NCBI RefSeq assembly: GCF_014529625.1
Contig: NZ_CP076039.1
Coordinates: 2,170,001-2,234,000, forward strand
Source of the DNA: Candidatus Pelagisphaera phototrophica
GTDB taxonomy: Bacteria > Verrucomicrobiota > Verrucomicrobiia > Opitutales > Opitutaceae
Length of the DNA: 64,000 nucleotides
Direction: 5' to 3'
In this document: piece after piece, positions 1 to 64,000 of the stretch
Position numbering within the stretch: the first letter of the stretch is position 1
How the letters are laid out: every line of letters begins with the position of its first letter
Notes under the pieces: model-generated
Database searches by the model: none
What the model saw: the letters and a program-made list of their open reading frames with translations, nothing else
Told to the model about the DNA's origin: nothing
Translations under genes and position numbers: made by a program

Positions 1-40
1 GTGTTCTTTCTGGATAAATTCTCTGATGGGAATCAATTAT

Positions 41-193
41 TCAAACCGAAACGCTGATTGTTACCTTGCGGTTGGATTCGTAAATGGCTTCGGCGATGCG
101 AATATCGCGCAGCCCCATTTCTCCCGGGGTTTTGAAAGCCGTTTTGCTGGCCTGGATTGCGGAGGCGAAGCCCAACAGCCGATTATACTGAGT
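41..193 (-). pseudogene. Gfo/Idh/MocA oxidoreductase, C-terminal remnant
   Basis: The minus strand reads about 50 codons ending in a C-terminus typical of Gfo/Idh/MocA dehydrogenases: GLRDIRIAEAIYESNRK, then ISVSV and a stop at 41-43. This matches the family's terminal helix, where a run like 'edgl.d.rv.eAiy.S...g' precedes the end. The frame is closed upstream by TAA at 194-196, so the Rossmann domain and most of the catalytic domain are missing. It is therefore a decayed or truncated gene rather than a small protein. Identification rests on one helix, so confidence is moderate. Confidence 0.45.
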
Positions 194-196
194 TTA

Positions 197-593
197 TCCA
201 ATGTTACTAAGTTCTTTATAATATTGTTTCTCTTTGGGACATCTTATCTCGGAAGAGGCACCGAAAAACCCCCACTCTCGACGGATAACAATCTAGAGTT
301 CAATTTACATTAAGAAAAAATCAAAAAAAGATATTTGGCTCTCTGCCCGACGACGAGTCAGCGACCCATCCTACAGCCGAATCGCAATGTAGGTCGCCTC
401 GTCAAAGTCCCCGACAAGTCGGTGGCTGAGGCGACAATCTAGTTTCGCTTGGCGGGTCTCTCTAGCGTGTAAATGGGTTCTTAAAGAGCGATATCATTGC
501 GATTTGAAAAACGAGAGTTGATGAATTTTGGCATTTAGATAAGTTATCAAATTGTTGTGTATTCGCTCAATAGGGTTATTCATTCCTCAAGTT
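197..593. other. intergenic, no gene seen
   Basis: About 400 bp lie between the Gfo/Idh remnant and the lactonase-like gene. It holds the hairpin at 393-435 and A-rich sequence around 313-332. I see no coding region with family resemblance and no recognisable RNA gene. The promoter of the lactonase-like gene presumably lies in its last 150 bp, but I cannot point to convincing -35/-10 boxes. Confidence 0.4.
393..435. repeat. REP-like hairpin
   Basis: GTCGCCTC (393-400) is the reverse complement of GAGGCGAC (428-435), and a smaller complementary pair (CCGAC / GTCGG) sits in the loop. The element lies in an otherwise empty intergenic stretch. It resembles the palindromic REP/RAYT-type units dispersed in Opitutae-like genomes. 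It has no T-run, so it is not an obvious terminator. Confidence 0.4.
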
Positions 594-1703
594 ATGAGAT
601 CATTTCCAAATTCTTTCCCAACCCTGCTGTATATTCTTTGTGTTCTTGGGTTCCATTCTCTCGGAGCCGACTTCAAAGCCTACCTCCCAAGCCGAATGAC
701 CAACCAACTTTGGATCGTCCAGGCTACAGAAAAAGGCGATCAGCTCACCCTATCCGTCGACAAAAAGGTAGATCTTGGTTTCAGTGCTGTCACGATCGTC
801 GCCCACCCGGAAAGATCGTTGCTTTACGTTTCTACCAACGTCGGTGAGGAAGGAAACTCCCCGGGAGCAACCATCACTCTAGAAGCCGACGGCAGCTACA
901 AGGGGCACCGGTCCCTAACGCTGGAACATGGTTACGCCTACCTCTCGCTGGATCATGATCAAAGATTTCTCCTAGGGGCTAACTATCGTGAGGGTCACAT
1001 TGATATCTACCCCCTCGACAAATATGGCATACCCGGCTCGCGCGTCGCCTTCCTCGACGAAGGTCGAACCGCCGCTCACGCGATCCTTCCGTCGCCTGAC
1101 AATCGATTCGTTTACATACCTTATGTAAAAGAGTCCAACGCCATCCTCCAGTACGCCTTCGACAACACCTCCGGCGCTCTCACGCCACTCGATCCCCATA
1201 ACGCCAACCCCCCCGAAGGTACCGGCCCTCGCCACATCGCTTACCATCCAACACTCCCTTTCGTCTACTTCAGTAACGAACAAGGCCTCGGTGCTTCCGT
1301 TTACCAAAGAGATCTTGCCAGTGGCCAGCTGACCCTCCACCAAGTCGTCGATGTTGTATCCGAAAATCAACGTCCGGAAAGCGGTGTCTCCGCTTCAGAC
1401 TGCTTCCTTAGCCCCGATGGCAAATTCCTGTTCACCGGCCAACGCAGTGGCAACGAAACTGCCCTGCCCAATGGCATCAACCGTTATCGTGTAGCCGACG
1501 ATGCTTCTCTAGAGCATCTTGGCCTCACGCCCACCGGTGAAATTCCATGGGGTCTCGCTTTCTCCCCCGACGGAAACGTCCTTCTTGTCACCGCACACGG
1601 GAGAGGTATCCTCCACGCCTTCCGTCTCACAAAGCAAGGGGAGCTCATACCAGTGGCGACTCTCCCCATTGATGAGCGTATATCGGATCTCGTCACTCGT
1701 TAG
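594..1703 (+). CDS. secreted lactonase-like 7-bladed beta-propeller protein (6-phosphogluconolactonase/YbhE type)
   Basis: 369 residues from ATG 594. An upstream TTG at 552 adds 14 residues before the signal peptide and is less likely. Residues 1-22 form a signal peptide (LLYILCVLGFHSLGA), so the product is exported. The rest shows repeated blades of the lactonase family (PF10282): SPDNRFVYIPY, GTGPRHIAYHP, LSPDGKFLFTG and FSPDGNVLLVT. E. coli YbhE/Pgl hydrolyses 6-phosphogluconolactone in the cytosol; secreted relatives in Verrucomicrobiota and Planctomycetota have unknown sugar-lactone or unrelated substrates. It precedes a secreted sulfatase by 85 bp in the same direction and may share its catabolic role. 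A second family member is at 52982-54094 on the other strand. Confidence 0.8.
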   Translation: MRSFPNSFPTLLYILCVLGFHSLGADFKAYLPSRMTNQLWIVQATEKGDQLTLSVDKKVDLGFSAVTIVAHPERSLLYVSTNVGEEGNSPGATITLEADGSYKGHRSLTLEHGYAYLSLDHDQRFLLGANYREGHIDIYPLDKYGIPGSRVAFLDEGRTAAHAILPSPDNRFVYIPYVKESNAILQYAFDNTSGALTPLDPHNANPPEGTGPRHIAYHPTLPFVYFSNEQGLGASVYQRDLASGQLTLHQVVDVVSENQRPESGVSASDCFLSPDGKFLFTGQRSGNETALPNGINRYRVADDASLEHLGLTPTGEIPWGLAFSPDGNVLLVTAHGRGILHAFRLTKQGELIPVATLPIDERISDLVTR

Positions 1704-1788
1704 GACGTTTGAGTAACGCGGTTGCCTTTGGTAGAAGCATTGCAGGGTTGATATCTGGCCGCAAACCGCCAATATCTAGGTTCCTCTC

Positions 1789-3471
1789 ATGCTATTTCCC
1801 AAAATGAATTATTTCCGCCGTGACTTATTTTCTCTAGTCGCTTGGGTTGCTTTGGTGGCAAGCTCCGTTGCTGAGAATCGTCCTAACGTACTCATCATCC
1901 TGGTGGACGATCTCGGCTTTTCGGATCTGGGATTCCAGGGAGGGGAAATTGAAACGCCCCACATCGACCGACTGGCCAATGACGGATTGAAGTTTACCCA
2001 GTTCTACAATTGTGCCCGATGTGGCCCAACAAGGGCCAGTATTATGACAGGATTGTACAGTCATCAAGTAGGGGTCTATGAACTGGAACCGGTTGAGCCG
2101 GGCAACAACATTTTCCTTTCCGAACTGCTGGGAGAACATGGATACGCGACCTACATGTCGGGAAAATGGCACTTGGGCAACACTCCGGAGCGGCTGCCAC
2201 CAGCGCGCGGATTTCAGCACTCCTATGCCTACCAAGGTTGCTGTGGCGACTACTGGCAGCCGCCGCTGTACGTTTTGGAATCACCAGAAGTAGAACCTGT
2301 TCACTATGGAGAAGGGGAATTTCATGCGACCGATGCGACCACTGACTATGCGGTCAAGTTTTTGCAGCATCATGAGGAGAACGAAGAGGACACTCCGTTT
2401 TTTCTCTATCTGGCCTATCAGGCCCCTCATTCGCCGATTCAAGCACCCAAGCATCTGATCGACAAGTATGTCTCGCGGTATGAGAAAGGTTGGGACAAGA
2501 TTCGCGAGGATCGCTGGAGAGCCATGAAAGCGAAGGGTTGGTTCGAGCAATACGATTCCGTGCCTTCGTTTTCCGATTCGCCTCCTTGGCATGACGAGCA
2601 TGCGCAGCCCACTCCGATTCGGAAATGGAACTCGTTGAACAAAGTAGAGAAAGCGGACCAAGCGCGGCGTATGGCAACTTATGCGGCGATGGTGGATCAG
2701 GTGGATCAAGGCATTGGCAAGACGATCGCCCAGCTGGAGGCAATGGGAGCGCTTGAAAACACCTTGATTCTTTTCCTTTCCGACAATGGAGCGAATTATG
2801 AAGGCGGGCCCAATGGAAATGATGGCCCCTTAAAAGGAAAGAAACTTGCTAACATGGGACAGCCGGGAACGCGACACCATGTGGGGTCACAGTGGGCCGC
2901 GCTAAGTAACACACCGCTTCGCTTGTATAAACATTTCAATCACGAAGGCGGGATTCTTACGCCGTTTATTGCCTATTGGCCAAAAGGAATTGAGCGATCT
3001 GGCCAGATTGAATCACAGCGTGGGCATGTAATCGATTTTATGGTGACGATAGCAGAACTGGCCAATGTCGAGTATCCAGAAATGTTTGCAGGGAGTCAAA
3101 TCCTGCCGACGGAGGGCGTCAGTCTCGTTCCCGCGTTCCGGGGTGAGAAAATCGAAGATCGTGCCCTTTACTTCGAGCACGAGGCAAATCGAGCGCTGTT
3201 CAAAGGTAAATACAAACTGGTGTCGAAGAACTTCACCTCAACGGACGGACAGACGCATCATGACTGGGAATTGTACGACATTGAAAAGGACCCTCTAGAG
3301 CAGAATGACATCGCTTCTGATCACTACTACGATCTCGTCATTCCTATGTCTCGAGAATGGCACCAATGGGCGACACGAACGGATGCTATCGTGGGCTACG
3401 AAAAGTGGATGCTGAAATTGCAGTACTATTGGCAGACAGGATTGCGGACCTATCTTGACGACGCGTTTTGA
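1789..3471 (+). CDS. secreted sulfatase (S1 family arylsulfatase)
   Basis: 560 residues; ATG 1789 or ATG 1804 both place a signal peptide (LFSLVAWVALVASSVAE) at the N-terminus, so it acts in the periplasm or outside. The S1 sulfatase core is clear: RPNVLIILVDDLGFSDLG supplies the Asp pair that binds calcium, and C78-G-P-T-R82 is the C-x-P-x-R motif whose Cys is oxidised to formylglycine. GKWHLG and FLSDNGAN are further family signatures. Family members cleave sulfate esters from sulfated polysaccharides or small aryl sulfates; the substrate cannot be told from sequence. Maturation needs a sulfatase-modifying enzyme, and the only FGE-like gene nearby (3550-4291) is broken. Confidence 0.93.
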   Translation: MLFPKMNYFRRDLFSLVAWVALVASSVAENRPNVLIILVDDLGFSDLGFQGGEIETPHIDRLANDGLKFTQFYNCARCGPTRASIMTGLYSHQVGVYELEPVEPGNNIFLSELLGEHGYATYMSGKWHLGNTPERLPPARGFQHSYAYQGCCGDYWQPPLYVLESPEVEPVHYGEGEFHATDATTDYAVKFLQHHEENEEDTPFFLYLAYQAPHSPIQAPKHLIDKYVSRYEKGWDKIREDRWRAMKAKGWFEQYDSVPSFSDSPPWHDEHAQPTPIRKWNSLNKVEKADQARRMATYAAMVDQVDQGIGKTIAQLEAMGALENTLILFLSDNGANYEGGPNGNDGPLKGKKLANMGQPGTRHHVGSQWAALSNTPLRLYKHFNHEGGILTPFIAYWPKGIERSGQIESQRGHVIDFMVTIAELANVEYPEMFAGSQILPTEGVSLVPAFRGEKIEDRALYFEHEANRALFKGKYKLVSKNFTSTDGQTHHDWELYDIEKDPLEQNDIASDHYYDLVIPMSREWHQWATRTDAIVGYEKWMLKLQYYWQTGLRTYLDDAF

Positions 3472-3474
3472 TTA

Positions 3475-3540
3475 GTAGGGAGGACTGGCTCGGTCCTCCA
3501 AGGGTTCTGTAAATCGGAGGACCGGGCCGGGGCTCCCTAC
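3475..3540. repeat. REP-like long inverted repeat
   Basis: A 25-base arm (3475-3499, beginning GTAGGGAGGACTGG) is repeated as an imperfect reverse complement at 3516-3540, separated by a 16-base loop. It starts 3 bases after the sulfatase stop codon. The transcript could fold into a long stem and act as a terminator or mRNA-stabilising element, but no T-run follows. Its position and sequence style fit a dispersed intergenic palindrome. Confidence 0.55.
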
Positions 3541-3549
3541 CTAGGATCC

Positions 3550-4291
3550 TTATTTCTCGACACGACTCAGGGCGAGGCGAAATCCCATGGTGTAGTCGCG
3601 TCTTCCTTGGGACCCACCTGCGCGTGCGGCAGAGCGACCGATACGGATATCCATAGAACAACTACCGCGAGTGCTTTTCTGAATTATCCATGTGAGGGAC
3701 CTTTCGGATTTTCACTTTCCCACCAGGGTAATCGCCGTACCAGTCAAGGCACTATTCAAGCATATTGCCGGACATATCATAAAATCCCCATAGGTTGGGT
3801 TTGGGCTGGGCGACTTGGTGAGTCGTTCCTTTGCTGTTGCCATTGGACCATCCCATTGAGGCGAGATTTCCGGCGTAGTCACTAGTCGTGCCCGCCCGTC
3901 AGGCTTATTCCCACTGGGCGTCGGTGGGAAGGGTGTATTCGTAGCCCTTTGGCAGTCGGCTCTCCTCCTTTTCCCGGAAAGTGAGCATTTTACAGAACTT
4001 CATCGCATCATCCCATGAAACCTCTTCGACAGGAGCGGTTGGACCCACTTCTTCGATGCGGCTTGGATTAACGCCCACGATTGCTTCGTATTGGGCTTGG
4101 GTAACTTCCGTCTTACCCAGCCAAAACCAGTGGCTAATGGTGACCTCCATTCTTGGACCCTCTGCCTTGTAGCGCTGTGGTTCGCTGGGAAGGCTATCCA
4201 TTGTGAAGCTCCCTGCTTTAACTTGAATGAACTCCAGTTCCAGATCCTCTATAACGATGGATTTCCCAATCGGCTCTCTTCCGTGCAACAA
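3550..4291 (-). pseudogene. FGE/SUMF1-like (formylglycine-generating enzyme family) pseudogene
   Basis: Reading the minus strand from about 4291 gives an FGE-sulfatase domain (PF03781): FIQVKAGSFTM, then HWFWLGKTEVTQAQYEAIVG, VEEVSWDDAMKFC and YTLPTDAQWE. The expected WEYACRAGT then reads E-stop-A-stop-RAGT (TAA, TGA). Further on, WGFYDMSGNMLE is followed by TAG where the family has W. The last block, RRDYTMGFRLALSRVEK, is intact but only in another frame, ending with TAA at 3550-3552. Three nonsense codons at normally Y, C and W positions plus a frameshift mean the gene is dead. Upstream of the TTG at 4289-4291 the frame stays open with a hydrophobic leader-like stretch, so the original start was probably further out. 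The sulfatase gene next door is convergent with it. Confidence 0.85.
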
Positions 4292-4517
4292 GGTTACGAT
4301 CGGGAGATGGCAAAAAAGTATCGTCCGCCTTAGTACCGCGGAAGAGATTTTTCACGACCTAATTTATGGTTAATAGTAACTCTGGCAAATGCTCAACCTC
4401 TTGCCCCGTTTCAATTAACGCAAGTGTCAGACAATTAGAAAGAATTTCTAGTTGCAATAGTGATCAACCCTAGATTGAGAGTTGTGCTTTCGTAATTGGG
4501 TTCTAACTTTCTCGATT

Positions 4518-5306
4518 ATGTCGAAGTCGGAAAATCTAAGCCAATTTTTCAATGAGGATAGCAAGACTGTTATTCTACCGATCGATCACGGAACCGTGAT
4601 ACCTATTGACGGCCTGCTGTGCAAGCCGATTGAGTTAATTGAGCAAGTTGACAGGCACGTAGATGGATATGTGGTCAACTACGGAGTCGCTGAGGCGTGT
4701 AGAGATTCGCTTTCGAATAGTGGGGTGTGTCTTCGAACGGACGGTTATAAGCCAACGTATCCAGGAAATGAGGATGATGGATCCTATCGGCTCTACACGG
4801 GGGAAGATGCTGAGGCTTTAGGAGCTCATGCGATGATGAATATGCTTTATTTGCATCATCGTCGTGAGTCTGACAACTTCCGTGAATGTGCGGCGGTCAT
4901 TAGCGAAGGTCGCGAGTACGGTATCCCGGTGATCCTGGAGGCGCTGCCGTTTAACATTGGGCGACCAGAAGAATATACCGTAGAGAATATCGGATTTGCG
5001 GTGAGGCTTGCGGCGGAGCTAGGAGCGGACGTCGTAAAAACAGCGTATCCGACGAACGGCACTGTGGACGATTTTAGGTCTATAGTCGAGGCCGCACTCG
5101 TTCCTGTGGTAGTCCTGGGTGGAGCCGCAATGGGGGATGACACTGCTTTGCTAACGATGGTTAAAAACGCGATGGATGCGGGTGCGAGCGGAATTGCTGT
5201 AGGCCGAAATGTGTGGCAGCATGCGAAGCCCGCCGCTGTAGCAGCCGCACTGCAAGCTATTGTGCATGACGAGTCTACCGTAGATGCGTCGTTGAGTTTA
5301 CTTTAG
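4518..5306 (+). CDS. class I aldolase of the DhnA/FbaB/LacD type
   Basis: 262 residues from ATG 4518; an upstream alternative at 4482 adds an unlikely 12-residue leader. LPIDHGTVIPIDGL near the N-terminus is the DhnA-type phosphosugar-binding start, and ADVVKTAYP near residue 177 carries the Schiff-base lysine at the end of a central beta strand. VPVVVLGGAAMGDD and ASGIAVGRNVWQH form the C-terminal phosphate-binding loops of the TIM barrel. Relatives include class I fructose-bisphosphate aldolase FbaB, LsrF and aminodideoxyheptulosonate synthase; the substrate here is not clear. It is a single gene with no obvious operon partner, between a pseudogene and a convergent transporter. Confidence 0.82.
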   Translation: MSKSENLSQFFNEDSKTVILPIDHGTVIPIDGLLCKPIELIEQVDRHVDGYVVNYGVAEACRDSLSNSGVCLRTDGYKPTYPGNEDDGSYRLYTGEDAEALGAHAMMNMLYLHHRRESDNFRECAAVISEGREYGIPVILEALPFNIGRPEEYTVENIGFAVRLAAELGADVVKTAYPTNGTVDDFRSIVEAALVPVVVLGGAAMGDDTALLTMVKNAMDAGASGIAVGRNVWQHAKPAAVAAALQAIVHDESTVDASLSLL

Positions 5307-5393
5307 AAATTGAAATTAGCCAAGACGATTGGATCAGAGTCATCTATAAAATGAGCGATAGGGGCTAGTCTTTTCTCGCTTCACATTTGCAGA

Positions 5394-6818
5394 CTACTTC
5401 CATAAGTCAGTGTTTGAAACATCAATATCGGCCGCTTTAAAAACAGGATTTTTTCCCTGCTTTTTTTGTGTTTCGTAATCACGGAGGCATTTGAGTGCAG
5501 GTCGGCTTAGCAATAGGATGGCGATGATATTGAGCCAGGCCATGAGGCCGACACCGATGTCTCCTAGAGCCCAAGCTAGTGAGGCGCTGCGCAAGGTTCC
5601 AAAGAAAATGAAGACCAGAAATAGGATACGAACAACGAAAATGGCTTTCACTCGATGATCGTGATTGGTCCAAAGGTAGGCTACGTTCGTCTCAGTAAAA
5701 TAGTAATATGCCATTAGTGTGGTAAAGGCAAAGAAAAAGAGAGCGACAGCGACAAACGCGCCCCCAAATCCGGGTATAAACGTATCGACCGCAGCCTGGG
5801 TGAAGGCTGGTCCGTAGTCGGTGCCTGGAAGGTTCTCCACGATGAATCCTCCACTTGGGTCTACAACATTGTAGGCTCCGGTAATGAGAATCATCAATGC
5901 GGTGGCCGTGCAGACGAACCAAGTGTCGAAGTAGACAGAAAATGCCTGTACGAGGCCTTGCTTTGCCGGGTGGCTGACTTCGGCGGTAGCCGCTGCCATC
6001 GGACCCGTACCTTGTCCTGCCTCATTTGAATAAATCCCTCTTTTTACTCCCCAAGAAATGGCCATCCCCAGCATTCCTCCGAATGCCGGTTCCGCAGCGA
6101 ATGCACTCTTAAAAATGAGAGAGAAGACTTCTGGGAGTTTTCCGATATTGGTGATGATTACCAAAATGGCTACCAACATATAACCAGCTGCCATAAAAGG
6201 TACCAGCCATTGCGCCACGTGACCAATCCGTTTGAAGCCTCCGAAAATGACTAAACCCAGTAGGACTACGACAACGATGCCGCTAGTATTCGTGCCAATT
6301 CCAAACGTATTCTCAACCGCCAAGCCGATACTGTTGGATTGAACTCCTGGTAGAAATAGTCCTGTTCCTAAAATTGTGGATACTGCGAAGAGAACGGCGT
6401 ACCATTTCTGTTTTAAACCCTTTTCGATGTAGTAGGCTGGACCTCCTCGATACTGTCCATCGATCTCGACTTTATAGATCTGAGCGAGGGTACTCTCTGC
6501 GAACGCAGAACCCGCACCGAGGAAGGCAATCGCCCACATCCAGAAAATAGCCCCTGGACCTCCGATCGCAATTGCAGTGGCGACTCCAGCAATGTTTCCC
6601 GTTCCAACCCGTCCTGAGACGGCGAGAGCGAAGGCCTGGAAAGAAGAAAGACCGCGAGCAGATTCGTGGCCGGTGAACAAATACCGGGCCATGTCTTTGA
6701 TGTGTCGGATCTGTAAGAATCGAGTTGTAACCGAGAAGTAGAGCCCTGCTGCGAGACAAAGACCGACCAGCCAGTAGCTCCAGATGTAGCTTACGAGAGC
6801 GTTGATTAGATTTTCCAA
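5394..6818 (-). CDS. sodium:alanine/glycine symporter, AGCS family
   Basis: 474 residues starting with TTG at 6818. Family landmarks are VSGRVGTGNIAGVATAIAIG in the first third and GVKRGIYSNEAGQGTGPMA mid-protein, the latter an almost exact AGCS (PF01235) signature. The product is a polytopic inner-membrane carrier that couples Na+ entry to uptake of alanine, glycine or similar neutral amino acids. Length is typical of the family. It stands alone, convergent with the aldolase and divergent from the dehydrogenase-like pseudogene. Confidence 0.92.
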   Translation of the reverse strand: MENLINALVSYIWSYWLVGLCLAAGLYFSVTTRFLQIRHIKDMARYLFTGHESARGLSSFQAFALAVSGRVGTGNIAGVATAIAIGGPGAIFWMWAIAFLGAGSAFAESTLAQIYKVEIDGQYRGGPAYYIEKGLKQKWYAVLFAVSTILGTGLFLPGVQSNSIGLAVENTFGIGTNTSGIVVVVLLGLVIFGGFKRIGHVAQWLVPFMAAGYMLVAILVIITNIGKLPEVFSLIFKSAFAAEPAFGGMLGMAISWGVKRGIYSNEAGQGTGPMAAATAEVSHPAKQGLVQAFSVYFDTWFVCTATALMILITGAYNVVDPSGGFIVENLPGTDYGPAFTQAAVDTFIPGFGGAFVAVALFFFAFTTLMAYYYFTETNVAYLWTNHDHRVKAIFVVRILFLVFIFFGTLRSASLAWALGDIGVGLMAWLNIIAILLLSRPALKCLRDYETQKKQGKNPVFKAADIDVSNTDLWK

Positions 6819-7063
6819 GATAGGTATGGCCTGATTTTACTGTTACAGTGATTTTGCGTTTAAAGAGTCCAAGGAGCTTGCTTTGAGCCTTTCAGGAAAT
6901 CAGCCGCAGCCTACATGAACAGGGTTTTGCAATGAATCCACAGTCTTGTCGAACACCATCTCTATACTTGGCAGAAGAATTAAAATGGGTAACGTAATTA
7001 GTCCAGCTTCATGTTCGGGATGGATGAGAACCATCTAGAACAAAAATTATCGTTAGACATTGG

Positions 7064-7957
7064 ATGAGTGCAAAAATTGGATTTGTTGGAGTGGGCCGGA
7101 TGGGTGCAAACATGGCTCGACACTTGAAATTAGATTGCAACTACAACGTGTCCGCAATCTATGATATTGATCGGGTGATGGCGGCTAGTTTGGCGGAAGA
7201 GCTCGGGAGCCAGTCGTTTGATTCGCTGGCTGCGGTCACCGCTCATTCCGATATCGTTTTGACCGTAGTAACGGATGATGCGGCCATGCGGTCAATTTTT
7301 CTGGAAGGAGAGAACGACTTACTAGTGGCCGCGGCGGGAAAAACCTTCATCAACTGCGCAACCTTGTCTCCAGCTATTCATAGAGAAGTGGCGAATGCGG
7401 CTTAAGCTGAAGGGGCGAAAACACTTGAGGCATGCATGGCATCGAGTATCAGCCATGCAAGGGAAGGACAGTTATATCTCATGCTATCCGGAGATTCGGA
7501 CGCTTATCAGAATTGTCAGACGTTACTGGAGGATTTGAGTGTTAAACTGAGGTTCATTGAAGGTGGCACAGGACGTGCCGCTGAGGTTAAAGCACTTGTG
7601 AATATGGTCATGAACATCAACACGGCTGGTCTCACGGAGGGACTGGGCCTCTCAAGTGCCCTTGGTCATGATCTAGAGATGATCTGTGAGGTATTTTCCC
7701 AAACCGGTGCCAATTCCCGCGTGCTTGAAACCGACTCCGAAGATATGATCGCCCGGGATCACGATTGCCGGTTCTCCGCATCGCATGCAGCCAAAGATTC
7801 GGGCATAGCTCAGGGCTTGGCGAGTGAAATGAATTTAAAGCTCCCGTTTAACCATGCCACGAAAGCGCAATATGACCTTATGACGACTGAAGGTTTAGGA
7901 GAACTCGACAAGTCAGGCATCGCCGAATTGACCTTCCCTGGTCGTCAAAGTAAGTGA
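7064..7957 (+). pseudogene. 3-hydroxyisobutyrate dehydrogenase-like gene with one in-frame stop
   Basis: A beta-hydroxyacid dehydrogenase (PF03446 + PF14833) reads from ATG 7064: IGFVGVGRMGANMARHL is the NAD(P)-binding loop. At codon 114 a TAA (7403-7405) interrupts REVANAA-stop-AEGAKTLEACMASS. The same frame then continues without damage through HAREGQLYLMLSGD, the catalytic-lysine helix AEVKALVNMVMNINTAGL and the C-terminal helices to 7957. Everything except that codon looks functional. It may be a fresh pseudogene, a sequencing error (AAA, CAA or GAA to TAA) or a recoded stop. An ATG at 7436 could start a C-terminal fragment, but without the Rossmann domain it would not be an enzyme. Confidence 0.85.
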
Positions 7958-8005
7958 TTCAAACTAGGATTTTCTATACAACCATAAACCCCAATATCAA
8001 AGAAT

Positions 8006-8443
8006 ATGAGTATGATAGTTCCTACCATCAGTTCAGGAGTCGCGGGTCCGCTTGGCCTTCTCCATCTTCCACGTTTTTGGCAAAAAATGTCTCTTGGTGC
8101 CGTTGGCAAGTTGCACGACGAATATCTAGCTTGTGGAGCAGGGTACGATCAAATGACACTGGATGCTCTAGGTTTGGTTAGAGAGGCGACGCTTAATTAC
8201 GTCAACACGAACAAGCCGAGCTATTTCGGGTTCGAGGCTTGGGTGAAGGAAAATATGGATCCTAATTCTGACGTTGATGCTCACAATGCCGCTGTGACTG
8301 GATACATCCATACTGATGAGACCCGAGAGGAGATTTTTGGCTCAGTTGGATTGACAGACGAGAATTGTGCCTTTCGGGATGCGGTTAACTTGAACAACGC
8401 TGACGACTGGACGATTTTCCATCAGCAAGAGATTGCGGGGTAG
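8006..8443 (+). CDS. DUF5069-like protein
   Basis: 145 residues from ATG 8006. The region GLLHLPRFWQKMSLGAVGKL followed by EYLACGAGYDQMTLDALGL resembles the start of DUF5069 proteins, which are common in Verrucomicrobiota and Planctomycetota (pattern: L-LPR...K, then D...L). There is no signal peptide or membrane segment, so it should be cytosolic. The biochemical role of the family is unknown. It follows the broken dehydrogenase gene by 48 bp and could have been co-transcribed with it. Confidence 0.55.
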   Translation: MSMIVPTISSGVAGPLGLLHLPRFWQKMSLGAVGKLHDEYLACGAGYDQMTLDALGLVREATLNYVNTNKPSYFGFEAWVKENMDPNSDVDAHNAAVTGYIHTDETREEIFGSVGLTDENCAFRDAVNLNNADDWTIFHQQEIAG

Positions 8444-8553
8444 CAGAAGGTTGGGATCCACGCCGTTGTTACGGCTTGGCTACGAGATTAGTAAGGCTAG
8501 AATTTTGATGGTAGCCACGGCACAAGGCGACTTAGTACCCAGCCACTAGATGA

Positions 8554-9906
8554 CTACACGCTCTCTGGATCCGGGTGTATCCAGGGAGAGCGATAAGGTC
8601 GAGCCAGTAGGGTGTTTGCTTCGTGGTCTCCACGTACCGTGTGGCTAATCGGTTCCCATTCTAGAGTGCGACCCAATTGCATGGCCAGGTTCGCGAGGAT
8701 GCAGGATGTGCTTGAGATATGTCCTTGCTCAATGTCCGCCACCGGTTTGTCTCGAGTCTCAATACATGATAGAAAATCCTTCATGTGGCCTCGGATGGCG
8801 GGGGCGACATGCTTTTCAAGCCCCTTTTCCGTTTTGTCCTCTGGGTATTGTTCAAGTTCGAAGGCGACGTCCTTATGGATAGGTTTTTGATTCTTGTCCT
8901 GCGGAATGAAGTCGTACTTGTGAACACTGGCCTTGAGTGTACCTTTTTCTCCGTAAAAGATTACCGCCCATGGATAATCTGGGTCGGGAGCGGTTCCCCA
9001 TGATCTATGATTCCAAACCATTTGCATATCTCCATAGTCGAAGGTGGCGGTCTGGGTGTCCGTGATGTTGGCCTTGCTGTCTTTATCCACAAATATACCG
9101 CCAGAAGAACTGATTTTCGTTGGCCAACCGCGATCCATCATCCAGCGTGCTGTATCTAACATGTGAACACACATGTCGCCAACAATTCCGTTACCATATT
9201 CCATGAACGCTCTCCATTTACGAGGATGGACAAAGCTATTGTAAGGGCGCATAGGTGCAGGACCTGTCCACATCTCATAATCGAGGTGACTGGGGGGATT
9301 GGTGTCGGGTGGGTTTCCCTTGGCCCGCATATGGTAATAGCAGCAAAGCTCAACATAGGCGATCCTTCCTAGTTTCCCTTCCTGTATGAGCTCACGGGCC
9401 TCGACCAGGTGCGGAGTGCTGCGGCGTTGGGTGCCGACTTGGACCACGCGTCCGTATTTTCGAGCGGCGGCAAGCATAGCCTGGCTTTCGACCACATCCA
9501 CACCGGTTGGTTTTTGAACATAGACATCGGCACCTGCTTTAACGGCGTCAATCATGGGCAACGCATGCCAGTGGTCGGGAGTGTCGATGAGGACAATGTC
9601 CAAGTCCTTTTCCTTTAGCATCTCTCGGTAGTCGCCGTAAGTTCGCGGCCTTTTCTTCGAGAGTTGGCGTGAAGCAACGATATCGGCTGCCTCCGATAGC
9701 ATTTGGCTGTCGACATCACAGAGCGATACTACCTCGATCGGAGCAACTTGAATCAGCCGAAGAAGATCGCATTTCCCGTACCATCCTGTGCCGATCAGGC
9801 CGACACGCTTGGGGGCTATGCCAGCGGCGTTCGCAAACTTTGGCAAGTTAAGAGCAGAGAGGGCGAATCCAGCGGAACTGGACTTAAGAAAACGACGACG
9901 ATTCAT
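8554..9906 (-). CDS. Gfo/Idh/MocA family oxidoreductase with Tat signal
   Basis: 450 residues from ATG 9906. The N-terminus MNRRRFLKSSSAGFALSALN is a twin-arginine leader (RRRFLK), so the folded, cofactor-loaded enzyme is exported. The mature part begins with a Rossmann motif (RVGLIGTGWYGKCDLLRL), then the family's VYVQKPTGVDV (the EKP-equivalent lysine-proline) and the substrate-domain run WRAFMEYGNGIVGDMCVHMLD, with the His-Met-Leu-Asp typical of exported Verrucomicrobiota/Planctomycetota members. Related proteins act on sugars or inositols using tightly bound NAD(P). The gene stands alone. Confidence 0.9.
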   Translation of the reverse strand: MNRRRFLKSSSAGFALSALNLPKFANAAGIAPKRVGLIGTGWYGKCDLLRLIQVAPIEVVSLCDVDSQMLSEAADIVASRQLSKKRPRTYGDYREMLKEKDLDIVLIDTPDHWHALPMIDAVKAGADVYVQKPTGVDVVESQAMLAAARKYGRVVQVGTQRRSTPHLVEARELIQEGKLGRIAYVELCCYYHMRAKGNPPDTNPPSHLDYEMWTGPAPMRPYNSFVHPRKWRAFMEYGNGIVGDMCVHMLDTARWMMDRGWPTKISSSGGIFVDKDSKANITDTQTATFDYGDMQMVWNHRSWGTAPDPDYPWAVIFYGEKGTLKASVHKYDFIPQDKNQKPIHKDVAFELEQYPEDKTEKGLEKHVAPAIRGHMKDFLSCIETRDKPVADIEQGHISSTSCILANLAMQLGRTLEWEPISHTVRGDHEANTLLARPYRSPWIHPDPESV

Positions 9907-10071
9907 AAGACGATTGTCAGTAGCTTTCCGCTATAGATCAACAACGATATTCCTATCAGTTCCCCCAATTATGGGCAAGGGGACGTCATTATACGGCACT
10001 CGTCTTTGTCGCTTCTTGATTACCTGAAAAAGTATTGAGGTGAGAATCTTTAGGAGTCTTGCTTTCGTTTC

Positions 10072-10386
10072 ATGGATGAAACGGAAAAACGCACTAAAGC
10101 ATGGGTGGGAGATGCGGTACTTGCTTTGTTTGCTCGGGAGTGGATTCTGGATCAGAAGGAAATTGAGCCGGGTAACCGGATTGAGGTTTTCACTAGTTTG
10201 ACTTCCAATCAGTTTCTCGCATGCATTGGAGAGCCGACGATAGTTGAGGCTAGAATAGGCAAAGTGTACGCGGCAGAAGGATTGCCAGCGGCTTTTGACT
10301 ATATTCAACGAGAAATTTTGCCTGTATTCAAAAAGCAGCGACGTAACCTGGTAAAAAGGACTCGCAGCTATCGAGACCGAAAATAA
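10072..10386 (+). CDS. small RNase III-domain protein (mini-III-like)
   Basis: 104 residues from ATG 10072. KAWVGDAVLALFAREWIL corresponds to the FLGDAVL/YIGDAVY signature of RNase III and Mini-III, and EARIGKVYAAEGLPAAFDYI corresponds to the second acidic helix (EA.IGA.Y...G). It keeps the Asp of GDAV and the Glu of EARIG, but the preceding Glu of the canonical ERLEFLGD is not present. There is no dsRNA-binding domain. Mini-III trims 23S rRNA in Bacillus; the role here is unknown and may be rRNA or structured-RNA processing. It converges with the possible sigma factor gene. Confidence 0.6.
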   Translation: MDETEKRTKAWVGDAVLALFAREWILDQKEIEPGNRIEVFTSLTSNQFLACIGEPTIVEARIGKVYAAEGLPAAFDYIQREILPVFKKQRRNLVKRTRSYRDRK

Positions 10387-10408
10387 TATGGTTCCAGGGC
10401 TTTCCGGA

Positions 10409-11221
10409 TCAACCGGTTGGAATTCGCGTGAAGGAAAACTGGTTGATCAAGTTGTCGCGAAAGTTGGGCTGGTTGATCGGCACTATTTGAAATTTTTCGA
10501 TGAGACGCTCTTTGAACGAGTCAATAACTGATTGTTCGAAACACGCTTGCTGCTTGAATTCTGCCAATTCGCAGCGGTAACTGAGCCAGTCAGCCTTGAA
10601 TTGTCTAATCAACGGTTGCTCGATCAATTCTTTCTCAATGGTCATTGACTCACGAGGCTTCAATTTGCCTTCAAGCAAATCGTTCACGCTTAAGAGAAGG
10701 ATCTTTTGCGAAGTCTTAAGGGATTGCTGCTCAAATCCTGTAAGAATGCATTTCAATTCGGTCAAAGCGCTCGTGATCTCGTGCTTTTTGATGCGTGTGG
10801 CCAAGTGCATCCCTCGATAGGACCAATTCTGAAACGTTCGAGCGACAAGAAGGAATCTTTGGGTGTGGTTCAGCTGACCGAGCTTTTCGTGGGGGAATTC
10901 GAATTCCGGCGAGAGAGGAAAGCTTCTCTTTTCCAGAAGGACGCCCAGGAAGCGCTCAAAATCGGAAACTCTCCGTATGTAGGGGGCATACTTCCAGCAG
11001 TCGCGCAAGGTTGACTGAATGATATTGAGTCGCTCTTCCTCGTCCGAATAACCGGTCAAGTAGAAGTACTCAGAGAGAAAGTCCAAGTAGCAGATGGCCG
11101 CTTGAGTGAAGGCACAGGCATTTTGGGACCCACCTTTTTTCAGCAAGCTTCGAATGCTGCGACGACTGAGGCCATGATGTGGCAGGTCTTTATTGGAGGT
11201 GACGCTTTTGATGGAAATCAT
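10409..11221 (-). CDS. unrecognised protein, possibly a very divergent sigma-70-type factor
   Basis: 270 residues from ATG 11221, no signal peptide or membrane helix. I do not recognise it with certainty. The stretch DFLSEYFYLTGYSDEEERLN followed by STLRDCWKYAPYIRRVSDFE has the pattern of sigma region 2 (acidic segment, aromatic helix, then an R-rich F-containing helix). LNHTQRFLLVARTFQNWSY followed by ATRIKKHEITSALTELK looks like region 4 with a helix-turn-helix. Both resemblances are weak and partly by eye. It lies 37 bp downstream of another unknown gene on the same strand, so the two are probably one operon. Confidence 0.4.
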   Translation of the reverse strand: MISIKSVTSNKDLPHHGLSRRSIRSLLKKGGSQNACAFTQAAICYLDFLSEYFYLTGYSDEEERLNIIQSTLRDCWKYAPYIRRVSDFERFLGVLLEKRSFPLSPEFEFPHEKLGQLNHTQRFLLVARTFQNWSYRGMHLATRIKKHEITSALTELKCILTGFEQQSLKTSQKILLLSVNDLLEGKLKPRESMTIEKELIEQPLIRQFKADWLSYRCELAEFKQQACFEQSVIDSFKERLIEKFQIVPINQPNFRDNLINQFSFTRIPTG

Positions 11222-11258
11222 GTTTCAGGAGGGAGGATGGCTTCGCTGGGATGCCGTT

Positions 11259-11921
11259 TTATTCTTCTTCGAAACGTCGCGCTACGGCAGTGCGGCAATC
11301 TGACATTACTCGAAGCCAGATTTCCCGAATATCGAACAGTCGAATCTTCGCATGTTTCGAAAATGCGTTTAGCGGAGCGATGTTCTTCGTTTCGAATTCA
11401 TTCAACTGAGAAAGGAGTTTGTTGATCTGGCTCAACCCGCGTTTACAGTAGGCCGTCGCAAGCGCATAGTCGCCGAGATCCAAAGCGGTTACCGCGAGTA
11501 AGCCGTATTGCTCTGAACTGGAGATCGTTTTTTGAATCTTCAAAGCGGAGACAGGTGAGATCTGCTCGGAGCAAAGGGAGACATGTTGGGACCATCTTTC
11601 GGTTAAACAGTTATGCAGCGCTTTGCTAGCGATGTAAAGGGGATGCTTGTGCAATGTGTACGGCTGATCCGAAAACGCCTCAATCCCATTGTCTGCGACC
11701 TCTTGATCTTGAGGGTCGGCGTTCGTATCCCAACCCATAAAAAGGGCCACTTCGTCAATTCGATTCTGGTTTCGGGCTAGCTTGTTGTAGAGTTTCTGGT
11801 ACCTGCGTACCTGATCTTTCTCATTGGCCAAATAGACTTCCCAGTCATGCTCGTTCCATACGGACTCCCAACTGTCGTCCCACTCGCTGTCAGGGTTGCT
11901 TTCGGATTCGAAATGGGACAT
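11259..11921 (-). CDS. unknown helical cytosolic protein, partner of the possible sigma factor
   Basis: 220 residues from ATG 11921. The N-terminus is strongly acidic and Trp-rich (DSEWDDSWESVWNEHDWE), followed by a charged helix (DQVRRYQKLYNKLARNQNR). The rest is predicted helical, with TPR-like spacing around ALDLGDYALATAYCKRGL. There is no leader or membrane segment. It is upstream of the possible sigma-like gene with a 37-bp gap. By analogy such a pair could be sigma plus anti-sigma or adaptor, but nothing in the sequence proves it. Confidence 0.55.
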   Translation of the reverse strand: MSHFESESNPDSEWDDSWESVWNEHDWEVYLANEKDQVRRYQKLYNKLARNQNRIDEVALFMGWDTNADPQDQEVADNGIEAFSDQPYTLHKHPLYIASKALHNCLTERWSQHVSLCSEQISPVSALKIQKTISSSEQYGLLAVTALDLGDYALATAYCKRGLSQINKLLSQLNEFETKNIAPLNAFSKHAKIRLFDIREIWLRVMSDCRTAVARRFEEE

Positions 11922-12101
11922 ATTTGATTAACAAGCTTTTTAAAACAGGGTAAAACTAGGATCGAAAATTTTCATTTGCAAACGAAATGTCCAAAAATCT
12001 GTGCGAATGCGTGTAGGCACGGTTAGCCAATAATTGTAATTGCGCATACTTAGGATATTTACGATTGGCAAATTACGTTTTTGGTTAAACATTAGTGACT
12101 T

Positions 12102-12386
12102 ATGGAATTTTCAGAGAATATTTTCCATCTTTCCGCCCGTTTTTCAGGCCATGTACAGGGTGTGGGTTTTCGTTATGCCACGAAGCAGCTGGCCAAGGGA
12201 TTCGACGTCACGGGTCACGTCCGTAACCTTACGGACGGACGAGTGGAGCTCGAGGCAGAAGGGACCGAAGGAGAGTGCCAACGATTTTTAGGCGAGATTT
12301 TAAGTGAGCTTGATTCCTACATCCGAAGGACCGAGTGCAGAACAGGGAAACGAGTTCGCCTTTACAAGGAGTTCAGTATCAAGTAG
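12102..12386 (+). CDS. acyP: acylphosphatase
   Basis: 94 residues from ATG 12102. It matches the acylphosphatase family (PF00708) over its whole length: FSGHVQGVGFRYATKQLAK contains the phosphate-binding loop with the catalytic Arg (GFRY), and GHVRNLTDGRVELEAEG carries the catalytic Asn (RNL). The enzyme hydrolyses the carboxyl-phosphate bond of acylphosphates such as 1,3-bisphosphoglycerate. It is the first gene of a tight + strand run; only 6 bp separate it from the ABC ATPase. Confidence 0.93.
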   Translation: MEFSENIFHLSARFSGHVQGVGFRYATKQLAKGFDVTGHVRNLTDGRVELEAEGTEGECQRFLGEILSELDSYIRRTECRTGKRVRLYKEFSIK

Positions 12387-12392
12387 CCACCT

Positions 12393-13241
12393 ATGGTTAT
12401 GACCCCAGCGATTGCGATCAGAGGCCTGACGAAAGACTTTCGCGTTTCAGGCTCTAGCAAGCGGCTAAGAGCCGTTGATGATCTGTCTTTGGAGATTCAT
12501 CGAAATTCCATTTACGGGCTTTTGGGCCCCAATGGTTCCGGGAAAAGCACAACGATCAAGATCGCTCTTGGTCTGGTGCAGCCAAGCGTTGGGGAATGTG
12601 AAGTTCTCGGGATCCCTAGCACTAACCCCGCCGCTCGGACTAATGTTGGCTATCTGCCAGAAGCCCCTTACTTTCAAAGATTCCTAACGGGTAGGGAACT
12701 GCTGAAATATTTTGGATGCTTGTCTAATGTACCCAAAGAAAAGATACAGGGGAGAATAGAGTATTTGCTAAATCGGGTGGGTCTTGAAGACGCGGGTGAT
12801 AGAAGAGTAGGCGGATACTCCAAAGGCATGCTGCAGCGCATCGGTCTGGCTCAAGCCTTGGTTGGCGATCCCGATTTGCTCGTACTTGATGAGCCTACTG
12901 CGGGAGTGGATCCGGTAGGTGCAGCCGAAATCGCATCGCTTATCCTTGAGCTTAAGAAGGAAGGAAAGACGGTGTTGCTCTGTTCCCATCTTCTTTCGCA
13001 GGTTGAGAGTGTCTGTGATCGAGTGGCGATAATGGGACGGGGAAGGTTGCTTATCGAAGGCAGCGTGGATACGTTAATTCAGGAAGAGGATTGTTCCTCT
13101 ATGCGTATTGACCAAGTTTCCAGTATATTAAGAGGCTCCATCGAACAATTGGCTAAAGAACATGGGGGGTTGGTCTCATCTCCTTCGAGAAGCTTGGAAG
13201 AACTGTTTTTGGAACTTGCGAACAAGAAGGAGGAAAGGTGA
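12393..13241 (+). CDS. ABC transporter ATP-binding protein
   Basis: 282 residues from ATG 12393. Walker A is GLLGPNGSGKST (around residues 44-55), the signature is GGYSKGMLQRIGLAQAL and Walker B is LLVLDEPTAGVD, followed by the H-loop LLCSHLLSQ. The CcmA/NatA-type architecture, with a roughly 60-residue C-terminal tail, is typical of exporters that pair with a 6-TM permease. Its stop codon overlaps the GTG start of the permease gene (GTGA), so they are translationally coupled. The cargo is unknown. Confidence 0.93.
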   Translation: MVMTPAIAIRGLTKDFRVSGSSKRLRAVDDLSLEIHRNSIYGLLGPNGSGKSTTIKIALGLVQPSVGECEVLGIPSTNPAARTNVGYLPEAPYFQRFLTGRELLKYFGCLSNVPKEKIQGRIEYLLNRVGLEDAGDRRVGGYSKGMLQRIGLAQALVGDPDLLVLDEPTAGVDPVGAAEIASLILELKKEGKTVLLCSHLLSQVESVCDRVAIMGRGRLLIEGSVDTLIQEEDCSSMRIDQVSSILRGSIEQLAKEHGGLVSSPSRSLEELFLELANKKEER

Positions 13242-14089
13242 GCGAATCCACCAAAAGGTTAAGCTGGTCCACTTCTCGTGTAGTCACGATTGGATTGAAC
13301 ACCTTCCGCGAGGCGGTGCGAACGAAGCTGTTTATCGCCATGACGACTCTCGCCATGTGCACACTCGCGAGTTCCTTTCTTTTTTGCGAGTTCAATTTTG
13401 GTTCATCGGAACTGAAGTTCATTGCCGACTTCGGTTTTGGCGGGATGACCGTCTTTGGCTCTGCACTGGCGGTGATTGTAACAGCCCAGCTTTTCAACGG
13501 AGAGATTGAACATCGCACCGCACTCACCTTGCTGGCTAAACCGATCCACCGCTCAGAATTTGTCCTGGGGAAATTCCTCGGCTCTTGGGCCACGGTGACG
13601 TGCTTTCTTGGAATGCTCAGCGTTTGCCTCGTTTTTGCGCTTTGGTTTCGCGAAACGAGCATCCTGGCGGAGTATCCTGATGATTTCGAGGGTGGAAGGA
13701 GGATCGTCCAGTATGGAGAGATTGTCTGGTTCTCGGTCGTTCAGGTTTTTCGCATCGGAATCCTGTGTGCCGTGGTCATCCTGTTCTCCACCTACGCAAC
13801 GTCATCACTCTTCGCGATGGTTATGGGAGTGCTGGTTTGGATCGCGGGACAGTTACAACACATTGCTACAGAAGCAAGGGGAGTAGTAGACAACTTGATT
13901 TTGAAATCTGTTTACGCGCTCGCCAGTTTCGCTTTGCCCAACTTTCATTTGTTTGATATCGGCGAAAAGTTGGCGTTGGGCGAGTCATTGCCAAGCTCGC
14001 TATACTTAAAACTGTTCGTCTATGCTTTTCTGTATTCAAGTTTCTATTTAGCGGTCGCTTCCGCCAGCTTCAACCGACGTGAGCTCTAA
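13238..14089 (+). CDS. ABC transporter permease (ABC-2 type)
   Basis: 283 residues from GTG 13238. About six hydrophobic segments are visible, among them TKLFIAMTTLAMCTLASSFL, GMTVFGSALAVIVTAQLF and TVTCFLGMLSVCLVFALWF. LFNGEIEHRTALTLLAKPIHR, a cytosolic loop typical of ABC-2/NosY-like permeases (coupling E-x-x-x-x-T-L-L-x-x-P), supports the call. It overlaps the ATPase gene by 4 bp and the following TPR gene by 11 bp, so the three act as a unit. The transported substrate is unknown. Confidence 0.88.
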   Translation: MSESTKRLSWSTSRVVTIGLNTFREAVRTKLFIAMTTLAMCTLASSFLFCEFNFGSSELKFIADFGFGGMTVFGSALAVIVTAQLFNGEIEHRTALTLLAKPIHRSEFVLGKFLGSWATVTCFLGMLSVCLVFALWFRETSILAEYPDDFEGGRRIVQYGEIVWFSVVQVFRIGILCAVVILFSTYATSSLFAMVMGVLVWIAGQLQHIATEARGVVDNLILKSVYALASFALPNFHLFDIGEKLALGESLPSSLYLKLFVYAFLYSSFYLAVASASFNRREL

Positions 14090-14828
14090 TAGATCCATTA
14101 TACCCATTTGTGCTGGACTGGCTCTCTTGATCGGTTGGGCTGTTGCTCCCCTTGACCAATCGATCGCGGAAAGACTAGGTCAAAATTCAGAGGTTGAGAC
14201 GCTGCGAAATCTCGATTCCCAGTTTGGGCAAGGGTTATCGGTCGCTATCCTGGGTGGCTATCGATCGGTAGCGGCCAATTTGGTGTGGCTTGCAATGAAC
14301 CAGAATTGGGAGCAGCGAGATCTCGTTGGAACGCTTGGAAAGCTAGCCTTTGCCACCAGTATTGATCCTAGACCTGAGCTTTTCTGGCTTAATGGATCGC
14401 GAATCATAGCCAATGACATGCCTACATGGGTCATTGGAATCGATAATACAGATTTACAGGTCGAGTCGGCTGAAAGAAGGGCGATTGCGAGCCAATTTGC
14501 GAACAGGGCGCTCGGATTCCTGGAGGGGAGCAGAGTTTACCACGAGCAAAACCCGAAGATCTATATCGAAGAAGCAATGATTCTCTGGCGAAAGGCAAAT
14601 GATCTGGAAGGAGCCGTGGGGCGATTCGAACAGGCGATTCGGGCAGAAAGCCCACCTTTCTACGTCTACAGGGTGTACGGGGAGCTACTCGTGAAACTTG
14701 ATCGGAAAGAAAAGGCACTAAAACTCCTAGAAACGCACTACGAGACACTTTCCGAAGATTCTATAGAAGCGATGAAGCCTGTCGTCGCCGATCGAATACG
14801 AAACTTGCGCAGAGAACTAGGTCACTGA
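14079..14828 (+). CDS. membrane-anchored TPR-like protein linked to the ABC transporter
   Basis: 249 residues from GTG 14079, which overlaps the permease gene by 11 bp. One N-terminal hydrophobic segment (IPICAGLALLIGWAVAPL) could be a signal anchor. The body is helical: AILGGYRSVAANLVWLAMN is followed by TPR-like units, the last around residues 183-225 (AVGRFEQAIRAESPPFYVY, then ELLVKLDRKEKALKLL). Proteins of this layout often follow an ABC-2 pair in Verrucomicrobiota. The function is unknown, but strict overlap suggests a shared role in export or assembly. Confidence 0.65.
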   Translation: MSSNRSIIPICAGLALLIGWAVAPLDQSIAERLGQNSEVETLRNLDSQFGQGLSVAILGGYRSVAANLVWLAMNQNWEQRDLVGTLGKLAFATSIDPRPELFWLNGSRIIANDMPTWVIGIDNTDLQVESAERRAIASQFANRALGFLEGSRVYHEQNPKIYIEEAMILWRKANDLEGAVGRFEQAIRAESPPFYVYRVYGELLVKLDRKEKALKLLETHYETLSEDSIEAMKPVVADRIRNLRRELGH

Positions 14829-14878
14829 TTCCTGACTTTTCTTGCTTAATACCTGTCCTTAATCTCAATTCATTTTCA

Positions 14879-15475
14879 ATGAGCGACAATTTATATCCCA
14901 TTTCCGATCGGCTCCTGAAGCAGAGTGACCGCGAGTCTCTGGTAGGCCAATCCGCAAAAGTAATTTGGATGTGCGGTTTGTCGGGCTCGGGTAAAAGCAC
15001 TCTAGCGACCGCATTAGAGAAGAAGCTCTTCTCACAGAAACGTTTAGTCTATGTATTAGATGGAGATAACATCCGTACAGGACTGAACAGCGGCCTCAGC
15101 TTCTCAGATGAGGATCGAAGAGAGAACATTCGTCGAATCGCTGAAGTTTCTAAGCTGTTCGTTGATGCGGGGGTCATTTCGATCAATTCCTTTATCACTC
15201 CCAACGCTGATCTTCGAAAGATGGCTCGGGAGACTATTGGCAAGGAGAATTTGATTGAAGTGTATGTTAAGGCCTCATTCGAAACCTGTATGAAGCGAGA
15301 TGTGAAAGGCCTATATGCGAAGGCGGACAAAGGTCTAGTGCCTCTGTTTACGGGAAAGGACTCTGGATTTGAAGAACCCCCAGATTCGGACTTGGTTATT
15401 GATACGGAGGCACAGTCTGTAGAGGAGTCGCTTGAGTTGCTGTTTCAATTTGTGTCGCCACTCATTGAAATCTAA
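14879..15475 (+). CDS. cysC: adenylylsulfate kinase (APS kinase)
   Basis: 198 residues from ATG 14879. MCGLSGSGKSTLATALEKKL is the P-loop, VYVLDGDNIRTGLNSGL the APS-binding D-G-D-N-x-R motif, and FSDEDRRENIRRIAEVSKLF the conserved helix of CysC. The enzyme phosphorylates APS to PAPS. PAPS feeds sulfate reduction or sulfotransferases; no CysD/CysN, PAPS reductase or sulfotransferase gene is in the window. It sits in a run with transporter and membrane genes, which hints at a role in sulfated-polymer synthesis, but that is inference. Confidence 0.92.
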   Translation: MSDNLYPISDRLLKQSDRESLVGQSAKVIWMCGLSGSGKSTLATALEKKLFSQKRLVYVLDGDNIRTGLNSGLSFSDEDRRENIRRIAEVSKLFVDAGVISINSFITPNADLRKMARETIGKENLIEVYVKASFETCMKRDVKGLYAKADKGLVPLFTGKDSGFEEPPDSDLVIDTEAQSVEESLELLFQFVSPLIEI

Positions 15476-15496
15476 AGCGACAAGCAATACGATAGG

Positions 15497-16897
15497 ATGA
15501 CACTATACCTTCTCAAAATCGGTAAATGGTTGTTGAGCAAGGTAGCGGTTTTATTGATCGCGACTGCGGTAGCGGTCGGAGCATTCGCCCTGTATTTATA
15601 TGTTGGTGATAGTATTCGAGCAGACCGCGAGCGAATGGCGAAGCTTCAGGAAGCCCAAGAAATGGGACAGGTTGCCTATGAAAAACTGGAGAATGCGCAT
15701 ACGGAAATTCTATTTATCACAAATGAGCTGAACGAAGCTCGCGAAAAGCTTAAACTAGCCAATGAACTTGTTGAGAGACTAGAGGGATTCCTCTCCAAAT
15801 TGGAATATCTCTTTTTGTCTGAGAGCGAGAAGAAGAAAGTCGACAATGAGCTCGCTCTGGCGAAGAACGAGAGCTCTCAGCTCGGGCCTCTTATCGAGTC
15901 GCTGAGAGTTAAGTATGCTAGCCTGAGAGTTGACCGGACCAATCTCTCCGATGAAGTGCGTTCGTTGGAGGAAAAGATCGCCTCTTTGGAGTCGAGCTCC
16001 TCGGAGATGGTCCGGTACATCGACAATTCTTGGAATGTAATTAAGGTCTACCTGCCAATCGCGCTGACCGTAGTGATTGCCGGACCGATTGTGCTTAAAT
16101 TGATAGCCTTTTATATTATCGCTCCGATTTTCCACTGGGTACGGCCTGTAAAATTTTCTGATAAACAATTGCCGGTTCCAATGATTCTCGACAGCGGAGT
16201 GTCTGTTTCCCTGAAAGTTAGAGAAGGAGAGCAAGCTTGGATTAAGGAATCCTACTTGCAGGCTTCTGATGAAAGTCTGGCGAGAAGGACACGGTTTGTA
16301 TTGAATTGGCAGATACCGATTACCTGTTTGGCGGCAGGACTGATTGAGTTGGTAGAGTTCGCCTCAGAAAATGCTTCGATGAATGGAGCAATTACTGCCT
16401 CCACTCAAAACAAGCCAGATATGGAGTTAAGCTTGGTGGAGATACCCGAAAATGGATCCTTGATATTGAGACCTAGCCACCTAGTCGGACTCATTGGGTC
16501 GGGCACGGCACCCGTTTCCATCCGTCGCAGGTGGAGCTTTGACCGGGCTCAAGCTTGGATGACTTTGCAGTTCCGCTATTTCGAGTTTGTAGGACCTTGT
16601 CGAATGGTGGTTTCTGGCATTCGTGGGGTTCGTTCGGAGCGAATTTTGTCCACCGATGGCAAAGGTCGCCGGGCGAACCAGGACTCAACGATCGGCTTTA
16701 CTCCGGACTTGGAGTTTGGCGCCGCGCGAGCGGAAGCCTTTTGGGCCTACTTTAGGGGATTCAATCCCTTGTTCGACGATATGTTTAGAGGGGAGGGAAC
16801 CTTTTTTTGCCAGGAAATCTCGAAGGGTGAAGCATCCGGACCCGTACGCTTCTGGGTAGGATTAAGGGATGCGTTTTTGAAAATTGTCGGGATCTAG
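15497..16897 (+). CDS. coiled-coil inner-membrane protein with a C-terminal AIM24-like domain (uncertain)
   Basis: 466 residues from ATG 15497. Residues ~10-35 are a membrane helix (VAVLLIATAVAVGAFALYLY), ~40-170 a long coiled coil rich in E/K/L (ELNEAREKLKLANELVERLE), and ~178-208 a second hydrophobic stretch (LPIALTVVIAGPIVLKLIAF). The C-terminal ~240 residues form a beta-rich domain: SVSLKVREGEQAWIKESYLQ and SLILRPSHLVGLIGSGTAPV are reminiscent of AIM24/TIGR00266 proteins. It follows cysC by 21 bp and precedes the HAD gene by 6 bp. The biological role is unknown. Confidence 0.6.
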   Translation: MTLYLLKIGKWLLSKVAVLLIATAVAVGAFALYLYVGDSIRADRERMAKLQEAQEMGQVAYEKLENAHTEILFITNELNEAREKLKLANELVERLEGFLSKLEYLFLSESEKKKVDNELALAKNESSQLGPLIESLRVKYASLRVDRTNLSDEVRSLEEKIASLESSSSEMVRYIDNSWNVIKVYLPIALTVVIAGPIVLKLIAFYIIAPIFHWVRPVKFSDKQLPVPMILDSGVSVSLKVREGEQAWIKESYLQASDESLARRTRFVLNWQIPITCLAAGLIELVEFASENASMNGAITASTQNKPDMELSLVEIPENGSLILRPSHLVGLIGSGTAPVSIRRRWSFDRAQAWMTLQFRYFEFVGPCRMVVSGIRGVRSERILSTDGKGRRANQDSTIGFTPDLEFGAARAEAFWAYFRGFNPLFDDMFRGEGTFFCQEISKGEASGPVRFWVGLRDAFLKIVGI

Positions 16898-16903
16898 GTC
16901 CTA

Positions 16904-17605
16904 ATGAAAGCGTTGTATGACATGTCGCGATCAGATAATGTAGAAATTGGGTTCATCTTTGATTGGGACGGGGTCGTAGTAGATTCATCTGCCCAGCACG
17001 AAGAGAGTTGGGAACGGCTAGCAGCCCAAGAAGGGCTTCCGCTTTTTGAAGGTCATTTCAAGCTCGGTTTTGGAAAACGAAACCAGCTTATTATACCGGA
17101 TATTCTGAAGTGGTCGAACGACCCCTCCGAAATAGAAAGACTCGGAAAGCAGAAGGAAGTCCACTATCGCGATATTATTCAAGAGACAGGGATTGACCCC
17201 CTCCCTGGAGTCCGTAATTTTGTGGAGTCCTTAATTAAGGAAGGGTTTCCTTTTGCCGTGGGCTCATCGACCCCGCGGGAGAACATTGAGGCGGTTATGT
17301 CTGGCGCCGGAATAGAGGGCCTTTTCCATGAAATCGTTGCGGCTGCAGATGTTTCAAGAGGCAAGCCCGATCCGGAAGTGTTTTTGAAAGCGGCTGTATT
17401 GATCAAGGTTCCTCCAAACCGATGCGTTGTTTTTGAAGATTCAGTGAGCGGCGTAGAAGCGGGACTCGCCGGTGGCATGACGGTGATTGGGCTCACAACG
17501 ACAAACAACTGCGTCATGATGAAGCAATGTGGCGCTTCTCTGGTTAAAGGCAGCTTCGAGGAAGTTTCTTTAGAGGAAATTCTAGCGACCGTAGAGTCGA
17601 AATAG
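16904..17605 (+). CDS. HAD-superfamily hydrolase (beta-phosphoglucomutase-like)
   Basis: 233 residues; starts at ATG 16904 or ATG 16922. FIFDWDGVVVDSSAQHEESW is HAD motif I with the nucleophile Asp and the D+2 acid. FAVGSSTPRENIEAVM is motif II (Ser), GKPDPEVFLKAA motif III (Lys) and CVVFEDSVSGVEAGLAGGM motif IV (acidic pair). The helical cap inserted after motif I places it in subfamily IA, with beta-phosphoglucomutases and sugar phosphatases. The substrate is not predictable. It ends the dense + strand run begun by acyP. Confidence 0.88.
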   Translation: MKALYDMSRSDNVEIGFIFDWDGVVVDSSAQHEESWERLAAQEGLPLFEGHFKLGFGKRNQLIIPDILKWSNDPSEIERLGKQKEVHYRDIIQETGIDPLPGVRNFVESLIKEGFPFAVGSSTPRENIEAVMSGAGIEGLFHEIVAAADVSRGKPDPEVFLKAAVLIKVPPNRCVVFEDSVSGVEAGLAGGMTVIGLTTTNNCVMMKQCGASLVKGSFEEVSLEEILATVESK

Positions 17606-17732
17606 CGAATAGGGGATGTGATTTATCGGATTCGCATCGGCACGATTTTTCCAACAACGATTTTGGAGGGTTGTTAAATGAGAATCAATCCGCTTTAGTG
17701 CTATTCTCATAAATCCTAGAACGACCAAGCTT

Positions 17733-19067
17733 ATGGATCTACACAAAATCAAACTAACCCGTTACATCCTCATTGCCATGATTGGAGGAGCGCTCACCGG
17801 ACTGCTGCTTTCCCAGTTTGTAGAGTTTGCGGTGAATCCAGAAACGGGGAAAGCGATCCTGGACAGCAAGAATCGTCCAGTTCTCGAGCACAGCTTTCTA
17901 TCGGATTACGTTATCAACGGTTTTTTCCAGTTTCTGAGCGAAGCTTTCATTCGAAGCTTGACGGCTTTGGTCGTTCCCCTGGTGTTCGTCTCGCTCGTTT
18001 GTGGCACGGCAGCTATGGACGATGTCAGAAAACTAGGCACGGTCGGATTGAAAACGCTTCTACTGTATCTCGCCACAACGGGAATCGCCATCAGTATCGC
18101 GATTGTCGCGGCTCTCCTCATAAAACCTGGATTGGGTGTAGGGGAAATTGAAATGGAGGGTTATGTCCCTGGAGAGACAAAATCGCTTCTAAACGTCTTT
18201 ATCGACATCTTCCCGCGCAATGTGGGGGCTTCATTCGTAGATGGGAACATGCTGCAGATAATCGCGGCGTCGCTTGTATTTGGGATTGCATTGGTTGTAT
18301 CGGGCGAACATGGCCAACGGGTTTTGAACTTCTTCAAAGATATGAACGAAGTGATCATGAAACTCGTGATCATCGTGATGTTGATGGCCCCTTTTGGGGT
18401 GTTTGCCAAAATTGCTCAAGTTTTTGCTCAAGAAGGCTTCGGCACCATTTTTGCTTTGGCAAAGTATTTTATCCTAGTAGCGATTGTGCTATTGATCCAC
18501 GCCTTTGTTGTATACCCAACGATGCTTAAGATCTTCACGGGTTTAAATCCGCTTGTCTTTTTCAAGAAGCTGCGGAATGTCCAGCTATTCGCTTTCAGCA
18601 CAGCCAGCAGCAATGCAACGATTCCCGTAACGCTTCGAGCCGCTGAGGAACGACTGGGGGCCCACAACAAGGTTGCTTCTTTCACGGTACCGCTAGGGGC
18701 GACGATAAACATGGATGGCACAGCCATTATGCAAGGAGTCGCAACCGTCTTCATTGCGCAAATATCCGGAATCGATCTGTCGATCACACAATATTTAACG
18801 GTGATATTGGCTGCGACTATGGCATCAATCGGTACCGCTGGGGTACCCAGTGCCGGTCTGGTGATGCTGACTATGGTTCTTGGCCTCGTTGGACTTCCCC
18901 CTGACAAAATCGGATTGATTATCGGGATCGACCGTTTGCTCGATATGATTCGGACGGCGGTAAACATTACTGGGGATACTGCGATCACCTGTATCGTTGC
19001 GAACTCTGAAGGGCAGCTCGACAAGAAAGTATTCAATCGCCCGGTTGAAGACGAGATCGCTAGCTAA
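17733..19067 (+). CDS. dicarboxylate/amino acid:cation symporter (DAACS family)
   Basis: 444 residues from ATG 17733. The family (PF00375) hallmarks are FAFSTASSNATIPVTLRAA (hairpin 1 serine-rich motif), GATINMDGTAIMQGVATVF (the N-M-D-G-T sodium-site helix) and GTAGVPSAGLVMLTMVL (hairpin 2). About eight membrane helices plus two re-entrant loops are expected. Family members such as GltP and DctA take up C4-dicarboxylates, glutamate or aspartate with Na+ or H+. An insertion of ~20 residues near the N-terminus (NPETGKAILDSKNRPVLEHS) is seen in some marine homologues. It lies 7 bp upstream of uvrB. Confidence 0.93.
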   Translation: MDLHKIKLTRYILIAMIGGALTGLLLSQFVEFAVNPETGKAILDSKNRPVLEHSFLSDYVINGFFQFLSEAFIRSLTALVVPLVFVSLVCGTAAMDDVRKLGTVGLKTLLLYLATTGIAISIAIVAALLIKPGLGVGEIEMEGYVPGETKSLLNVFIDIFPRNVGASFVDGNMLQIIAASLVFGIALVVSGEHGQRVLNFFKDMNEVIMKLVIIVMLMAPFGVFAKIAQVFAQEGFGTIFALAKYFILVAIVLLIHAFVVYPTMLKIFTGLNPLVFFKKLRNVQLFAFSTASSNATIPVTLRAAEERLGAHNKVASFTVPLGATINMDGTAIMQGVATVFIAQISGIDLSITQYLTVILAATMASIGTAGVPSAGLVMLTMVLGLVGLPPDKIGLIIGIDRLLDMIRTAVNITGDTAITCIVANSEGQLDKKVFNRPVEDEIAS

Positions 19068-19074
19068 GGAAGTG

Positions 19075-21087
19075 ATGGGAATAGGGAAGCTCTTCGATCT
19101 CAATTCAGACTATGTACCAACAGGGGACCAGCCCCAGGCGATCGATCAATTAGTTACTTCACTTGAAAAGGGGAACCGGTACCAGACGCTTTTGGGCGTC
19201 ACCGGTTCGGGGAAAACTTTTAGTATGGCCAATGTCATTGCTCAGACTGAGCGACCGGCACTGATCATATCCCACAACAAGACTCTGGCTGCTCAATTGT
19301 ATTCAGAATTTAAAAGCTTTTTCCCAAACAATGCAGTCGAGTACTTTGTAAGCTACTACGACTACTATCAGCCCGAGGCCTATGTACCTTCAACTGATAC
19401 ATTCATAGAAAAAGATTCCTCGATTAACGATGAAATCGATCGATTAAGGATATCGGCAACGAGTAGCCTGATTAGTCGCAGGGACGTTATCGTAGTGGCG
19501 AGTGTTTCCTGCATATATGGTCTCGGCTCGCCTGAGGATTTTCAGGAATTGATGATCCCCCTGCAAATTGGAGAGGAGCTTGGCAGAGACATCTTTTTGA
19601 ATCGATTGATTGAAATTCAATACGAGCGAAACGACATTGATTTGAGTCGAGGACGATTTCGCGTTCGAGGAGACGTGGTTGATGTGATGCCTGCGTATTT
19701 GGAGAAGGGGTTGCGGGTTGAGTTTTGGGGCGATGAAATCGAAGGGCTTTCGGAGTTTGATCCCACAACTGGCTCGGAGATACGTAAACTTGACCAGTTT
19801 AACTTATATCCCGCTAACCAGTTCGTTACGACGAGCGCGAAAATTGAGAACGCGATCGGCGCCATAAAGTCTGAGTTGAAAGATCGCGTGGGCACGTTCG
19901 AAAACGAAGGCAAGCTTTTGGAAGCACAGCGAATCAGCATGCGAACCAACTATGATTTAGAAATGCTGAAAGAGGTTGGTTTCTGCAATGGTATTGAGAA
20001 TTACTCGATGCAGCTGTCTGGGCGTAAAACAGGAGAACGGCCTTCTTGCCTGATCGACTTTTTCGACAAGGACTTCCTGTTGTTCGTAGATGAGAGCCAT
20101 GTGTCCATCCCGCAAATAGGCGCCATGTACGCGGGAGACCGGTCTCGAAAGACAACCCTTGTCGAGCATGGTTTTCGCCTTCCATCGGCCTTAGACAATC
20201 GCCCCATGAACTTTGACGAGTTTATCGAGGTTACGGGCACCACGATTTTTGTTTCCGCAACTCCGGCTAAGTTCGAATTGGAAAAGAGCGCCGTGATTGC
20301 GGAGCAAGTGATCCGCCCCACTGGCCTGCTCGACCCTGTAGTTGAGATTCGCAGTACGAAAGGACAGGTCGAAAATCTCATCGGGGAAGTGAATCGAGCC
20401 ATTGAATCGCACGAGCGTATTTTAGTGACCACTCTAACGAAGCGGCTGTCCGAGGATATCACATCCTACCTACGGGATCGAGACATCCGGGTCGAGTACC
20501 TGCATTCAGATATCGACGCTATCGAGCGCGTTGAAATACTTCGTAGATTGCGGGCTGGTGACTTTGACGTTCTCGTTGGCATCAATCTTCTCCGAGAAGG
20601 ACTTGATTTGCCTGAGGTTGCTCTCGTGGCCATTCTCGATGCAGACAAGGAAGGGTTTCTTCGTAGTGAAACCAGTCTTGTACAGACGGCAGGAAGGGCG
20701 GCCCGACACGAAAAAGGACGCGTCATTCTTTACGCCGATGTAATGACGAATTCGATTCGAAGAACGGTTGAGGTTACGGAATCCAGAAGAGCAAAGCAAA
20801 TTGAGCACAATGAGCGTTACGGTATCACCCCGAAAAGTGTAGTGAGACCCGTGCAGGAGAGTCTGCATGTGAGCGAAGAAGAAGACTCAATTTTATTAGT
20901 GGGTGAGGACGATGACGTTGAAGCCGTTATCGACGAACTAACGAAGGAGATGGATGAAGCGGCTGCAAAGTTAGAATTTGAGAGGGCGGCGCTGCTAAGA
21001 GACCAGATTGATGCACTTCGTTCAGGCGAGTTCGGAAAAAACGCTAAGCCAAGAGGGCGTGCTCGTTCTTACGGAGGTAGACGCTGA
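19075..21087 (+). CDS. uvrB: excinuclease ABC subunit B
   Basis: 670 residues from ATG 19075, chosen because AAGGA lies just upstream and the conserved FDLNSDYVPTGDQPQAI follows directly; a longer frame from 18997 overlaps the transporter gene and is not credible. Walker A is LLGVTGSGKTFSMA. SYYDYYQPEAYVPSTDTFIE is the beta-hairpin that clamps DNA, FVDESHVS is motif II, and LREGLDLPEVALV and TAGRAARH are motifs V and VI. The C-terminal UVR domain (KLEFERAALLRDQIDALR) binds UvrC. It is the damage-verification subunit of nucleotide excision repair. Confidence 0.98.
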   Translation: MGIGKLFDLNSDYVPTGDQPQAIDQLVTSLEKGNRYQTLLGVTGSGKTFSMANVIAQTERPALIISHNKTLAAQLYSEFKSFFPNNAVEYFVSYYDYYQPEAYVPSTDTFIEKDSSINDEIDRLRISATSSLISRRDVIVVASVSCIYGLGSPEDFQELMIPLQIGEELGRDIFLNRLIEIQYERNDIDLSRGRFRVRGDVVDVMPAYLEKGLRVEFWGDEIEGLSEFDPTTGSEIRKLDQFNLYPANQFVTTSAKIENAIGAIKSELKDRVGTFENEGKLLEAQRISMRTNYDLEMLKEVGFCNGIENYSMQLSGRKTGERPSCLIDFFDKDFLLFVDESHVSIPQIGAMYAGDRSRKTTLVEHGFRLPSALDNRPMNFDEFIEVTGTTIFVSATPAKFELEKSAVIAEQVIRPTGLLDPVVEIRSTKGQVENLIGEVNRAIESHERILVTTLTKRLSEDITSYLRDRDIRVEYLHSDIDAIERVEILRRLRAGDFDVLVGINLLREGLDLPEVALVAILDADKEGFLRSETSLVQTAGRAARHEKGRVILYADVMTNSIRRTVEVTESRRAKQIEHNERYGITPKSVVRPVQESLHVSEEEDSILLVGEDDDVEAVIDELTKEMDEAAAKLEFERAALLRDQIDALRSGEFGKNAKPRGRARSYGGRR

Positions 21088-21111
21088 GAACCTCATCTAC
21101 CAAAATAGACA

Positions 21112-21139
21112 CAAAAAAGCAGGAGCCGAAACTCCTGCT
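21112..21139 (-). terminator. Rho-independent terminator of the ExbB/ExbD operon
   Basis: AGCAGGAG (21118-21125) and CTCCTGCT (21132-21139) form a perfect 8-bp stem with a 6-base loop. Read on the minus strand the stem is followed by TTTTTTG (21118 down to 21112), a standard intrinsic terminator 25 bp after the TPR gene. The other side has only a broken T-run (AGAAATTTTT), so it may also weakly terminate uvrB. Confidence 0.85.
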
Positions 21140-21163
21140 AGAAATTTTTGAGACGCTGAGTTC

Positions 21164-22552
21164 TTACAAGCCGATGTTGGCGAGGTGAACTTTGCGTACT
21201 TGCTCGAGATAGCGGCCAATGAAGTCCCTTGGATCCAGCGTATTAGCACGCTCTAAGTGTGGAATCGCTTTTCCATACTGCTCACGAGCTACGTAAGAAC
21301 GGGCCCAAGCAATCAATCCTTTTACTTCAACCTCTTCGATCTTAACGACGCGCTCATAAAATAGATCTGCCCGAGCGTATCCTTCGATGGTGTCCTGGGA
21401 CGTGTAGTGGTCCGCGAGCATCATGAGAGAGTCTCCATCGAGCGGATCGTTTTGGATAAGCTTCTCTAGAATAGGAATGAACACATCGGTCTTTCCATCG
21501 TTCATTGCAATGTGCGACTCCATCCTGAGTAACCGTGTGTCTTGATTCTTGTCGACGCGTTCGCTGTAGGCCTCGCGAATATCGGCTATCAGAACTCTCG
21601 CTTCTTCGAAGGCTCCACGTCCGACTAGGATGTCGGCAGTGTCAACGTGAGTCTTGACGGAACGTTTTGGATCCTTGGCGATCGCCTTTCGGTAATACTT
21701 CAAAGCGAGGTCGGTCAGATTGCGAGACATGTAAATGTTGCCCATGAACTCAAGTGAATCTGCGGTCGATTTACCGAGGCGATCCACGATTTCTTGGATG
21801 GCTACTGCGGTTTCCGCATCGTCGATACCGAGATAGGCATTAGCCTGGCTAATCCAGATCAGCTCGTTTTCGGGTTCCTTGAGAAGAATCTCTTCGAGAA
21901 CAGCGATTGCCTCCTGATATTTCTTTTGATTCAGTAGAGCCTTCGCGAGGCCCAACTGCCAATCCTTAGTTTCAGAGTTGAGGAGGATCGCTTCGCGGTA
22001 GGCTGTTTCAGCTGATATAAACTGCGAGCCGTTGACGTAGCATAGGCCAAGCAGTCCAAAAGTTACGCTGTCCCGAGCTCCTAGATCGATTGCCCTTACG
22101 AAATGGGGGATGGCTTCAGCAAACTCCGCCTTCTGTACGAGCATTATGGCGAGATTCTTGCGAGCCCGTAAAAACCCTGGATACTTGTCGATCGCCTTTT
22201 TGAAATAGACCATGGCATTGTCAATGTCGCCACGTTCCCCATACAGGCTACCAGCAATAAATTCTAAGGCTCCACTGGATTCCGTGGTGATGTTGGACAA
22301 CATCATTTGAAGCGCGGTATCCTTGTCCGTTTTCATAACCTCGAGAATTTCTCGGAAAACTTCTTGCTCCGCTTCTGTTAGTTTCGGCTCCGTCTTAACG
22401 TTGAGCTCGTAATTGCCTATGTATGCTTCCCGAATGTGGGTCTGGCTCCAGAATTTCTCTGCGTCGTAAACGAGTTGGGCAGAAAGGGAAGCGAACCCAG
22501 TTGCACAAAGTAGACCGGCAAAAGCCAATTTGAGTGATTTGCTCTTAGTCAT
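21164..22552 (-). CDS. secreted TPR-repeat protein of the ExbB/ExbD operon
   Basis: 462 residues from ATG 22552. A signal peptide spans residues 1-25 (LKLAFAGLLCATGFASLSA), so the protein is periplasmic. At least eight TPR units follow, for example DNAMVYFKKAIDKYPGFLRA, SAETAYREAILLNSETKDW and DLALKYYRKAIAKDPKRS. It is the last gene of the operon, 49 bp after exbD. In gammaproteobacterial operons of the type DUF3450-ExbB-ExbD-TonB-TPR a similar protein occupies the final position, probably as a scaffold on the periplasmic side of the motor. Confidence 0.85.
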   Translation of the reverse strand: MTKSKSLKLAFAGLLCATGFASLSAQLVYDAEKFWSQTHIREAYIGNYELNVKTEPKLTEAEQEVFREILEVMKTDKDTALQMMLSNITTESSGALEFIAGSLYGERGDIDNAMVYFKKAIDKYPGFLRARKNLAIMLVQKAEFAEAIPHFVRAIDLGARDSVTFGLLGLCYVNGSQFISAETAYREAILLNSETKDWQLGLAKALLNQKKYQEAIAVLEEILLKEPENELIWISQANAYLGIDDAETAVAIQEIVDRLGKSTADSLEFMGNIYMSRNLTDLALKYYRKAIAKDPKRSVKTHVDTADILVGRGAFEEARVLIADIREAYSERVDKNQDTRLLRMESHIAMNDGKTDVFIPILEKLIQNDPLDGDSLMMLADHYTSQDTIEGYARADLFYERVVKIEEVEVKGLIAWARSYVAREQYGKAIPHLERANTLDPRDFIGRYLEQVRKVHLANIGL

Positions 22553-22601
22553 TGTATATTTATTCGTAAAGTTGAGATTTAAATTGGTCAGGGAATGAGT
22601 G

Positions 22602-23027
22602 CTATTCCTGTACCACTTTCATTGTGATTCCTTCGGCCCCCGCCAACATGCAGGTGTCATGTACTGTAACGTAGGTGCCTATCCGAGAGTCCTTTTCCAC
22701 ATTGACGAGAATTGGATATACCTCGCGCTGCATCTCCTGTTGAACAAGGGCGCGAACGCCCCCGAGGCCGATATTTTTTTGGACGTTTCCTAATTTTGAA
22801 AAGACTTCTCCATTGGACTTGATCAGCAGAGTGAGACGCACCTTTTCCTCATCGGGAGGATCTGTTTGGGGCGATGGATCCGGCGTATTGGTTGCCATTC
22901 CTTCCTCTTCAACAAAAACCGTTGTGACGATGAAGAAGATCAAAAGGATGAAAACCATGTCGATCAACGGCGAGATGTTGATGTCAGTCATCTCGTCGTT
23001 CTCGTTAAAATGTTTTCTGTTTCTCAT
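22602..23027 (-). CDS. exbD: ExbD/TolR-family proton-channel subunit (copy 2)
   Basis: 141 residues from ATG 23027. One N-terminal membrane helix ([20 protein letters not shown]) contains the conserved protonatable Asp (LID). A periplasmic domain of ~90 residues follows (VRLTLLIKSNGEVFS, then VLVNVEKDSRIGTYVTVHD). With ExbB it forms the proton-driven motor that energises outer-membrane transport or envelope constriction. Its first ~40 residues are nearly identical to the upstream copy, at DNA level as well, while the periplasmic domains have diverged. Confidence 0.9.
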   Translation of the reverse strand: MRNRKHFNENDEMTDINISPLIDMVFILLIFFIVTTVFVEEEGMATNTPDPSPQTDPPDEEKVRLTLLIKSNGEVFSKLGNVQKNIGLGGVRALVQQEMQREVYPILVNVEKDSRIGTYVTVHDTCMLAGAEGITMKVVQE

Positions 23028-23060
23028 AGTTGGGGGATGCTAGCAAATGTCCTCGATTGA

Positions 23061-23483
23061 CTAGTTGTTGAGCTTCTCCATTGAAACGTGAATATTGCCA
23101 GCAGGAACCTCAGCCAGTTTGCATTCATCGATCAGGCGAGCGATCGTCCCATTAGTCGCACCAACATCTGCTTGGATAATGACCGGGTAATCTCTGTTCT
23201 CTTTGATCATGCGCCGGACTTTGACGCGGATACCGCTTAATCCAACTTCCTCGCCACCGTAAAACACATTGTCCGATTCGGTAACGCCGATTAGGATACA
23301 GTTCTTTGGCAAGTCCTTGGCGTTGTAAGCGACAGGCTTGATCACATCCACTCCAGGCTCCTCGACAAAAACCGTCGTGACGATGAAGAAGATCAAGAGA
23401 ATGAAAACCATATCAATCAGCGGCGAGATATTGATATCTTCAACATCATCACTGGCCGAAAGCGCTTTCTTATTCTTTCCCAT
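23061..23483 (-). CDS. exbD: ExbD/TolR-family proton-channel subunit (copy 1)
   Basis: 140 residues from ATG 23483. The segment [20 protein letters not shown] is the same transmembrane helix with the essential Asp as in the second copy. The periplasmic part is distinct: [20 protein letters not shown] and [20 protein letters not shown]. It sits between the ExbB-like gene (58-bp gap) and the second exbD (33-bp gap). Two different ExbD subunits behind one ExbB suggest a heteromeric motor or two alternative force-transducing partners. Confidence 0.9.
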
Positions 23484-23541
23484 GAGACTTCAGTTCCTTC
23501 AAACTATATATCTTTGTTCAACTGTGGTGATCCTGGCCGGC

Positions 23542-24933
23542 CTAGCTTTTCTTGCTTAGGCCGTTCACGAACGCCACAGAGGCTTGCTCCATTTCACCCA
23601 GCTTACCCTTGGCCATACGTGTTAGCAGTGCCTGTGCGAGCAGAGAAGGAATAGCGACATACAGTCCGTATTCCGTAGTGATCAGCGCTTCGGAAATACC
23701 AGATGACAGCGAGGCGGCGTCACCGGTACCAAATACGGTAATCAATTTAAAGGTTTTGATCATACCGGTGACAGTACCGAGCAGACCCAAGAGTGGGGCG
23801 GCACCAGCTGTTAGGGCGATGAATGCAAGGAATCTTTCGAGCTTTGGTTGAGCCGCAAGCAGTCTTTCATAAAGCACTTCCTCTAGAAGTTCCTTTTCTT
23901 CGTCGTGGTGTTCGACACCGGCAACGAGGAGATCTCCGAAAGGACCATCAACCGAATTGGCAATTTCGAGTGCTTCCTGTTTTTTGCCCGAATTCAAGTT
24001 ATCGAGGATCTGTTGCAGCGCTCCAGATTTCGGACGTTTTACCGAAGAAATTTCGAAGAGCTTGAAGATCGCCACCATCAGTGCGCAGAAGGCAAGGAGC
24101 AGAATAATGTAAATGGTGGTTCCCCCCTTGAGTGCGTGTTCAATTGGAGTCTCCTCGAGTTCCGCAAGCTTGAAGGCGTCGCCCTCGGTTGCGTCGACGG
24201 GTAGCGCTCCTTCTCCCGTGCTTGTGACCTCATTGATAGATGCAATGATCTCTGGAGCGAGACCGTCACTCTTTACGAGTGGGTAGGCCGCATTCGGACG
24301 ACCTTGGGAAAAGCCAACATTGGTGCCGCCATCGCCGAAATAAGCGTAAGGACCTACAAGGATGAAGTTCCCTTCAACGGCGCGGTCATCTGCACCAAGG
24401 GCGGTTCCGGAGAATTTGTGACCTCCAATAATGTTCTCGATTCGCGAGATGGATGCCTGGAGAACCTTGATTTGAGTCTCGAACTTTTCAGCGTCCGTTG
24501 CCGTGCTCGATTCGAGAATTTGCTCTGCTTCCGAGATAATGGCCTCTTGAGACTGGAGCTCTGATTCGTCGATACGAGTGCTGAACTGCTTGATGTAACT
24601 AGACATCAAGTTCTTTAGATAAATATTCTCGTCTCGACGCGCTTCAACGCGATCTTGCAACGTGCTGAGACCGACTTGGCGGTTTTCCGCTGCGCTGACT
24701 ACCTGCTCGAACTCGGAACGCGTCTCCTGAACCTGGCTTTCCAGTTCGGTCAAGCGAATGGAGATAGGTACTTTCTGGTCTGCAATGTCACTACGAAGAT
24801 CGGCGAGCTCCCTCTCCGCTGCTTCGACTTCCGATTTGGCCTGCAAGGCGATGTCGGCGAACTTTGGTTGAGCGAGTAGCGAGAAGCCGCTGGTGAGCGC
24901 TAATGCTATTGATATTAATTTAATCGCTTTCAT
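23542..24933 (-). CDS. exbB: ExbB/TolQ/MotA-family protein with long periplasmic N-terminal extension
   Basis: 463 residues from ATG 24933, about twice the length of classical ExbB. Residues 1-22 are a signal peptide (LISIALALTSGFSLLAQ), ~25-165 coiled coil (AERELADLRSDIADQKVPIS) and ~170-255 a beta-rich segment. The ExbB core starts at ~270 with a TM helix (IYIILLLAFCALMVAIFKLF), followed by AFIALTAGAAPLLGLLGTVT and SLSSGISEALITTEYGLYVA, the typical MotA/TolQ/ExbB helices. This layout matches the MotA/TolQ/ExbB proteins found beside DUF3450 in TonB-type operons. The coiled coil probably contacts the DUF3450 partner in the periplasm. Confidence 0.9.
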   Translation of the reverse strand: MKAIKLISIALALTSGFSLLAQPKFADIALQAKSEVEAAERELADLRSDIADQKVPISIRLTELESQVQETRSEFEQVVSAAENRQVGLSTLQDRVEARRDENIYLKNLMSSYIKQFSTRIDESELQSQEAIISEAEQILESSTATDAEKFETQIKVLQASISRIENIIGGHKFSGTALGADDRAVEGNFILVGPYAYFGDGGTNVGFSQGRPNAAYPLVKSDGLAPEIIASINEVTSTGEGALPVDATEGDAFKLAELEETPIEHALKGGTTIYIILLLAFCALMVAIFKLFEISSVKRPKSGALQQILDNLNSGKKQEALEIANSVDGPFGDLLVAGVEHHDEEKELLEEVLYERLLAAQPKLERFLAFIALTAGAAPLLGLLGTVTGMIKTFKLITVFGTGDAASLSSGISEALITTEYGLYVAIPSLLAQALLTRMAKGKLGEMEQASVAFVNGLSKKS

Positions 24934-24974
24934 GTGCTTAGAAATATTGATGAGTTTCTTTGGTTCCCGCTCAG

Positions 24975-25742
24975 TTAGTTGACGTTAATTGGCAAGTTCA
25001 CGAATTGAGCTGTTTCTTCTCTCTCGTATACTCCGATTGCGGTAGCGATTTGCTCCGCCATTTCATCGCGTCTCTCTTTCTCCCATCCCCCTTTTGCTGG
25101 ACGTAGGATACCGGCCTGTGTGCGTGTGCCATCAACATAGTAAGCTACGGCCAAGCCGATGTAGAGAGTCTTAACCGCCACATCTGAGTCGCCAATTTGC
25201 TGCATGGTTTCTTCAACAGTAATCTGTTTGTTGAATTTTTCGATCTCGCTCAGGATACCAATGACGTACTGAAGGCGTGTTGAAAGGCCGACCGAGTCAG
25301 CTGCTTTCGCATTTTTGGGAATTCTCTCAGTCAAAAGCTTTAGTTTATCTTTAAGTGACTCAGGAAAGTAATCCACGAGCCCGATTACTTGAGACTCCAG
25401 ATCGGTCGCGATTTGCTTGACGACTGCGGAGGCGGCCCTGAGCTCATCATCTTCATTGTTGAGGGACTGACGCTCTAGCTGTGCCGCGTCGGCCTCTTCC
25501 TGCATGCTTACGATCTGCTCATCGAGCTTCTCTATTTCCTGCGTTAGAAGATCGATTGACTCGTTTAGCGTCTGCTTCTCAACGGTCCATCGGCTCTTTT
25601 CTTCCGAGACAAGTTTCTTCAGTTCAACCCATTCCTTGAGCGTTGCTCGTGTTTGGCCGAGTTCAGGAGCTGAAATTAATGCACTGGAACTTGCGAGAGC
25701 AAATCCTGCTGCGATTAATGGTAACACTTTGATCTTAGTCAT
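24975..25742 (-). CDS. periplasmic coiled-coil protein, DUF3450-like
   Basis: 255 residues from ATG 25742. A signal peptide is followed by a coiled coil (ESIDLLTQEIEKLDEQIVSM). The C-terminal half has the DUF3450 pattern: LVDYFPESLKDKLKLL, LQYVIGILSEIEKFNKQITV, LYIGLAVAYYVDGTRTQAG, and GGW near the end. DUF3450 proteins precede ExbB genes in many TonB-associated operons. It is the first gene of this operon, so its promoter lies in the large gap at 25743-26810. Its role is presumably to couple the ExbB extension to the periplasm. Confidence 0.8.
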   Translation of the reverse strand: MTKIKVLPLIAAGFALASSSALISAPELGQTRATLKEWVELKKLVSEEKSRWTVEKQTLNESIDLLTQEIEKLDEQIVSMQEEADAAQLERQSLNNEDDELRAASAVVKQIATDLESQVIGLVDYFPESLKDKLKLLTERIPKNAKAADSVGLSTRLQYVIGILSEIEKFNKQITVEETMQQIGDSDVAVKTLYIGLAVAYYVDGTRTQAGILRPAKGGWEKERRDEMAEQIATAIGVYEREETAQFVNLPINVN

Positions 25743-26810
25743 TGTCTATTCTCTTTTGTCGTAAGTTCTAGATAGCGAAAGGGTGGTGGCGGGGGGCACA
25801 GGTCTCGGTGCCGCTTTGGCGCATTTGATTATGAAGGTCTTCTGTGATTAATGGGTTTGTAGGGCCAATTGAGGATTGGAAATAACTTCTGTCTAGCCCC
25901 AAAGAATTTGGGAAATTCAGATAGAGCTTACGGGTTCTCTCATCTTCGAACTCTTAGGGTTGTGGGACATGAGCGGCGGTTATCAAAACAGTGCTGTTAA
26001 AGGGAAGAAAGGGAAAATCGGAAAATCGGAAAATCGGAAAATCGGAAAATGGGAAAAAATGGTGGATTAGCAGGTGATGCAAGAATTTAAAACAATTTTA
26101 GTGGGTTCTCGCGGAAAAATTTAAAAGTAAAGTAGAAAATCACCGAGTTTCACAGTTTTAACTAAAGGATTCTAGGATATGTGATTGAGAGTTAGCACTG
26201 ACATGTAATAGGAATTCAGCTTATGAATACGATCTGAAAACAGGGAATGGACCTTCGGTAATTTGCAATAATGGCTGATGGGTCACTGTTATTTTTAAGA
26301 TTACAAATGTAGGAATTTCGTAAAAATCAAACTTAATCTTTCCACAATTCCAATACGAGATTTATCTCTACGCCAGAATTCAGCGGGAGGCTATTAACGG
26401 AAACCGCTATCCTTGAATGTCTTCCGGTTTTTCCCGGTAGTTTGCCAAGAGGTCGGATGCGCTGTTGATGCTTTTGGGCTGTCCGAAAGGCCGCCGACTC
26501 CATTCACTAACCCCGCGAGATGCACGATGCACTCAAGGCGATCAAACTAATCACTAGTGGCTCGCAGATGTAGCAAGGCATTGATGAGGAAGAGCTTCTC
26601 CACCTCGTAGCCCGACCTTACACTTGTTCCGTACCTGCTCTTCCAGCGAATACCACATTCGTTTTCTTGGTCGGGAGTGTGCCGGACAGGCACATCAGAT
26701 TGCCTACATTCACGCAGGGGGGTAAATTTTTTTGTTGGCGGGGGCGGTAGGACGCTGCAGGCCCAGTCGATCTAGATTTCGGAATAGTTCTTTTTACTTG
26801 GAATAATGAT
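25743..26810. other. long intergenic region, no intact gene
   Basis: About 1.07 kb separates the ExbB operon from lipA. The first part (to ~26380) is AT-rich, holds the GGAAAATC tandem repeat and must contain the promoter of the minus-strand operon. From ~26390 base composition becomes more coding-like and the plus strand shows short open stretches (for example IDEEELLHLVARPYTCSVP around 26580) broken by stops. These could be remains of a gene, but I recognise no family. Confidence 0.4.
26012..26053. repeat. 8-bp tandem repeat (GGAAAATC)
   Basis: Four perfect copies of GGAAAATC (26012-26043) are followed by a fifth with one change (GGAAAATG, 26044-26051) and a partial sixth. It lies ~270 bp upstream of the DUF3450-like gene in AT-rich sequence. 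An octamer array can vary in copy number by slippage. Confidence 0.85.
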
Positions 26811-27692
26811 TCAGGCCGAAGTTCTGCGAAGCTCGTCTATGCCGGTGAACGCTGAGGACTGCTCGTCTGCATGATAGGACGAGCGGACGAGGGGGCCGGA
26901 CTCTACGAAGTCAAAACCGATGCGGTGGCCAAACTCTTTCCAATCCTCAAACTCTTCTGGAGTAACCCAACGGTCTACTGGCAGGTGTCTGCTTGAAGGT
27001 TGCAAGTACTGACCAAGAGTGACGATTTTGATTCCAGTGGCACGCATGTCTTCAAGGGCCCGAGCGATCTCCGGTTTGGTTTCCCCCAAGCCAAGCATGA
27101 TGCCCGATTTTGTGACATGACCCTGATCCGCCGCGTGACGAAGCACCTTCAAGGAACGATCGTAGCGCGCTTGAACGCGCACGGGCTTCTGGAGGCGCTC
27201 CACGGTTTCGACATTGTGGTTAAAAATATCGGGTTCGGCTGCTAATACGGTGTCGACTTGGTCTAGCTTTCCTTTGAAATCCGGCGTGAGAACTTCGATG
27301 GCGGTGCTAGGGTTTCGATTTCTTATCGCTCGTATTGTGGCCGCCCAAACAGAGGCCCCGCCATCCTTGAGTTCATCGCGAGTAACGGAAGTGATGACGC
27401 AGTGCCGCAAATTCATTTTTGCCACCGCATCCGCGACACGGGCTGGCTCGCCGAGGTCCAGTTCGGTGGGACGACCGGTTTGGATCGCGCAGAAATTGCA
27501 AGATCGGGTGCAAATGTTCCCCAGAATCATTACCGTTGCCGTTCCCCGGGACCAGCATTCACCCATATTTGGGCACTGGGCACTTTGGCAAACGGTGTGC
27601 AGCCGATTGTCGTCAACCATCTTTCGAACAGCGCTGTAGCCACTGCCGCTGGGCAACTTTGCTCGAAGCCAGTCTGGCTTGCGGGATTTCAT
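26811..27692 (-). CDS. lipA: lipoyl synthase
   Basis: 293 residues from ATG 27692; a TTG at 27719 would add nine residues. The N-terminal cluster CQSAQCPNMGEC (C-x4-C-x5-C) binds the auxiliary [4Fe-4S] cluster that is the sulfur donor, and CTRSCNFC (C-x3-C-x2-C) binds the radical-SAM cluster. The C-terminal VESGPLVRSSYHADEQ contains the conserved R-S-S-Y that ligates the auxiliary cluster. The enzyme inserts two sulfurs into octanoyl-carrier domains of 2-oxoacid dehydrogenases. LipB is not in the window. Confidence 0.97.
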   Translation of the reverse strand: MKSRKPDWLRAKLPSGSGYSAVRKMVDDNRLHTVCQSAQCPNMGECWSRGTATVMILGNICTRSCNFCAIQTGRPTELDLGEPARVADAVAKMNLRHCVITSVTRDELKDGGASVWAATIRAIRNRNPSTAIEVLTPDFKGKLDQVDTVLAAEPDIFNHNVETVERLQKPVRVQARYDRSLKVLRHAADQGHVTKSGIMLGLGETKPEIARALEDMRATGIKIVTLGQYLQPSSRHLPVDRWVTPEEFEDWKEFGHRIGFDFVESGPLVRSSYHADEQSSAFTGIDELRRTSA

Positions 27693-27900
27693 GCCGAGAA
27701 CCTTTGCAATTGGCCCCAAAACTCAACCTATAAATGCAAATGTTTCACGGTCTTTTATGGAAGGGCGATCTCGATTCACCTACGGAATTAATCTCCATGG
27801 ACGGTCTTGCGGGAGTTTTCGGGAGAGCCGTTCGTTATTTGTAAACGAAAGGCTTTGATTTTTTTATCTCAAGTGTCCTTATCCATTGGGTTTTCCAAGC

Positions 27901-29367
27901 ATGAGTTCAAATCTTTCAGAAATCTCACACGATCAGTTGGCGGTGCGCCGCAAGAAGTTAGAAGACATGCGTTCTCAAGGCGCGGATCCGTTTCGGTCGT
28001 CTTTCCAGCCGACGCACACCGCCGTCTCGGCGGTCGCAGCCTTTGTCGGGGGAGCGGAGGAAGAAAATCAGCCGGCGGTGCGTGTGGCGGGCCGCTTGAA
28101 GTTCATTCGCAAAATGGGCAAGGCCCAGTTTGTCAAAATACAGGATCAAACGGGTATCATCCAGTCCTATGTACGTATCGACGCACTGGGAGAAGAGGCG
28201 TACGCGAATTTCAAAAAGCTGGATACCGGCGACATCATCGGAGTCGAGGGAACGCTTTTTCAGACAAAAACCGGTGAAGTAACCGTTCGTGCCCTGCAGT
28301 ACGAAATGGTCTCCAAGGCATTGAGGCCGCTCCCTGAAAAGTTTCATGGTCTCACGGATCAAGAGCAGCGGATTCGCCAGCGCCATTTGGATTTGGTTAT
28401 GAATTTAGAATCGCGCGAGCGATTCTTTAATAGAAGCCGCATCATAAGCGGCATCCGAAGATTTTTGGAGGAGCGGGACTACCTGGAAGTAGAAACTCCT
28501 GTTTTTCAGAATGTGGCCGGTGGAGCCGCGGCAAAGCCGTTTGTCACGCACCACAACGCGCTGGATCGGGACTTTGTGCTTCGAATCTCACTCGAGCTTT
28601 ACCTCAAGCGACTTTTGGTGGGTGGGTTTGACCGCGTTTTTGAGATTGGCCGTAATTTCCGTAATGAAGGTATTTCGCGTCGTCACAATCCAGAATTTAC
28701 GATGCTGGAGCTCTATGAGGCGTACTCGGATTATCGTGGAATGATGGAGTTGATTCAGAGCATGCTCCGGTACCTGGTTAAGGACGTTCTCAAAAAAGAG
28801 GAAGTTAAAATGCCTGATGGCGAAGTGATTGATTTCATGGGTGCATGGCGTGAGGCCAAGTACAAGGATCTCGTTTGCGAGAAGGTAGGGGATCTTGGCT
28901 GGTTTGACCTTTCCAAGGAAACCAAAATTGAGCGCGCCCGCGAGATGAAGCTCGAGGTGGAAGCAGACTGGGAGGACTATGAGGTGTCCAATGAAGTGTT
29001 CGGGAAGCTGATTGAGCCCACGCTGATACAGCCGACATTCGTGACCCATTTGCCCAAAGAGCTATGTCCGCTGGCAAAGATCACTAAGGACGATCCTTCG
29101 ACGATCGACGTTTTCGAGCTGTGCATAGGTGGTATGGAAATCGCTCCAGCCTATTCCGAGCAAAACGATCCGGATGTGCAGCGCGAAATGTTTGAAAAGC
29201 AAGCGGGAGAAGAGACTCAGAGTATCGACGACGATTTTCTGGAGACACTCGAATACGGTATGCCACCTGCCGGAGGACTCGGAATGGGCATTGATCGTAT
29301 TGCTATTCTGCTAACTGAGGCAGAGAACATAAGGGATGTTATCCTGTATCCGCAGTTGCGCTCCTAA
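27901..29367 (+). CDS. lysS: lysyl-tRNA synthetase, class II
   Basis: 488 residues from ATG 27901. The N-terminal OB fold (VRVAGRLKFIRKMGKAQFVK) binds the anticodon. Class II motifs follow: motif 1 around RRFLEERDYLEVETPVFQ, motif 2 FEIGRNFRNEGISRRHNPEF, motif 3 GGLGMGIDRIAILLT. MEIAPAYSEQNDP is the LysS-specific block (usually G-G-x-E-I-x-N-x-Y-S-E-L-N-D-P). The lolC-like gene begins 32 bp later in the same direction, and co-transcription is likely. Confidence 0.97.
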   Translation: MSSNLSEISHDQLAVRRKKLEDMRSQGADPFRSSFQPTHTAVSAVAAFVGGAEEENQPAVRVAGRLKFIRKMGKAQFVKIQDQTGIIQSYVRIDALGEEAYANFKKLDTGDIIGVEGTLFQTKTGEVTVRALQYEMVSKALRPLPEKFHGLTDQEQRIRQRHLDLVMNLESRERFFNRSRIISGIRRFLEERDYLEVETPVFQNVAGGAAAKPFVTHHNALDRDFVLRISLELYLKRLLVGGFDRVFEIGRNFRNEGISRRHNPEFTMLELYEAYSDYRGMMELIQSMLRYLVKDVLKKEEVKMPDGEVIDFMGAWREAKYKDLVCEKVGDLGWFDLSKETKIERAREMKLEVEADWEDYEVSNEVFGKLIEPTLIQPTFVTHLPKELCPLAKITKDDPSTIDVFELCIGGMEIAPAYSEQNDPDVQREMFEKQAGEETQSIDDDFLETLEYGMPPAGGLGMGIDRIAILLTEAENIRDVILYPQLRS

Positions 29368-29399
29368 CCTGAGCCGAATCCGCTTATTGGCTGAAGTTG

Positions 29400-30638
29400 A
29401 TGCCCTGGTACCTTTACATCGCCCTGAGGCATCTTTTCCCACAAGGGAAACGCTTTCCTGTTTTTACCCTAATGTCTTTGACTGGCGTTATCTTGGGTGT
29501 GGCCACGCTAATTGTCGTTATCAGCGTTTTTAACGGATTCGGTTATGAAATACGTAGTAAAATTGCCGATACATTTGGCGATTTGCGAGTCGTAAACGGC
29601 GGTCTTTTGGGGGATCCAGACGGATTGGCTGAGATTCTTGAAGCAAAGGAAAGCGTCGATACTGCCATTCCTTACGCACAGGGGATCGTTATGGTGCTTC
29701 ACAATAACAAGCCGCTGGCCCCGATTGTGGAAGGGATCGACGTTAGATCGGATCGCGAAGTTCAAAAGTACGGAAATTACCTCTTGGATGGAAGCATGGA
29801 TGAATTCGACGATGACTCCATATTGGTGTCCTCTGGGTTTGCGGGTCAGTTAGGACTTTCGGTCGGGGATGAAGTGGAAATGTATACGCCTCTGATGATG
29901 TTGAAGCTACTCGAGAGCGATGGCAGCGATGTACTTTTGCCTCGCCTCGTTAGAATTGGGGGAATCTTTCAAACCGGTTGGCAAAGAGTGGATGAGAATA
30001 CGGTAATCAGCACGCTAAGGCTGATGCAGGATCTCTACAATCTTGGCGAAGGAGCACATGGGATTAGAATCGAGCTGAAGCCCGGCTTTGAGACGGAAGA
30101 AGAAGGTCGGGAAATCACAGAGTCTCTCGGTCGACCCTACTACGCTCAAACCTGGATGGATGCCAACGGAGACTACCTGTCCATCATAAAACTGGAAAAG
30201 CGAATGATGTTCTTCCTGCTGTTCATCATTGTTATCGTCGCTTCGTTTTCCATCATGTCGTCTCTCCTCACTTTTGTGATACGGAAAACTCGGGAGATCG
30301 GTCTTTTCGCCGCGATGGGCGCTACCCCGAGACAGCTAGCCGCCTGTTTTTGTTTCCAAGGAATGATTATTGGTGTGGCGGGAACACTGCTTGGCATCGG
30401 GTTTGGAAGGACACTGCTCTATTTTAGAAATGATATCACGTCGACCCTTTCATCCCTATTGAGCGTGTCAGATTCGATGAACCAGATTTACGGATTTGCT
30501 TACTTGCCCGCCCGGGTTCAGTCAGGAGACCTAATTGTCATCTCCCTGCTATCGATTTTGATAGCAACTCTGGCGGGGCTTGTGCCTGCCTACAAGGCCA
30601 GCAAGATGAACCCAGTGGAGGCATTACGAAGTGAGTAG
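29400..30638 (+). CDS. lipoprotein-releasing ABC permease (LolC/LolE family)
   Basis: 412 residues from ATG 29400. The N-terminal YLYIALRHLFPQGKRFPVF, then LTGVILGVATLIVVISVFNG, is the first TM helix with the LolC/E loop. A large periplasmic domain follows (~45-255). Three C-terminal TM helices include KTREIGLFAAMGATPRQLA, the conserved FtsX/MacB-type coupling motif. Paired with LolD it extracts lipoproteins from the inner membrane for the Lol route. Only one permease gene is present, so a homodimeric LolF-like arrangement is plausible. It overlaps lolD by 8 bp. Confidence 0.9.
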   Translation: MPWYLYIALRHLFPQGKRFPVFTLMSLTGVILGVATLIVVISVFNGFGYEIRSKIADTFGDLRVVNGGLLGDPDGLAEILEAKESVDTAIPYAQGIVMVLHNNKPLAPIVEGIDVRSDREVQKYGNYLLDGSMDEFDDDSILVSSGFAGQLGLSVGDEVEMYTPLMMLKLLESDGSDVLLPRLVRIGGIFQTGWQRVDENTVISTLRLMQDLYNLGEGAHGIRIELKPGFETEEEGREITESLGRPYYAQTWMDANGDYLSIIKLEKRMMFFLLFIIVIVASFSIMSSLLTFVIRKTREIGLFAAMGATPRQLAACFCFQGMIIGVAGTLLGIGFGRTLLYFRNDITSTLSSLLSVSDSMNQIYGFAYLPARVQSGDLIVISLLSILIATLAGLVPAYKASKMNPVEALRSE

Positions 30639-31314
30639 TGAGTTGATGGAGACGAAGAACTTGGTGCGCCGCTTCAAGAGCGGTGACGAGCACATCGAAG
30701 TCTTAAGAGGAGTCGATATCTGTATCAACGAGGGAGATACCGTCAGTATTCAAGGTGAATCTGGCTGCGGGAAGTCCACTCTCCTCAACCTCATGGCGGG
30801 ACTGGATCAGGCGGACGAAGGCGGTATTTTCTGGAATTCAGAGGAAATATCCAGGCACTCAAACCAAGTCCTTGCGATCAAACGCTCGTCGCTAATCGGC
30901 ATGGTATTCCAGTCTTACTATTTGGTTCCGGAAATCCGCGCCCTCGAGAATGTCATGCTAGGTGGGCGCATCTCTGGAAATACCGACAATCTAGCCGAGC
31001 GATCAAAGTCTCTTCTGCAGCGAGTGGGGCTGGGTTCACGCATGTCGAGCCTGCCATCTACCTTGTCGGGGGGCGAAAGGCAGCGAGTGGCAATCGCCAG
31101 GGCGATGATTTCCGATCCTAAAGTTCTCCTGGCCGATGAACCTACTGGCAATCTCGACGAAGCCACTGGGGATTCGATCATGGACATGCTGCAAGAGCTT
31201 TGCGAAGAAAAACAGGTCAGTCTTGTCCTGGTAACGCATAGTGCGAACTACGCCGCCCGCATGGGTCGATCTTGGGTATTGAGACAGGGGATACTTGAGA
31301 AAAAATTCGGCTAA
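30631..31314 (+). CDS. lolD: lipoprotein-releasing ABC ATPase LolD
   Basis: 227 residues from GTG 30631. Walker A is SIQGESGCGKSTLLNLM, the Q-loop VFQSYYLVPEIRALENVMLG, the signature LSGGERQRVAIARAMI and Walker B VLLADEPTGNLDE, the LolD/MacB-type version. The start overlaps the permease gene, and the ATP-binding and permease subunits are thus made together. It energises release of outer-membrane lipoproteins. The next gene begins 22 bp downstream. Confidence 0.93.
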   Translation: MSSELMETKNLVRRFKSGDEHIEVLRGVDICINEGDTVSIQGESGCGKSTLLNLMAGLDQADEGGIFWNSEEISRHSNQVLAIKRSSLIGMVFQSYYLVPEIRALENVMLGGRISGNTDNLAERSKSLLQRVGLGSRMSSLPSTLSGGERQRVAIARAMISDPKVLLADEPTGNLDEATGDSIMDMLQELCEEKQVSLVLVTHSANYAARMGRSWVLRQGILEKKFG

Positions 31315-31336
31315 ATGATAGATTGAATTACATCAA

Positions 31337-32266
31337 ATGAAAGAGAATTTATTGAAGTGCGGAGTGATCGGTGTGGGCTATTTAGGCCAACATCACGCTC
31401 GGATCTACAGCGAGCTTGAAGGCAATGTATTGGCTGGGGTTTTTGAAAGCGATGCTGATCGGGCTAGAGAGATCAGCGAGCGGCATCAATGCCCAGTGTT
31501 TTCCACGATTGAAGAGTTAGCGGAAACCTGTGACGCTATTAGTGTCGTTGTGCCAACGGACAAACATTACGAAGTGGCGGTACCCTTGTTAAAGGCGGGA
31601 TGTCATCTCCTAATTGAAAAGCCAATCTGTGAAACAGTCGAGCAGGCGACTGAGATTCTTGCCGCGGCGAATGGAGCAAATGCTCTTGTTCAAGTAGGGC
31701 ATATCGAACACTTCAATCCAGTCATGAGCTACCTCGAAGAGGTGGTCACGAACCCCAAATACATTACGGCGGAACGATTAGCTCCCTATCAGCCACGAGG
31801 AACCGAAGTGGGCGTTGTCTTGGATCTAATGATACACGATATCGGGGTGGTTCTGCAACTGGTAGGCTCGGAACCTGTGGATGTGAGGAGTGTTGGCGTT
31901 AGTGTGCTTTCTAAAACCGAGGACATTGCCAATGCTAGGATAGAGTTCGCAAATGGTTGCGTGGCTAACTTGAATGTAAGTCGCGTAAGCTCCAAAAAAG
32001 TTCGAGAGATTCGCGTATTTCAGTCCACCGGCTACCTGTCTCTTGATTTCATGAATCAAGCTGGCCACCACGTGGCGGTAGGGTTAGAGGGTCTAAGCAA
32101 GAACGAAGTGCCCATCGAAAAAGGCGAGCCACTTAAGTTGGAACTGGCATCTTTCGTTGAAAGCGTGAAAAACCGAAAGGATCCAAAAGTGGGTGGCGAA
32201 TTGGGTAAAACCGCGCTTGACCTAGCGATTCAGATCACGAGTCAGATACGCAAGACGATGGATTAG
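31337..32266 (+). CDS. Gfo/Idh/MocA oxidoreductase, GnnA-like
   Basis: 309 residues from ATG 31337. GVIGVGYLGQHHARIYSELE is the Rossmann loop and CHLLIEKPICETVEQA holds the catalytic EKP. VQVGHIEHFNPVMSYL and LDLMIHDIGVVLQLV carry the active-site His residues. It is only 12 bp upstream of lpxB. In Acidithiobacillus and Leptospira a related oxidoreductase, GnnA, oxidises the 3-OH of UDP-GlcNAc so that GnnB can make the 3-amino sugar for amide-linked lipid A. The lpxB neighbourhood suggests such a role; no aminotransferase GnnB is visible here. Confidence 0.85.
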   Translation: MKENLLKCGVIGVGYLGQHHARIYSELEGNVLAGVFESDADRAREISERHQCPVFSTIEELAETCDAISVVVPTDKHYEVAVPLLKAGCHLLIEKPICETVEQATEILAAANGANALVQVGHIEHFNPVMSYLEEVVTNPKYITAERLAPYQPRGTEVGVVLDLMIHDIGVVLQLVGSEPVDVRSVGVSVLSKTEDIANARIEFANGCVANLNVSRVSSKKVREIRVFQSTGYLSLDFMNQAGHHVAVGLEGLSKNEVPIEKGEPLKLELASFVESVKNRKDPKVGGELGKTALDLAIQITSQIRKTMD

Positions 32267-32278
32267 GCCTATATCCCC

Positions 32279-33463
32279 ATGCCCACCGATCCGCTAGTTT
32301 TATCTTCATTTCCGTTTCCGGCTCCCACTGGCAGCAATGTGGATGTGCTCATTGTTGCGGGAGAGCATTCTGGCGACGAGCATGCAGCAAGAATGGTAAG
32401 CGCCGCACTGAAGAGGAACCCGACATTGAAAGTTGCCGCACTGGGAGGTGTAAACCTGAAAAGCGCTGGAGCAGAGTTGATCTGCGACATGATGCCCTAC
32501 GCCATTGTGGGAATTTTTGAAGTGCTGAAGCACTACAGCGAGCTGAAAAAGTTGCACGATGAGATTGTGAACTGGATCTTGAAGTATCGCCCGAGAGCGG
32601 TATGTTTCGTCGACTATCCCGGGTTGAATCTCAGGTTGGCAAAAAAGTTGGCGGAGCACGGTGTTACGACAAAGTCCGGCGGGGACATTCGACTGCTCTA
32701 CTACATTAGTCCGCAAGTTTGGGCTTGGAAGGCCAAGCGCAGATTTGAAATGGCAGGGCTAATTGACACGCTGGGAGTCATCTTTCCGTTTGAAGTGGAA
32801 ACCTTCGAAGACACGGGACTAGAGACAACTTTTGTTGGCCATCCGTTTCTTGCAGAGAACTACCAACTCCCCACGACCTATGATGCCGATGGTGACGTTT
32901 TATTACTACCTGGGAGTAGGTCTGGAGCTATTGGGAGAATCGCCCCAGTCATGTTTCAGGCGTTTGGGGAACTGCTTAGGGATCAAAATGATGCTCGTGC
33001 GAAATGTATATACGCGAGCGATACCCTTAAAGAATTATTAGAATCCATACTAAGTCAATATGGCGATTTGAAAGAGCGAATCGAGCTCGTGCCAAACAGT
33101 ACGGTGGTAAAAGCGAGCTCCGTTCTAACAAGTTCAGGAACGATGTCCCTGAACTGCGCCTTATCAGGGATACCGGGAGCAGTTGTATATCGCGTCCACC
33201 CGCTTACCTATCTGTTTGGGAAAATGGTGCTTAAGATTCCCTATATCGGAATTGCGAATATACTTTTGCACCAGGCATTTTATCCTGAGTTCATTCAAGG
33301 GGCTGCAAAGGCGAGAGTTCTAGCTGACGAACTGCTCAATTGCCTGAACAATGCGAGCCGGATAGAGCAAACCAGTGAATTGAGCGGGAAACTGCGAACA
33401 ATCCTAGACAAGCCAGCGAGTGGTGGAGCAGGAGCATGGCTCAATAAAAACGTTTCGAGGTAA
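32279..33463 (+). CDS. lpxB: lipid-A-disaccharide synthase
   Basis: 394 residues from ATG 32279. VLIVAGEHSGDEHAARMVSA is the N-terminal glycosyltransferase-B signature of LpxB, followed by AALGGVNLKSAG and IVGIFEVLKHY. SPQVWAWKAKRRFEM and LLPGSRSGAIGRIAP are the hallmark mid-protein motifs, and SSGTMSLNCALSGIPGAVVY the UDP-binding C-terminal block. The enzyme joins UDP-diacyl-glucosamine and lipid X to form the lipid A disaccharide, which implies the organism makes lipopolysaccharide. Confidence 0.95.
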   Translation: MPTDPLVLSSFPFPAPTGSNVDVLIVAGEHSGDEHAARMVSAALKRNPTLKVAALGGVNLKSAGAELICDMMPYAIVGIFEVLKHYSELKKLHDEIVNWILKYRPRAVCFVDYPGLNLRLAKKLAEHGVTTKSGGDIRLLYYISPQVWAWKAKRRFEMAGLIDTLGVIFPFEVETFEDTGLETTFVGHPFLAENYQLPTTYDADGDVLLLPGSRSGAIGRIAPVMFQAFGELLRDQNDARAKCIYASDTLKELLESILSQYGDLKERIELVPNSTVVKASSVLTSSGTMSLNCALSGIPGAVVYRVHPLTYLFGKMVLKIPYIGIANILLHQAFYPEFIQGAAKARVLADELLNCLNNASRIEQTSELSGKLRTILDKPASGGAGAWLNKNVSR

Positions 33464-33468
33464 CGAAG

Positions 33469-34059
33469 TTAGGCCTTCTTTTCCAGTAGCAATTGGACTT
33501 GCCCACGAATGACATTGGGGCCGACCACGCCTGTATGGCGCTGATGGACTTTACCTTCTTGATCTAGAATTACAATCGTCGGAATATAGCGTATCGGTCC
33601 GAAGGCTTGATCCAGGCTCTCGTTGTTTCTTGCGATATCGTAATTGATCTTGTTGGTTGTAATGAAATGTTCGATACTCTTATATGCTTCGTCTACCGAG
33701 ACACCTATGATTTCAATTTCGTCCTTCGAAAAATCATTTCTCAGCGCTACTAGGGTAGGAATCTCTTCACGGCAGGGAGCACACCAAGTCGCCCAATAAA
33801 CGATCAGCGTAACCTTGCCTTTGCAGGAGTCGCTATTGATTTCCAGGCCATCTATGGTCTTGGCCTGCCAGGTCACCTGCTCGAGTTCTCCCATGACCTG
33901 GGCACTCTTTCTCGGAGCGGTCGAATCACTGGTTCCCCCCGTGGCAAAATCGGTTACGACGCACAGAGGGCATCTGTCCGTACCCATGCTCAAGCCTAGG
34001 TAAGCGGCAATAGCGCCTATCAAAAGGAGAGTTGACCAGTTTCGCTTAAGAAATTCCAT
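33469..34059 (-). CDS. TlpA/ResA-like membrane-anchored thioredoxin
   Basis: 196 residues from ATG 34059. Residues ~9-26 are a single membrane anchor (STLLLIGAIAAYLGLSM). The thioredoxin fold has the active site YWATWCAPCREEIPTLVAL (C-A-P-C, redox active) and the cis-Pro loop RYIPTIVILDQEGKV. An extra C-x-x-C pair (DRCPLC) lies right after the anchor. It probably reduces periplasmic disulfides, for example in cytochrome c maturation or stress response. The gene stands alone, convergent with lpxB by 5 bp. Confidence 0.88.
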   Translation of the reverse strand: MEFLKRNWSTLLLIGAIAAYLGLSMGTDRCPLCVVTDFATGGTSDSTAPRKSAQVMGELEQVTWQAKTIDGLEINSDSCKGKVTLIVYWATWCAPCREEIPTLVALRNDFSKDEIEIIGVSVDEAYKSIEHFITTNKINYDIARNNESLDQAFGPIRYIPTIVILDQEGKVHQRHTGVVGPNVIRGQVQLLLEKKA

Positions 34060-34218
34060 AATCTACGGAAAGACCCATCAAGGACTAATCTTAGAACGGC
34101 TGTTGCACCAAAGTGATTTCATGGGATGATCGACATCCGATTTGGAGGGAACCTTTCTGAGACTCGAATTTTTGGGAAAACAGTGTCCTAATTGAATATC
34201 GACTCCCCTGAGTAGCGA

Positions 34219-36792
34219 CTAAAGAATATCCCCCAGCGTTCCATAGAGTGGGGCAAAGTTCTCTTTTCGCGACCAGCCTTGCTCACCATTGGGAAGCTCG
34301 ACCTTCATCCAGCCGAGAAACGTTTTCGTGACCAGGCAAACGGAGCCTTCGGGCAAGGGGGATTGAATTTGCTCGACCTCTAAATCTGTAGGCACGCTTT
34401 TGAGCTGGCCTACATTGATGACGACCATGGCTTCCGGATTGGCAAGAAGTCCGTACTCAGCTCGTGCCCAGTTTGATCCAAAAACAAGAGCGACCGCAAA
34501 GAGGCCTATCGCTGCGAAGGTAAATCGAATCCGTTTCCTTTGGGGGAAATAGGCGAAGGCGACCCAACCGGCAAATGCCAGTGCCGCGACAACCATGGAA
34601 AGATAAGTCGCTTTCTCCCATTCCGCTGGGGTTAAGATTGAAATGTAGGCCATGAGTCCATCGCCCTTAACGAGTCGAGCGAGAGTGGGATAGTACCCGC
34701 CGCTTTTGCTAAGGCCTACCTTCAGGTTCCATCTAAGTTCGGGCGAATCCGTCTCTAGCAGGAAGGCAGAGGTCCAATAAGCGATCGCTTCGCCCCACCT
34801 TTCTTCTTGGGCAGCCGCCAGGCCCAAATTGTGCCGGAGGGTCCAGTCGTTTGGATTAGAATTGAGCTCCGAAAGCCAGGAGGACGAGGCTTTCGAAAAG
34901 GCGGCTTCGTTGTAATGGTCCAGTCCTTCGTTGGATAAGCCATCCAAGGTCGGAACCAGCACCGCAATCGCGGCGATTGAGCCGAACCAGGCTCCACTAG
35001 AAAAAAGCCGGCGGACTGAGATTCCCGGCTGACGAAGTTGGCTGAGAAGATCTCTAAGCTCTGATTGCCATTCTTTGAAGGAGGGGGCACGCTTTCCAAA
35101 CAGCATTTTATCGGAATTCTGCCAGAGTGTTTTCCATCGCGTCGCTTGCTCGATGCCAGATTTTTCAGATACGGCTTTTTCAATATCCGTGGAAGAGGGT
35201 TCCTCTATTTCGATTTCCCAGAATTCCCGTACCGCGGCCCTCCAAGCAAGTTGCGCTTCCCGCTTTGCTGGTTCCGCATCGTCAAGTGCCATTGTGGTCT
35301 GTTTCAACTGTTTGAAAGCTCTTCGCCTCTGTTTGTTTGGGTCTAAAGAGAGGGAGCGGATCAAGGCGATTAAAGCCCAGAGAAGGGCGGGGGTCGCGAA
35401 AGAAAAGGCGAGATAGCCAAGTTTTACGCCACCTTTTGGAATCGAGCCTTGAGCCGACTGTCCGAGGGGGCTGCTCAATAATTCAACTGGCTTGGTCAAG
35501 AGATTCACTCCGCTTGGGTCGAGCTCGAACGGAAGCGAATCGCCCGGTTTCGGTCTGCTGGTCGTAGGTTCTGTTGAGGGAGCGCTCAAGTCATTGGGAT
35601 CGTTTTGGGAAACGAGGGGATTTACCACGACCGTTTTTGCCGGGATGTTTATGCTCTCATAGCGGTCGGTTTTGGGATTGAAGAAACTGAACTCGATGGG
35701 TCCAAGCTCGAAATCGCCTTCTTTCGTGGGAATCAGAACGATATCCTCAGAAAGACTTCCTTCGAAAGGCGAGTCTTCCGAAACTTCCTTGTTCACGTTC
35801 GGTTGGATGGACCTGAAACTTGCGGATACATTACGGGGCTTTAGCCCGAATCCTTGGGGCCAGTTTCCCGTCCCGCTAAGTTTCAAGGTCCAAGTTACCG
35901 GTTCTCCAACCTGCACGATTTCGGGAATCACCTTGGATTCAAACTGGAACTGACCCACCGCACCCGTGAAGGATGTGGGCTCTCCTGTAGGAAGGGGTTT
36001 TATGCTAAGTTGAAGCGTTTCCGATTCAATATTGTAGTTATCAACAACTGGATCATCAAAGATAAATCCCCTCCGGCGTCCAACGACCATGGATACCGTC
36101 TGGTTTACTTTGGGCAGTTTAATGTCTCCGCTCCGAGTGGCCATGGCGGGAGTTTCGAACAGCACTGCGGAGTAGTCGAAATTTCGGTACTTGAAATTGG
36201 TCGAGCGATGACTTTCGAAGCCCTTGGTGACCACGCCGATGGGATTCCATTGGGGTAAAGAAATGTCGTTTAAACGATTCTGGTAGTCCTGCCGGACTCC
36301 AAGTACGTAGCGCAGCGTAAAGATTTCCCCTTCGTGGATGGAATCATCGGTAACGCTGAGCTCGCTTTTGAAAATATCGTCAGGCTTCATGCCGGTGTTT
36401 CCAAGCGTCGCTTCAATCACCTCGAAACTAGCAGCTTCTACACTGATGTTTCCCTTGTCGGTTCGCACGCTGAAGGAAGGGATCGTGACTGTTCCTTCGC
36501 TCGTTGGAGAGACGCGAAATTCGAGAATCAGTTTCTGAACAACCCTCGAATTAAATATGTTCATCGAACTGCTTTGACCGACCTGAGTGAAACTGACGCC
36601 GGGCACGTTAGGAAGATCGACATTTCCGTCCGGTGAACAGCCTTCGAAATGGAGTTGAAGGCTATTCGCTTTCCCTTGCTGCAGCGTTCCCGAAGCGGGT
36701 GTCCAAGTGACACTTTGCGCGAAAAGAGTGGACGCGGTCGTAAATACTCCGAAGAGCACGATTGCGAAGAGTTTTAAGTATGAGCGGTTCAT
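34219..36792 (-). CDS. batD: BatD-like protein with TPR and SH3-like domains
   Basis: 857 residues from ATG 36792, whose A is the last base of the preceding gene's stop (TGATG). A signal peptide leads into the BatD domain: VTWTPASGTLQQGKANSLQL, LEFRVSPTSEGTVTIPSFSV and later VGEPVTWTLKLSGTGNW. A TM helix is near 475-490. A TPR-like segment follows (NPNDWTLRHNLGLAAAQEER), then two C-terminal TM helices, and the last ~60 residues look like a bacterial SH3 domain (FLGWMKVELPNGEQGWSRKE). It is therefore a BatD fused to a BatE-like region. It closes the aerotolerance-type operon. Confidence 0.85.
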   Translation of the reverse strand: MNRSYLKLFAIVLFGVFTTASTLFAQSVTWTPASGTLQQGKANSLQLHFEGCSPDGNVDLPNVPGVSFTQVGQSSSMNIFNSRVVQKLILEFRVSPTSEGTVTIPSFSVRTDKGNISVEAASFEVIEATLGNTGMKPDDIFKSELSVTDDSIHEGEIFTLRYVLGVRQDYQNRLNDISLPQWNPIGVVTKGFESHRSTNFKYRNFDYSAVLFETPAMATRSGDIKLPKVNQTVSMVVGRRRGFIFDDPVVDNYNIESETLQLSIKPLPTGEPTSFTGAVGQFQFESKVIPEIVQVGEPVTWTLKLSGTGNWPQGFGLKPRNVSASFRSIQPNVNKEVSEDSPFEGSLSEDIVLIPTKEGDFELGPIEFSFFNPKTDRYESINIPAKTVVVNPLVSQNDPNDLSAPSTEPTTSRPKPGDSLPFELDPSGVNLLTKPVELLSSPLGQSAQGSIPKGGVKLGYLAFSFATPALLWALIALIRSLSLDPNKQRRRAFKQLKQTTMALDDAEPAKREAQLAWRAAVREFWEIEIEEPSSTDIEKAVSEKSGIEQATRWKTLWQNSDKMLFGKRAPSFKEWQSELRDLLSQLRQPGISVRRLFSSGAWFGSIAAIAVLVPTLDGLSNEGLDHYNEAAFSKASSSWLSELNSNPNDWTLRHNLGLAAAQEERWGEAIAYWTSAFLLETDSPELRWNLKVGLSKSGGYYPTLARLVKGDGLMAYISILTPAEWEKATYLSMVVAALAFAGWVAFAYFPQRKRIRFTFAAIGLFAVALVFGSNWARAEYGLLANPEAMVVINVGQLKSVPTDLEVEQIQSPLPEGSVCLVTKTFLGWMKVELPNGEQGWSRKENFAPLYGTLGDIL

Positions 36793-37667
36793 CACCAATC
36801 CTTTTTTAGCTTTTGAGGGGGTGGCGCGTTTTCATCGCGTTCCGCATTCTGCAGCATCATGTGCAGGGCCCCAGGCTTGTCTTGCTGCTTGAGCTGTTCC
36901 AGTTGTTGAAGAGTCATTGCCTGTTTGGCTGACCTTGGAGGCAGTTGCTGCTCGGTTCCTCCGACTTGAGTTTGTTCCTCCTTCGGTTGTTGGTCTAGCT
37001 GTGGCGTTTCTTCAGATTCATTCATGTCGCCTAAAGATTCACTTTGCTGTTGCTGTTGTTGCTCGCCTTCTTGCTCGCCGGTTTGAGACTGCTCTTCACC
37101 GCTTTCGTTCTCTTGTGGCTCCTGATTCTCTTCACTTGGTTGATCTGAATTCTCTTGTTCCTGAGAATCTGAGTCCTCCCCGTTTTGTTCAGAGTCAGAA
37201 TTTGGTTCCCCCGATTCATTCGGGTCTTCGGAATTCTCTGATTGGTCCTGATCTTGGTTTTCCTGATCCTGCTGTTGCTCTTCGGGCGGCTTTTCCAGTA
37301 GTTTTTCTAGTTCTTCTCTTAGCATTACCCAGTCTGTCTGCAGCGGATTAATGGAGTGGCCAGCATCAACTGCATGAATCCCATCCCAGATGGAGGGATC
37401 GGGAATTCTCTGACCTTGTTGCATCGCGGATTGTCCAAGTTGCAATGTCATTTGGGCAAACTGCTCGTAGTCGGAAGGCTCGTGGGCTTCCTTTTCGGCG
37501 ATGGAAGCAATGACGTCGCCCAAAGTTGGACCGCTCTCCTCTGCCTGAGGAGTGGCAGTTGGCGTGTTTTGCAAGGGCGCGGCAACCTGCCCCGAAGCCC
37601 CGAAAGCGAAAGACAGCGAAATAAAAATAGAATAGATATTCCTAAAAATTAAAGGGCTAAAAGTCAT
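36792..37667 (-). CDS. batC: BatC-like protein with extreme acidic/Gln-rich linker
   Basis: 291 residues from ATG 37667, overlapping batB by 4 bp. A signal peptide (FISLSFAFGASGQVAAP) is followed by a short helical region (DYEQFAQMTLQLGQSAMQQG). Residues ~130-250 consist almost entirely of Glu, Gln, Ser, Asn and Asp (for instance QEGEQQQQQQ). The C-terminus LQQLEQLKQQDKPGALHMML matches BatC-family ends. BatC proteins lie with BatA, BatB and BatD in Bacteroides and Leptospira aerotolerance operons. The linker makes homology searches unreliable, but position and both ends support the call. Confidence 0.7.
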   Translation of the reverse strand: MTFSPLIFRNIYSIFISLSFAFGASGQVAAPLQNTPTATPQAEESGPTLGDVIASIAEKEAHEPSDYEQFAQMTLQLGQSAMQQGQRIPDPSIWDGIHAVDAGHSINPLQTDWVMLREELEKLLEKPPEEQQQDQENQDQDQSENSEDPNESGEPNSDSEQNGEDSDSQEQENSDQPSEENQEPQENESGEEQSQTGEQEGEQQQQQQSESLGDMNESEETPQLDQQPKEEQTQVGGTEQQLPPRSAKQAMTLQQLEQLKQQDKPGALHMMLQNAERDENAPPPQKLKKDW

Positions 37668-38698
37668 TGGTTAAGGGGAGTTCTCGTTCGAACGACTCTT
37701 GGTTTAGGTGTGAATGGAAATTCTCGATACAGGGATATCAAGATGAGCAGAAGTCCGGGAGCTAAAAATATCTGATACCTCTCTATGTGAACAGACTGAG
37801 AAGTGGTTCCGGTTTCTCCGGTTTTCCCGCGTTTAACCGTTTCCTCAATGAGCGAAGCAAGGTCTACCCAGACATTTGCTTCCCGGAAAACTCCTCCTGT
37901 TTTATCTGCGAGTGATTGCAGGGTAGCAGACTCGAGCTTGGTGAGCACGACAGCCCCCGCTTGGTCCTTATGGTAGCCCCCCTCTTCCGCGGGGATGAGT
38001 CCCCCATCTCGAGTGCCGAACCCGAGACAGACTGCCTGCACATTTTGCTCATTCAGTTCGTCTACATAACTTGTCCAGTCCTGGTTAAGGCTCTCGCCAT
38101 CGCTGATCACTATGAGAAAGCGGTCGGCCTCGCTGTCCGATTGCCGAAAGGAATCGAGAGTCGTCTCCAGCATAGCCCCATAGTTGGTGCCGCCCTGGGG
38201 AATGAAATTGGGGTTCAAATCTCTCAGGAAACCGCGGAGTATTTGGTAGTCGGGACTCATCGGGCTTTGGAGAAAAGCGGTTCCGGCAAAGACGATCAGG
38301 CCAACGCTCTCTCCCTGTAAATTGTCGAGCAAGCTTTCCACGACTAGTTTAGCTCTTTCAAGTCGGTTGGGTTTGATGTCTCCAGCTAGCATGCTCTTGG
38401 ACAAATCCATAGCAATTATCACCTCGCGGGAACGCTTGAAAACCTCCTTGTGTATTTCACCCCATTGGGGCCGAGCGAGTGCGATTATAACGAAAACCAA
38501 TCCAATGAGAAACAGCCATTTGGATGGTTGGCTCAGACCGGATTTAATCTCGGAAACACCTGCGAAAGTGGCCTTGACTCGTTTAACCTTAGAGCGATTG
38601 GAGAGTGAAACAATCCTTTTTCTGAATACGATATTAGCTAGTATTCCTAGGACGGGAATCGCTAGCGCAAAAAGGTAGAGCTCTTGTCCAAAAGTCAA
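37664..38698 (-). CDS. batB: BatB-like VWA-domain membrane protein
   Basis: 344 residues from ATG 38698. A hydrophobic N-terminus and a second TM helix (KWLFLIGLVFVIIALARPQW) precede a von Willebrand A domain with the MIDAS motif IAMDLSKSMLAGDIKPNRLE (D-x-S-x-S) and the distal Thr/Asp (QGGTNYGAML, VISDGES). A TM helix near 315-330 anchors the C-terminus. ARPQWG is the BatA/B family marker. It overlaps batA by 4 bp. These proteins are thought to bind metal-dependent partners and signal or remodel the envelope. Confidence 0.88.
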   Translation of the reverse strand: MTFGQELYLFALAIPVLGILANIVFRKRIVSLSNRSKVKRVKATFAGVSEIKSGLSQPSKWLFLIGLVFVIIALARPQWGEIHKEVFKRSREVIIAMDLSKSMLAGDIKPNRLERAKLVVESLLDNLQGESVGLIVFAGTAFLQSPMSPDYQILRGFLRDLNPNFIPQGGTNYGAMLETTLDSFRQSDSEADRFLIVISDGESLNQDWTSYVDELNEQNVQAVCLGFGTRDGGLIPAEEGGYHKDQAGAVVLTKLESATLQSLADKTGGVFREANVWVDLASLIEETVKRGKTGETGTTSQSVHIERYQIFLAPGLLLILISLYREFPFTPKPRVVRTRTPLNQ

Positions 38699-39720
38699 CT
38701 TAGGACCTCCTTTCGATTCATCGCCCCAATCGCTAGCGCTCCAAAAAGCATGACGCCTGCTGCGATCGAGAAATAGGGAAAAAGCTCAGTGGTCACACTG
38801 TACTGATGTGACTCAAACTCAATCTTGCTGTTTTTGTCTATAGAGTCGAAAGCGTCCTTAATTGTATTGGAATTATCGGCACGATGAAATTCTCCGGTAG
38901 TAATTCTGGAGATTTCCTTCAAGGTTGGTTCGTCCGTTTGAGAGGGTACGCGTACCGTTCCGATTCGCTCTCCCTTGGCGTTGAGGCGAGGCATGGAGAC
39001 GATTCCATCCCGTCCGGCCCCTATTGTGTAAACGCGAATGCCGTTTTCTGCAGCTAATTCCGCAGCCGCAATAGGCTCGATAGAACCCGCGGTATTGGCC
39101 CCATCGGTAAGGAGAATGATGAAAGCGCCTTCGCGTTCTCCGGAACGTTCTTTGGTTCCCTCTTGCAGCCTAGATAGTGCAACGCCTATGCCGTCTCCAA
39201 TAGCAGTTCCATCTTCAATCAAACCAATAGCTAGACGACTCGTCTGACTCGAAAGCCAGCGATGGTCAAACGTGAGCGGAGCCACGGTGTACGCCTGTCC
39301 TGCAAAAGCGACGAGACCTATGCGATCGTTGTCGCGTTTGTTGATGAATGCGCTTAAAACCGGTTTAACTGCTTGCAGGCGATTGATACTCTTCAAGCCG
39401 TCCTTGTAGTCTTCATACAGCATCGAACTTGAAAGGTCCAATACCAGCATGATGTCGTAGCCTTTGCTTTTGGTCTGCCGTTCGAAATCGAGAATCTGGG
39501 GTCGGGCCAGCGATATTACAATTAAAGCAGCCCCTGCGAACCCGAAGAATGAGGACAACTTCGAGCCTCCTGCAAAAACAGAACGCTGCCAATTTCCAGC
39601 AAAAGGTAGAACCAGAGCAGCCGATGCCCGCCGACTGCACAATATCCAGATAACCGGAAGAGCAATCAGAGCTAAAAGCCACCATGGATCCACTAATGCA
39701 AATTCGTCCATAACTTCCAA
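38695..39720 (-). CDS. batA: BatA-like VWA-domain membrane protein
   Basis: 341 residues. Start is TTG 39720 (GAGG six bases upstream) or ATG 39711, whose spacing to a GGAAG is poor. FALVDPWWLLALIALPVIWI is the N-terminal TM helix and FAGAALIVISLARPQILDFE the second, then a VWA domain with complete MIDAS (MLVLDLSSSMLYEDY, DGTAIGDGIG, LLTDGANTAG). A C-terminal TM helix (FSIAAGVMLFGALAIGAM) follows. It is a paralogue of the downstream BatB and the first of the two VWA genes. Confidence 0.88.
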   Translation of the reverse strand: MEVMDEFALVDPWWLLALIALPVIWILCSRRASAALVLPFAGNWQRSVFAGGSKLSSFFGFAGAALIVISLARPQILDFERQTKSKGYDIMLVLDLSSSMLYEDYKDGLKSINRLQAVKPVLSAFINKRDNDRIGLVAFAGQAYTVAPLTFDHRWLSSQTSRLAIGLIEDGTAIGDGIGVALSRLQEGTKERSGEREGAFIILLTDGANTAGSIEPIAAAELAAENGIRVYTIGAGRDGIVSMPRLNAKGERIGTVRVPSQTDEPTLKEISRITTGEFHRADNSNTIKDAFDSIDKNSKIEFESHQYSVTTELFPYFSIAAGVMLFGALAIGAMNRKEVLS

Positions 39721-39722
39721 AG

Positions 39723-40646
39723 TCAGCCTCGCCCAAAGCGTAGAGCACGTTTCTGAAAGAGCTTCACAACTGTATCAAGAGCGTCCTCACCCGCCTGTAA
39801 GGTAAGTCGATCTGAATCGACTGGAAACAGTTTTTTGAAATGGGAATCACGATCACGGTTCCATTTCTCGTGCGCTGCTTTCTGAGCCACTGATTTGCCA
39901 TTCAGATTAAAAAGTCTGCCGGAAACGGGATCGTATACCGCTTGCTCCCCACGGTTGGGCAACGCTCGCTCCCATGGGTCCTCAATTCGAAATCCAACCG
40001 GTTGGTAGCGTTTTTTTATGACGTTCCATCCTTCCGGTTGATCATGATCAGGAAAATCGCTTAGCCAGACAAAAATGCTGTGACGGGGCACCGCTCTCAG
40101 GAGATACTTCCAAGGTACTACCGCCCGTTGAGGACCGAGGACATCCGGTGGCGGCTTTCCCAGCAAAGTCGCAGCGGTGTGTAGAACCCGGCCGCGGCCC
40201 GCCGAGCTCTTGGTGAATTCATAGCCAGTCGGCGAGGCGTACAAAAGAGAAACCCGGTCACCATTCACGGCGCTCAGAAGCATTAAAAGGCTCGAAAGCT
40301 CCAAGAGGGCTTCGCGTTTGGATCGTTCGCCAGAGCCAAACTGGAGCGAAGGAGTATCCTCAAAAAGCAGTACCAGTGTAACTTCACGCTCTTCAACGAA
40401 CTTCTTCCGGTAGGGTTCGCCCAGTCGAGCGGTCACGTTCCAGTCAATGTCCCTGACATCATCCCCGTACTCGTATTTGACGACCTGATCAAACTCCATT
40501 CCTTTGCCTCGGAAAGAAGATTTGTATTCGCCGCTCAATACGCTCGCTACAGCGTGCCGCACCCGCCACTCAAGTTTCCGCAGCATTGCGATCGAAGAGG
40601 ACAGACTTTCGAAGGTATCCGAAATTTGGCTTTCTGTCTGGCTCAT
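39723..40646 (-). CDS. DUF58 protein of the MoxR operon
   Basis: 307 residues from ATG 40646. SGEYKSSFRGKGMEFDQVVK followed by YEYGDDVRDIDWNVTARLGE is the DUF58 signature (Y-x-x-G-D-D-x-R-x-I-D-W). VTLVLLFEDTPSLQFGSGER is a VWA-like strand in which the MIDAS position is D-T-P-S. It lies between the MoxR ATPase and BatA, the standard order. DUF58 proteins are believed to be clients or adaptors of MoxR AAA+ chaperones. Confidence 0.9.
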   Translation of the reverse strand: MSQTESQISDTFESLSSSIAMLRKLEWRVRHAVASVLSGEYKSSFRGKGMEFDQVVKYEYGDDVRDIDWNVTARLGEPYRKKFVEEREVTLVLLFEDTPSLQFGSGERSKREALLELSSLLMLLSAVNGDRVSLLYASPTGYEFTKSSAGRGRVLHTAATLLGKPPPDVLGPQRAVVPWKYLLRAVPRHSIFVWLSDFPDHDQPEGWNVIKKRYQPVGFRIEDPWERALPNRGEQAVYDPVSGRLFNLNGKSVAQKAAHEKWNRDRDSHFKKLFPVDSDRLTLQAGEDALDTVVKLFQKRALRFGRG

Positions 40647-40658
40647 TCTTCGAGAAGC

Positions 40659-41621
40659 TTACGCGAACGAATTAGTAGGCAGTGGAGTTCTATCTAGGAC
40701 AATCTTGAGTGCGTCGTCGGGGGTGATTTCCTCTGCCTCGGCTTCGTAGGTCAATCCAACCCGGTGGCGCATGGCGTCGAGGAACACGTCCTTGATAATC
40801 GACGGAGACACGTGGTCCTGCCCACGTAGCCAAGCAAGGGCACGACCGGCTTGGTACAGACTCAACGACGCTCTCGGGGACGCGCCATAGGAAAGGTATT
40901 TCTGTTCCGGGTTTTCACCCTCTGCCATTCTCCGCGTCGCTCGTACCAGCTTTAGAATATAAGACTGTATCTCCTCCGACACATGGATCTGATCCACTTC
41001 TTCGCGAATCTCCAGCAGTTCCTCACCACTCGACACCGCCTTCAGTTCAGGCTGACGAGTCACTTGCCCCCAGCGTTTCATCATTTCAAACTCTTCCGCC
41101 TGTTCCGGATAGTCGACGATCAGCTTGAAGAGGAATCGGTCTCGTTGCGCTTCGGGCAGCGGGTAGGTACCCTCTTGCTCAACCGGATTCTGAGTGGCCA
41201 TGACAAAGAAGGGCTTGGGAAGGGCCTGCGACTCTCCGCCGATGGTCACTTGCTTTTCCTGCATTGCCTCAAGCAGGGCACTCTGCACTTTAGCGGGGGC
41301 ACGGTTGATCTCGTCCGCTAAAAGCATATTAGCGAAGACAGGGCCACGGTGGGGCACAAACTGTCCGTCCTTTGGCTGGAAGATCATCGTTCCCACCACG
41401 TCGCTTGGCAGGAGATCGGGGGTGAACTGTATGCGCTCAAATTGCATGCCGAGGGCGGTCCCAAGGCTTTTGATGAGAAGTGTCTTGGCCAGTCCTGGCA
41501 TGCCTTCCAACAGGACATGCCCATTTGCAAGCAGAGCGACGAGCATTCGCTCGATCACAATCTCCTGTCCAATCACAGCGGTTCCAACTTCGTTTCTAAT
41601 TCGTTCAGCCCAGTTGCTCAT
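40659..41621 (-). CDS. MoxR-family AAA+ ATPase
   Basis: 320 residues from ATG 41621, where the conserved core begins (MSNWAERIRNEVGTAVIGQE); a longer frame to 41750 reads through a repeat and is not credible. Walker A is LLEGMPGLAKTLLIKSLG, Walker B MLLADEINRAPAKVQSALLE, sensor 1 FFVMATQNPVEQEGTYPLPE, and the lid includes YLSYGASPRASLSLYQAGRA. MoxR ATPases act as chaperones that insert metals or activate VWA-protein complexes. First gene of the operon MoxR-DUF58-BatA-BatB-BatC-BatD; the promoter should lie in 41622-41750. Confidence 0.95.
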   Translation of the reverse strand: MSNWAERIRNEVGTAVIGQEIVIERMLVALLANGHVLLEGMPGLAKTLLIKSLGTALGMQFERIQFTPDLLPSDVVGTMIFQPKDGQFVPHRGPVFANMLLADEINRAPAKVQSALLEAMQEKQVTIGGESQALPKPFFVMATQNPVEQEGTYPLPEAQRDRFLFKLIVDYPEQAEEFEMMKRWGQVTRQPELKAVSSGEELLEIREEVDQIHVSEEIQSYILKLVRATRRMAEGENPEQKYLSYGASPRASLSLYQAGRALAWLRGQDHVSPSIIKDVFLDAMRHRVGLTYEAEAEEITPDDALKIVLDRTPLPTNSFA

Positions 41622-41694
41622 ATGGGTTTTTTGCCTTGAGAATTTTGGAGGGTTATCGGTCGTTTCATTGAGTTGTGTCCAGTGAGTTGCGATT

Positions 41695-41721
41695 GACCAC
41701 GAAATCAAGACATTGTTTCGG
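41695..41721. repeat. 27-bp direct repeat, left copy
   Basis: Begins GACCACGAAATCAAGACATT and ends GTTTCGG. It matches 47679-47705 at 26 of 27 positions, and similarity stops abruptly on both sides. It lies 74 bp upstream of the moxR start codon. Confidence 0.85.
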
Positions 41722-41795
41722 TTGTCCTTATTTTTTAATGATTGCGCCATAAGTTGTTGGTTATTAGTAAAGATAATTAAGCCGTTGAGGAGTTA

Positions 41796-41966
41796 TTGGC
41801 TCTTAATCCTAGTGACTTCAAAGAAGCTAAGAAGGAAAACAAACCAAGATTTAGTCCAAAGTGGGATCGTGATTTCACCCGACGGTTAAAAGACGCATGT
41901 TGGGAACATAACCTTCCCTACGTCTACTACTCCTTTTCTGGAAGCTCTAGGTTTAGAGAAAAGTAA
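41796..41966 (+). CDS. possible small protein, 56 residues
   Basis: TTG 41796 is preceded by GAGGAG at 41787-41792, a strong ribosome-binding site with 3-base spacing. The frame runs 56 codons to TAA 41964-41966 with protein-like composition: NPSDFKEAKKENKPRFSPKW, then DRDFTRRLKDACWEHNLPYV and YYSFSGSS. I do not recognise it. It is charged, lacks a leader or membrane helix and sits just inside the left boundary of the candidate island. It could also be the end of a larger decayed gene, since a TAA closes the frame five codons upstream of the start. Confidence 0.35.
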   Translation: MALNPSDFKEAKKENKPRFSPKWDRDFTRRLKDACWEHNLPYVYYSFSGSSRFREK

Positions 41967-42028
41967 GTCTAACAGAAAGAAGATTGGTAGACATTTGGTT
42001 CATTGTGTTACCAAAAGAGAATACTTAG

Positions 42029-42115
42029 ACTAAGAGTTAATTGGAGTACTAAGAGTATTAGCTTACCAAGAGTATTAGTTTACTAAGAATCTTATCTTAC
42101 TAATTAATCTATATG
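42029..42115. repeat. 17-bp tandem array (iteron-like)
   Basis: Three 17-bp units follow one another without spacer: ACTAAGAGTATTAGCTT (42048-42064), ACCAAGAGTATTAGTTT (42065-42081) and ACTAAGAATCTTATCTT (42082-42098). A degenerate unit lies on each side (from 42029 and to 42115). The array is very AT-rich. Spacing of about 1.5-1.6 helical turns per unit recalls iterons bound by replication, partition or phage regulatory proteins, but no Rep gene is in the window. Confidence 0.7.
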
Positions 42116-42268
42116 TACTGTCGCCAACAGTTTTTAGGTAGTAGAAAATCCAACGAGATTCCTGGAACAAAAGCATATCTCTAGATGACTAATACGCACG
42201 TTATGGGGATAACGGCCAAAGGACACGGTCTTAGATCGATCCTTGGGCAACATAGAAATGAACATATG

Positions 42269-42304
42269 AGAGCGGCCTGTGGGAGGGTCGCTCTTTCTCT
42301 TTGT
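42269..42304 (+). terminator. intrinsic terminator, no gene upstream (1)
   Basis: AGAGCGGCC (42269-42277) pairs with GGTCGCTCT (42286-42294) over 9 bp with one G-U, loop TGTGGGAG, followed by the pyrimidine tail TTCTCTTT. No recognisable coding sequence on the + strand leads into it, so it probably ends a non-coding transcript. Confidence 0.6.
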
Positions 42305-42471
42305 CACTTTGCTCCAAGGGCCAAAATTAACAGATCTTCTACCAATACTGCACAAAAGGTGTTCAACTAATGGGAGTGCTTGATCTCTCGGGAATGAGAT
42401 GGAAAAGTCAGCACACACTTAAGTAAGCTCACTCGGCGTTAACCTGTATAGCGATGTCGAAGGGGCGAATC

Positions 42472-42505
42472 AAAGGAGCAGTTCGGGAGGGCTGCTTCTT
42501 TTTTT
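42472..42505 (+). terminator. intrinsic terminator, no gene upstream (2)
   Basis: AAAGGAGCAG (42472-42481) pairs with CTGCTTCTTT (42492-42501) over 10 bp with one G-U, loop TTCGGGAGGG, followed by more T residues. It shares the GGGAGGG loop and GAGC stem base with the first hairpin. It could also serve weakly as terminator of the convergent lipoprotein gene ending at 42510. Confidence 0.7.
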
Positions 42506-42509
42506 ATTT

Positions 42510-42953
42510 CTACCGACTGAAACTTGCCATCGCTGGTCTGTAAAAAGCGGGCATGTCCAACGACTCGAGAAACGCTTTTAGTTCTGGCGAGGCTGTGCCA
42601 AATATCTCAATTTTTATGATCTCAAAGTGCTCTATAAAATCGCCGAAAAGGGATTCTAGTTTGCCTCCCTCTGAAATATTCTGGCCGTGGATTAAAACGG
42701 CATCCGAACTCTGGTAGCGCTCAATGAGAGTAATCTTACCCTCAGATTCATAAAAACCCCATCCAAGTGACTGGGGCTCATTGTTGTCGATGGCATCTGT
42801 GTAAACCTTGGAGAAGTTTGAAATATCCTCTGAGTTCTTGCCGCTGACGGGCTTTAGTTCCACAACAAAAATGATTTCATCATCGTTGTAGGTCGGTTGT
42901 GACTTTTCTGCACATCCAGAGAAAAGAAATACTAGTAGAACAATAAATCGCAT
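42510..42953 (-). CDS. putative lipoprotein with ABM-like (dimeric alpha-beta barrel) domain
   Basis: 147 residues from ATG 42953, where a lipoprotein signal begins (MRFIVLLVFLFSGCAEKS; lipobox FSGC, lipidated Cys at residue 14). A longer frame to 43049 would bury the leader. The mature part, IIFVVELKPVSGKNSEDISN followed by EGKITLIERYQSSDAVLIHG, has the strand-helix pattern of antibiotic-biosynthesis-monooxygenase-like domains, including the E-R/W-x-x-x-x-A-x-x-x-H run. It is inside the candidate island; function unknown. Confidence 0.65.
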   Translation of the reverse strand: MRFIVLLVFLFSGCAEKSQPTYNDDEIIFVVELKPVSGKNSEDISNFSKVYTDAIDNNEPQSLGWGFYESEGKITLIERYQSSDAVLIHGQNISEGGKLESLFGDFIEHFEIIKIEIFGTASPELKAFLESLDMPAFYRPAMASFSR

Positions 42954-43050
42954 GTTGTTGGATTGCCATACTGTAGAATGAAGGTGAAGCAATTTCCTTA
43001 ATTTTTTCTCATCGGTAGATGGGTTTCCAAGGGCAATCACCGCATTCATG

Positions 43051-43059
43051 TGGTATAAT
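43051..43059 (+). promoter_or_regulatory. extended -10 promoter, nearly leaderless start
   Basis: TGGTATAAT (43051-43059) is a TG-n extended -10 with a perfect TATAAT hexamer. The ATG of the next gene is at 43067, only 8 bases after the box. The transcript would begin at or just before the start codon, leaving no room for a Shine-Dalgarno site. No good -35 box is visible, as is usual for extended -10 promoters. Confidence 0.6.
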
Positions 43060-43066
43060 ATGCAAC

Positions 43067-43588
43067 ATGGTTGAAGCCCCAGATTTGAAGGAAAGCATCG
43101 CTGATGCGGTGCAGGAGTACGCGAGCAAGAAGCGAGAAGAAGGCGTTAAGAGTTTGAGCAGGATGAATCCTGAGAAGGTTGGTTTGATCCTCTATTTGTT
43201 CTCCCTAGGCGTAAGTCAGAGCCAAATGGTAAAGCGACACAAAATCTGCCACAAGACCATCAAGAAAACCTTGATGGAGTACGCTGATCATCTTGGCAAA
43301 TGGACCGAAGTTGGGGCGAGGCTTTCCAAACAACTTTTCCTCAATCTTCATTCATTGGAGGAAGACATCATTGAGGCTGTCAGGGAGCGTATGGAGAGCG
43401 GTAAATTGAAGCCCAACTTCCGCGATGTCTATTACGTCTCCACAGCCAAAGAAAAGAGCTGGCAACAAGCTCACCGCATTGAGGAGCGTAAGAAGGAGAC
43501 AACGTTCACTAGGAATGTTGTTAGCCAAGAAGACTATGAAAAGGTCCTAGCTAAGGCTAGGGAGAGGATGCGGGGTTCTCTGAGTTAA
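43067..43588 (+). CDS. helix-turn-helix protein, possibly phage terminase small subunit-like
   Basis: 173 residues from ATG 43067; a longer frame from 43019 would run through the promoter. Residues ~40-70 (LYLFSLGVSQSQMVKRHKIC, then HKTIKKTLMEYAD) form a helix-turn-helix of the resolvase/terminase-small type. The rest is highly charged and helical (LHSLEEDIIEAVRERMESGK). There is no leader. Position ahead of terminase-large, gpW-like and portal fragments (from 45148) would suit a Nu1-like terminase small subunit, but two unrelated genes now lie between. I do not recognise the family with certainty. Confidence 0.55.
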   Translation: MVEAPDLKESIADAVQEYASKKREEGVKSLSRMNPEKVGLILYLFSLGVSQSQMVKRHKICHKTIKKTLMEYADHLGKWTEVGARLSKQLFLNLHSLEEDIIEAVRERMESGKLKPNFRDVYYVSTAKEKSWQQAHRIEERKKETTFTRNVVSQEDYEKVLAKARERMRGSLS

Positions 43589-43593
43589 GAAGT

Positions 43594-43640
43594 GTAAAGT
43601 ATTCCGACAAGTGTCGGGATATTTTACAGTTTTCTCAATA
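43594..43640 (+). terminator. hairpin terminator after the helix-turn-helix gene
   Basis: A 15-base arm at 43594-43608 (GTAAAGTATTCCGAC) pairs with 43613-43627 at 13 of 15 positions, with a 4-base loop, 5 bp after the stop codon. The tail CAGTTTTCTC is only moderately T-rich. It separates this gene from the VPDTG genes. Confidence 0.55.
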
Positions 43641-43754
43641 TTAATATTTAGTGACGATTATTAATGAAATTTTAAAGTACTGGTAGATAGTTACTAACAG
43701 AAAGTGCATGAAGGCATTGGTCTGTTTGGCACAAAAGTTGCATAAACGATCACT

Positions 43755-44498
43755 ATGAAATTGCCCGAAAACGTAGAGACCGAAACAAGTGACAAAAGTG
43801 GGTTCAATTCACGCGCTTCTAGAATGGCGAGGTATTCAGCCGCCGCTGCAGGAGTGGCTGCGGTAAGCACCTTAGACGTCGATGCAGCATTAGTAAGAAT
43901 GGATCTTGGGTCACCGGTTGGAGCAGGTACGCCGATTAATCTCCATTCTCCTGATTTTAGTACTAATTTGATCTTTTTTCAAGGAGGCTCGTCGTCATAT
44001 GTTGGTCCGGATTACATTAGTGCCAGTGCCTATAGTTTTGATTCTACTACATGGGTGGTTGCTGGTACTTGGTTTGGCCCTAACTCACAAATAGGTACGT
44101 CGATCCAGGGGTCATATGGAGGTGAAGGAGGGTCATATGGAGGTGAAGGAGGGTCATATGGAGGTGAAGGAGGGTATTCGTCGAACTCCGTTGGTTGGGC
44201 TCCTGGAGGGCCCATAGGTCTTAACGGGACCAATGAAACCCTCTACATGGGTTTCTTCCACTTATCCTCATCCTCATCCTCCAACGTCAACTTCGGCTAT
44301 CTGCAGTTTGATTTTGACTCTGCGCAGACTGCGACTGTGCAGCACTGGGGGTATGAGTCGGTCTTCCTTACAGCGGTAACGACGCCGGCCGGATCATCAT
44401 CAGTTCCAGACACTGGTCCAGGCTTTGTTGGCATAGCCCTTCTAGGGGCGGGAGCAGCTGGGGTGCGCTTGTTGAGAAAGCTAAGGTCCAAAAGCTAG
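43755..44498 (+). CDS. VPDTG-CTERM surface-sorted protein with GSYGGEG repeats
   Basis: 247 residues from ATG 43755. The N-terminus contains an unusual leader (SRMARYSAAAAGVAAVSTLD, VDAA) of a kind seen in exported Verrucomicrobiota proteins. The C-terminus has the three-part sorting signal: SSVPDTG, a hydrophobic helix (FVGIALLGAGAAGVRLL) and a basic tail (RKLRSKS), as in PEP-CTERM/VPDSG-CTERM substrates of exosortase. Residues ~119-139 are three copies of the heptad GSYGGEG, encoded by three perfect 21-bp repeats. No exosortase gene is in the window. The domain between is Gly/Ser rich and unrecognised. Confidence 0.75.
   Translation: MKLPENVETETSDKSGFNSRASRMARYSAAAAGVAAVSTLDVDAALVRMDLGSPVGAGTPINLHSPDFSTNLIFFQGGSSSYVGPDYISASAYSFDSTTWVVAGTWFGPNSQIGTSIQGSYGGEGGSYGGEGGSYGGEGGYSSNSVGWAPGGPIGLNGTNETLYMGFFHLSSSSSSNVNFGYLQFDFDSAQTATVQHWGYESVFLTAVTTPAGSSSVPDTGPGFVGIALLGAGAAGVRLLRKLRSKS
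44108..44170. repeat. three perfect 21-bp coding repeats
   Basis: Units 44108-44128, 44129-44149 and 44150-44170 are identical, beginning GGGTCATATGGAGG. They encode the heptad repeat within the VPDTG-sorted protein and keep the reading frame. Perfect identity at third positions indicates a recent expansion. Confidence 0.95.
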
Positions 44499-44567
44499 CC
44501 TAGGACCTGAGTCCGATAAGTATTAGATTTTTTTGATTCAGCCCATCACAAGCTTTATTTGAAAACT

Positions 44568-45146
44568 ATGAAACGTTACGCCAATCTGCTCAAAATCATT
44601 CTTCTTTTGTCACTTCTCCCTGCTTCGGCATCGGCTATAACCATCACTGTTTCTGCTCCAAGTTCCTCGTCGACGACCTTTACAATCACGGGCTCTGGCA
44701 CAGCGTATAATACCGCCACGGGTCAATCCCTCTTCCAATTCGCAGGTTTGGCCGCAGGTTCGGGAAATTTCACTAATGCTGATTTCTTACCGCCATGGTT
44801 TCAAGCAACTGGTACTTTTGCATTCGATGGAGTGGCACTTACCGATGTCCGTATCGTCGATAATGATTACATCGACCAGTATGATATGCTCGGCTTGCAA
44901 TTTGCGAGCGGAATATCCGCTGGTACCATAGCGGCATCAGGTAGTTCTACGGTCGATTTTAGTGGGAGCGGTAAGACTTTCGGCGACCTAGTGATTGGGA
45001 CTTACGATATAAGTGAAATCACTTACTTTAACAATGCTCCTACTCTGATAGTTCAATACAGTTCGGTCCCCGACACAGGGTCCACAGCGGCCCTTCTTGG
45101 AGTTGGTGATGTGGCTCTAGCCTTTGCTAAGCGGAGGCTGGGCTAA
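44568..45146 (+). CDS. VPDTG-CTERM surface-sorted protein
   Basis: 192 residues from ATG 44568; TTG 44559 would add three residues before the signal peptide (LKIILLLSLLPASASA). The mature part is Ser/Thr/Gly rich and likely beta-stranded (TITVSAPSSSSTTFTITGSG). The C-terminus carries SSVPDTGSTAALLGVG, a short hydrophobic helix and the tail AKRRLG. VPDxGSTAALLG is the common form of this signal in Verrucomicrobiota. Sorting presumably requires an exosortase encoded elsewhere. Its 3' end is duplicated at 46801-46876. Confidence 0.75.
   Translation: MKRYANLLKIILLLSLLPASASAITITVSAPSSSSTTFTITGSGTAYNTATGQSLFQFAGLAAGSGNFTNADFLPPWFQATGTFAFDGVALTDVRIVDNDYIDQYDMLGLQFASGISAGTIAASGSSTVDFSGSGKTFGDLVIGTYDISEITYFNNAPTLIVQYSSVPDTGSTAALLGVGDVALAFAKRRLG
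45071..45146 (+). repeat. VPDTG 3'-end direct repeat, copy A
   Basis: The last ~76 bp of the VPDTG gene recur at 46801-46876 with about 83% identity by my count, including exact blocks GACACAGGGTCCACAGC, CTAGCCTTTGCTA and GCGGAGGCTGGG. The two copies bracket the prophage packaging fragment. Confidence 0.8.
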
Positions 45147-45147
45147 G

Positions 45148-45393
45148 GGTTTGACGTGCGAGAACAAAGATATAAAAATTGTTTCCGGCAAACAAGTACT
45201 CTATGGGAACAACGCTTCAGGTGCTAGAAACGAGCCCATAGATTGCCGCAACTACGCACAAGTAGCATTTTTATCTTACCCTGTAAACTTGGAGCACAGA
45301 GCAAACAAGGGGCTACACGGTCTATTTACAGCAGAGCCAGCGCCCAAGCCACAGCGTAAGAAGAGAAAAAGGGGGTCAATAGGTATCTCATGA
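45148..45393 (+). pseudogene. phage terminase large subunit (lambda gpA type), C-terminal fragment
   Basis: The frame entering from the end of the VPDTG gene encodes GNNASGARNEPIDCRNYAQV, then AFLSYPVNLE, and a basic end (PKPQRKKRKRGSIGIS). R-N-E-x-x-D-C-R-x-Y-A is the conserved C-terminal motif of GpA-type terminase large subunits. The ATPase and most of the nuclease domain are missing; the fragment abuts the VPDTG 3' end. Its TGA overlaps the ATG of the QueC-like gene (ATGA), which shows the two genes belonged to one phage operon. Confidence 0.65.
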
Positions 45394-45959
45394 AAGTATT
45401 AATTATGTTCTCGGGCGGGCTGGATAGCACATATATGTTGTGGCACTACCTAACTAAAACTTATTACGCAGTACACACGCACCATGTCAGCATTCAAAAC
45501 CGAGAGCTGAATTTTAAAAAAGAATACGAATCTACTGAAAAAATATACGCCTACTGCAAAAATAATTTCCGAGAGTTCAAAACATCAGAGTCAAAATTCA
45601 TATTCGACTTCCCCTATCCGGGTTGGGACTCGGATATTATTTGTTTAGTAGCGTCCCGGCTATGCCCGAATATAAGAGCTGAAAAAGTTGTTATGGGATG
45701 GGTGAAAGATGATCTGAGCCGTCCCGTGGTTATCGACAGAATGAAAAGAAAAGTCACAAGTAACCTGTGGGAATCATTAGCAAATTCTTGTGACTTCCCA
45801 ATCCCGCCCACTGTGGACTATCCCCTTATAGGCAAAACAAAACAGGAGATTATTAATGAGCTACCGAAAGAGTTGATGGACCTGACATGGTCATGTCGAA
45901 AAGGTGGGCTCCGTCCCTGCGGAAAATGCCACTCCTGCAAAACTAGAGAAGGTCTATAA
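45390..45959 (+). CDS. QueC-like PP-loop enzyme (7-cyano-7-deazaguanine synthase family), phage type
   Basis: 189 residues from ATG 45390. MFSGGLDSTYMLWHY (S8-T14) is the PP-loop that binds ATP. The C-terminal zinc site is C169-x7-C177-x2-C180-x2-C183 (SCRKGGLRPCGKCHSCKTR), as in QueC. It is shorter than E. coli QueC (231 residues). QueC makes preQ0 from 7-carboxy-7-deazaguanine; phages use such enzymes to place 7-deazaguanines in their DNA. The gene overlaps the terminase fragment by 4 bp and is followed by a gpW-like gene. No QueD, QueE, FolE or DNA transglycosylase is present, so it could act only with host or lost phage partners. It looks intact. Confidence 0.8.
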   Translation: MKVLIMFSGGLDSTYMLWHYLTKTYYAVHTHHVSIQNRELNFKKEYESTEKIYAYCKNNFREFKTSESKFIFDFPYPGWDSDIICLVASRLCPNIRAEKVVMGWVKDDLSRPVVIDRMKRKVTSNLWESLANSCDFPIPPTVDYPLIGKTKQEIINELPKELMDLTWSCRKGGLRPCGKCHSCKTREGL

Positions 45960-46230
45960 TATACTTGAAAGTTACTGTCCATTTGCGCTACAAACTAATG
46001 TTGGAATCTATCCGGAATACATAACAGAACTAGAGCAGCGTAAGGTGCTTAACGTTTTGGCAGAGGCAGCAATCCTAAAAGGCCAGTCCTATTCAATAGG
46101 CAGCAGGTCTTTGTCAAGAGCCGATTTACGCGAAGTTAAAAAAGCCATAGACGACCTTAATAAACAATTAGCAGCACTCCGAAGTGGCAACCAAATCACT
46201 CAACATAGAGTAGTACCTCGAGATATTTAA
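45904..46230 (+). CDS. gpW/DUF6148-like phage head-tail joining protein
   Basis: 108 residues from GTG 45904, which would overlap the QueC-like gene by 56 bp; the true start may be later, but no ATG is close. The C-terminal half (EQRKVLNVLAEAAILKGQSY, SIGSRSLSRADLREVKKAID) matches small phage proteins between terminase and portal genes (pattern: GQSYxIGxRxLTRADLxEI). Lambda gpW stabilises packaged heads and links head to tail. Its place, terminase-QueC-this-portal, agrees with that job. The final 20 residues are polar. Confidence 0.55.
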   Translation: MGSVPAENATPAKLEKVYNILESYCPFALQTNVGIYPEYITELEQRKVLNVLAEAAILKGQSYSIGSRSLSRADLREVKKAIDDLNKQLAALRSGNQITQHRVVPRDI

Positions 46231-46233
46231 TTA

Positions 46234-46617
46234 GTGCAAACAAAGTTAAATTGGGTAGATAAAACAGTCCAGTACTTTAACCCCGAGGCGGGTTTAAGGC
46301 GAGCTGGATCTCGGCATTAAAATGCAAGCTGCCAACGAAGACGGTTATATGTAGTACCGGGTTCTCGCAAGAAGTCTATGAAGGGGGTTGCAGCTCGTAA
46401 CAACGGACCCGACATAGATATAATAGTTAAGCTGGATGGCACCCGCGCACTATCCAAAGATCTCTACATGAACTCGCCTTTGGCGGCTTCGATTGTAAAA
46501 CGGCCCTATCAACAACTCTCCCGAATGATGCGGCTCCTCATTGATACCCTCGAAGACCAAAACGCTCAGTATCCAATCGACGAGGACGGAGACGAAATTC
46601 GACCGCGATTGCCGTAA
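46234..46617 (+). pseudogene. phage portal protein (lambda gpB type), truncated N-terminus
   Basis: From GTG 46234 the frame reads LNWVDKTVQYFNPEAGLRRA, a typical start of lambda-type portal proteins (V..YFSP.AGLRR). TAA at codon 29 interrupts it. The same frame then continues with the next conserved block: DGTRALSKDLYMNSPLAASI (R-x-L-S-R-D-L-x-x-N-N-P-x-A). Similarity ends at about 46500 and the frame stops at 46617. So there is one nonsense codon plus loss of the remaining ~80% of the gene. This is the expected gene after gpW in a lambda-like packaging module. Confidence 0.6.
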
Positions 46618-46732
46618 GGCTCTCAAAACAATGGACGTTTCACGCAAAGACCGATCCCGCTTAACGCATGGGCGTCAATCTAATTGAACCTGTCGTAAAC
46701 CAGGCCGCTCTGCGTTTTTGTTAACCTGGGGA

Positions 46733-46876
46733 AATGGTGGATATCCTGGATCCTATCCCTTTGGCGATCCTCAGGGTACGACATCGACATCAGCCGTAAC
46801 AGACACAGGGTCCACAGCAGCTCTTCTTGGAGTGGGTGTATTAGTGCTAGCCTTTGCTAGGCGGAGGCTGGGATAG
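46733..46876 (+). pseudogene. VPDTG-CTERM gene, 3'-terminal remnant (copy B)
   Basis: The + strand encodes NGGYPGSYPFGDPQG, then SAVTDTGSTAALLGVG, VLVLAFARRRLG and a stop at 46874-46876. This is the same sorting tail as the gene ending at 45146. No start codon or signal peptide leads in, and the frame closes upstream at 46685. The 5' part has been lost, apparently replaced by the portal fragment. Confidence 0.75.
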
Positions 46877-46904
46877 GAATAGCTTCAAAAGCCCTTTAAG
46901 GGAA

Positions 46905-46928
46905 AATTTTTTCTGGGGGCAGTTGATG
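46905..46928. repeat. 24-bp direct repeat, left copy
   Basis: AATTTTTTCTGGGGGCAGTT followed by GATG occurs here and, without any change, at 47436-47459. The pair encloses exactly one gene (46972-47403, minus strand). The spacing between copies is 531 bp. Confidence 0.9.
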
Positions 46929-46971
46929 AACGTTCATTAGAGAGTTACGCCTCCCCCTCTACACCCTGTCG

Positions 46972-47403
46972 CTACTGAACCATCGATGCACGTAACGCGT
47001 CAGTATCGTCAAAAGCCGTGAATGCGGCGATCTTACCGTCTCGCATTTTGAACATGTGCAAGCTCTCGGTATCCATCCCTTGAGCCATCATTCTCGCGTG
47101 CACAAACACCACATCGTCAACCTGGTAGGTCTTAATCGTCTCAATTACCAGATCTGGCCAGTGCTGTGGAAACAAGCCCATCACTTCGTCGATGACCGCT
47201 TGCGTCCCGACACGCTGCCCGGAGTGTGGCAGGTCGCCAAGAATCGTCCAGACGAAATCGTCCGTGTGGAGTATCGCCCACCCCTCAGCATTCCCTGCTA
47301 AAAAGTTGGCATAAGACTGCTCAACTACCTCTAGATCGCTCTCCGAATAGGCTTGGACGCTGAAAATCAATGAGCAAATTGAAAATTGTAGAAATGCACG
47401 CAT
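46972..47403 (-). CDS. secreted SnoaL/DUF4440-like (NTF2 fold) protein
   Basis: 143 residues from ATG 47403. Signal peptide ~1-18 (FLQFSICSLIFSVQAYS). The mature protein has the NTF2-like pattern: VEQSYANFLAGNAEGWAILH, TDDFVWTILGDLPHSGQRVG, VFVHARMMAQG and LHMFKMRDGKIAAFTAFDDT. SnoaL-like folds are cyclases, isomerases or ligand binders; the substrate is unknown and the leader suggests a periplasmic product. It is alone between two exact 24-bp repeats, at the right end of the candidate island. Confidence 0.8.
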   Translation of the reverse strand: MRAFLQFSICSLIFSVQAYSESDLEVVEQSYANFLAGNAEGWAILHTDDFVWTILGDLPHSGQRVGTQAVIDEVMGLFPQHWPDLVIETIKTYQVDDVVFVHARMMAQGMDTESLHMFKMRDGKIAAFTAFDDTDALRASMVQ

Positions 47404-47435
47404 AGGATTGGCTAAGTTGGCGTCCCATGGGTGTC

Positions 47436-47459
47436 AATTTTTTCTGGGGGCAGTTGATG
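47436..47459. repeat. 24-bp direct repeat, right copy
   Basis: Identical to 46905-46928. It lies 32 bp upstream of the SnoaL-like start codon, so it may overlap that gene's promoter. Confidence 0.9.
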
Positions 47460-47678
47460 CATATAAATTGCGATGCTCGCCGCCCCCGCGACCCCCGCCC
47501 CGCTGTTGTCCACTTGCGGTAGGAGAGGCGGCTAAAAAACCCGTGCGAAAAGATGCGGGTGAATAGTTTTTAGGGCAGTGTAAGGGCAGTAGAGATTTAA
47601 GAAGAGTGAATATTAGTCCAATAAAATCCCATAAATATTTGGCCTGTAGGTATATATGAATAAAATACCGAATATAAA

Positions 47679-47705
47679 GACCATGAAATCAAGACATTGT
47701 TTCGG
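47679..47705. repeat. 27-bp direct repeat, right copy
   Basis: Begins GACCATGAAATCAAGACATT; one base differs from the left copy at 41695-41721. It lies 136 bp beyond the dxs stop codon. Confidence 0.85.
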
Positions 47706-47840
47706 AGGAAGTTCAGGCAAAACCTCGTGTAGATAGGCCCAAGGCTTGCCGGAAAAGCGGAAAGGGAACGCTCCATTGAGGAAACCCAGCCAATGAGCCG
47801 AGCCTTCAACGGTTACTTAACTGGAAGCGGGAAGTCTATA

Positions 47841-49778
47841 CTAGACGGCAACAGACGGCGTCTCGAGTTTTTTGCGAATGCCGGATATCATATCGTCAAA
47901 TGAGAGTCCCCCGGTTGCTCTCAAGGTCGCAATATCGGACCCGTGGTCTACGAACTCGTCCGGCCATCCGATTCTATGAACAGGAGTTGACATTTCGCGC
48001 TCGGATAATGTTTCCAGAACGGCGCTGCCAAAACCGCCCGACAAGACTCCGTCTTCGAGGGTAACGATAAGACGATTATCTTTTGCGTGGGAAAGGAGCA
48101 GCTCATTATCTAGCGGCTTGATGAACCGAGCGTTTACAACTCCTGCGGAGAGTCCGTCCTCCAGCTTGAGACGATCACTGATTTCCAAAGCGTCCCGAAC
48201 CATGGGACCAAGGGCCCAGAGAACCAGATCGTCTCCTTCCCGCAAGACTTGTGCTTGTCCCACACCCAAAGCCTTTGGTTTAGACTTAATTTTCACTCCG
48301 GTTCCAGCGCCGCGAGGATACCGAACAAAAACAGGTCGCTTCAGCTGGATGGCCGTGTGCATCATATCTACCAGCTCATCCTCGTCTTTTGGCTGCATAG
48401 CGACGGCATTGGGAACACAGCGCACATACGCTACATCGAAAAGACCGTGGTGGGTTGGGCCGTCGTTGGGGGAAAGTCCCGCACGGTCCATGCAAAAGAC
48501 TACCGGTAGATTTTGCAGGCAAACATCGTGAATGACCTGGTCGAACGCGCGCTGGAGGAACGTCGAGTAGATCGCGACCACCGGCTTGATGCCCTTCGTA
48601 GCGAGCCCCGCTGCAAAAAGTACCGCGTGCTCCTCCGCAATCCCTACATCGTAAAACTGGTCGGGAAGCTCATTGGAAAGATGGATCAAACCGGTACCGG
48701 AAGGCATGGCACCGGTGATCCCGACAATGGATTTGTCCTTTTTGGCGAAGCGCACGATCGAATGGCCAAAGACGTCCTGGTAGTTTGGAGGGACGACTGA
48801 TTGAGATGACTTTGATTTGCCTGAATCAATCTCAAAGGGGCTTGTCCCGTGGAAGCTCTCGGGTTTTTCGATCGCAGGGCGATAGCCTTTTCCCTTTTTG
48901 GTGACTACATGAAGAATCACGGGCTCATTTGCCTCTCTGGCAAATTCAAGATTGCGAGTCAGCAGGGGAAGGTCATGCCCGTCGATGGGTCCGAAGTAGC
49001 GGACACCGTAAGTCTCAAAAATGGAAGAGGGCATCATGATGCTCTTCCAGCCTTTCTCTGCATTTTTCCCTATCTTGAGCAACTGCTCTCCACCGGGCAC
49101 CTTTTGTAAAAAAGTGCCGAAATCGTGATGAAGGCGGTTGTAGATTGGATTAGTGATCAGTTCGTTGAGGTATTTCGATATAGCTCCAACGTTTTTGGCA
49201 ATCGACCATTCGTTGTCGTTGAGAATGATGATAAGACGTTTGGTCGCTGAAGCTACATTGTTGAGGGCCTCCATCGTTATGCCGCAAGTGAAGGCGGCAT
49301 CGCCGCATAACGCTACGACATGCTCATCGGAGCCCAGCTGGTCACGGGCGGCAGCCATGCCCAGCGCGGCAGAAAGGGCTGTTCCGGCATGTCCGGCTCC
49401 GAATGAGTCGTGTGGACTTTCAGACCTAGCGAGGAATCCGCTTATGCCACTGTTCTTGCGAATCTTGTCGAATTCTTTGCCGTTTCTTCCTGTTAGGAGC
49501 TTGTGGACATATCCTTGGTGTGAGGTGTCGAACACGAATTGATCCTTGGGGGTGTTAAAGACGAGGTGCATGGCGATAGTCAGCTCGACCACCCCCAAGT
49601 TCGGTCCCAAGTGACCGCCATTGATCGAAGTGACATCAATCAGCTTAGCTCGGATTTCAGCGGCAAGATCCGTTAGCTCATCCGAGCTTAATGATCGGAT
49701 GTCGGCAGGCTTCTCGATGGCGTTGAGCAAGGGAAATGGGTCGTTCCCGTTCGCTTCGGACTGTTGGCTTGTGTTCAA
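47841..49778 (-). CDS. dxs: 1-deoxy-D-xylulose-5-phosphate synthase
   Basis: 645 residues from TTG 49778. The thiamine-diphosphate site reads VALCGDAAFTCGITMEALNN, then IIILNDNEWSIAKNVGAIS (G-D-G/A ... N-D-N-E). FDTSHQGYVHKLLTGR and DGHDLPLLTRNLEFA are DXS hallmarks, and the C-terminal transketolase-like half carries DVGIAEEHAVLFAAGLATKG and CMDRAGLSPNDGPTHHGLFD. The N-terminal NGGHLGPNLGVVELTIAMHL departs from the usual S-G-H-x-x-x-x-L-G. It condenses pyruvate and glyceraldehyde-3-phosphate, the first step of non-mevalonate isoprenoid synthesis. xseB lies upstream on the same strand. Confidence 0.95.
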   Translation of the reverse strand: MNTSQQSEANGNDPFPLLNAIEKPADIRSLSSDELTDLAAEIRAKLIDVTSINGGHLGPNLGVVELTIAMHLVFNTPKDQFVFDTSHQGYVHKLLTGRNGKEFDKIRKNSGISGFLARSESPHDSFGAGHAGTALSAALGMAAARDQLGSDEHVVALCGDAAFTCGITMEALNNVASATKRLIIILNDNEWSIAKNVGAISKYLNELITNPIYNRLHHDFGTFLQKVPGGEQLLKIGKNAEKGWKSIMMPSSIFETYGVRYFGPIDGHDLPLLTRNLEFAREANEPVILHVVTKKGKGYRPAIEKPESFHGTSPFEIDSGKSKSSQSVVPPNYQDVFGHSIVRFAKKDKSIVGITGAMPSGTGLIHLSNELPDQFYDVGIAEEHAVLFAAGLATKGIKPVVAIYSTFLQRAFDQVIHDVCLQNLPVVFCMDRAGLSPNDGPTHHGLFDVAYVRCVPNAVAMQPKDEDELVDMMHTAIQLKRPVFVRYPRGAGTGVKIKSKPKALGVGQAQVLREGDDLVLWALGPMVRDALEISDRLKLEDGLSAGVVNARFIKPLDNELLLSHAKDNRLIVTLEDGVLSGGFGSAVLETLSEREMSTPVHRIGWPDEFVDHGSDIATLRATGGLSFDDMISGIRKKLETPSVAV

Positions 49779-49850
49779 AAGATTGGAAAATAAAATCGGG
49801 AAGAGAAGGGAATCATTGGTTCTTGTCCACCCTATAGGTCTAAATTTTGT

Positions 49851-50096
49851 CTACTCGTCTGGATCGAAATTTTCGAATTCCGGATTCTCGGCGTCTTGGT
49901 TGCGCAGGATCTCGATTTTCGCCTCAGCCTCGCTTATCTTTTTGTCGCAATGGACGAGCAGCTTCGAACCCGCTTCATACCGCTTAACGAGGTTGTCCAA
50001 GTTCAATTCGCCGCTTTCCATTTCTTCAACGATTGCCTCGAGCTTTTCCAGTCCCTCTTCAAATGAGAGCTCCTTGTCTTTAGTCTTTTTGGTCAC
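49851..50096 (-). CDS. xseB: exodeoxyribonuclease VII small subunit
   Basis: 81 residues from ATG 50096. LSFEEGLEKLEAIVEEMESG followed by LNLDNLVKRYEAGSKLLVHC is the whole conserved XseB core (PF02609). The C-terminus is acidic (FENFDPDE). With XseA it degrades single-stranded DNA to oligonucleotides. The small subunit often precedes ispA and dxs; here dxs follows after 72 bp and ispA is absent from the window. Confidence 0.95.
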   Translation of the reverse strand: MTKKTKDKELSFEEGLEKLEAIVEEMESGELNLDNLVKRYEAGSKLLVHCDKKISEAEAKIEILRNQDAENPEFENFDPDE

Positions 50097-50189
50097 AGTG
50101 TAAAAGTATGGAAGGAGGGGATCTTATGACAAGATCATGTTTTGCTCGCTTCAAGAAAGGTCGCTTAAAGCGGGCGTCCGCTTGAAACG

Positions 50190-51506
50190 ATGGAAAGCTT
50201 GATCAAAGCTGGACAGACTCCGCTGCTTCGCATCAGATTCTCGGCAATGACGACACTGGAAATCGTTTTCGCTACCGCCCTTATTCTCAAAATGGGGGCC
50301 GAACTAGTTTTGGAGGCCGTCAATCGGAGTCATGTATTGAAATTCTCCGATCAAGCGCCTGAGGGACTGGGCGACGTGATGAATGGGGAGACTTACGCCA
50401 AGTCAAATGAATATACTTTGGCCAAGAGCCGATTTGGCTCGATCGTTTTGGTATTTGACGCGGCGGTTTTGGCACTCGTTGTTTTAAGTGGCGTGTTGCC
50501 CGTCCTCTTCGGCTGGTGGAGTGGGCAGTTTGGAGACTCCAACATGTACTCCGCATTGTTCCTCATCGTGCTGACAACAATGATAAGTATTCCTGGAATT
50601 CCTTTCGAATACTGGAGCCAATTTAAGATTGAAGAGAAATTTGGCTTCAATCGAAGCTCCGTAAAGCTCTGGGTAACGGACAAAATCAAGGGAGCAGTAA
50701 TCGGGTTTTTGATTGGGTTTCCGTTGTTGTGGCTTCTGATTAGCCTAGTTGGTTGGCTGGGTAGCTCGTGGTGGATTTACGCCTTTGTCATTATGATGGC
50801 ATTTCAGTTGCTGATGATGGTCCTTTACCCCATGCTGATAATGCCTTTGTTCAACAAACTCTCGCCGCTGGAGGAGGGACCATTGAAAGACCGGCTCATG
50901 GAGCTTTCGGACCGGGCTGGATTTAAGGCCAAGACCATACAGGTCATCGATGGCAGCAAGCGCTCGGGACACTCCAATGCTTACTTTACCGGCTTCGGGA
51001 AATTTCGCCGTATTGTGCTCTACGATACCTTGATTGAGCAACTGAGCGAGGAGGAGCTGGAGGCGGTGCTAGCTCACGAAATTGGACACTACAAGAAAGG
51101 ACACATCCCGAAGATGATCGGTCTTTCCGCGTTGATGATGCTAGCTGCCTTCTGGATCATTAATTTTCTTTTGCACAGTTCGGCCTTCTTTGAAGGGTTT
51201 GGATTTGCTCCTCTGGAAATGGGTGCGATTGGCAATTTAGGCATCGCCATGCTCCTTTTTAGCTTTCTGGGCGGACTGGTAACCTTTTGGATTAGCCCGT
51301 TGTTTCATGGTATGTCGCGCAAACACGAATACGAAGCCGATGCATTCGCTCGTGAGGCAGTCGGTGGCTGGAAACCGCTCAGTGGGGCATTGAGAAGGTT
51401 GAGTGAGAAGAACCTTTCCAACTTGAATCCTCACCCGCTTTACAGCGGGTTCCACTATTCCCATCCGACCTTACTTGAGCGAGAACGAGCCATGAAGAAA
51501 GCTTAG
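50190..51506 (+). CDS. M48 family metalloprotease (Ste24/CAAX prenyl protease type)
   Basis: 438 residues from ATG 50190 (ATG 50247 is an alternative). Multiple TM helices surround the zinc site H296-E-I-G-H300 (AVLAHEIGHYKKGH), and the third ligand Glu lies in KHEYEADAFAREA. FEYWSQFKIEEKFGFNRSS and GSKRSGHSNAYFTGFG are strongly conserved Ste24 family blocks. Bacterial members degrade damaged or misfolded membrane proteins, and the eukaryotic one trims prenylated peptides. The next gene starts 1 bp after its stop codon. Confidence 0.93.
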   Translation: MESLIKAGQTPLLRIRFSAMTTLEIVFATALILKMGAELVLEAVNRSHVLKFSDQAPEGLGDVMNGETYAKSNEYTLAKSRFGSIVLVFDAAVLALVVLSGVLPVLFGWWSGQFGDSNMYSALFLIVLTTMISIPGIPFEYWSQFKIEEKFGFNRSSVKLWVTDKIKGAVIGFLIGFPLLWLLISLVGWLGSSWWIYAFVIMMAFQLLMMVLYPMLIMPLFNKLSPLEEGPLKDRLMELSDRAGFKAKTIQVIDGSKRSGHSNAYFTGFGKFRRIVLYDTLIEQLSEEELEAVLAHEIGHYKKGHIPKMIGLSALMMLAAFWIINFLLHSSAFFEGFGFAPLEMGAIGNLGIAMLLFSFLGGLVTFWISPLFHGMSRKHEYEADAFAREAVGGWKPLSGALRRLSEKNLSNLNPHPLYSGFHYSHPTLLERERAMKKA

Positions 51507-51507
51507 T

Positions 51508-52026
51508 ATGTCAGCGGAAGGGAGGACTGATTTGTCAAAGCGGACCAGAAGAACATCGAGCAAAGGCCGGCTTATTTTAGGCATAGGCGGGGCACTTGGA
51601 GTCGCTGTCGTATTTCTAGTCGTTTGGGTGGCGCGAGATACTGACTCCCTTGACGAAGGAGTCATTGACTACGGATTTTCCGGTGAAGTTTACCGTTTTG
51701 GCCCAGTGAGCCATGAAATCGTGTTCGGGGAAGGGGTTAGCTCGCTACTGGTTGAATCAGTGGGAGACTACCTAGAAAGAGTAGGATATTTCAGTCCGGC
51801 CTACGGAGGGGTGATCCAAATTCGGTCCGATGGTAATGGATTCGATCTCTACCTTACGTACCCTCGTCAGTATTGGAATCGTACCGATTTTCGGGATGAG
51901 GTCGCTTCCATCCGGGATGACCTGGAAGCAAATGTTCTGATGGAAGCGACTCAAGTTATTTTGGTCGATGAGGATGAAAGTGGTATCCATTCAATGAATC
52001 TAAACCGTCGACCTGATACGCTTTAG
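51508..52026 (+). CDS. single-pass membrane protein of unknown function
   Basis: 172 residues from ATG 51508. A basic N-terminus (SKRTRRTSSKGR) precedes one TM helix (LILGIGGALGVAVVFLVVWV), so the C-terminal ~130 residues face the periplasm. That domain alternates predicted strands and helices (VYRFGPVSHEIVFGEGVSSL, GVIQIRSDGNGFDLYLTYPR). I do not recognise the family. Tight spacing after the M48 protease gene suggests co-expression, and the nuclease-fold gene follows within 18 bp. Confidence 0.65.
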   Translation: MSAEGRTDLSKRTRRTSSKGRLILGIGGALGVAVVFLVVWVARDTDSLDEGVIDYGFSGEVYRFGPVSHEIVFGEGVSSLLVESVGDYLERVGYFSPAYGGVIQIRSDGNGFDLYLTYPRQYWNRTDFRDEVASIRDDLEANVLMEATQVILVDEDESGIHSMNLNRRPDTL

Positions 52027-52044
52027 ATAGTTAGCGGTGAGTTC

Positions 52045-52971
52045 TTGCTACCTAAAAATAGATTGTTCGTGAAGGAATTGCATCGATATATCCTATCGGT
52101 TGTCGTTGTCTTTTTTGGCGTTTTTGCCCAAGGCGAAGGCACGACGATTCGGGTTGCCTCGTACAATGTTCGCAACTACCTTTCGATGGATCGAATCGTG
52201 GAAGGGAAGTGGCGGCCCGATTACCCGAAGCCTGAAAAAGAAAAGGATGTTGTCCGAGGGACGATTCTTAGCGTTGGTCCTGACATCCTCGCTTTGCAAG
52301 AGATCGGCTCCCGGATGCATTTGGAGGAGCTCAGAAGAGATTTGTCCAACGAAGGCCTCGATTACAAGGGATCAGCTTGGCTGGAAGCCCATGATTCGGA
52401 GCGTCACGTGGCCGCGCTTTGGAAATCGGATTTGGAGGTGCAAGTCGTAAATCACGCAAATCTTCCTATAAAATACATGGGTAAGGTCGACTTTGTGAAG
52501 CGGGGAATGCTGGAGCTAAAGATATCGGGAGAGGAGGGCACGTGGAGCCTGTTTAATTTGCACTTGAAAAGCAAATACACGAATTTCAAGTCGGATCCCT
52601 TGTCGACTCTGCGTCGCACGCTCGAAGGAAGGTCGGCAAGGGACAAGATAATCAAACTATTCCCAGAACTGGAGCGAGAGCGTTTCTTGATAGTAGGGGA
52701 CCTGAATGATTCGCCGGTTTCAGGCGCTCTCAGAGCGCTAGCAAAAAAGGGGGATCGCGTTCTTAGTATTCCCATCGAGTGTGTTGATTCTAATGGGAGT
52801 CGTTGGACCCACTACTACAAAAAGGAGGATTCCTACACTCGAATTGACTATTTCTTAAGGTCTCCGGGCTGGACAGAGCTACGTAATGTCTCTGGGCAGA
52901 TATTTAGCAGGCCAGACTACTACGAAGGGTCGGACCATCGCATGATCTGGGTTGATATGACAATTCCTTGA
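52045..52971 (+). CDS. secreted endonuclease/exonuclease/phosphatase-fold protein
   Basis: 308 residues from TTG 52045; GTG 52069 is possible but has no ribosome-binding site, whereas GGTGAG precedes the TTG. A signal peptide (YILSVVVVFFGVFAQG) leads into the EEP fold: IRVASYNVRNYLSM (metal-binding Asn), DILALQEIGSRMHLEEL (catalytic Glu), LFNLHLKSKY, RFLIVGDLNDSPVSGALRAL (Asp and Asn) and a C-terminal GSDHRMIWVDM (His). The activity could be DNase, phosphatase or phosphodiesterase outside the cytosol. It probably belongs to a + strand run with the M48 protease gene. Confidence 0.9.
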   Translation: MLPKNRLFVKELHRYILSVVVVFFGVFAQGEGTTIRVASYNVRNYLSMDRIVEGKWRPDYPKPEKEKDVVRGTILSVGPDILALQEIGSRMHLEELRRDLSNEGLDYKGSAWLEAHDSERHVAALWKSDLEVQVVNHANLPIKYMGKVDFVKRGMLELKISGEEGTWSLFNLHLKSKYTNFKSDPLSTLRRTLEGRSARDKIIKLFPELERERFLIVGDLNDSPVSGALRALAKKGDRVLSIPIECVDSNGSRWTHYYKKEDSYTRIDYFLRSPGWTELRNVSGQIFSRPDYYEGSDHRMIWVDMTIP

Positions 52972-52981
52972 GTTCCGGAAG

Positions 52982-54094
52982 CTACTCGTTAAAGAGTATG
53001 CAGATTGGACCTGGGACATTCACAACCGAATTCAGTTGGTAGGTGATTTCTCCCGTTGACTGATCGATAGCGAAAACGGCCACGGTGTTCGAGTGCTGCC
53101 CTGCCGCCAGGAGCCACTTTCCGCTCGGCTCCAGATTGATGTTTCGCGGAAAAGCGCCGCGCACTGGTTCGACCTCGGTAACCGTCAGCTTTCCCGTGCT
53201 GCGATTCGCTTGGTACGCTGTCACAGTGTCATCGCCACGGTTGGCTGAATACACGAATTTCCCATTTGGATGTACCAGGATTTCAGAACTCGAATTGAAC
53301 CCCTCCTCAGACTTGGCACTCTCACTCAGAGCCGGCGTTGTCGTTAGGCGTTTGGTGGTTCCCTTTTTCGCATCGTATTGGAAAGTGGTGACTGAGAGGG
53401 AAAGCTCGTTAAGGAGATAGATAAATTTCCCGTCGACCGAGAATCGCATGTGACGCGGACCTCCTCCAGGTACGCTTTCCGCAGACCCGTGGGCCGTGAT
53501 GGATGGCCGGTCCACGTTCACTTTATAGATCACGATCTTATCTAGACCCAGGTCGGGGACGAAAGCGAATTTCCCGTCAGGCGAGTAGCCAGTCCAGTGT
53601 GGGTGAGGCGCATTCTGGCGTGACGCAACGATCCCGGAACCTCCCTCGTGCTCAATTAGTTGACCTCGGGGCTGGACCTTGCCGTCCTTGGCTACGGGAA
53701 AGAGTGCAACCGACCCTCCACCATACTGAGCGGTGAGGAGAAAATTCCCGGAAGGATGAACGGATATGTGAGCACCTCCTCCGTCACCGATGACTTCCGT
53801 ATTCAGAAGTGTCAGGCTACCATTTTTCTCAATCTTGTAGGCCGCTACGCAGGGACCTTGGTCGCTGGTGGCCACTGCGTAAAGGTGGGACCTCTTTGGG
53901 TGAAGGGCGAGGAAGCCAGGTGACCCGATCCTCGCCGCCAGTTCTGGCGGTGACAGCTTACCACTGTCTTTGTCGAAACTCGAGTGATAGATTCCTTTAG
54001 TGGCTTTGCCAGACGTTCCAAAGTAAACATCAACATTAGCGGCAAAGAGGCTTGGGATCAATGAAAGTAGGGCAATTAGAGCAAGCGACTTCAT
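52982..54094 (-). CDS. secreted lactonase-like beta-propeller protein (YbhE/Pgl family)
   Basis: 370 residues from ATG 54094, where the signal peptide starts ([18 protein letters not shown]); the frame is open further upstream but without a leader. The propeller blades are LPPEL-type lactonase repeats: [59 protein letters not shown] and [20 protein letters not shown]. The R and H/E residues of the YbhE-type site are in these repeats. It is exported and thus unlikely to serve the pentose phosphate pathway. It is convergent with the nuclease-fold gene (10 bp apart). Confidence 0.85.
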
Positions 54095-54609
54095 AATATG
54101 GTGCATATTACAGAACGCGGTTATGAGTGCACGCTCTATGTTGAGAAAATGCGATGTGGAGAAGGTTGGGCATTTTTTATGCTGAATTATCATCGGAAGG
54201 TGCGTACTTTTTACACAATGAACAGCTTCTTCCCCAAGGCTCGACTCGCTTTCTTTTAAATTCTGTGGATTCTCCCGTTGCCACTTTGCGGCAACGACCA
54301 GCTTTTCTACGTGAGGTTTGTGCCGAATCTAAAAGAGGACGATGATGATTTGACCGCAGGTACCGAATACCAGGATATTTCCTCCGACAACTGTTTTTGA
54401 CGTATAAGTTGAGACCAGAGTAATTTAAAGTAACTGAAAATTAGATATGATTAGTACCACAAATGACCCTTCAACTATTAGCATTCTATTGCTAGCGATT
54501 CTTACTGTATCCACAGTGGCCATCGGGCGGAGTTGGATGCCTACATGAAAGACAGGACTTGGTAGCGCTTTTGGCGATCCTTTCGGAAGTAAAGTTTATT
54601 GTGGCTAGG
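54095..54609. other. intergenic, no gene seen
   Basis: About 515 bp between the lactonase-like gene and the receiver-domain gene. One open frame (54154-54345, + strand) lacks family resemblance, leader or ribosome-binding site. I find no RNA gene, repeat or clear promoter. Confidence 0.4.
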
Positions 54610-54993
54610 CTAAACCGATAGCCACTTTTTCAGTAACTCGTTCAGGAACCTTACCTTCAGCGGCTTCTGAAGATGGTCATTTATCCCCACACAATCGCAT
54701 CGCTCTTCATCTTGCCGGGTGATGTGGGCGGAAAGCGCGATGATGGGGGTGGGGGAGTCATTCCTCTCGCGGTTTCTTATGGCTTCTGCTGTGCTGAATC
54801 CGTCAAGCCGAGGCATCCGGATATCCATGAGGATCAGGCTAAAATCTTGTTTGCCGGACAAGTCGAGGGCTTCAAAGCCATCCTTGGCACAGACAACGTT
54901 GTATCCAAGACTTCGGATCATCGAAGCTCCTAACTCTCGGTTTACCCGTTCGTCATCCACCAGTAAGACGGACTGTCCTTCATGAGGCGACAT
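54610..54993 (-). CDS. single-domain response regulator (CheY-like receiver)
   Basis: 127 residues from ATG 54993. SVLLVDDERVNRELGASM carries the acidic pair D13-D14, and SLILMDIRMPRLDGFSTAEA the phospho-acceptor D57. PIIALSAHITRQDEERC includes the switch Ser and DHLQKPLKVRFLNELLKKW the invariant Lys-Pro. There is no output domain. Single receivers of this type often come from hybrid-kinase phosphorelays; no histidine kinase is nearby. The gene follows the zinc-ribbon membrane protein on the same strand with a 30-bp gap. Confidence 0.93.
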   Translation of the reverse strand: MSPHEGQSVLLVDDERVNRELGASMIRSLGYNVVCAKDGFEALDLSGKQDFSLILMDIRMPRLDGFSTAEAIRNRERNDSPTPIIALSAHITRQDEERCDCVGINDHLQKPLKVRFLNELLKKWLSV

Positions 54994-55023
54994 TCTGTGA
55001 TCGAGTGAATTGACAGCGGGCTC

Positions 55024-55902
55024 CTAGGTCCTGTTCCTGATCGGGTCGCCCGGGTTCTCGACGAGTGCCACTTCGGGGCAGTCATTGCAGATTTCCGCAG
55101 TTGATTCGTAGGGAGCGAAGCAACAAGGACAATACTTGTTTCCTGAAAGGTTGTGCGGCACAAGCCAGTCATCCGTGTCGGTGCCGGCATGGTAGGTTAC
55201 TGATTTCAAGTGCTCGAGAGAGTAATGGGGATTTGCTACATAATAAGCTTCTCTCCAAAGCTTCATGAGAAATGCCAGGCATCGAGGGCTGTCCTTGAGA
55301 GATGCGAGCAATGTTGGGTGGTCCCAGGATTTCGTTACTCCCGATAGGATATCATCCACGCACCTCATAGAATGCCATGGCAGGAGGGCTGTGTAAATAG
55401 TATTTATAATTCTATTACCCCTATTCTGAAGGAGCCATCGCTTATGAATTCGAAAGTATAGGAATGCTGACGTCCCCATCAAGAGATAGCCAATCGCGAT
55501 TGAAAAAAGAAACTCAGGTTCTCCTCTTTGTAATCGGTACAAGAAGGGAATGCCGATAAAAAAGTATGCGAAAATCAGAATAGAAATGTGGCGCAGGGTT
55601 TGGGTTGATTTCTCGAGGAGGAAAAGAAGTTTGCGGGTTCGATTAGTTGAATACGGTGTCTTTTGGATTGGTTGATAGGGACTGGAATGGAGTATCAATA
55701 CTTTGCCTGGCCAGGGAAGTAATGGGTAAAGAAAGAGCCACTTCTTGATGCCTAGTAGGCGGGAAAACTCGCCTTTAGGTCTCCATCCTTTTTTGGCTCC
55801 CCAGGCATTCTCAATCGCCCGCGAGTTTGGGGGGCAGAATTTGACACATTCCATAAGGTAGAAGATCGCCAGAATCAAATAGAATGACTTTGCGTCCGTC
55901 AT
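55024..55902 (-). CDS. membrane protein with C-terminal zinc ribbon, unknown function
   Basis: 292 residues from ATG 55902. Several hydrophobic stretches are present: YLILAIFYLMECVKFCP, WLFLYPLLPWPGKVLIL, ISILIFAYFFIGIPFLY and FLFSIAIGYLLMGTSAFLYF. The end holds a rubredoxin-like zinc ribbon, C258-P-C-C261 ... C272-N-D-C275 (YCPCCFAPYES, ICNDCP). I do not know the family. It probably shares a transcript with the receiver gene. Confidence 0.6.
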   Translation of the reverse strand: MTDAKSFYLILAIFYLMECVKFCPPNSRAIENAWGAKKGWRPKGEFSRLLGIKKWLFLYPLLPWPGKVLILHSSPYQPIQKTPYSTNRTRKLLFLLEKSTQTLRHISILIFAYFFIGIPFLYRLQRGEPEFLFSIAIGYLLMGTSAFLYFRIHKRWLLQNRGNRIINTIYTALLPWHSMRCVDDILSGVTKSWDHPTLLASLKDSPRCLAFLMKLWREAYYVANPHYSLEHLKSVTYHAGTDTDDWLVPHNLSGNKYCPCCFAPYESTAEICNDCPEVALVENPGDPIRNRT

Positions 55903-55945
55903 CTGAAGTCTAAAACTTTAAGCCTAATTTGAGATTCTGGGGGGC

Positions 55946-56857
55946 CTAGGAGTCTGGTGTAGACTCAATTTTCTGCCGTCCCGCCAATCCTGCGAAAAAC
56001 TTTTTTAGGGCAACTCCAATTGCTACTAGGCCGATGATAATGAACTTAAACCCCTTCTTCAGGAAGAGGACGAGGTTTCCTAAGATACCGAGTTTCGCAG
56101 CTCCATAAAGAGCCCCACCTGCGATTAGAGCGGTGAGTCCATAGGTCGCTACTTTGTCACCGTCACGATACTCAGCGTATGATTTCCCCGGTTTGTAATT
56201 GTGACCGGCTAGGATATCTTGATAGGTTGGTAGGATGGAGTCCAGCGCGGTCGGATCGCACACGAGGGTTACATTCATGATCCCGTCACGCCCCAGAAGC
56301 TTGGTTTTGTAATTAACGCTTCTTCCGCCTGACTCCGACCGGAGAATGATGCCCCATTCCAGATTGTTAGTGAAATCATTGTATCTTGGTTCGATAGCCC
56401 AACCCTCTGTATACAAAGGCTCGATACCTTGTTGCCTTCGGTATTGGTTGCTTTGCTCATCGCCGGATTGGAGAGCTGCTAGCAGCTTTTCAGCGTCGAG
56501 TTCATCTTTTTCATCATCTCTAACGTAGCCGCTGTCTTCGAATTGAAACAAGACAAACCAGTCTACATCTGAAACGGAGATCATCCCTTGGTAGGTGTCT
56601 GGAAGATTTCCGAAAGCCTGGAGAAGTGTGTCTGTATCCACTCCATTGAGAAAACGAAAGCCGGCAGGGATGTCGATCGTAGCCCAATCTTCTAGTTCTC
56701 CTTGACCCGAATCTTGCCAGTCAAGGCTCGCAAGGAAGTTCTCGAATTCAATTTGTTGAGCGGCGGCGTTCTCCGCCGCTTGATCTACCTGGGCAATGGA
56801 GTAAAATGGAAAAAGGAAAATGCTGGATGCCAGCAGGGCGAGGGTCTTATTTTTCAT
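55946..56857 (-). CDS. DUF2167 family membrane protein
   Basis: 303 residues from ATG 56857. A signal peptide (LLASSIFLFPFYSIAQ) is followed by the DUF2167 domain: ATIDIPAGFRFLNGVDTDTL, DWFVLFQFEDSGYVRDDEKD and YTEGWAIEPRYNDFTNNLEW. Two C-terminal TM helices are present (LTALIAGGALYGAAKLGILG and FIIIGLVAIGVALKKFF). E. coli YjfC-unrelated; members are widespread membrane proteins with no assigned biochemical role. It is the first of three minus-strand genes ending with the receiver. Confidence 0.85.
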   Translation of the reverse strand: MKNKTLALLASSIFLFPFYSIAQVDQAAENAAAQQIEFENFLASLDWQDSGQGELEDWATIDIPAGFRFLNGVDTDTLLQAFGNLPDTYQGMISVSDVDWFVLFQFEDSGYVRDDEKDELDAEKLLAALQSGDEQSNQYRRQQGIEPLYTEGWAIEPRYNDFTNNLEWGIILRSESGGRSVNYKTKLLGRDGIMNVTLVCDPTALDSILPTYQDILAGHNYKPGKSYAEYRDGDKVATYGLTALIAGGALYGAAKLGILGNLVLFLKKGFKFIIIGLVAIGVALKKFFAGLAGRQKIESTPDS

Positions 56858-57151
56858 GTACGGCAGAGAGAGATTTCAGAGTGAACGGATCTGGGCTGAC
56901 GACAACGACCCGGAGAGCTCTGCAGTTGCAAGAACCTGAGAGAATTAGAGTTAGAATGCATTGCTCAACCCGTTTGAGGATCGTGCGAAAACCGATATTG
57001 GAGTCAAGAGGGGATTAGCTGCATGGAAATTCTAGGAACAACCTGAATACTACTCACGATAGGAAGGTGTTACGAACTCTGAATAGACCGAAAGCGAAAG
57101 CTCATCCAGACCTGCCCAGGGTGCTCAAACAACTATGTTTTGACCGATCTA

Positions 57152-57925
57152 CTAAAATACACTGCCATTGTAATCGGTTGCTCGGGACTTGAGACTTCCC
57201 CAAAACCACATGAGCAGGAATCCGATTATAGCGCCACCAATATGGGCAAAGTGGGCAATGCCCCCTCCTTCGGCTACGAAGATTGAGTATCCTGTAATTC
57301 CTGAGAACAAATCAAACAAGAGCAGACCGGATATGAAATATTTCGCGGCGACAGGGATAGGTAGAAAAATCAGCATGAGTTTGGCGTTTGGATACAGAAT
57401 TCCAAATGCCACTAGTATTCCATATATGGCTCCCGACGCTCCGACGACGGGAGCATTGTAGATATTCCGAAGTTCCAAGAGTTCTTCCGCCGGCATAGCA
57501 GCTAGCATCTTAAAAGACGGTCTTGAGTAATTGAAGTACGCCTTGATATCAGTTGCGGGGACGCTGGCGTCGACGAGCTGATTGTAGGGTCCAATAAACT
57601 GCGTGTAGTTGACTGCAGTATAGATGGCACCTGCTCCGATACCCACAACCAAGTAAAAGGTCAGAAATTTTTTCAGCCCCCATCTCACCTCGAGTATGGA
57701 TCCGAAAGAGAAAAGGGCAAACATGTTGAAAAAAAGGTGGGCGGGACCTCCATGCATGAACATGCTGCTAATGAACTGCCAGATTTGGAAGAAGTCGTTC
57801 TTGGGAAAAAACAGTGCGAACCAGGCAAGCATCTTCATATCAAGGCCCTGAATGAATTGGGGTATGAAGAAGATGATCACGTTGATCGCGATGATTATTA
57901 TGGTCCCAGAGGGGCGACGTTTCAT
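57152..57925 (-). CDS. rhomboid family intramembrane serine protease
   Basis: 257 residues from ATG 57925. The catalytic dyad is visible: Ser164 in VVGASGAIYGILVAFG and His228 in IAHFAHIGGAIIGFLLM. HGGPAHLFFNMFALFSFGSI supplies the oxyanion-region H-x-x-x-N. Six TM helices are expected. A ~50-residue insert between TM4-like LVVGIGAGAIYTAVNY and the Ser loop (PYNQLVDASVPATDIKAYFN) is longer than in GlpG. Rhomboids cleave within the membrane. It is divergent from the following sulfatase gene. Confidence 0.93.
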   Translation of the reverse strand: MKRRPSGTIIIIAINVIIFFIPQFIQGLDMKMLAWFALFFPKNDFFQIWQFISSMFMHGGPAHLFFNMFALFSFGSILEVRWGLKKFLTFYLVVGIGAGAIYTAVNYTQFIGPYNQLVDASVPATDIKAYFNYSRPSFKMLAAMPAEELLELRNIYNAPVVGASGAIYGILVAFGILYPNAKLMLIFLPIPVAAKYFISGLLLFDLFSGITGYSIFVAEGGGIAHFAHIGGAIIGFLLMWFWGSLKSRATDYNGSVF

Positions 57926-58046
57926 GATGAGTATCTTTCAACGATTATACTGATGTTCAACCAATTAACCAGAATTTCTGATTGTCCTCATCGGCCCTCG
58001 ACGATTGCCTCTCGTTTCAAATGATTCACCCTGTCTAAGGCATCCC

Positions 58047-59420
58047 ATGAGTGACCACCCCAATATCATTCTAATCAACTGCGACGACCTCGGCTATGGA
58101 GATCTCGGATGTTATGGTTCAGCGAGGAACCACACGCCTCACATCGATCGACTAGCGGCGGAAGGAAAGCGATTTACCGATTTCTACATGGCCTCGCCGG
58201 TTTGTTCGCCATCGCGGGCTGCCATGATGACCGGATGCTACCCGCCCCGGATAGGGTTTGGGAGTTTTCATGGTGAGGTCGTCCTCTTTCCCGGGGATAA
58301 TATTGGATTGAGCGACCGGGAAGCTACGGTTGCTTCCCAACTGAAAAAGGCGGGATACGTGACAAAGATCATTGGCAAGTGGCATTGCGGAGACCAGCCT
58401 GAGTTTCTGCCAACGCGACATGGTTTTGACGCGTATTTCGGAATCCCCTATAGCAACGACATGGGGCGACAGTCGGATCGGCCAAACCGTCCTCCACTAC
58501 CGTTACTCCGTAACGAAACGGTGATTCAAGCGCAGCCAGACCAGAGAGGTATCACGGAACGATACACGGACGAAGCGCTTCAATTTCTCGAAAAGAACCA
58601 AAGCCGGCCCTTCTTCCTTTACCTGGCCCACATGTACGTGCACGTGCCGCTCTTCGTGCCCAAGCAATTTTTAGAGTCGTCACGCAACGGAGCCTATGGT
58701 GGGGCCGTCGAATGTATCGACTGGAGCCTAGGGGTCCTCATGGATCGACTTAAAGCACTGGGGATCGACGAAAACACTCTAGTTATCTTCACCAGCGACA
58801 ATGGCTCGAGAGCGCAGGGGGAAGGGGGCAGCAATGACCCTTGCCGTGGAACAAAGCAGGAAACATGGGAAGGCGGCCAAAGAGTACCCTGTATTATGCG
58901 GTGGCCGGAAAAAATCAGCCCTGGCACTCAATCCGACGCCGTTGTCTCTGCCATGGATTTTTTCCCAACGCTATCGAGAATAACGAACGTGTCTCTTCCG
59001 GCGGATCGAATTATCGATGGATTCGATATCGGAGAATTGATGACGGGCGAAAACGCAGAGGCTCCCAACGACACCTTTTTTTACTACAAGCAGAACGCGC
59101 TGGAAGCAGTTCGAGTGGGGGACTGGAAACTCCATTTCCAGAAAGCTGGAGTAGGGATGAAAGCGCTCTACAATCTTCGCGAAGACATAGGTGAATCGCA
59201 TAACCGGTACGAGGAACATCCGGAAATCGTTTCAATGCTGGAAGCGAAAGCCGAGCGGATGCGCGAGGATATCGGTGATGAGGCCACGGGGACAACGGGC
59301 CGCAACAACCGATCCATTGGGCGTGTCAAAAACGCGAAGCCGCTCACAGAGTATCGGGAAGGTCATCCCTACATGATCGCGATGTACGACCTCCCGGATA
59401 TGCCGACGATGAGTGGTTAA
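58047..59420 (+). CDS. sulfatase (S1 family), no signal peptide visible
   Basis: 457 residues from ATG 58047; the frame extends to 58005 but without a leader. NIILINCDDLGYGDLGCYGS supplies calcium ligands and C53-S-P-S-R57 is the canonical C-x-P-S-R formylglycine motif. GKWHCGDQPEFLPTRHGFD and LVIFTSDNGSRAQGEGGSND complete the active-site blocks. The protein resembles arylsulfatase A/GALNS-type enzymes. Lack of a leader suggests cytosolic action on an imported sulfated sugar. The MFS transporter and oxidoreductase genes that follow fit such a pathway. Confidence 0.93.
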   Translation: MSDHPNIILINCDDLGYGDLGCYGSARNHTPHIDRLAAEGKRFTDFYMASPVCSPSRAAMMTGCYPPRIGFGSFHGEVVLFPGDNIGLSDREATVASQLKKAGYVTKIIGKWHCGDQPEFLPTRHGFDAYFGIPYSNDMGRQSDRPNRPPLPLLRNETVIQAQPDQRGITERYTDEALQFLEKNQSRPFFLYLAHMYVHVPLFVPKQFLESSRNGAYGGAVECIDWSLGVLMDRLKALGIDENTLVIFTSDNGSRAQGEGGSNDPCRGTKQETWEGGQRVPCIMRWPEKISPGTQSDAVVSAMDFFPTLSRITNVSLPADRIIDGFDIGELMTGENAEAPNDTFFYYKQNALEAVRVGDWKLHFQKAGVGMKALYNLREDIGESHNRYEEHPEIVSMLEAKAERMREDIGDEATGTTGRNNRSIGRVKNAKPLTEYREGHPYMIAMYDLPDMPTMSG

Positions 59421-59626
59421 TCCGCTTTCGAGCTTATGCTTTCATTCATGAGAAACGTCCTATCCCCTTTCGGTAGATCGCCCTGAAGTTACAAAGCTGC
59501 ATTCCGAAGTGTTGTTAAAAGACTATATTGTAACTTTAATGTGTATACATTAGATCCTATTGTTTTTATTTCCTCCGATTACCCAACGTCCTTTCCGCAA
59601 GCCCACGCTAAAAACGCATTCGCTCT

Positions 59627-60859
59627 ATGAATTCCCAATCATCTAAACAGGCCCGCTTCTCCTTGATGATGCTGATGCAATACTTCACCCGGGGAGCCTG
59701 GTTTGTCACCCTAGGAACTTACTTAGGCAAGACGCTGGAGCAGTCGGGCACGTTCATCGGATTTTCGTTCAGCCTCTTTGGAATCGGGGCGATTATTTCG
59801 CCCTTTTTCGTTGGGATGATTGCTGATCGTTTTTTTCCGACTCAGAAAGTGCTGGGCGTATTGAACATTGGAGCAGGTGCCTTAATGCTTCTCCTGTCAC
59901 AGGTGACTGATCCGACAACCTTCATCTGGACGCTTTTCGTCTACTGTATCGTCTACACCCCTACGGAGGCCCTGAGCAATTCAGTCGTATTTCACCACCT
60001 GCCACGCAGGTTCTTCGCTTATGTGCGCCTATTCGGGACCATCGGATGGGTATTCGCTGGCCTCGCGGTTAATATGATACTGGGCCGCTTTGTGGATAAC
60101 GTCGAAGCGACTGCCGTACCTTTAGTCATGTCAGCAGTCGCATCGGTCGTCTTAGGACTCTATAACTTTACCCTCCCGTCGACACCTGTTAAAAACGAGG
60201 GAGAGAAAATCGGAATTAAAGAGGTGCTCGGGCTTGAAGCATTGAGTTTGCTTAAAGAGCGAAGCTTCACTGTTTTTCTGGGAGCGAGTTTGCTAATTGG
60301 GATCCCCATTCAGATGTACTTCGCGTTTTTCAATATGTTTCTGAACGACATTGGCGTCGAGAATGTGGCCAGCAAGATGTCTTTAGGACAGGTATCCGAA
60401 GCGGCCTTCATGGTATTTGTTCCGCTGTTGATCGGAAAACTCGGTTTGAAATGGATGATGACTCTCGGACTAGCTTTTTGGTCGGTGAGGTATTTTATGT
60501 TCGCTGGAATTAGCGTAAATGCGGAATTTCTTATTATATTCTCTATTCTGATACATGGGGCGTGCTATGATTTCTTCAATGTAACGGGATCCATCTATGT
60601 CGATTTAAAAGCAGGAGAGCGATACAGATCTGCGGCTCAGGGATTGTTCATGCTAGTATTCTTGGGGCTAGGAAAGTTCTTTGGCTCTAATTTGGCAGGA
60701 CTCATTTCGGAGTGGCACCCGAGTGTATCTGGAGAGCAATTATACGATTGGAGTGGTATTTTCAATACGACGGGTATAATCACCGCCGTCGTTACGGTTA
60801 TGTTTGTCTTGAGTTTTCATGACAGGCAGAAATACGATTTGGACAAGGTTAATGGGTAA
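59627..60859 (+). CDS. MFS transporter, NupG/nucleoside:H+ symporter-like
   Basis: 410 residues from ATG 59627. RFSLMMLMQYFTRGAWFVTL and GTYLGKTLEQSGTFIGFSFS form TM1 and the loop typical of NupG-like carriers, and SPFFVGMIADRFFPTQKVLG is the MFS loop 2-3 motif (G-x-x-x-D-R). About twelve TM helices are present, with a central cytosolic loop near residues 187-210. In Verrucomicrobiota this type is commonly found among sugar catabolic genes rather than nucleoside genes, so the substrate may be a desulfated sugar. It lies between sulfatase and oxidoreductase genes. Confidence 0.88.
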   Translation: MNSQSSKQARFSLMMLMQYFTRGAWFVTLGTYLGKTLEQSGTFIGFSFSLFGIGAIISPFFVGMIADRFFPTQKVLGVLNIGAGALMLLLSQVTDPTTFIWTLFVYCIVYTPTEALSNSVVFHHLPRRFFAYVRLFGTIGWVFAGLAVNMILGRFVDNVEATAVPLVMSAVASVVLGLYNFTLPSTPVKNEGEKIGIKEVLGLEALSLLKERSFTVFLGASLLIGIPIQMYFAFFNMFLNDIGVENVASKMSLGQVSEAAFMVFVPLLIGKLGLKWMMTLGLAFWSVRYFMFAGISVNAEFLIIFSILIHGACYDFFNVTGSIYVDLKAGERYRSAAQGLFMLVFLGLGKFFGSNLAGLISEWHPSVSGEQLYDWSGIFNTTGIITAVVTVMFVLSFHDRQKYDLDKVNG

Positions 60860-60877
60860 CCCATCCAATGAACTAAT

Positions 60878-62104
60878 ATGAGTCACAGAGAATCTAAAAA
60901 CGTAGGCATTATTGGATGTGGCGATCGTGGACTACATCATATCGGATTCAACATGGTCGATAGCTCGAATGAAACAGGATTTCGAATCGTATCGGTTGCT
61001 AACCGTTCGTTTGAAAGTTCTGATCACGCCGCAGGTGAACTTGAAAAGCGCTATGCTGATCTGGGAATCGATCAAGCGATTCAGCGGTGTGAATCATATC
61101 AGGACATAGTCAATGATCCTAAAATCGATCTGATCATAATTACCTCCCATACGGACGCGCATGCGGAGCACGCGGTGGCCGCTTTAGAATCTGGAAAGAA
61201 AGTGTACCTAGACAAGCCTATTGCGGTAACCCTTGAAGACGGGCACATTATAGCGGGAGCGGAAAAGCGAACGGGTAATCGCTTGCTTATGGGATTCACC
61301 CGACGCTACGAGGATTCTTGGTTGAAAATGAAGGAGTTACTGAACGGCGGAGCAGTAGGTTCGCTACAAATGGTTCTGCTACGTTCGATTATTCCCTACA
61401 GTCGCTATTTACAAGGCTGGCACCGGAAGCGCGTGTGGTCAGGCGGACCCTTGAACGATAAATGCAGCCATCACTTCGACGTATTCCGCTGGATGGCCAA
61501 TTCGGACTGTTTAGCCATGAGCGCCTTCGGCGGGCGTTCGGGTGTGTTCAAGCCAGATCCCACGGCTCCCGCTCGCTGCTCGGAATGCGATAGGGATTGC
61601 GCGTATCGGCGAACGGAAGCGCTGGAAGAATCCAAAGAAACGGTTAGTAACAAGTTTACCAGTACGGATTCCAATGACGAACGAGCCGTCCAGGATGCCT
61701 GTGTTTTCAGTCTAGATAGCGATGTCGAAGATTTCGGGAGCGTAAACCTACAGATGAGCGGAGGCGTGGTCGGAAACTTGTTTTTCACGATATTCGGGCC
61801 ACTCGCTCCTGATGGCGAAACACTTGAGCTCGTCGGGGATTCGGGCCGTTTGGTGCTATCGCGATCGGATGGAATGATTCGTACCTACACGGATCACGGC
61901 AGGGAAACAGATACCTTTTTCGCGGGTGGAAAGAATTTCGATTCGTCGCATTACGGATCGGATAAGAATCTTGTTCAGCATATGAAGGAATTCTGCGATG
62001 AATCTGAGCCGGTGTGCGACGCAAGCGATGGATTGCGATCTTTGGAAATGGTCTGTGGCGCTAGGGATTCGTTCGATTTCAAAGGAGAATTGAGAGTTTT
62101 ATGA
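60878..62104 (+). CDS. Gfo/Idh/MocA family oxidoreductase
   Basis: 408 residues from ATG 60878, 18 bp after the transporter gene. VGIIGCGDRGLHHIGFNMVD is the Rossmann loop, KKVYLDKPIAVTLEDGH the catalytic D/E-K-P, and GPLNDKCSHHFDVFRWMANS the substrate-domain His pair. An insertion rich in Cys, ARCSECDRDCAYRRTEAL (around residues 230-247), could bind a metal and is seen in one subgroup of the family. There is no leader, so it acts in the cytosol. Likely role: oxidation or epimerisation of the sugar freed by the sulfatase upstream. Confidence 0.9.
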   Translation: MSHRESKNVGIIGCGDRGLHHIGFNMVDSSNETGFRIVSVANRSFESSDHAAGELEKRYADLGIDQAIQRCESYQDIVNDPKIDLIIITSHTDAHAEHAVAALESGKKVYLDKPIAVTLEDGHIIAGAEKRTGNRLLMGFTRRYEDSWLKMKELLNGGAVGSLQMVLLRSIIPYSRYLQGWHRKRVWSGGPLNDKCSHHFDVFRWMANSDCLAMSAFGGRSGVFKPDPTAPARCSECDRDCAYRRTEALEESKETVSNKFTSTDSNDERAVQDACVFSLDSDVEDFGSVNLQMSGGVVGNLFFTIFGPLAPDGETLELVGDSGRLVLSRSDGMIRTYTDHGRETDTFFAGGKNFDSSHYGSDKNLVQHMKEFCDESEPVCDASDGLRSLEMVCGARDSFDFKGELRVL

Positions 62105-62395
62105 AAGCCGCAGAATGGCCTATAACGGGTCGATCTGAAGGCCTGCGGGATAGATGGGACAGTTGATGGTCTTATACGACCTTTTAGAGCAGGCACTGCG
62201 TGATCTGGCGATTGATCCTAATAAGATAGTACCAAATATACAAATACTATAAAATGGTCGCATTCCTTCATCTGACATCGGTCGATCTAGGGATTTGCAG
62301 GATCCCCCTGAGATTGGAAAATAATGGGCTGAAAATGCCCTGAATAACTCTCGCTCAACCGAAATATTTGACTACCTGATTTGAGGAGATAGCTT

Positions 62396-62515
62396 ATGAA
62401 AGTGAAATCCCTCCTAACACTTGTGGTCGCTACAATTCTCTGGATTCCAACAGAAACTCAAGGCGAACCACGATTTGTGGCCCAAACGATCCATTCTGAT
62501 ATGCAGATTGGATCT
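62396..62515 (+). pseudogene. N-terminal remnant of an FG-GAP/VCBS-like secreted protein
   Basis: ATG 62396 has a good ribosome-binding site (GAGGAG, 7-base spacing) and encodes a clean signal peptide (LLTLVVATILWIPTETQG). The mature start EPRFVAQTIHSDMQIG recalls secreted FG-GAP repeat proteins of this phylum, where it is followed by YGLAIADVDGDG. Here similarity stops at about 62510, and the frame then runs into the antisense of the neighbouring sulfatase gene. The gene seems to have been cut by the event that placed the sulfatase there. Confidence 0.45.
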
Positions 62516-63875
62516 ACTGCTCAATCTCTTGAGGGAGCACGGTTCTTTGCGATTGGGGCATCGTCAATTCGTGGTCGGTGATCGTCGGACGCGATTCTCC
62601 CGCTATTTCCATGGCATCTAGTATCTTTTCCTTCAGACGTGCTGCGACCTTGCGGTGGGAACCGTAGCCGATGAGATTTTGCAACTCGTAAGGGTCGGAG
62701 TGTAAATCATACAGGTAGTTCTCAACATAGAGATCTGCACAAGATTCCGTTTCCCCGTCATTTTGGTTAGATACGACGCCATATTTCCATCGGCCCGTAC
62801 GGATGGCCCGACCAACCTGGCTTTCGCTAATCTGAATGAATGCCTCTTGTTTCCAGTCGTTTGCCTCGCCTCGCAGTATCGGCATCAGTGATCTACCCGG
62901 CATTTCCTCTGGAGGTTCAATTCCACTGGATTCTAGAAGGGTTGGGACTAGATCTACCAGACTCATGACTTCCGTTCGCCTTCCGCCTCCCTTGAATCCG
63001 GGTCCTGAAAATGCGGTGGGAACTCTTACGGACGCCTCGTGGCCCGATCGCTTGTATTCAGAGTTTCGAGTCTTGAAGTGGCATCCATGGTCCGCAGTGT
63101 AGAGAATGATGGTCTCATCATCAATATTGAGACTTTTGAGCGAATCCAAGATCCGGCCAAGAGCTTCGTCCAGACGCTTTATCATACCAAGGTAGCCGCC
63201 TAGATGTTGGCCTGAACTGCCTCCTAGCTGTTGCAAATCTGGCGGTATCCATTTGCCCGTGTATCTCTCCCGATACCCGTCAGGAGGTGGATAGTCATCA
63301 ACGTGGTTCTGGTGGTGTGGCTCTAAATAGGAAGTGAAGAGAAAGAACGGTTTATCCTCTTTGTTTGCATTGTCGACGTAACGAATTACGGCATCTGTCA
63401 TAGCGTCCACTCGGTATCCAGGCAAATGGACCTTCTCGTTGTCATTGTTCCAGAGATTGCAGTCGTAGGCATCCGAGCAAAATTCCAGCAAGTTAGCCGC
63501 CAGCCAATAGTCATATCCACCACGTTCCTCGACTGGAACGATGTCATCGCGGGTGCCCAAGTGCCACTTTCCGATGTATCCCGTATTGTATCCAGCTTTC
63601 TTGTAGAGCTGCGCGATTGTTGTGAGATTTTTGTCGAGGGGTATTCCGTTGCGCCAAGATCCTGTTTGGGTGGCATAAAGACCTGTTTGCAAGCAAGACC
63701 GAGCGGGTCCGCACACCGGTTGGCAAGTTATTGACGCATCGATATGGGTACCTTGATTGGCAAGTCGATCAAAATTTGGCGTTAAATCCAATGGATTACC
63801 ATGAGTCCCGCAGGTGTCCCAGCGTTGTTGATCTGTAAAGAATACGATGACGTTTGGTTGTTTACTGGTGCTCAT
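62514..63875 (-). CDS. sulfatase (S1 family), choline-sulfatase-like
   Basis: 453 residues from ATG 63875; a longer frame starts at 63905. NVIVFFTDQQRWDTCGTHGN and TPNFDRLANQGTHIDASITC are typical of the choline sulfatase/heparan-sulfatase side of S1, and C55-G-P-A-R59 is the formylglycine motif (C-x-P-A-R variant). GYIGKWHLGTRDDIVPVEER and TIILYTADHGCHFKTRNSEY are conserved active-site blocks. No signal peptide. It is convergent with the cluster sulfatase-MFS-oxidoreductase and may treat a second sulfate ester of the same glycan. Confidence 0.92.
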   Translation of the reverse strand: MSTSKQPNVIVFFTDQQRWDTCGTHGNPLDLTPNFDRLANQGTHIDASITCQPVCGPARSCLQTGLYATQTGSWRNGIPLDKNLTTIAQLYKKAGYNTGYIGKWHLGTRDDIVPVEERGGYDYWLAANLLEFCSDAYDCNLWNNDNEKVHLPGYRVDAMTDAVIRYVDNANKEDKPFFLFTSYLEPHHQNHVDDYPPPDGYRERYTGKWIPPDLQQLGGSSGQHLGGYLGMIKRLDEALGRILDSLKSLNIDDETIILYTADHGCHFKTRNSEYKRSGHEASVRVPTAFSGPGFKGGGRRTEVMSLVDLVPTLLESSGIEPPEEMPGRSLMPILRGEANDWKQEAFIQISESQVGRAIRTGRWKYGVVSNQNDGETESCADLYVENYLYDLHSDPYELQNLIGYGSHRKVAARLKEKILDAMEIAGESRPTITDHELTMPQSQRTVLPQEIEQ

Positions 63876-64000
63876 TAAGCAAGTGGCGGGGGTGTGGACA
63901 GTCATCTTCTCAAGATTATTGAATTGAGTGAGTCAATAGCGGATAAGCCCGGCTAATTTGATCAAGATAGACGAAGCGGGGTACTAACTACTTGTGGGCA

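Follow-up and report, generated by a model that had tools for sequence, protein, structure and literature searches.

Phage satellites of the SaPI/PICI type carry an integrase and a TerS gene without the remaining packaging genes. Tycheposons and similar marine cargo islands occur in aquatic hosts, have a tyrosine recombinase at one of their ends and carry metabolic cargo that can be exchanged (PMC10872708), and these three features are found also in the group of islands reported here. Unlike the tycheposon-type islands as presented there, the present island has a conserved intergenic sequence as its att site instead of a tRNA; the right-end box and the VPDSG-CTERM gene of the island family are not mentioned for tycheposon-type islands in the accessible part of that paper. 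The PICMI satellites of Vibrionaceae are small marine islands with few phage genes, integrated at one constant position beside the protein gene fis (PMC10803314). The present island, known from sequence alone, is alike in size, habitat, kind of site and scarcity of phage genes, but its copy has no integrase. Of the two genes bordering it, dxs appears in the accessible part of PMC5991714 as a qPCR reference gene only.

The island lies in a window of 64,000 nucleotides (the whole stretch of DNA analysed) from Candidatus Pelagisphaera phototrophica. An earlier note had described it as a block flanked by a 27-bp repeat, with a housekeeping moxR operon and dxs outside in the same orientation, and had taken it for an integrated element with attL/attR-like ends and no recognisable recombinase. 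The flanking genes and the ends are as follows.

40659..41621, minus strand: moxR, flanking host gene (PF07726, E 1e-64)
41695..41721, plus strand: attL, the moxR-proximal copy of the 27-bp direct repeat (the vacant site in the sister genome G003 has it once)
41723..41763, plus strand: residual left terminus of the element (41 bp, 80% identical to the corresponding end in G001, E 9e-8, pairwise search)
46905..46928, plus strand: first of the two 24-mers (the right-end box opens with the same sequence; repeat comparison)
47436..47510, plus strand: right-end box common to the element family, starting with the second 24-mer
47572..47589, plus strand: AGGGCAGT motif pair, suggested to act as right-end arm sites for the integrase
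47679..47705, plus strand: attR, the dxs-proximal copy of the 27-bp direct repeat (repeat comparison, genome-wide search)
47841..49778, minus strand: dxs, flanking host gene (TIGR00204, E 4e-226)

The two repeats are identical at 26/27 positions with a spacing of 5,984 bp. The search of the 4.09-Mb genome with up to 3 mismatches allowed found the 27-mer at the two island ends only (0 for the reversed control pattern), so it is not scattered. Profile matches confirm the host genes outside: the left flank is a moxR-type operon (AAA_3/MoxR, DUF58 and two VWA proteins), and the flanking genes on both sides are all on the minus strand. The mismatch falls at position 6, which is C in attL and in the empty site of G003 and T in attR, a pattern compatible with a crossover point lying rightward of position 6. 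The tRNA typical of tycheposon integration sites has no counterpart here, as the 64-kb window contains neither a tRNA nor any Rfam family at the gathering threshold.

In G003 dxs and moxR are adjacent and separated by one 27-mer, and the joined flanks of the island align to this genome in one 6,896-bp match at 97.65% with one gap opening. The empty site with a single 27-mer, which the earlier note had proposed to look for, is present in eight relatives, namely 6 of the 11 genomes of the genus as well as G022 and G079 from another genus. Occupied sites were found in three genomes. Besides the island itself these are G001, where the same left end is followed by an intact tyrosine recombinase of 433 aa, and G006, where an insert of ~12 kb holds an integrase remnant and variable metabolic cargo unlike that of the island (ABC transporter, fumarase, GDPD and sulfatase; of 7 ORFs scanned, 6 are of transport or metabolic type and 1 has no match). 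The block is thus a site-specific insertion, with repeats at both ends and one copy at the empty site; the integrase is missing here, and its probable cognate form is present at the same site in the siblings, intact in G001 and decayed in G006. The reading as an integrated element is supported by these empty sites and by the two-copy 27-mer, while the statement on the recombinase holds for the island copy and not for the site. It is scarcely credible that the genes merely vary between strains in the ordinary way and that the repeats are a chance pair or the target duplication of a DDE transposon: the failure to find a recombinase in the island would agree with this, but the 27-mer is native at the empty site in two genera and the recombinase of G001 lies directly inside the same site. 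What appeared as an odd repeat pair becomes a defined hot spot of insertion, which among close relatives is seen empty, with an integrase, or in decay.

No integrase was detected in the window by tblastn with the G001 protein (E 0.01), or when ten ORFs of the island were scanned against Pfam and PHROG. In G001 the left end is followed by the left motif pair and the integrase, and both are missing from the left end of the island. The block very probably represents the decayed remains of an integrative element which was inserted by a tyrosine recombinase at a 27-bp attB and later lost its integrase and left motif pair, the present copy being probably fixed. The common att, the 41-bp left end and the right-end motif suggest that the integrase was of the G001 type. 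The recombinase would have acted by site-specific recombination at the conserved attB in the dxs-moxR interval, so that the complete 27-mer now stands at either end, as attL near moxR and as attR near dxs. A later deletion would have taken the integrase together with the adjacent left-end motif pair, which probably fixed the copy. The right end with its conserved box, AGGGCAGT pair and attR is retained. Both the sequence of these events and the loss of mobility are our inference.

The content of the island is the following.

42268..42505, plus strand: conserved non-coding unit with a terminator-like hairpin at its end, candidate small RNA (8-row alignment)
42510..43049, minus strand: ORF of 179 aa, lipoprotein-like by eye, without a family match
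43067..43588, plus strand: TerS-like protein, 173 aa (matches a protein of Phage C75C1 with 43% identity over 95%)
43755..44498, plus strand: predicted protein with a terminal VPDTG motif and a 3 x 21-bp repeat at 44109-44175 (motif scan; no Pfam match)
44559..45146, plus strand: VPDSG-CTERM protein, 195 aa (PF18205 and TIGR03778 above cut-off)
45390..45959, plus strand: QueC-like protein of phage type (PHROG 1550, E 7e-28; PF06508, E 1e-13)
45904..46230, plus strand: phage head-tail adaptor, gpW-like (PHROG 118, E 4e-14)
46378..46617, plus strand: may be the N-terminal part of a portal protein of lambda type (weak PF05136, E 0.005, under cut-off)
46718..46876, plus strand: truncated VPDSG-CTERM gene (PF18205 above cut-off)
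46972..47403, minus strand: SnoaL-like protein between the two 24-mer copies (PF12680, E 4e-11)

The tandem repeats announced for the block are real, in the form of the 3 x 21-bp repeat, and its phage relics are the QueC-like gene, the adaptor and the weak portal fragment. The unit at 42268-42505 has a mean column identity of 82% (8-row alignment, island included) and ends in a hairpin followed by a T run; as a structured RNA it is only a lead, with a fold z of -0.8 and weak covariation (both-side change in 5 of 50 pairs). Integron-like cassettes were considered for the 24-mer, which flanks the SnoaL gene at either end and elsewhere is followed by different sequence, and were set aside; comparison by eye with the attC consensus showed no attC pattern.

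Three phage-type genes in a row raise the question of an ordinary prophage remnant that used the same att site. This concerns the origin of the element and is compatible with its decay as described above; we regard it as doubtful. Among 3 matches of the G001 integrase in the phage collection all are temperate Akkermansia phages (Chantilly, Chambord and Moulinsart; 23.5-27% identity over 90-94%), which fits such an origin, and no relatives of the integrase were found in viral contigs. Unlike these phages, the island is not a complete prophage: from the set of terminase, portal, capsid and tail it has only the adaptor and the weak portal fragment, along with the QueC-like and TerS-like genes. 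Its phage genes could be later passengers, the cargo at the same site in G006 is of the transport and metabolic kind described above, and the two non-integrase proteins scanned in a related 4.2-kb element at tRNA-Arg have no Pfam or PHROG match.

The TerS-like ORF gave no direct TerS family match (Pfam, PHROG). Its relative in Phage C75C1 is encoded two genes before the large terminase, and this single relative with its gene order suggests the identity; the gene would then resemble that of SaPI/PICI in standing without the rest of the packaging genes. Satellite regulators and capsid-size genes were not recognised in the general scans of the island. The AlphaFold2 model from the single sequence is poor (pLDDT 52). 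No relatives of the protein were found in viral contigs, and the head-tail adaptor has two there. A homologue of the C75C1 TerL is absent from the loci searched; in G000 no portal exceeds the cut-off and the TerL family gives one weak match (~130 profile positions in a 612-aa frame), similar to weak matches in 5 relatives.

A TerS-like gene without its TerL would suit an element that is still alive but not autonomous, or a phage satellite, for which a recombinase or helper phage located elsewhere provides mobility in trans, as would the nearly intact 27-mers and the clean single site in G003, which looks as before insertion or after precise excision. Such a living element is nevertheless improbable. 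The left motif pair is missing, the only full-length match to the G001 integrase in this genome lacks two arginines kept in relatives, the portal and TerL searches in G000 gave the results above, and one VPDSG gene and the portal are truncated inside the island. From the alternatives of satellite or relic left by the earlier note, the relic fits better than an active satellite, and mobilisation in trans, also suggested in that note, becomes less likely since the integrase and the left motif pair are gone. The island is most likely a grounded relic.

Its right end, a box of ~66 bp followed by the paired motif and attR, turns up again at ten loci of this genome and also in relatives; some of the other boxes adjoin tRNA-Arg, tRNA-Leu or tRNA-Val, and a VPDSG-CTERM surface-protein gene stands beside the box in about half of the cases. 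The AGGGCAGT pair lies before the integrase in G001, the G006 remnant and the tRNA-Arg element, and near the right end in the island and the tRNA-Arg element (degenerate in G006); we propose that it may serve as integrase arm-binding sites. A strict pairing of motif class with target was not borne out. The recurring right end points to a family of integrative elements, and the literature searched, with subscription journals mostly outside its reach, yielded no account of it; marine Opitutales would then have a group of integrative elements or phage satellites that is so far undescribed. We suggest, quite tentatively, that these elements, possibly TerS-bearing satellites, spread exosortase-sorted VPDSG-CTERM proteins and nutrient genes in marine Opitutales, being marked by the conserved right-end box, a paired motif of few classes and att at a fixed distance, and that one branch uses the conserved intergenic dxs-moxR sequence instead of a tRNA gene. 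Box, motif and att distance offer a sequence signature by which such mobile elements can be sought in these marine bacteria, which have been little studied; the association suggests a link between the expansion of surface-protein genes in marine Opitutales and mobile DNA.

Comparison of the 27-mer with 12 tRNAs gave Ser as the best (P 0.094; Arg(acg), P 0.156), and with the 27-bp att core of the tRNA-Arg element alone P 0.024, uncorrected; mimicry of a tRNA is not claimed. A direct repeat is located 243-256 bp beyond the box in four elements: 243 bp in the island, 248 bp (27 bp long) in the tRNA-Arg element, 246 bp (13 bp long) in the 2367-kb copy and 256 bp (18 bp long, one mismatch) in L107. 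These are only 4 of the 17 boxes tested, and for several of these the upstream sequence covered was short. The pairs of 13 bp and 18 bp hardly exceed what chance would give: with random anchors, 4.5% of 1,500 trials arrive at score 13 and 1.8% at score 15 (anchors from the sequences examined, rightward extension only). For two further boxes the repeats lie at other distances, at 139 bp for the one at 3119 kb (an imperfect repeat of 37 bp) and at 373 bp for the one at 546 kb (14 bp).

The island between moxR and dxs is a real and well-supported case of an integrated element that has decayed, and the dxs-moxR site, which is empty, integrase-bearing or decayed depending on the genome, is a hot spot. 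The 27-bp direct repeat lies where the earlier note had placed it, 26 of 27 positions being identical:

41695-41721: left copy (attL), on the side of a moxR-type operon (minus strand)
47679-47705: right copy (attR), on the side of dxs (minus strand)

The 27-mer is not scattered, as no further copies exist in the 4.09-Mb single-contig genome with up to 3 mismatches allowed. The arrangement proposed for relatives, adjacent dxs and moxR with a single 27-mer, was found in G003. Of all genomes whose dxs-moxR locus was compared, this is the closest (MoxR 100% and Dxs 98.6% identical). When the flanks from the window are fused around a single 27-mer, they align to G003 over 6,896 bp with 97.65% identity and one gap opening. 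The site is empty in 6 of 11 genus genomes (G002, G003, G004, G005, G008 and G010) and occupied in three (G000, which contains the window, G001 and G006); in G007 and G009 a search allowing up to 3 mismatches did not find the motif. The empty site is present in two genomes of another genus as well (G022, G079), and the 32-base motif occurs in 8/150 genomes of a family sample, all within these two genera. Occurrence of the motif at empty sites in two genera means that it is native sequence upstream of moxR, and a full copy remains at moxR after insertion. The 27-mer with a few preceding bases is kept upstream of moxR (nine genus genomes, two of another genus) even without an insert, so this sequence may be a host regulatory element.

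In G001 (Opitutaceae bacterium isolate EAC85) moxR is followed by the 27-mer and then by a stop-free 433-aa tyrosine recombinase (PHROG 1 match, E 1e-16; match to Pfam Phage_integrase below cut-off only). The contig stops shortly past this gene, so the right end of the element is unseen. In G006 (Opitutales bacterium UBA5694) dxs and moxR are 12.5 kb apart, with an insert of ~12.3 kb and flanks 93-94% identical to the window. This element has a left end, followed by integrase codons 1-81 in two frames and the cargo; its right-end box (69% over 197 bp) lies immediately ahead of dxs, and ~160 bp including attR are gone. Pfam matches were obtained for 6 of 7 cargo proteins scanned (ABC transporter ATPase, permease and binding protein; fumarase C; GDPD; sulfatase). 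Compared with the window island, this element has nothing in common beyond the ends except two stray stretches, each of 10-12 residues.

Integration would proceed by integrase-mediated joining of attP on the element with the 27-mer as attB. At position 6 of the 27-mer, attL and the G003 empty site have C and attR has T, which would place the strand exchange to the right of this position. The element in the window keeps 41 bp of its left end and then diverges before the motif pair and integrase present in G001. Since both of these are gone, the window element is probably immobile.

The right end of the window element begins with the box at 47436. Related boxes are found at ten places in G000 (the window and 277, 546, 687, 2367, 2723, 3119, 3241, 3361 and 3835 kb) and in other genus genomes. 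In a family sample of 120 the box matches seven genomes; in the four outside the genus only pieces of 27-36 bp match, with E values of 1e-4 or worse, so the box looks genus-bound in this sample. In 16 of the 19 boxes examined a TTTTAG-type motif, frequently in two copies and degenerate at some boxes, follows the box start at 121-141 bp; in two, both adjoining tRNA-Leu, the distance is 162 bp, and none was found at locus L096. Loosened patterns were required for several boxes. Class and target are related, not one to one:

Motif classes and their targets
AGGGCAGT: dxs-moxR (right end in the window and, degenerate, in G006; left end in G001 and G006); tRNA-Arg element of G000
AGTGGAGTA: beside tRNA-Val (G000, G001); also loci L100, L103 and L165, without adjoining tRNA
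AGTGTCG: beside tRNA-Leu (G000, G006)
AGTGGCAGC: other boxes, e.g. 546, 2367, 2723 and 3241 kb, without tRNA beside the box

Of the 17 boxes tested (14, and later 3; nine G000 boxes among the 14 were retested on longer context), four have a direct repeat 243-256 bp past the box. The two 27-bp repeats are strong; the 13-bp and 18-bp ones are near chance, their level being reached by 4.5% and 1.8% of random anchors, respectively. For two more boxes the repeat lies outside this range (at 139 and 373 bp), and none was found for the rest. In the tRNA-Arg element (4.2 kb) both ends are present together with a 27-bp repeat; its full-length integrase (L076 11592-12902, G000 at ~3.36 Mb) has Ser and Gly in place of the AGxR and DIxR arginines. 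These arginines, which have a catalytic role, are kept in all three aligned relatives. On the minus strand of L107 (G002 contig 30), the 748 bp before the right att are bounded by 18-bp near-repeats and contain a right-end box as well as a VPDTG reading frame, but no integrase; this is a possible miniature element, its repeat being near chance level.

In 8 of 16 box loci, 6/9 in G000, a reading frame of VPDSG type (VPDSG-CTERM, a surface-protein sorting signal) has its stop no more than 40 bp from the box, the window distance being measured to the first copy of the 24-mer that opens the box; three further boxes had no such frame by eye (8/19 overall). G000 has 30 VPDSG-CTERM matches above cut-off and one exosortase match (353347-354132), so the host could sort these proteins. 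The island also carries a QueC-like gene, a head-tail adaptor and a weak portal fragment. At 43067 it encodes a 173-aa protein that shares 43% identity over 95% with a protein of Phage C75C1; the phage gene opens a long plus-strand run and lies two genes ahead of the large terminase. By this gene position the island protein would be TerS-like; it has no direct family match. It matches at nine places in G000 (seven partial only) and is present in 5/11 genus genomes. Neither TerL nor the major head protein of C75C1 gave a homologue in the searched loci. No description of the element family was found in the open-access literature searches, which is weak evidence of novelty.

Two further features were observed within the island:

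42268-42505: conserved non-coding unit with a terminator-like hairpin at its end
46905-47459: duplication of the 24-mer around a SnoaL gene

The former recurs at seven further places in the extracted loci (two in L025), has no Rfam match at gathering threshold and is a candidate small RNA. At other places the sequence after this 24-mer differs; its second copy here with the enclosed SnoaL gene is a nested change in the island.
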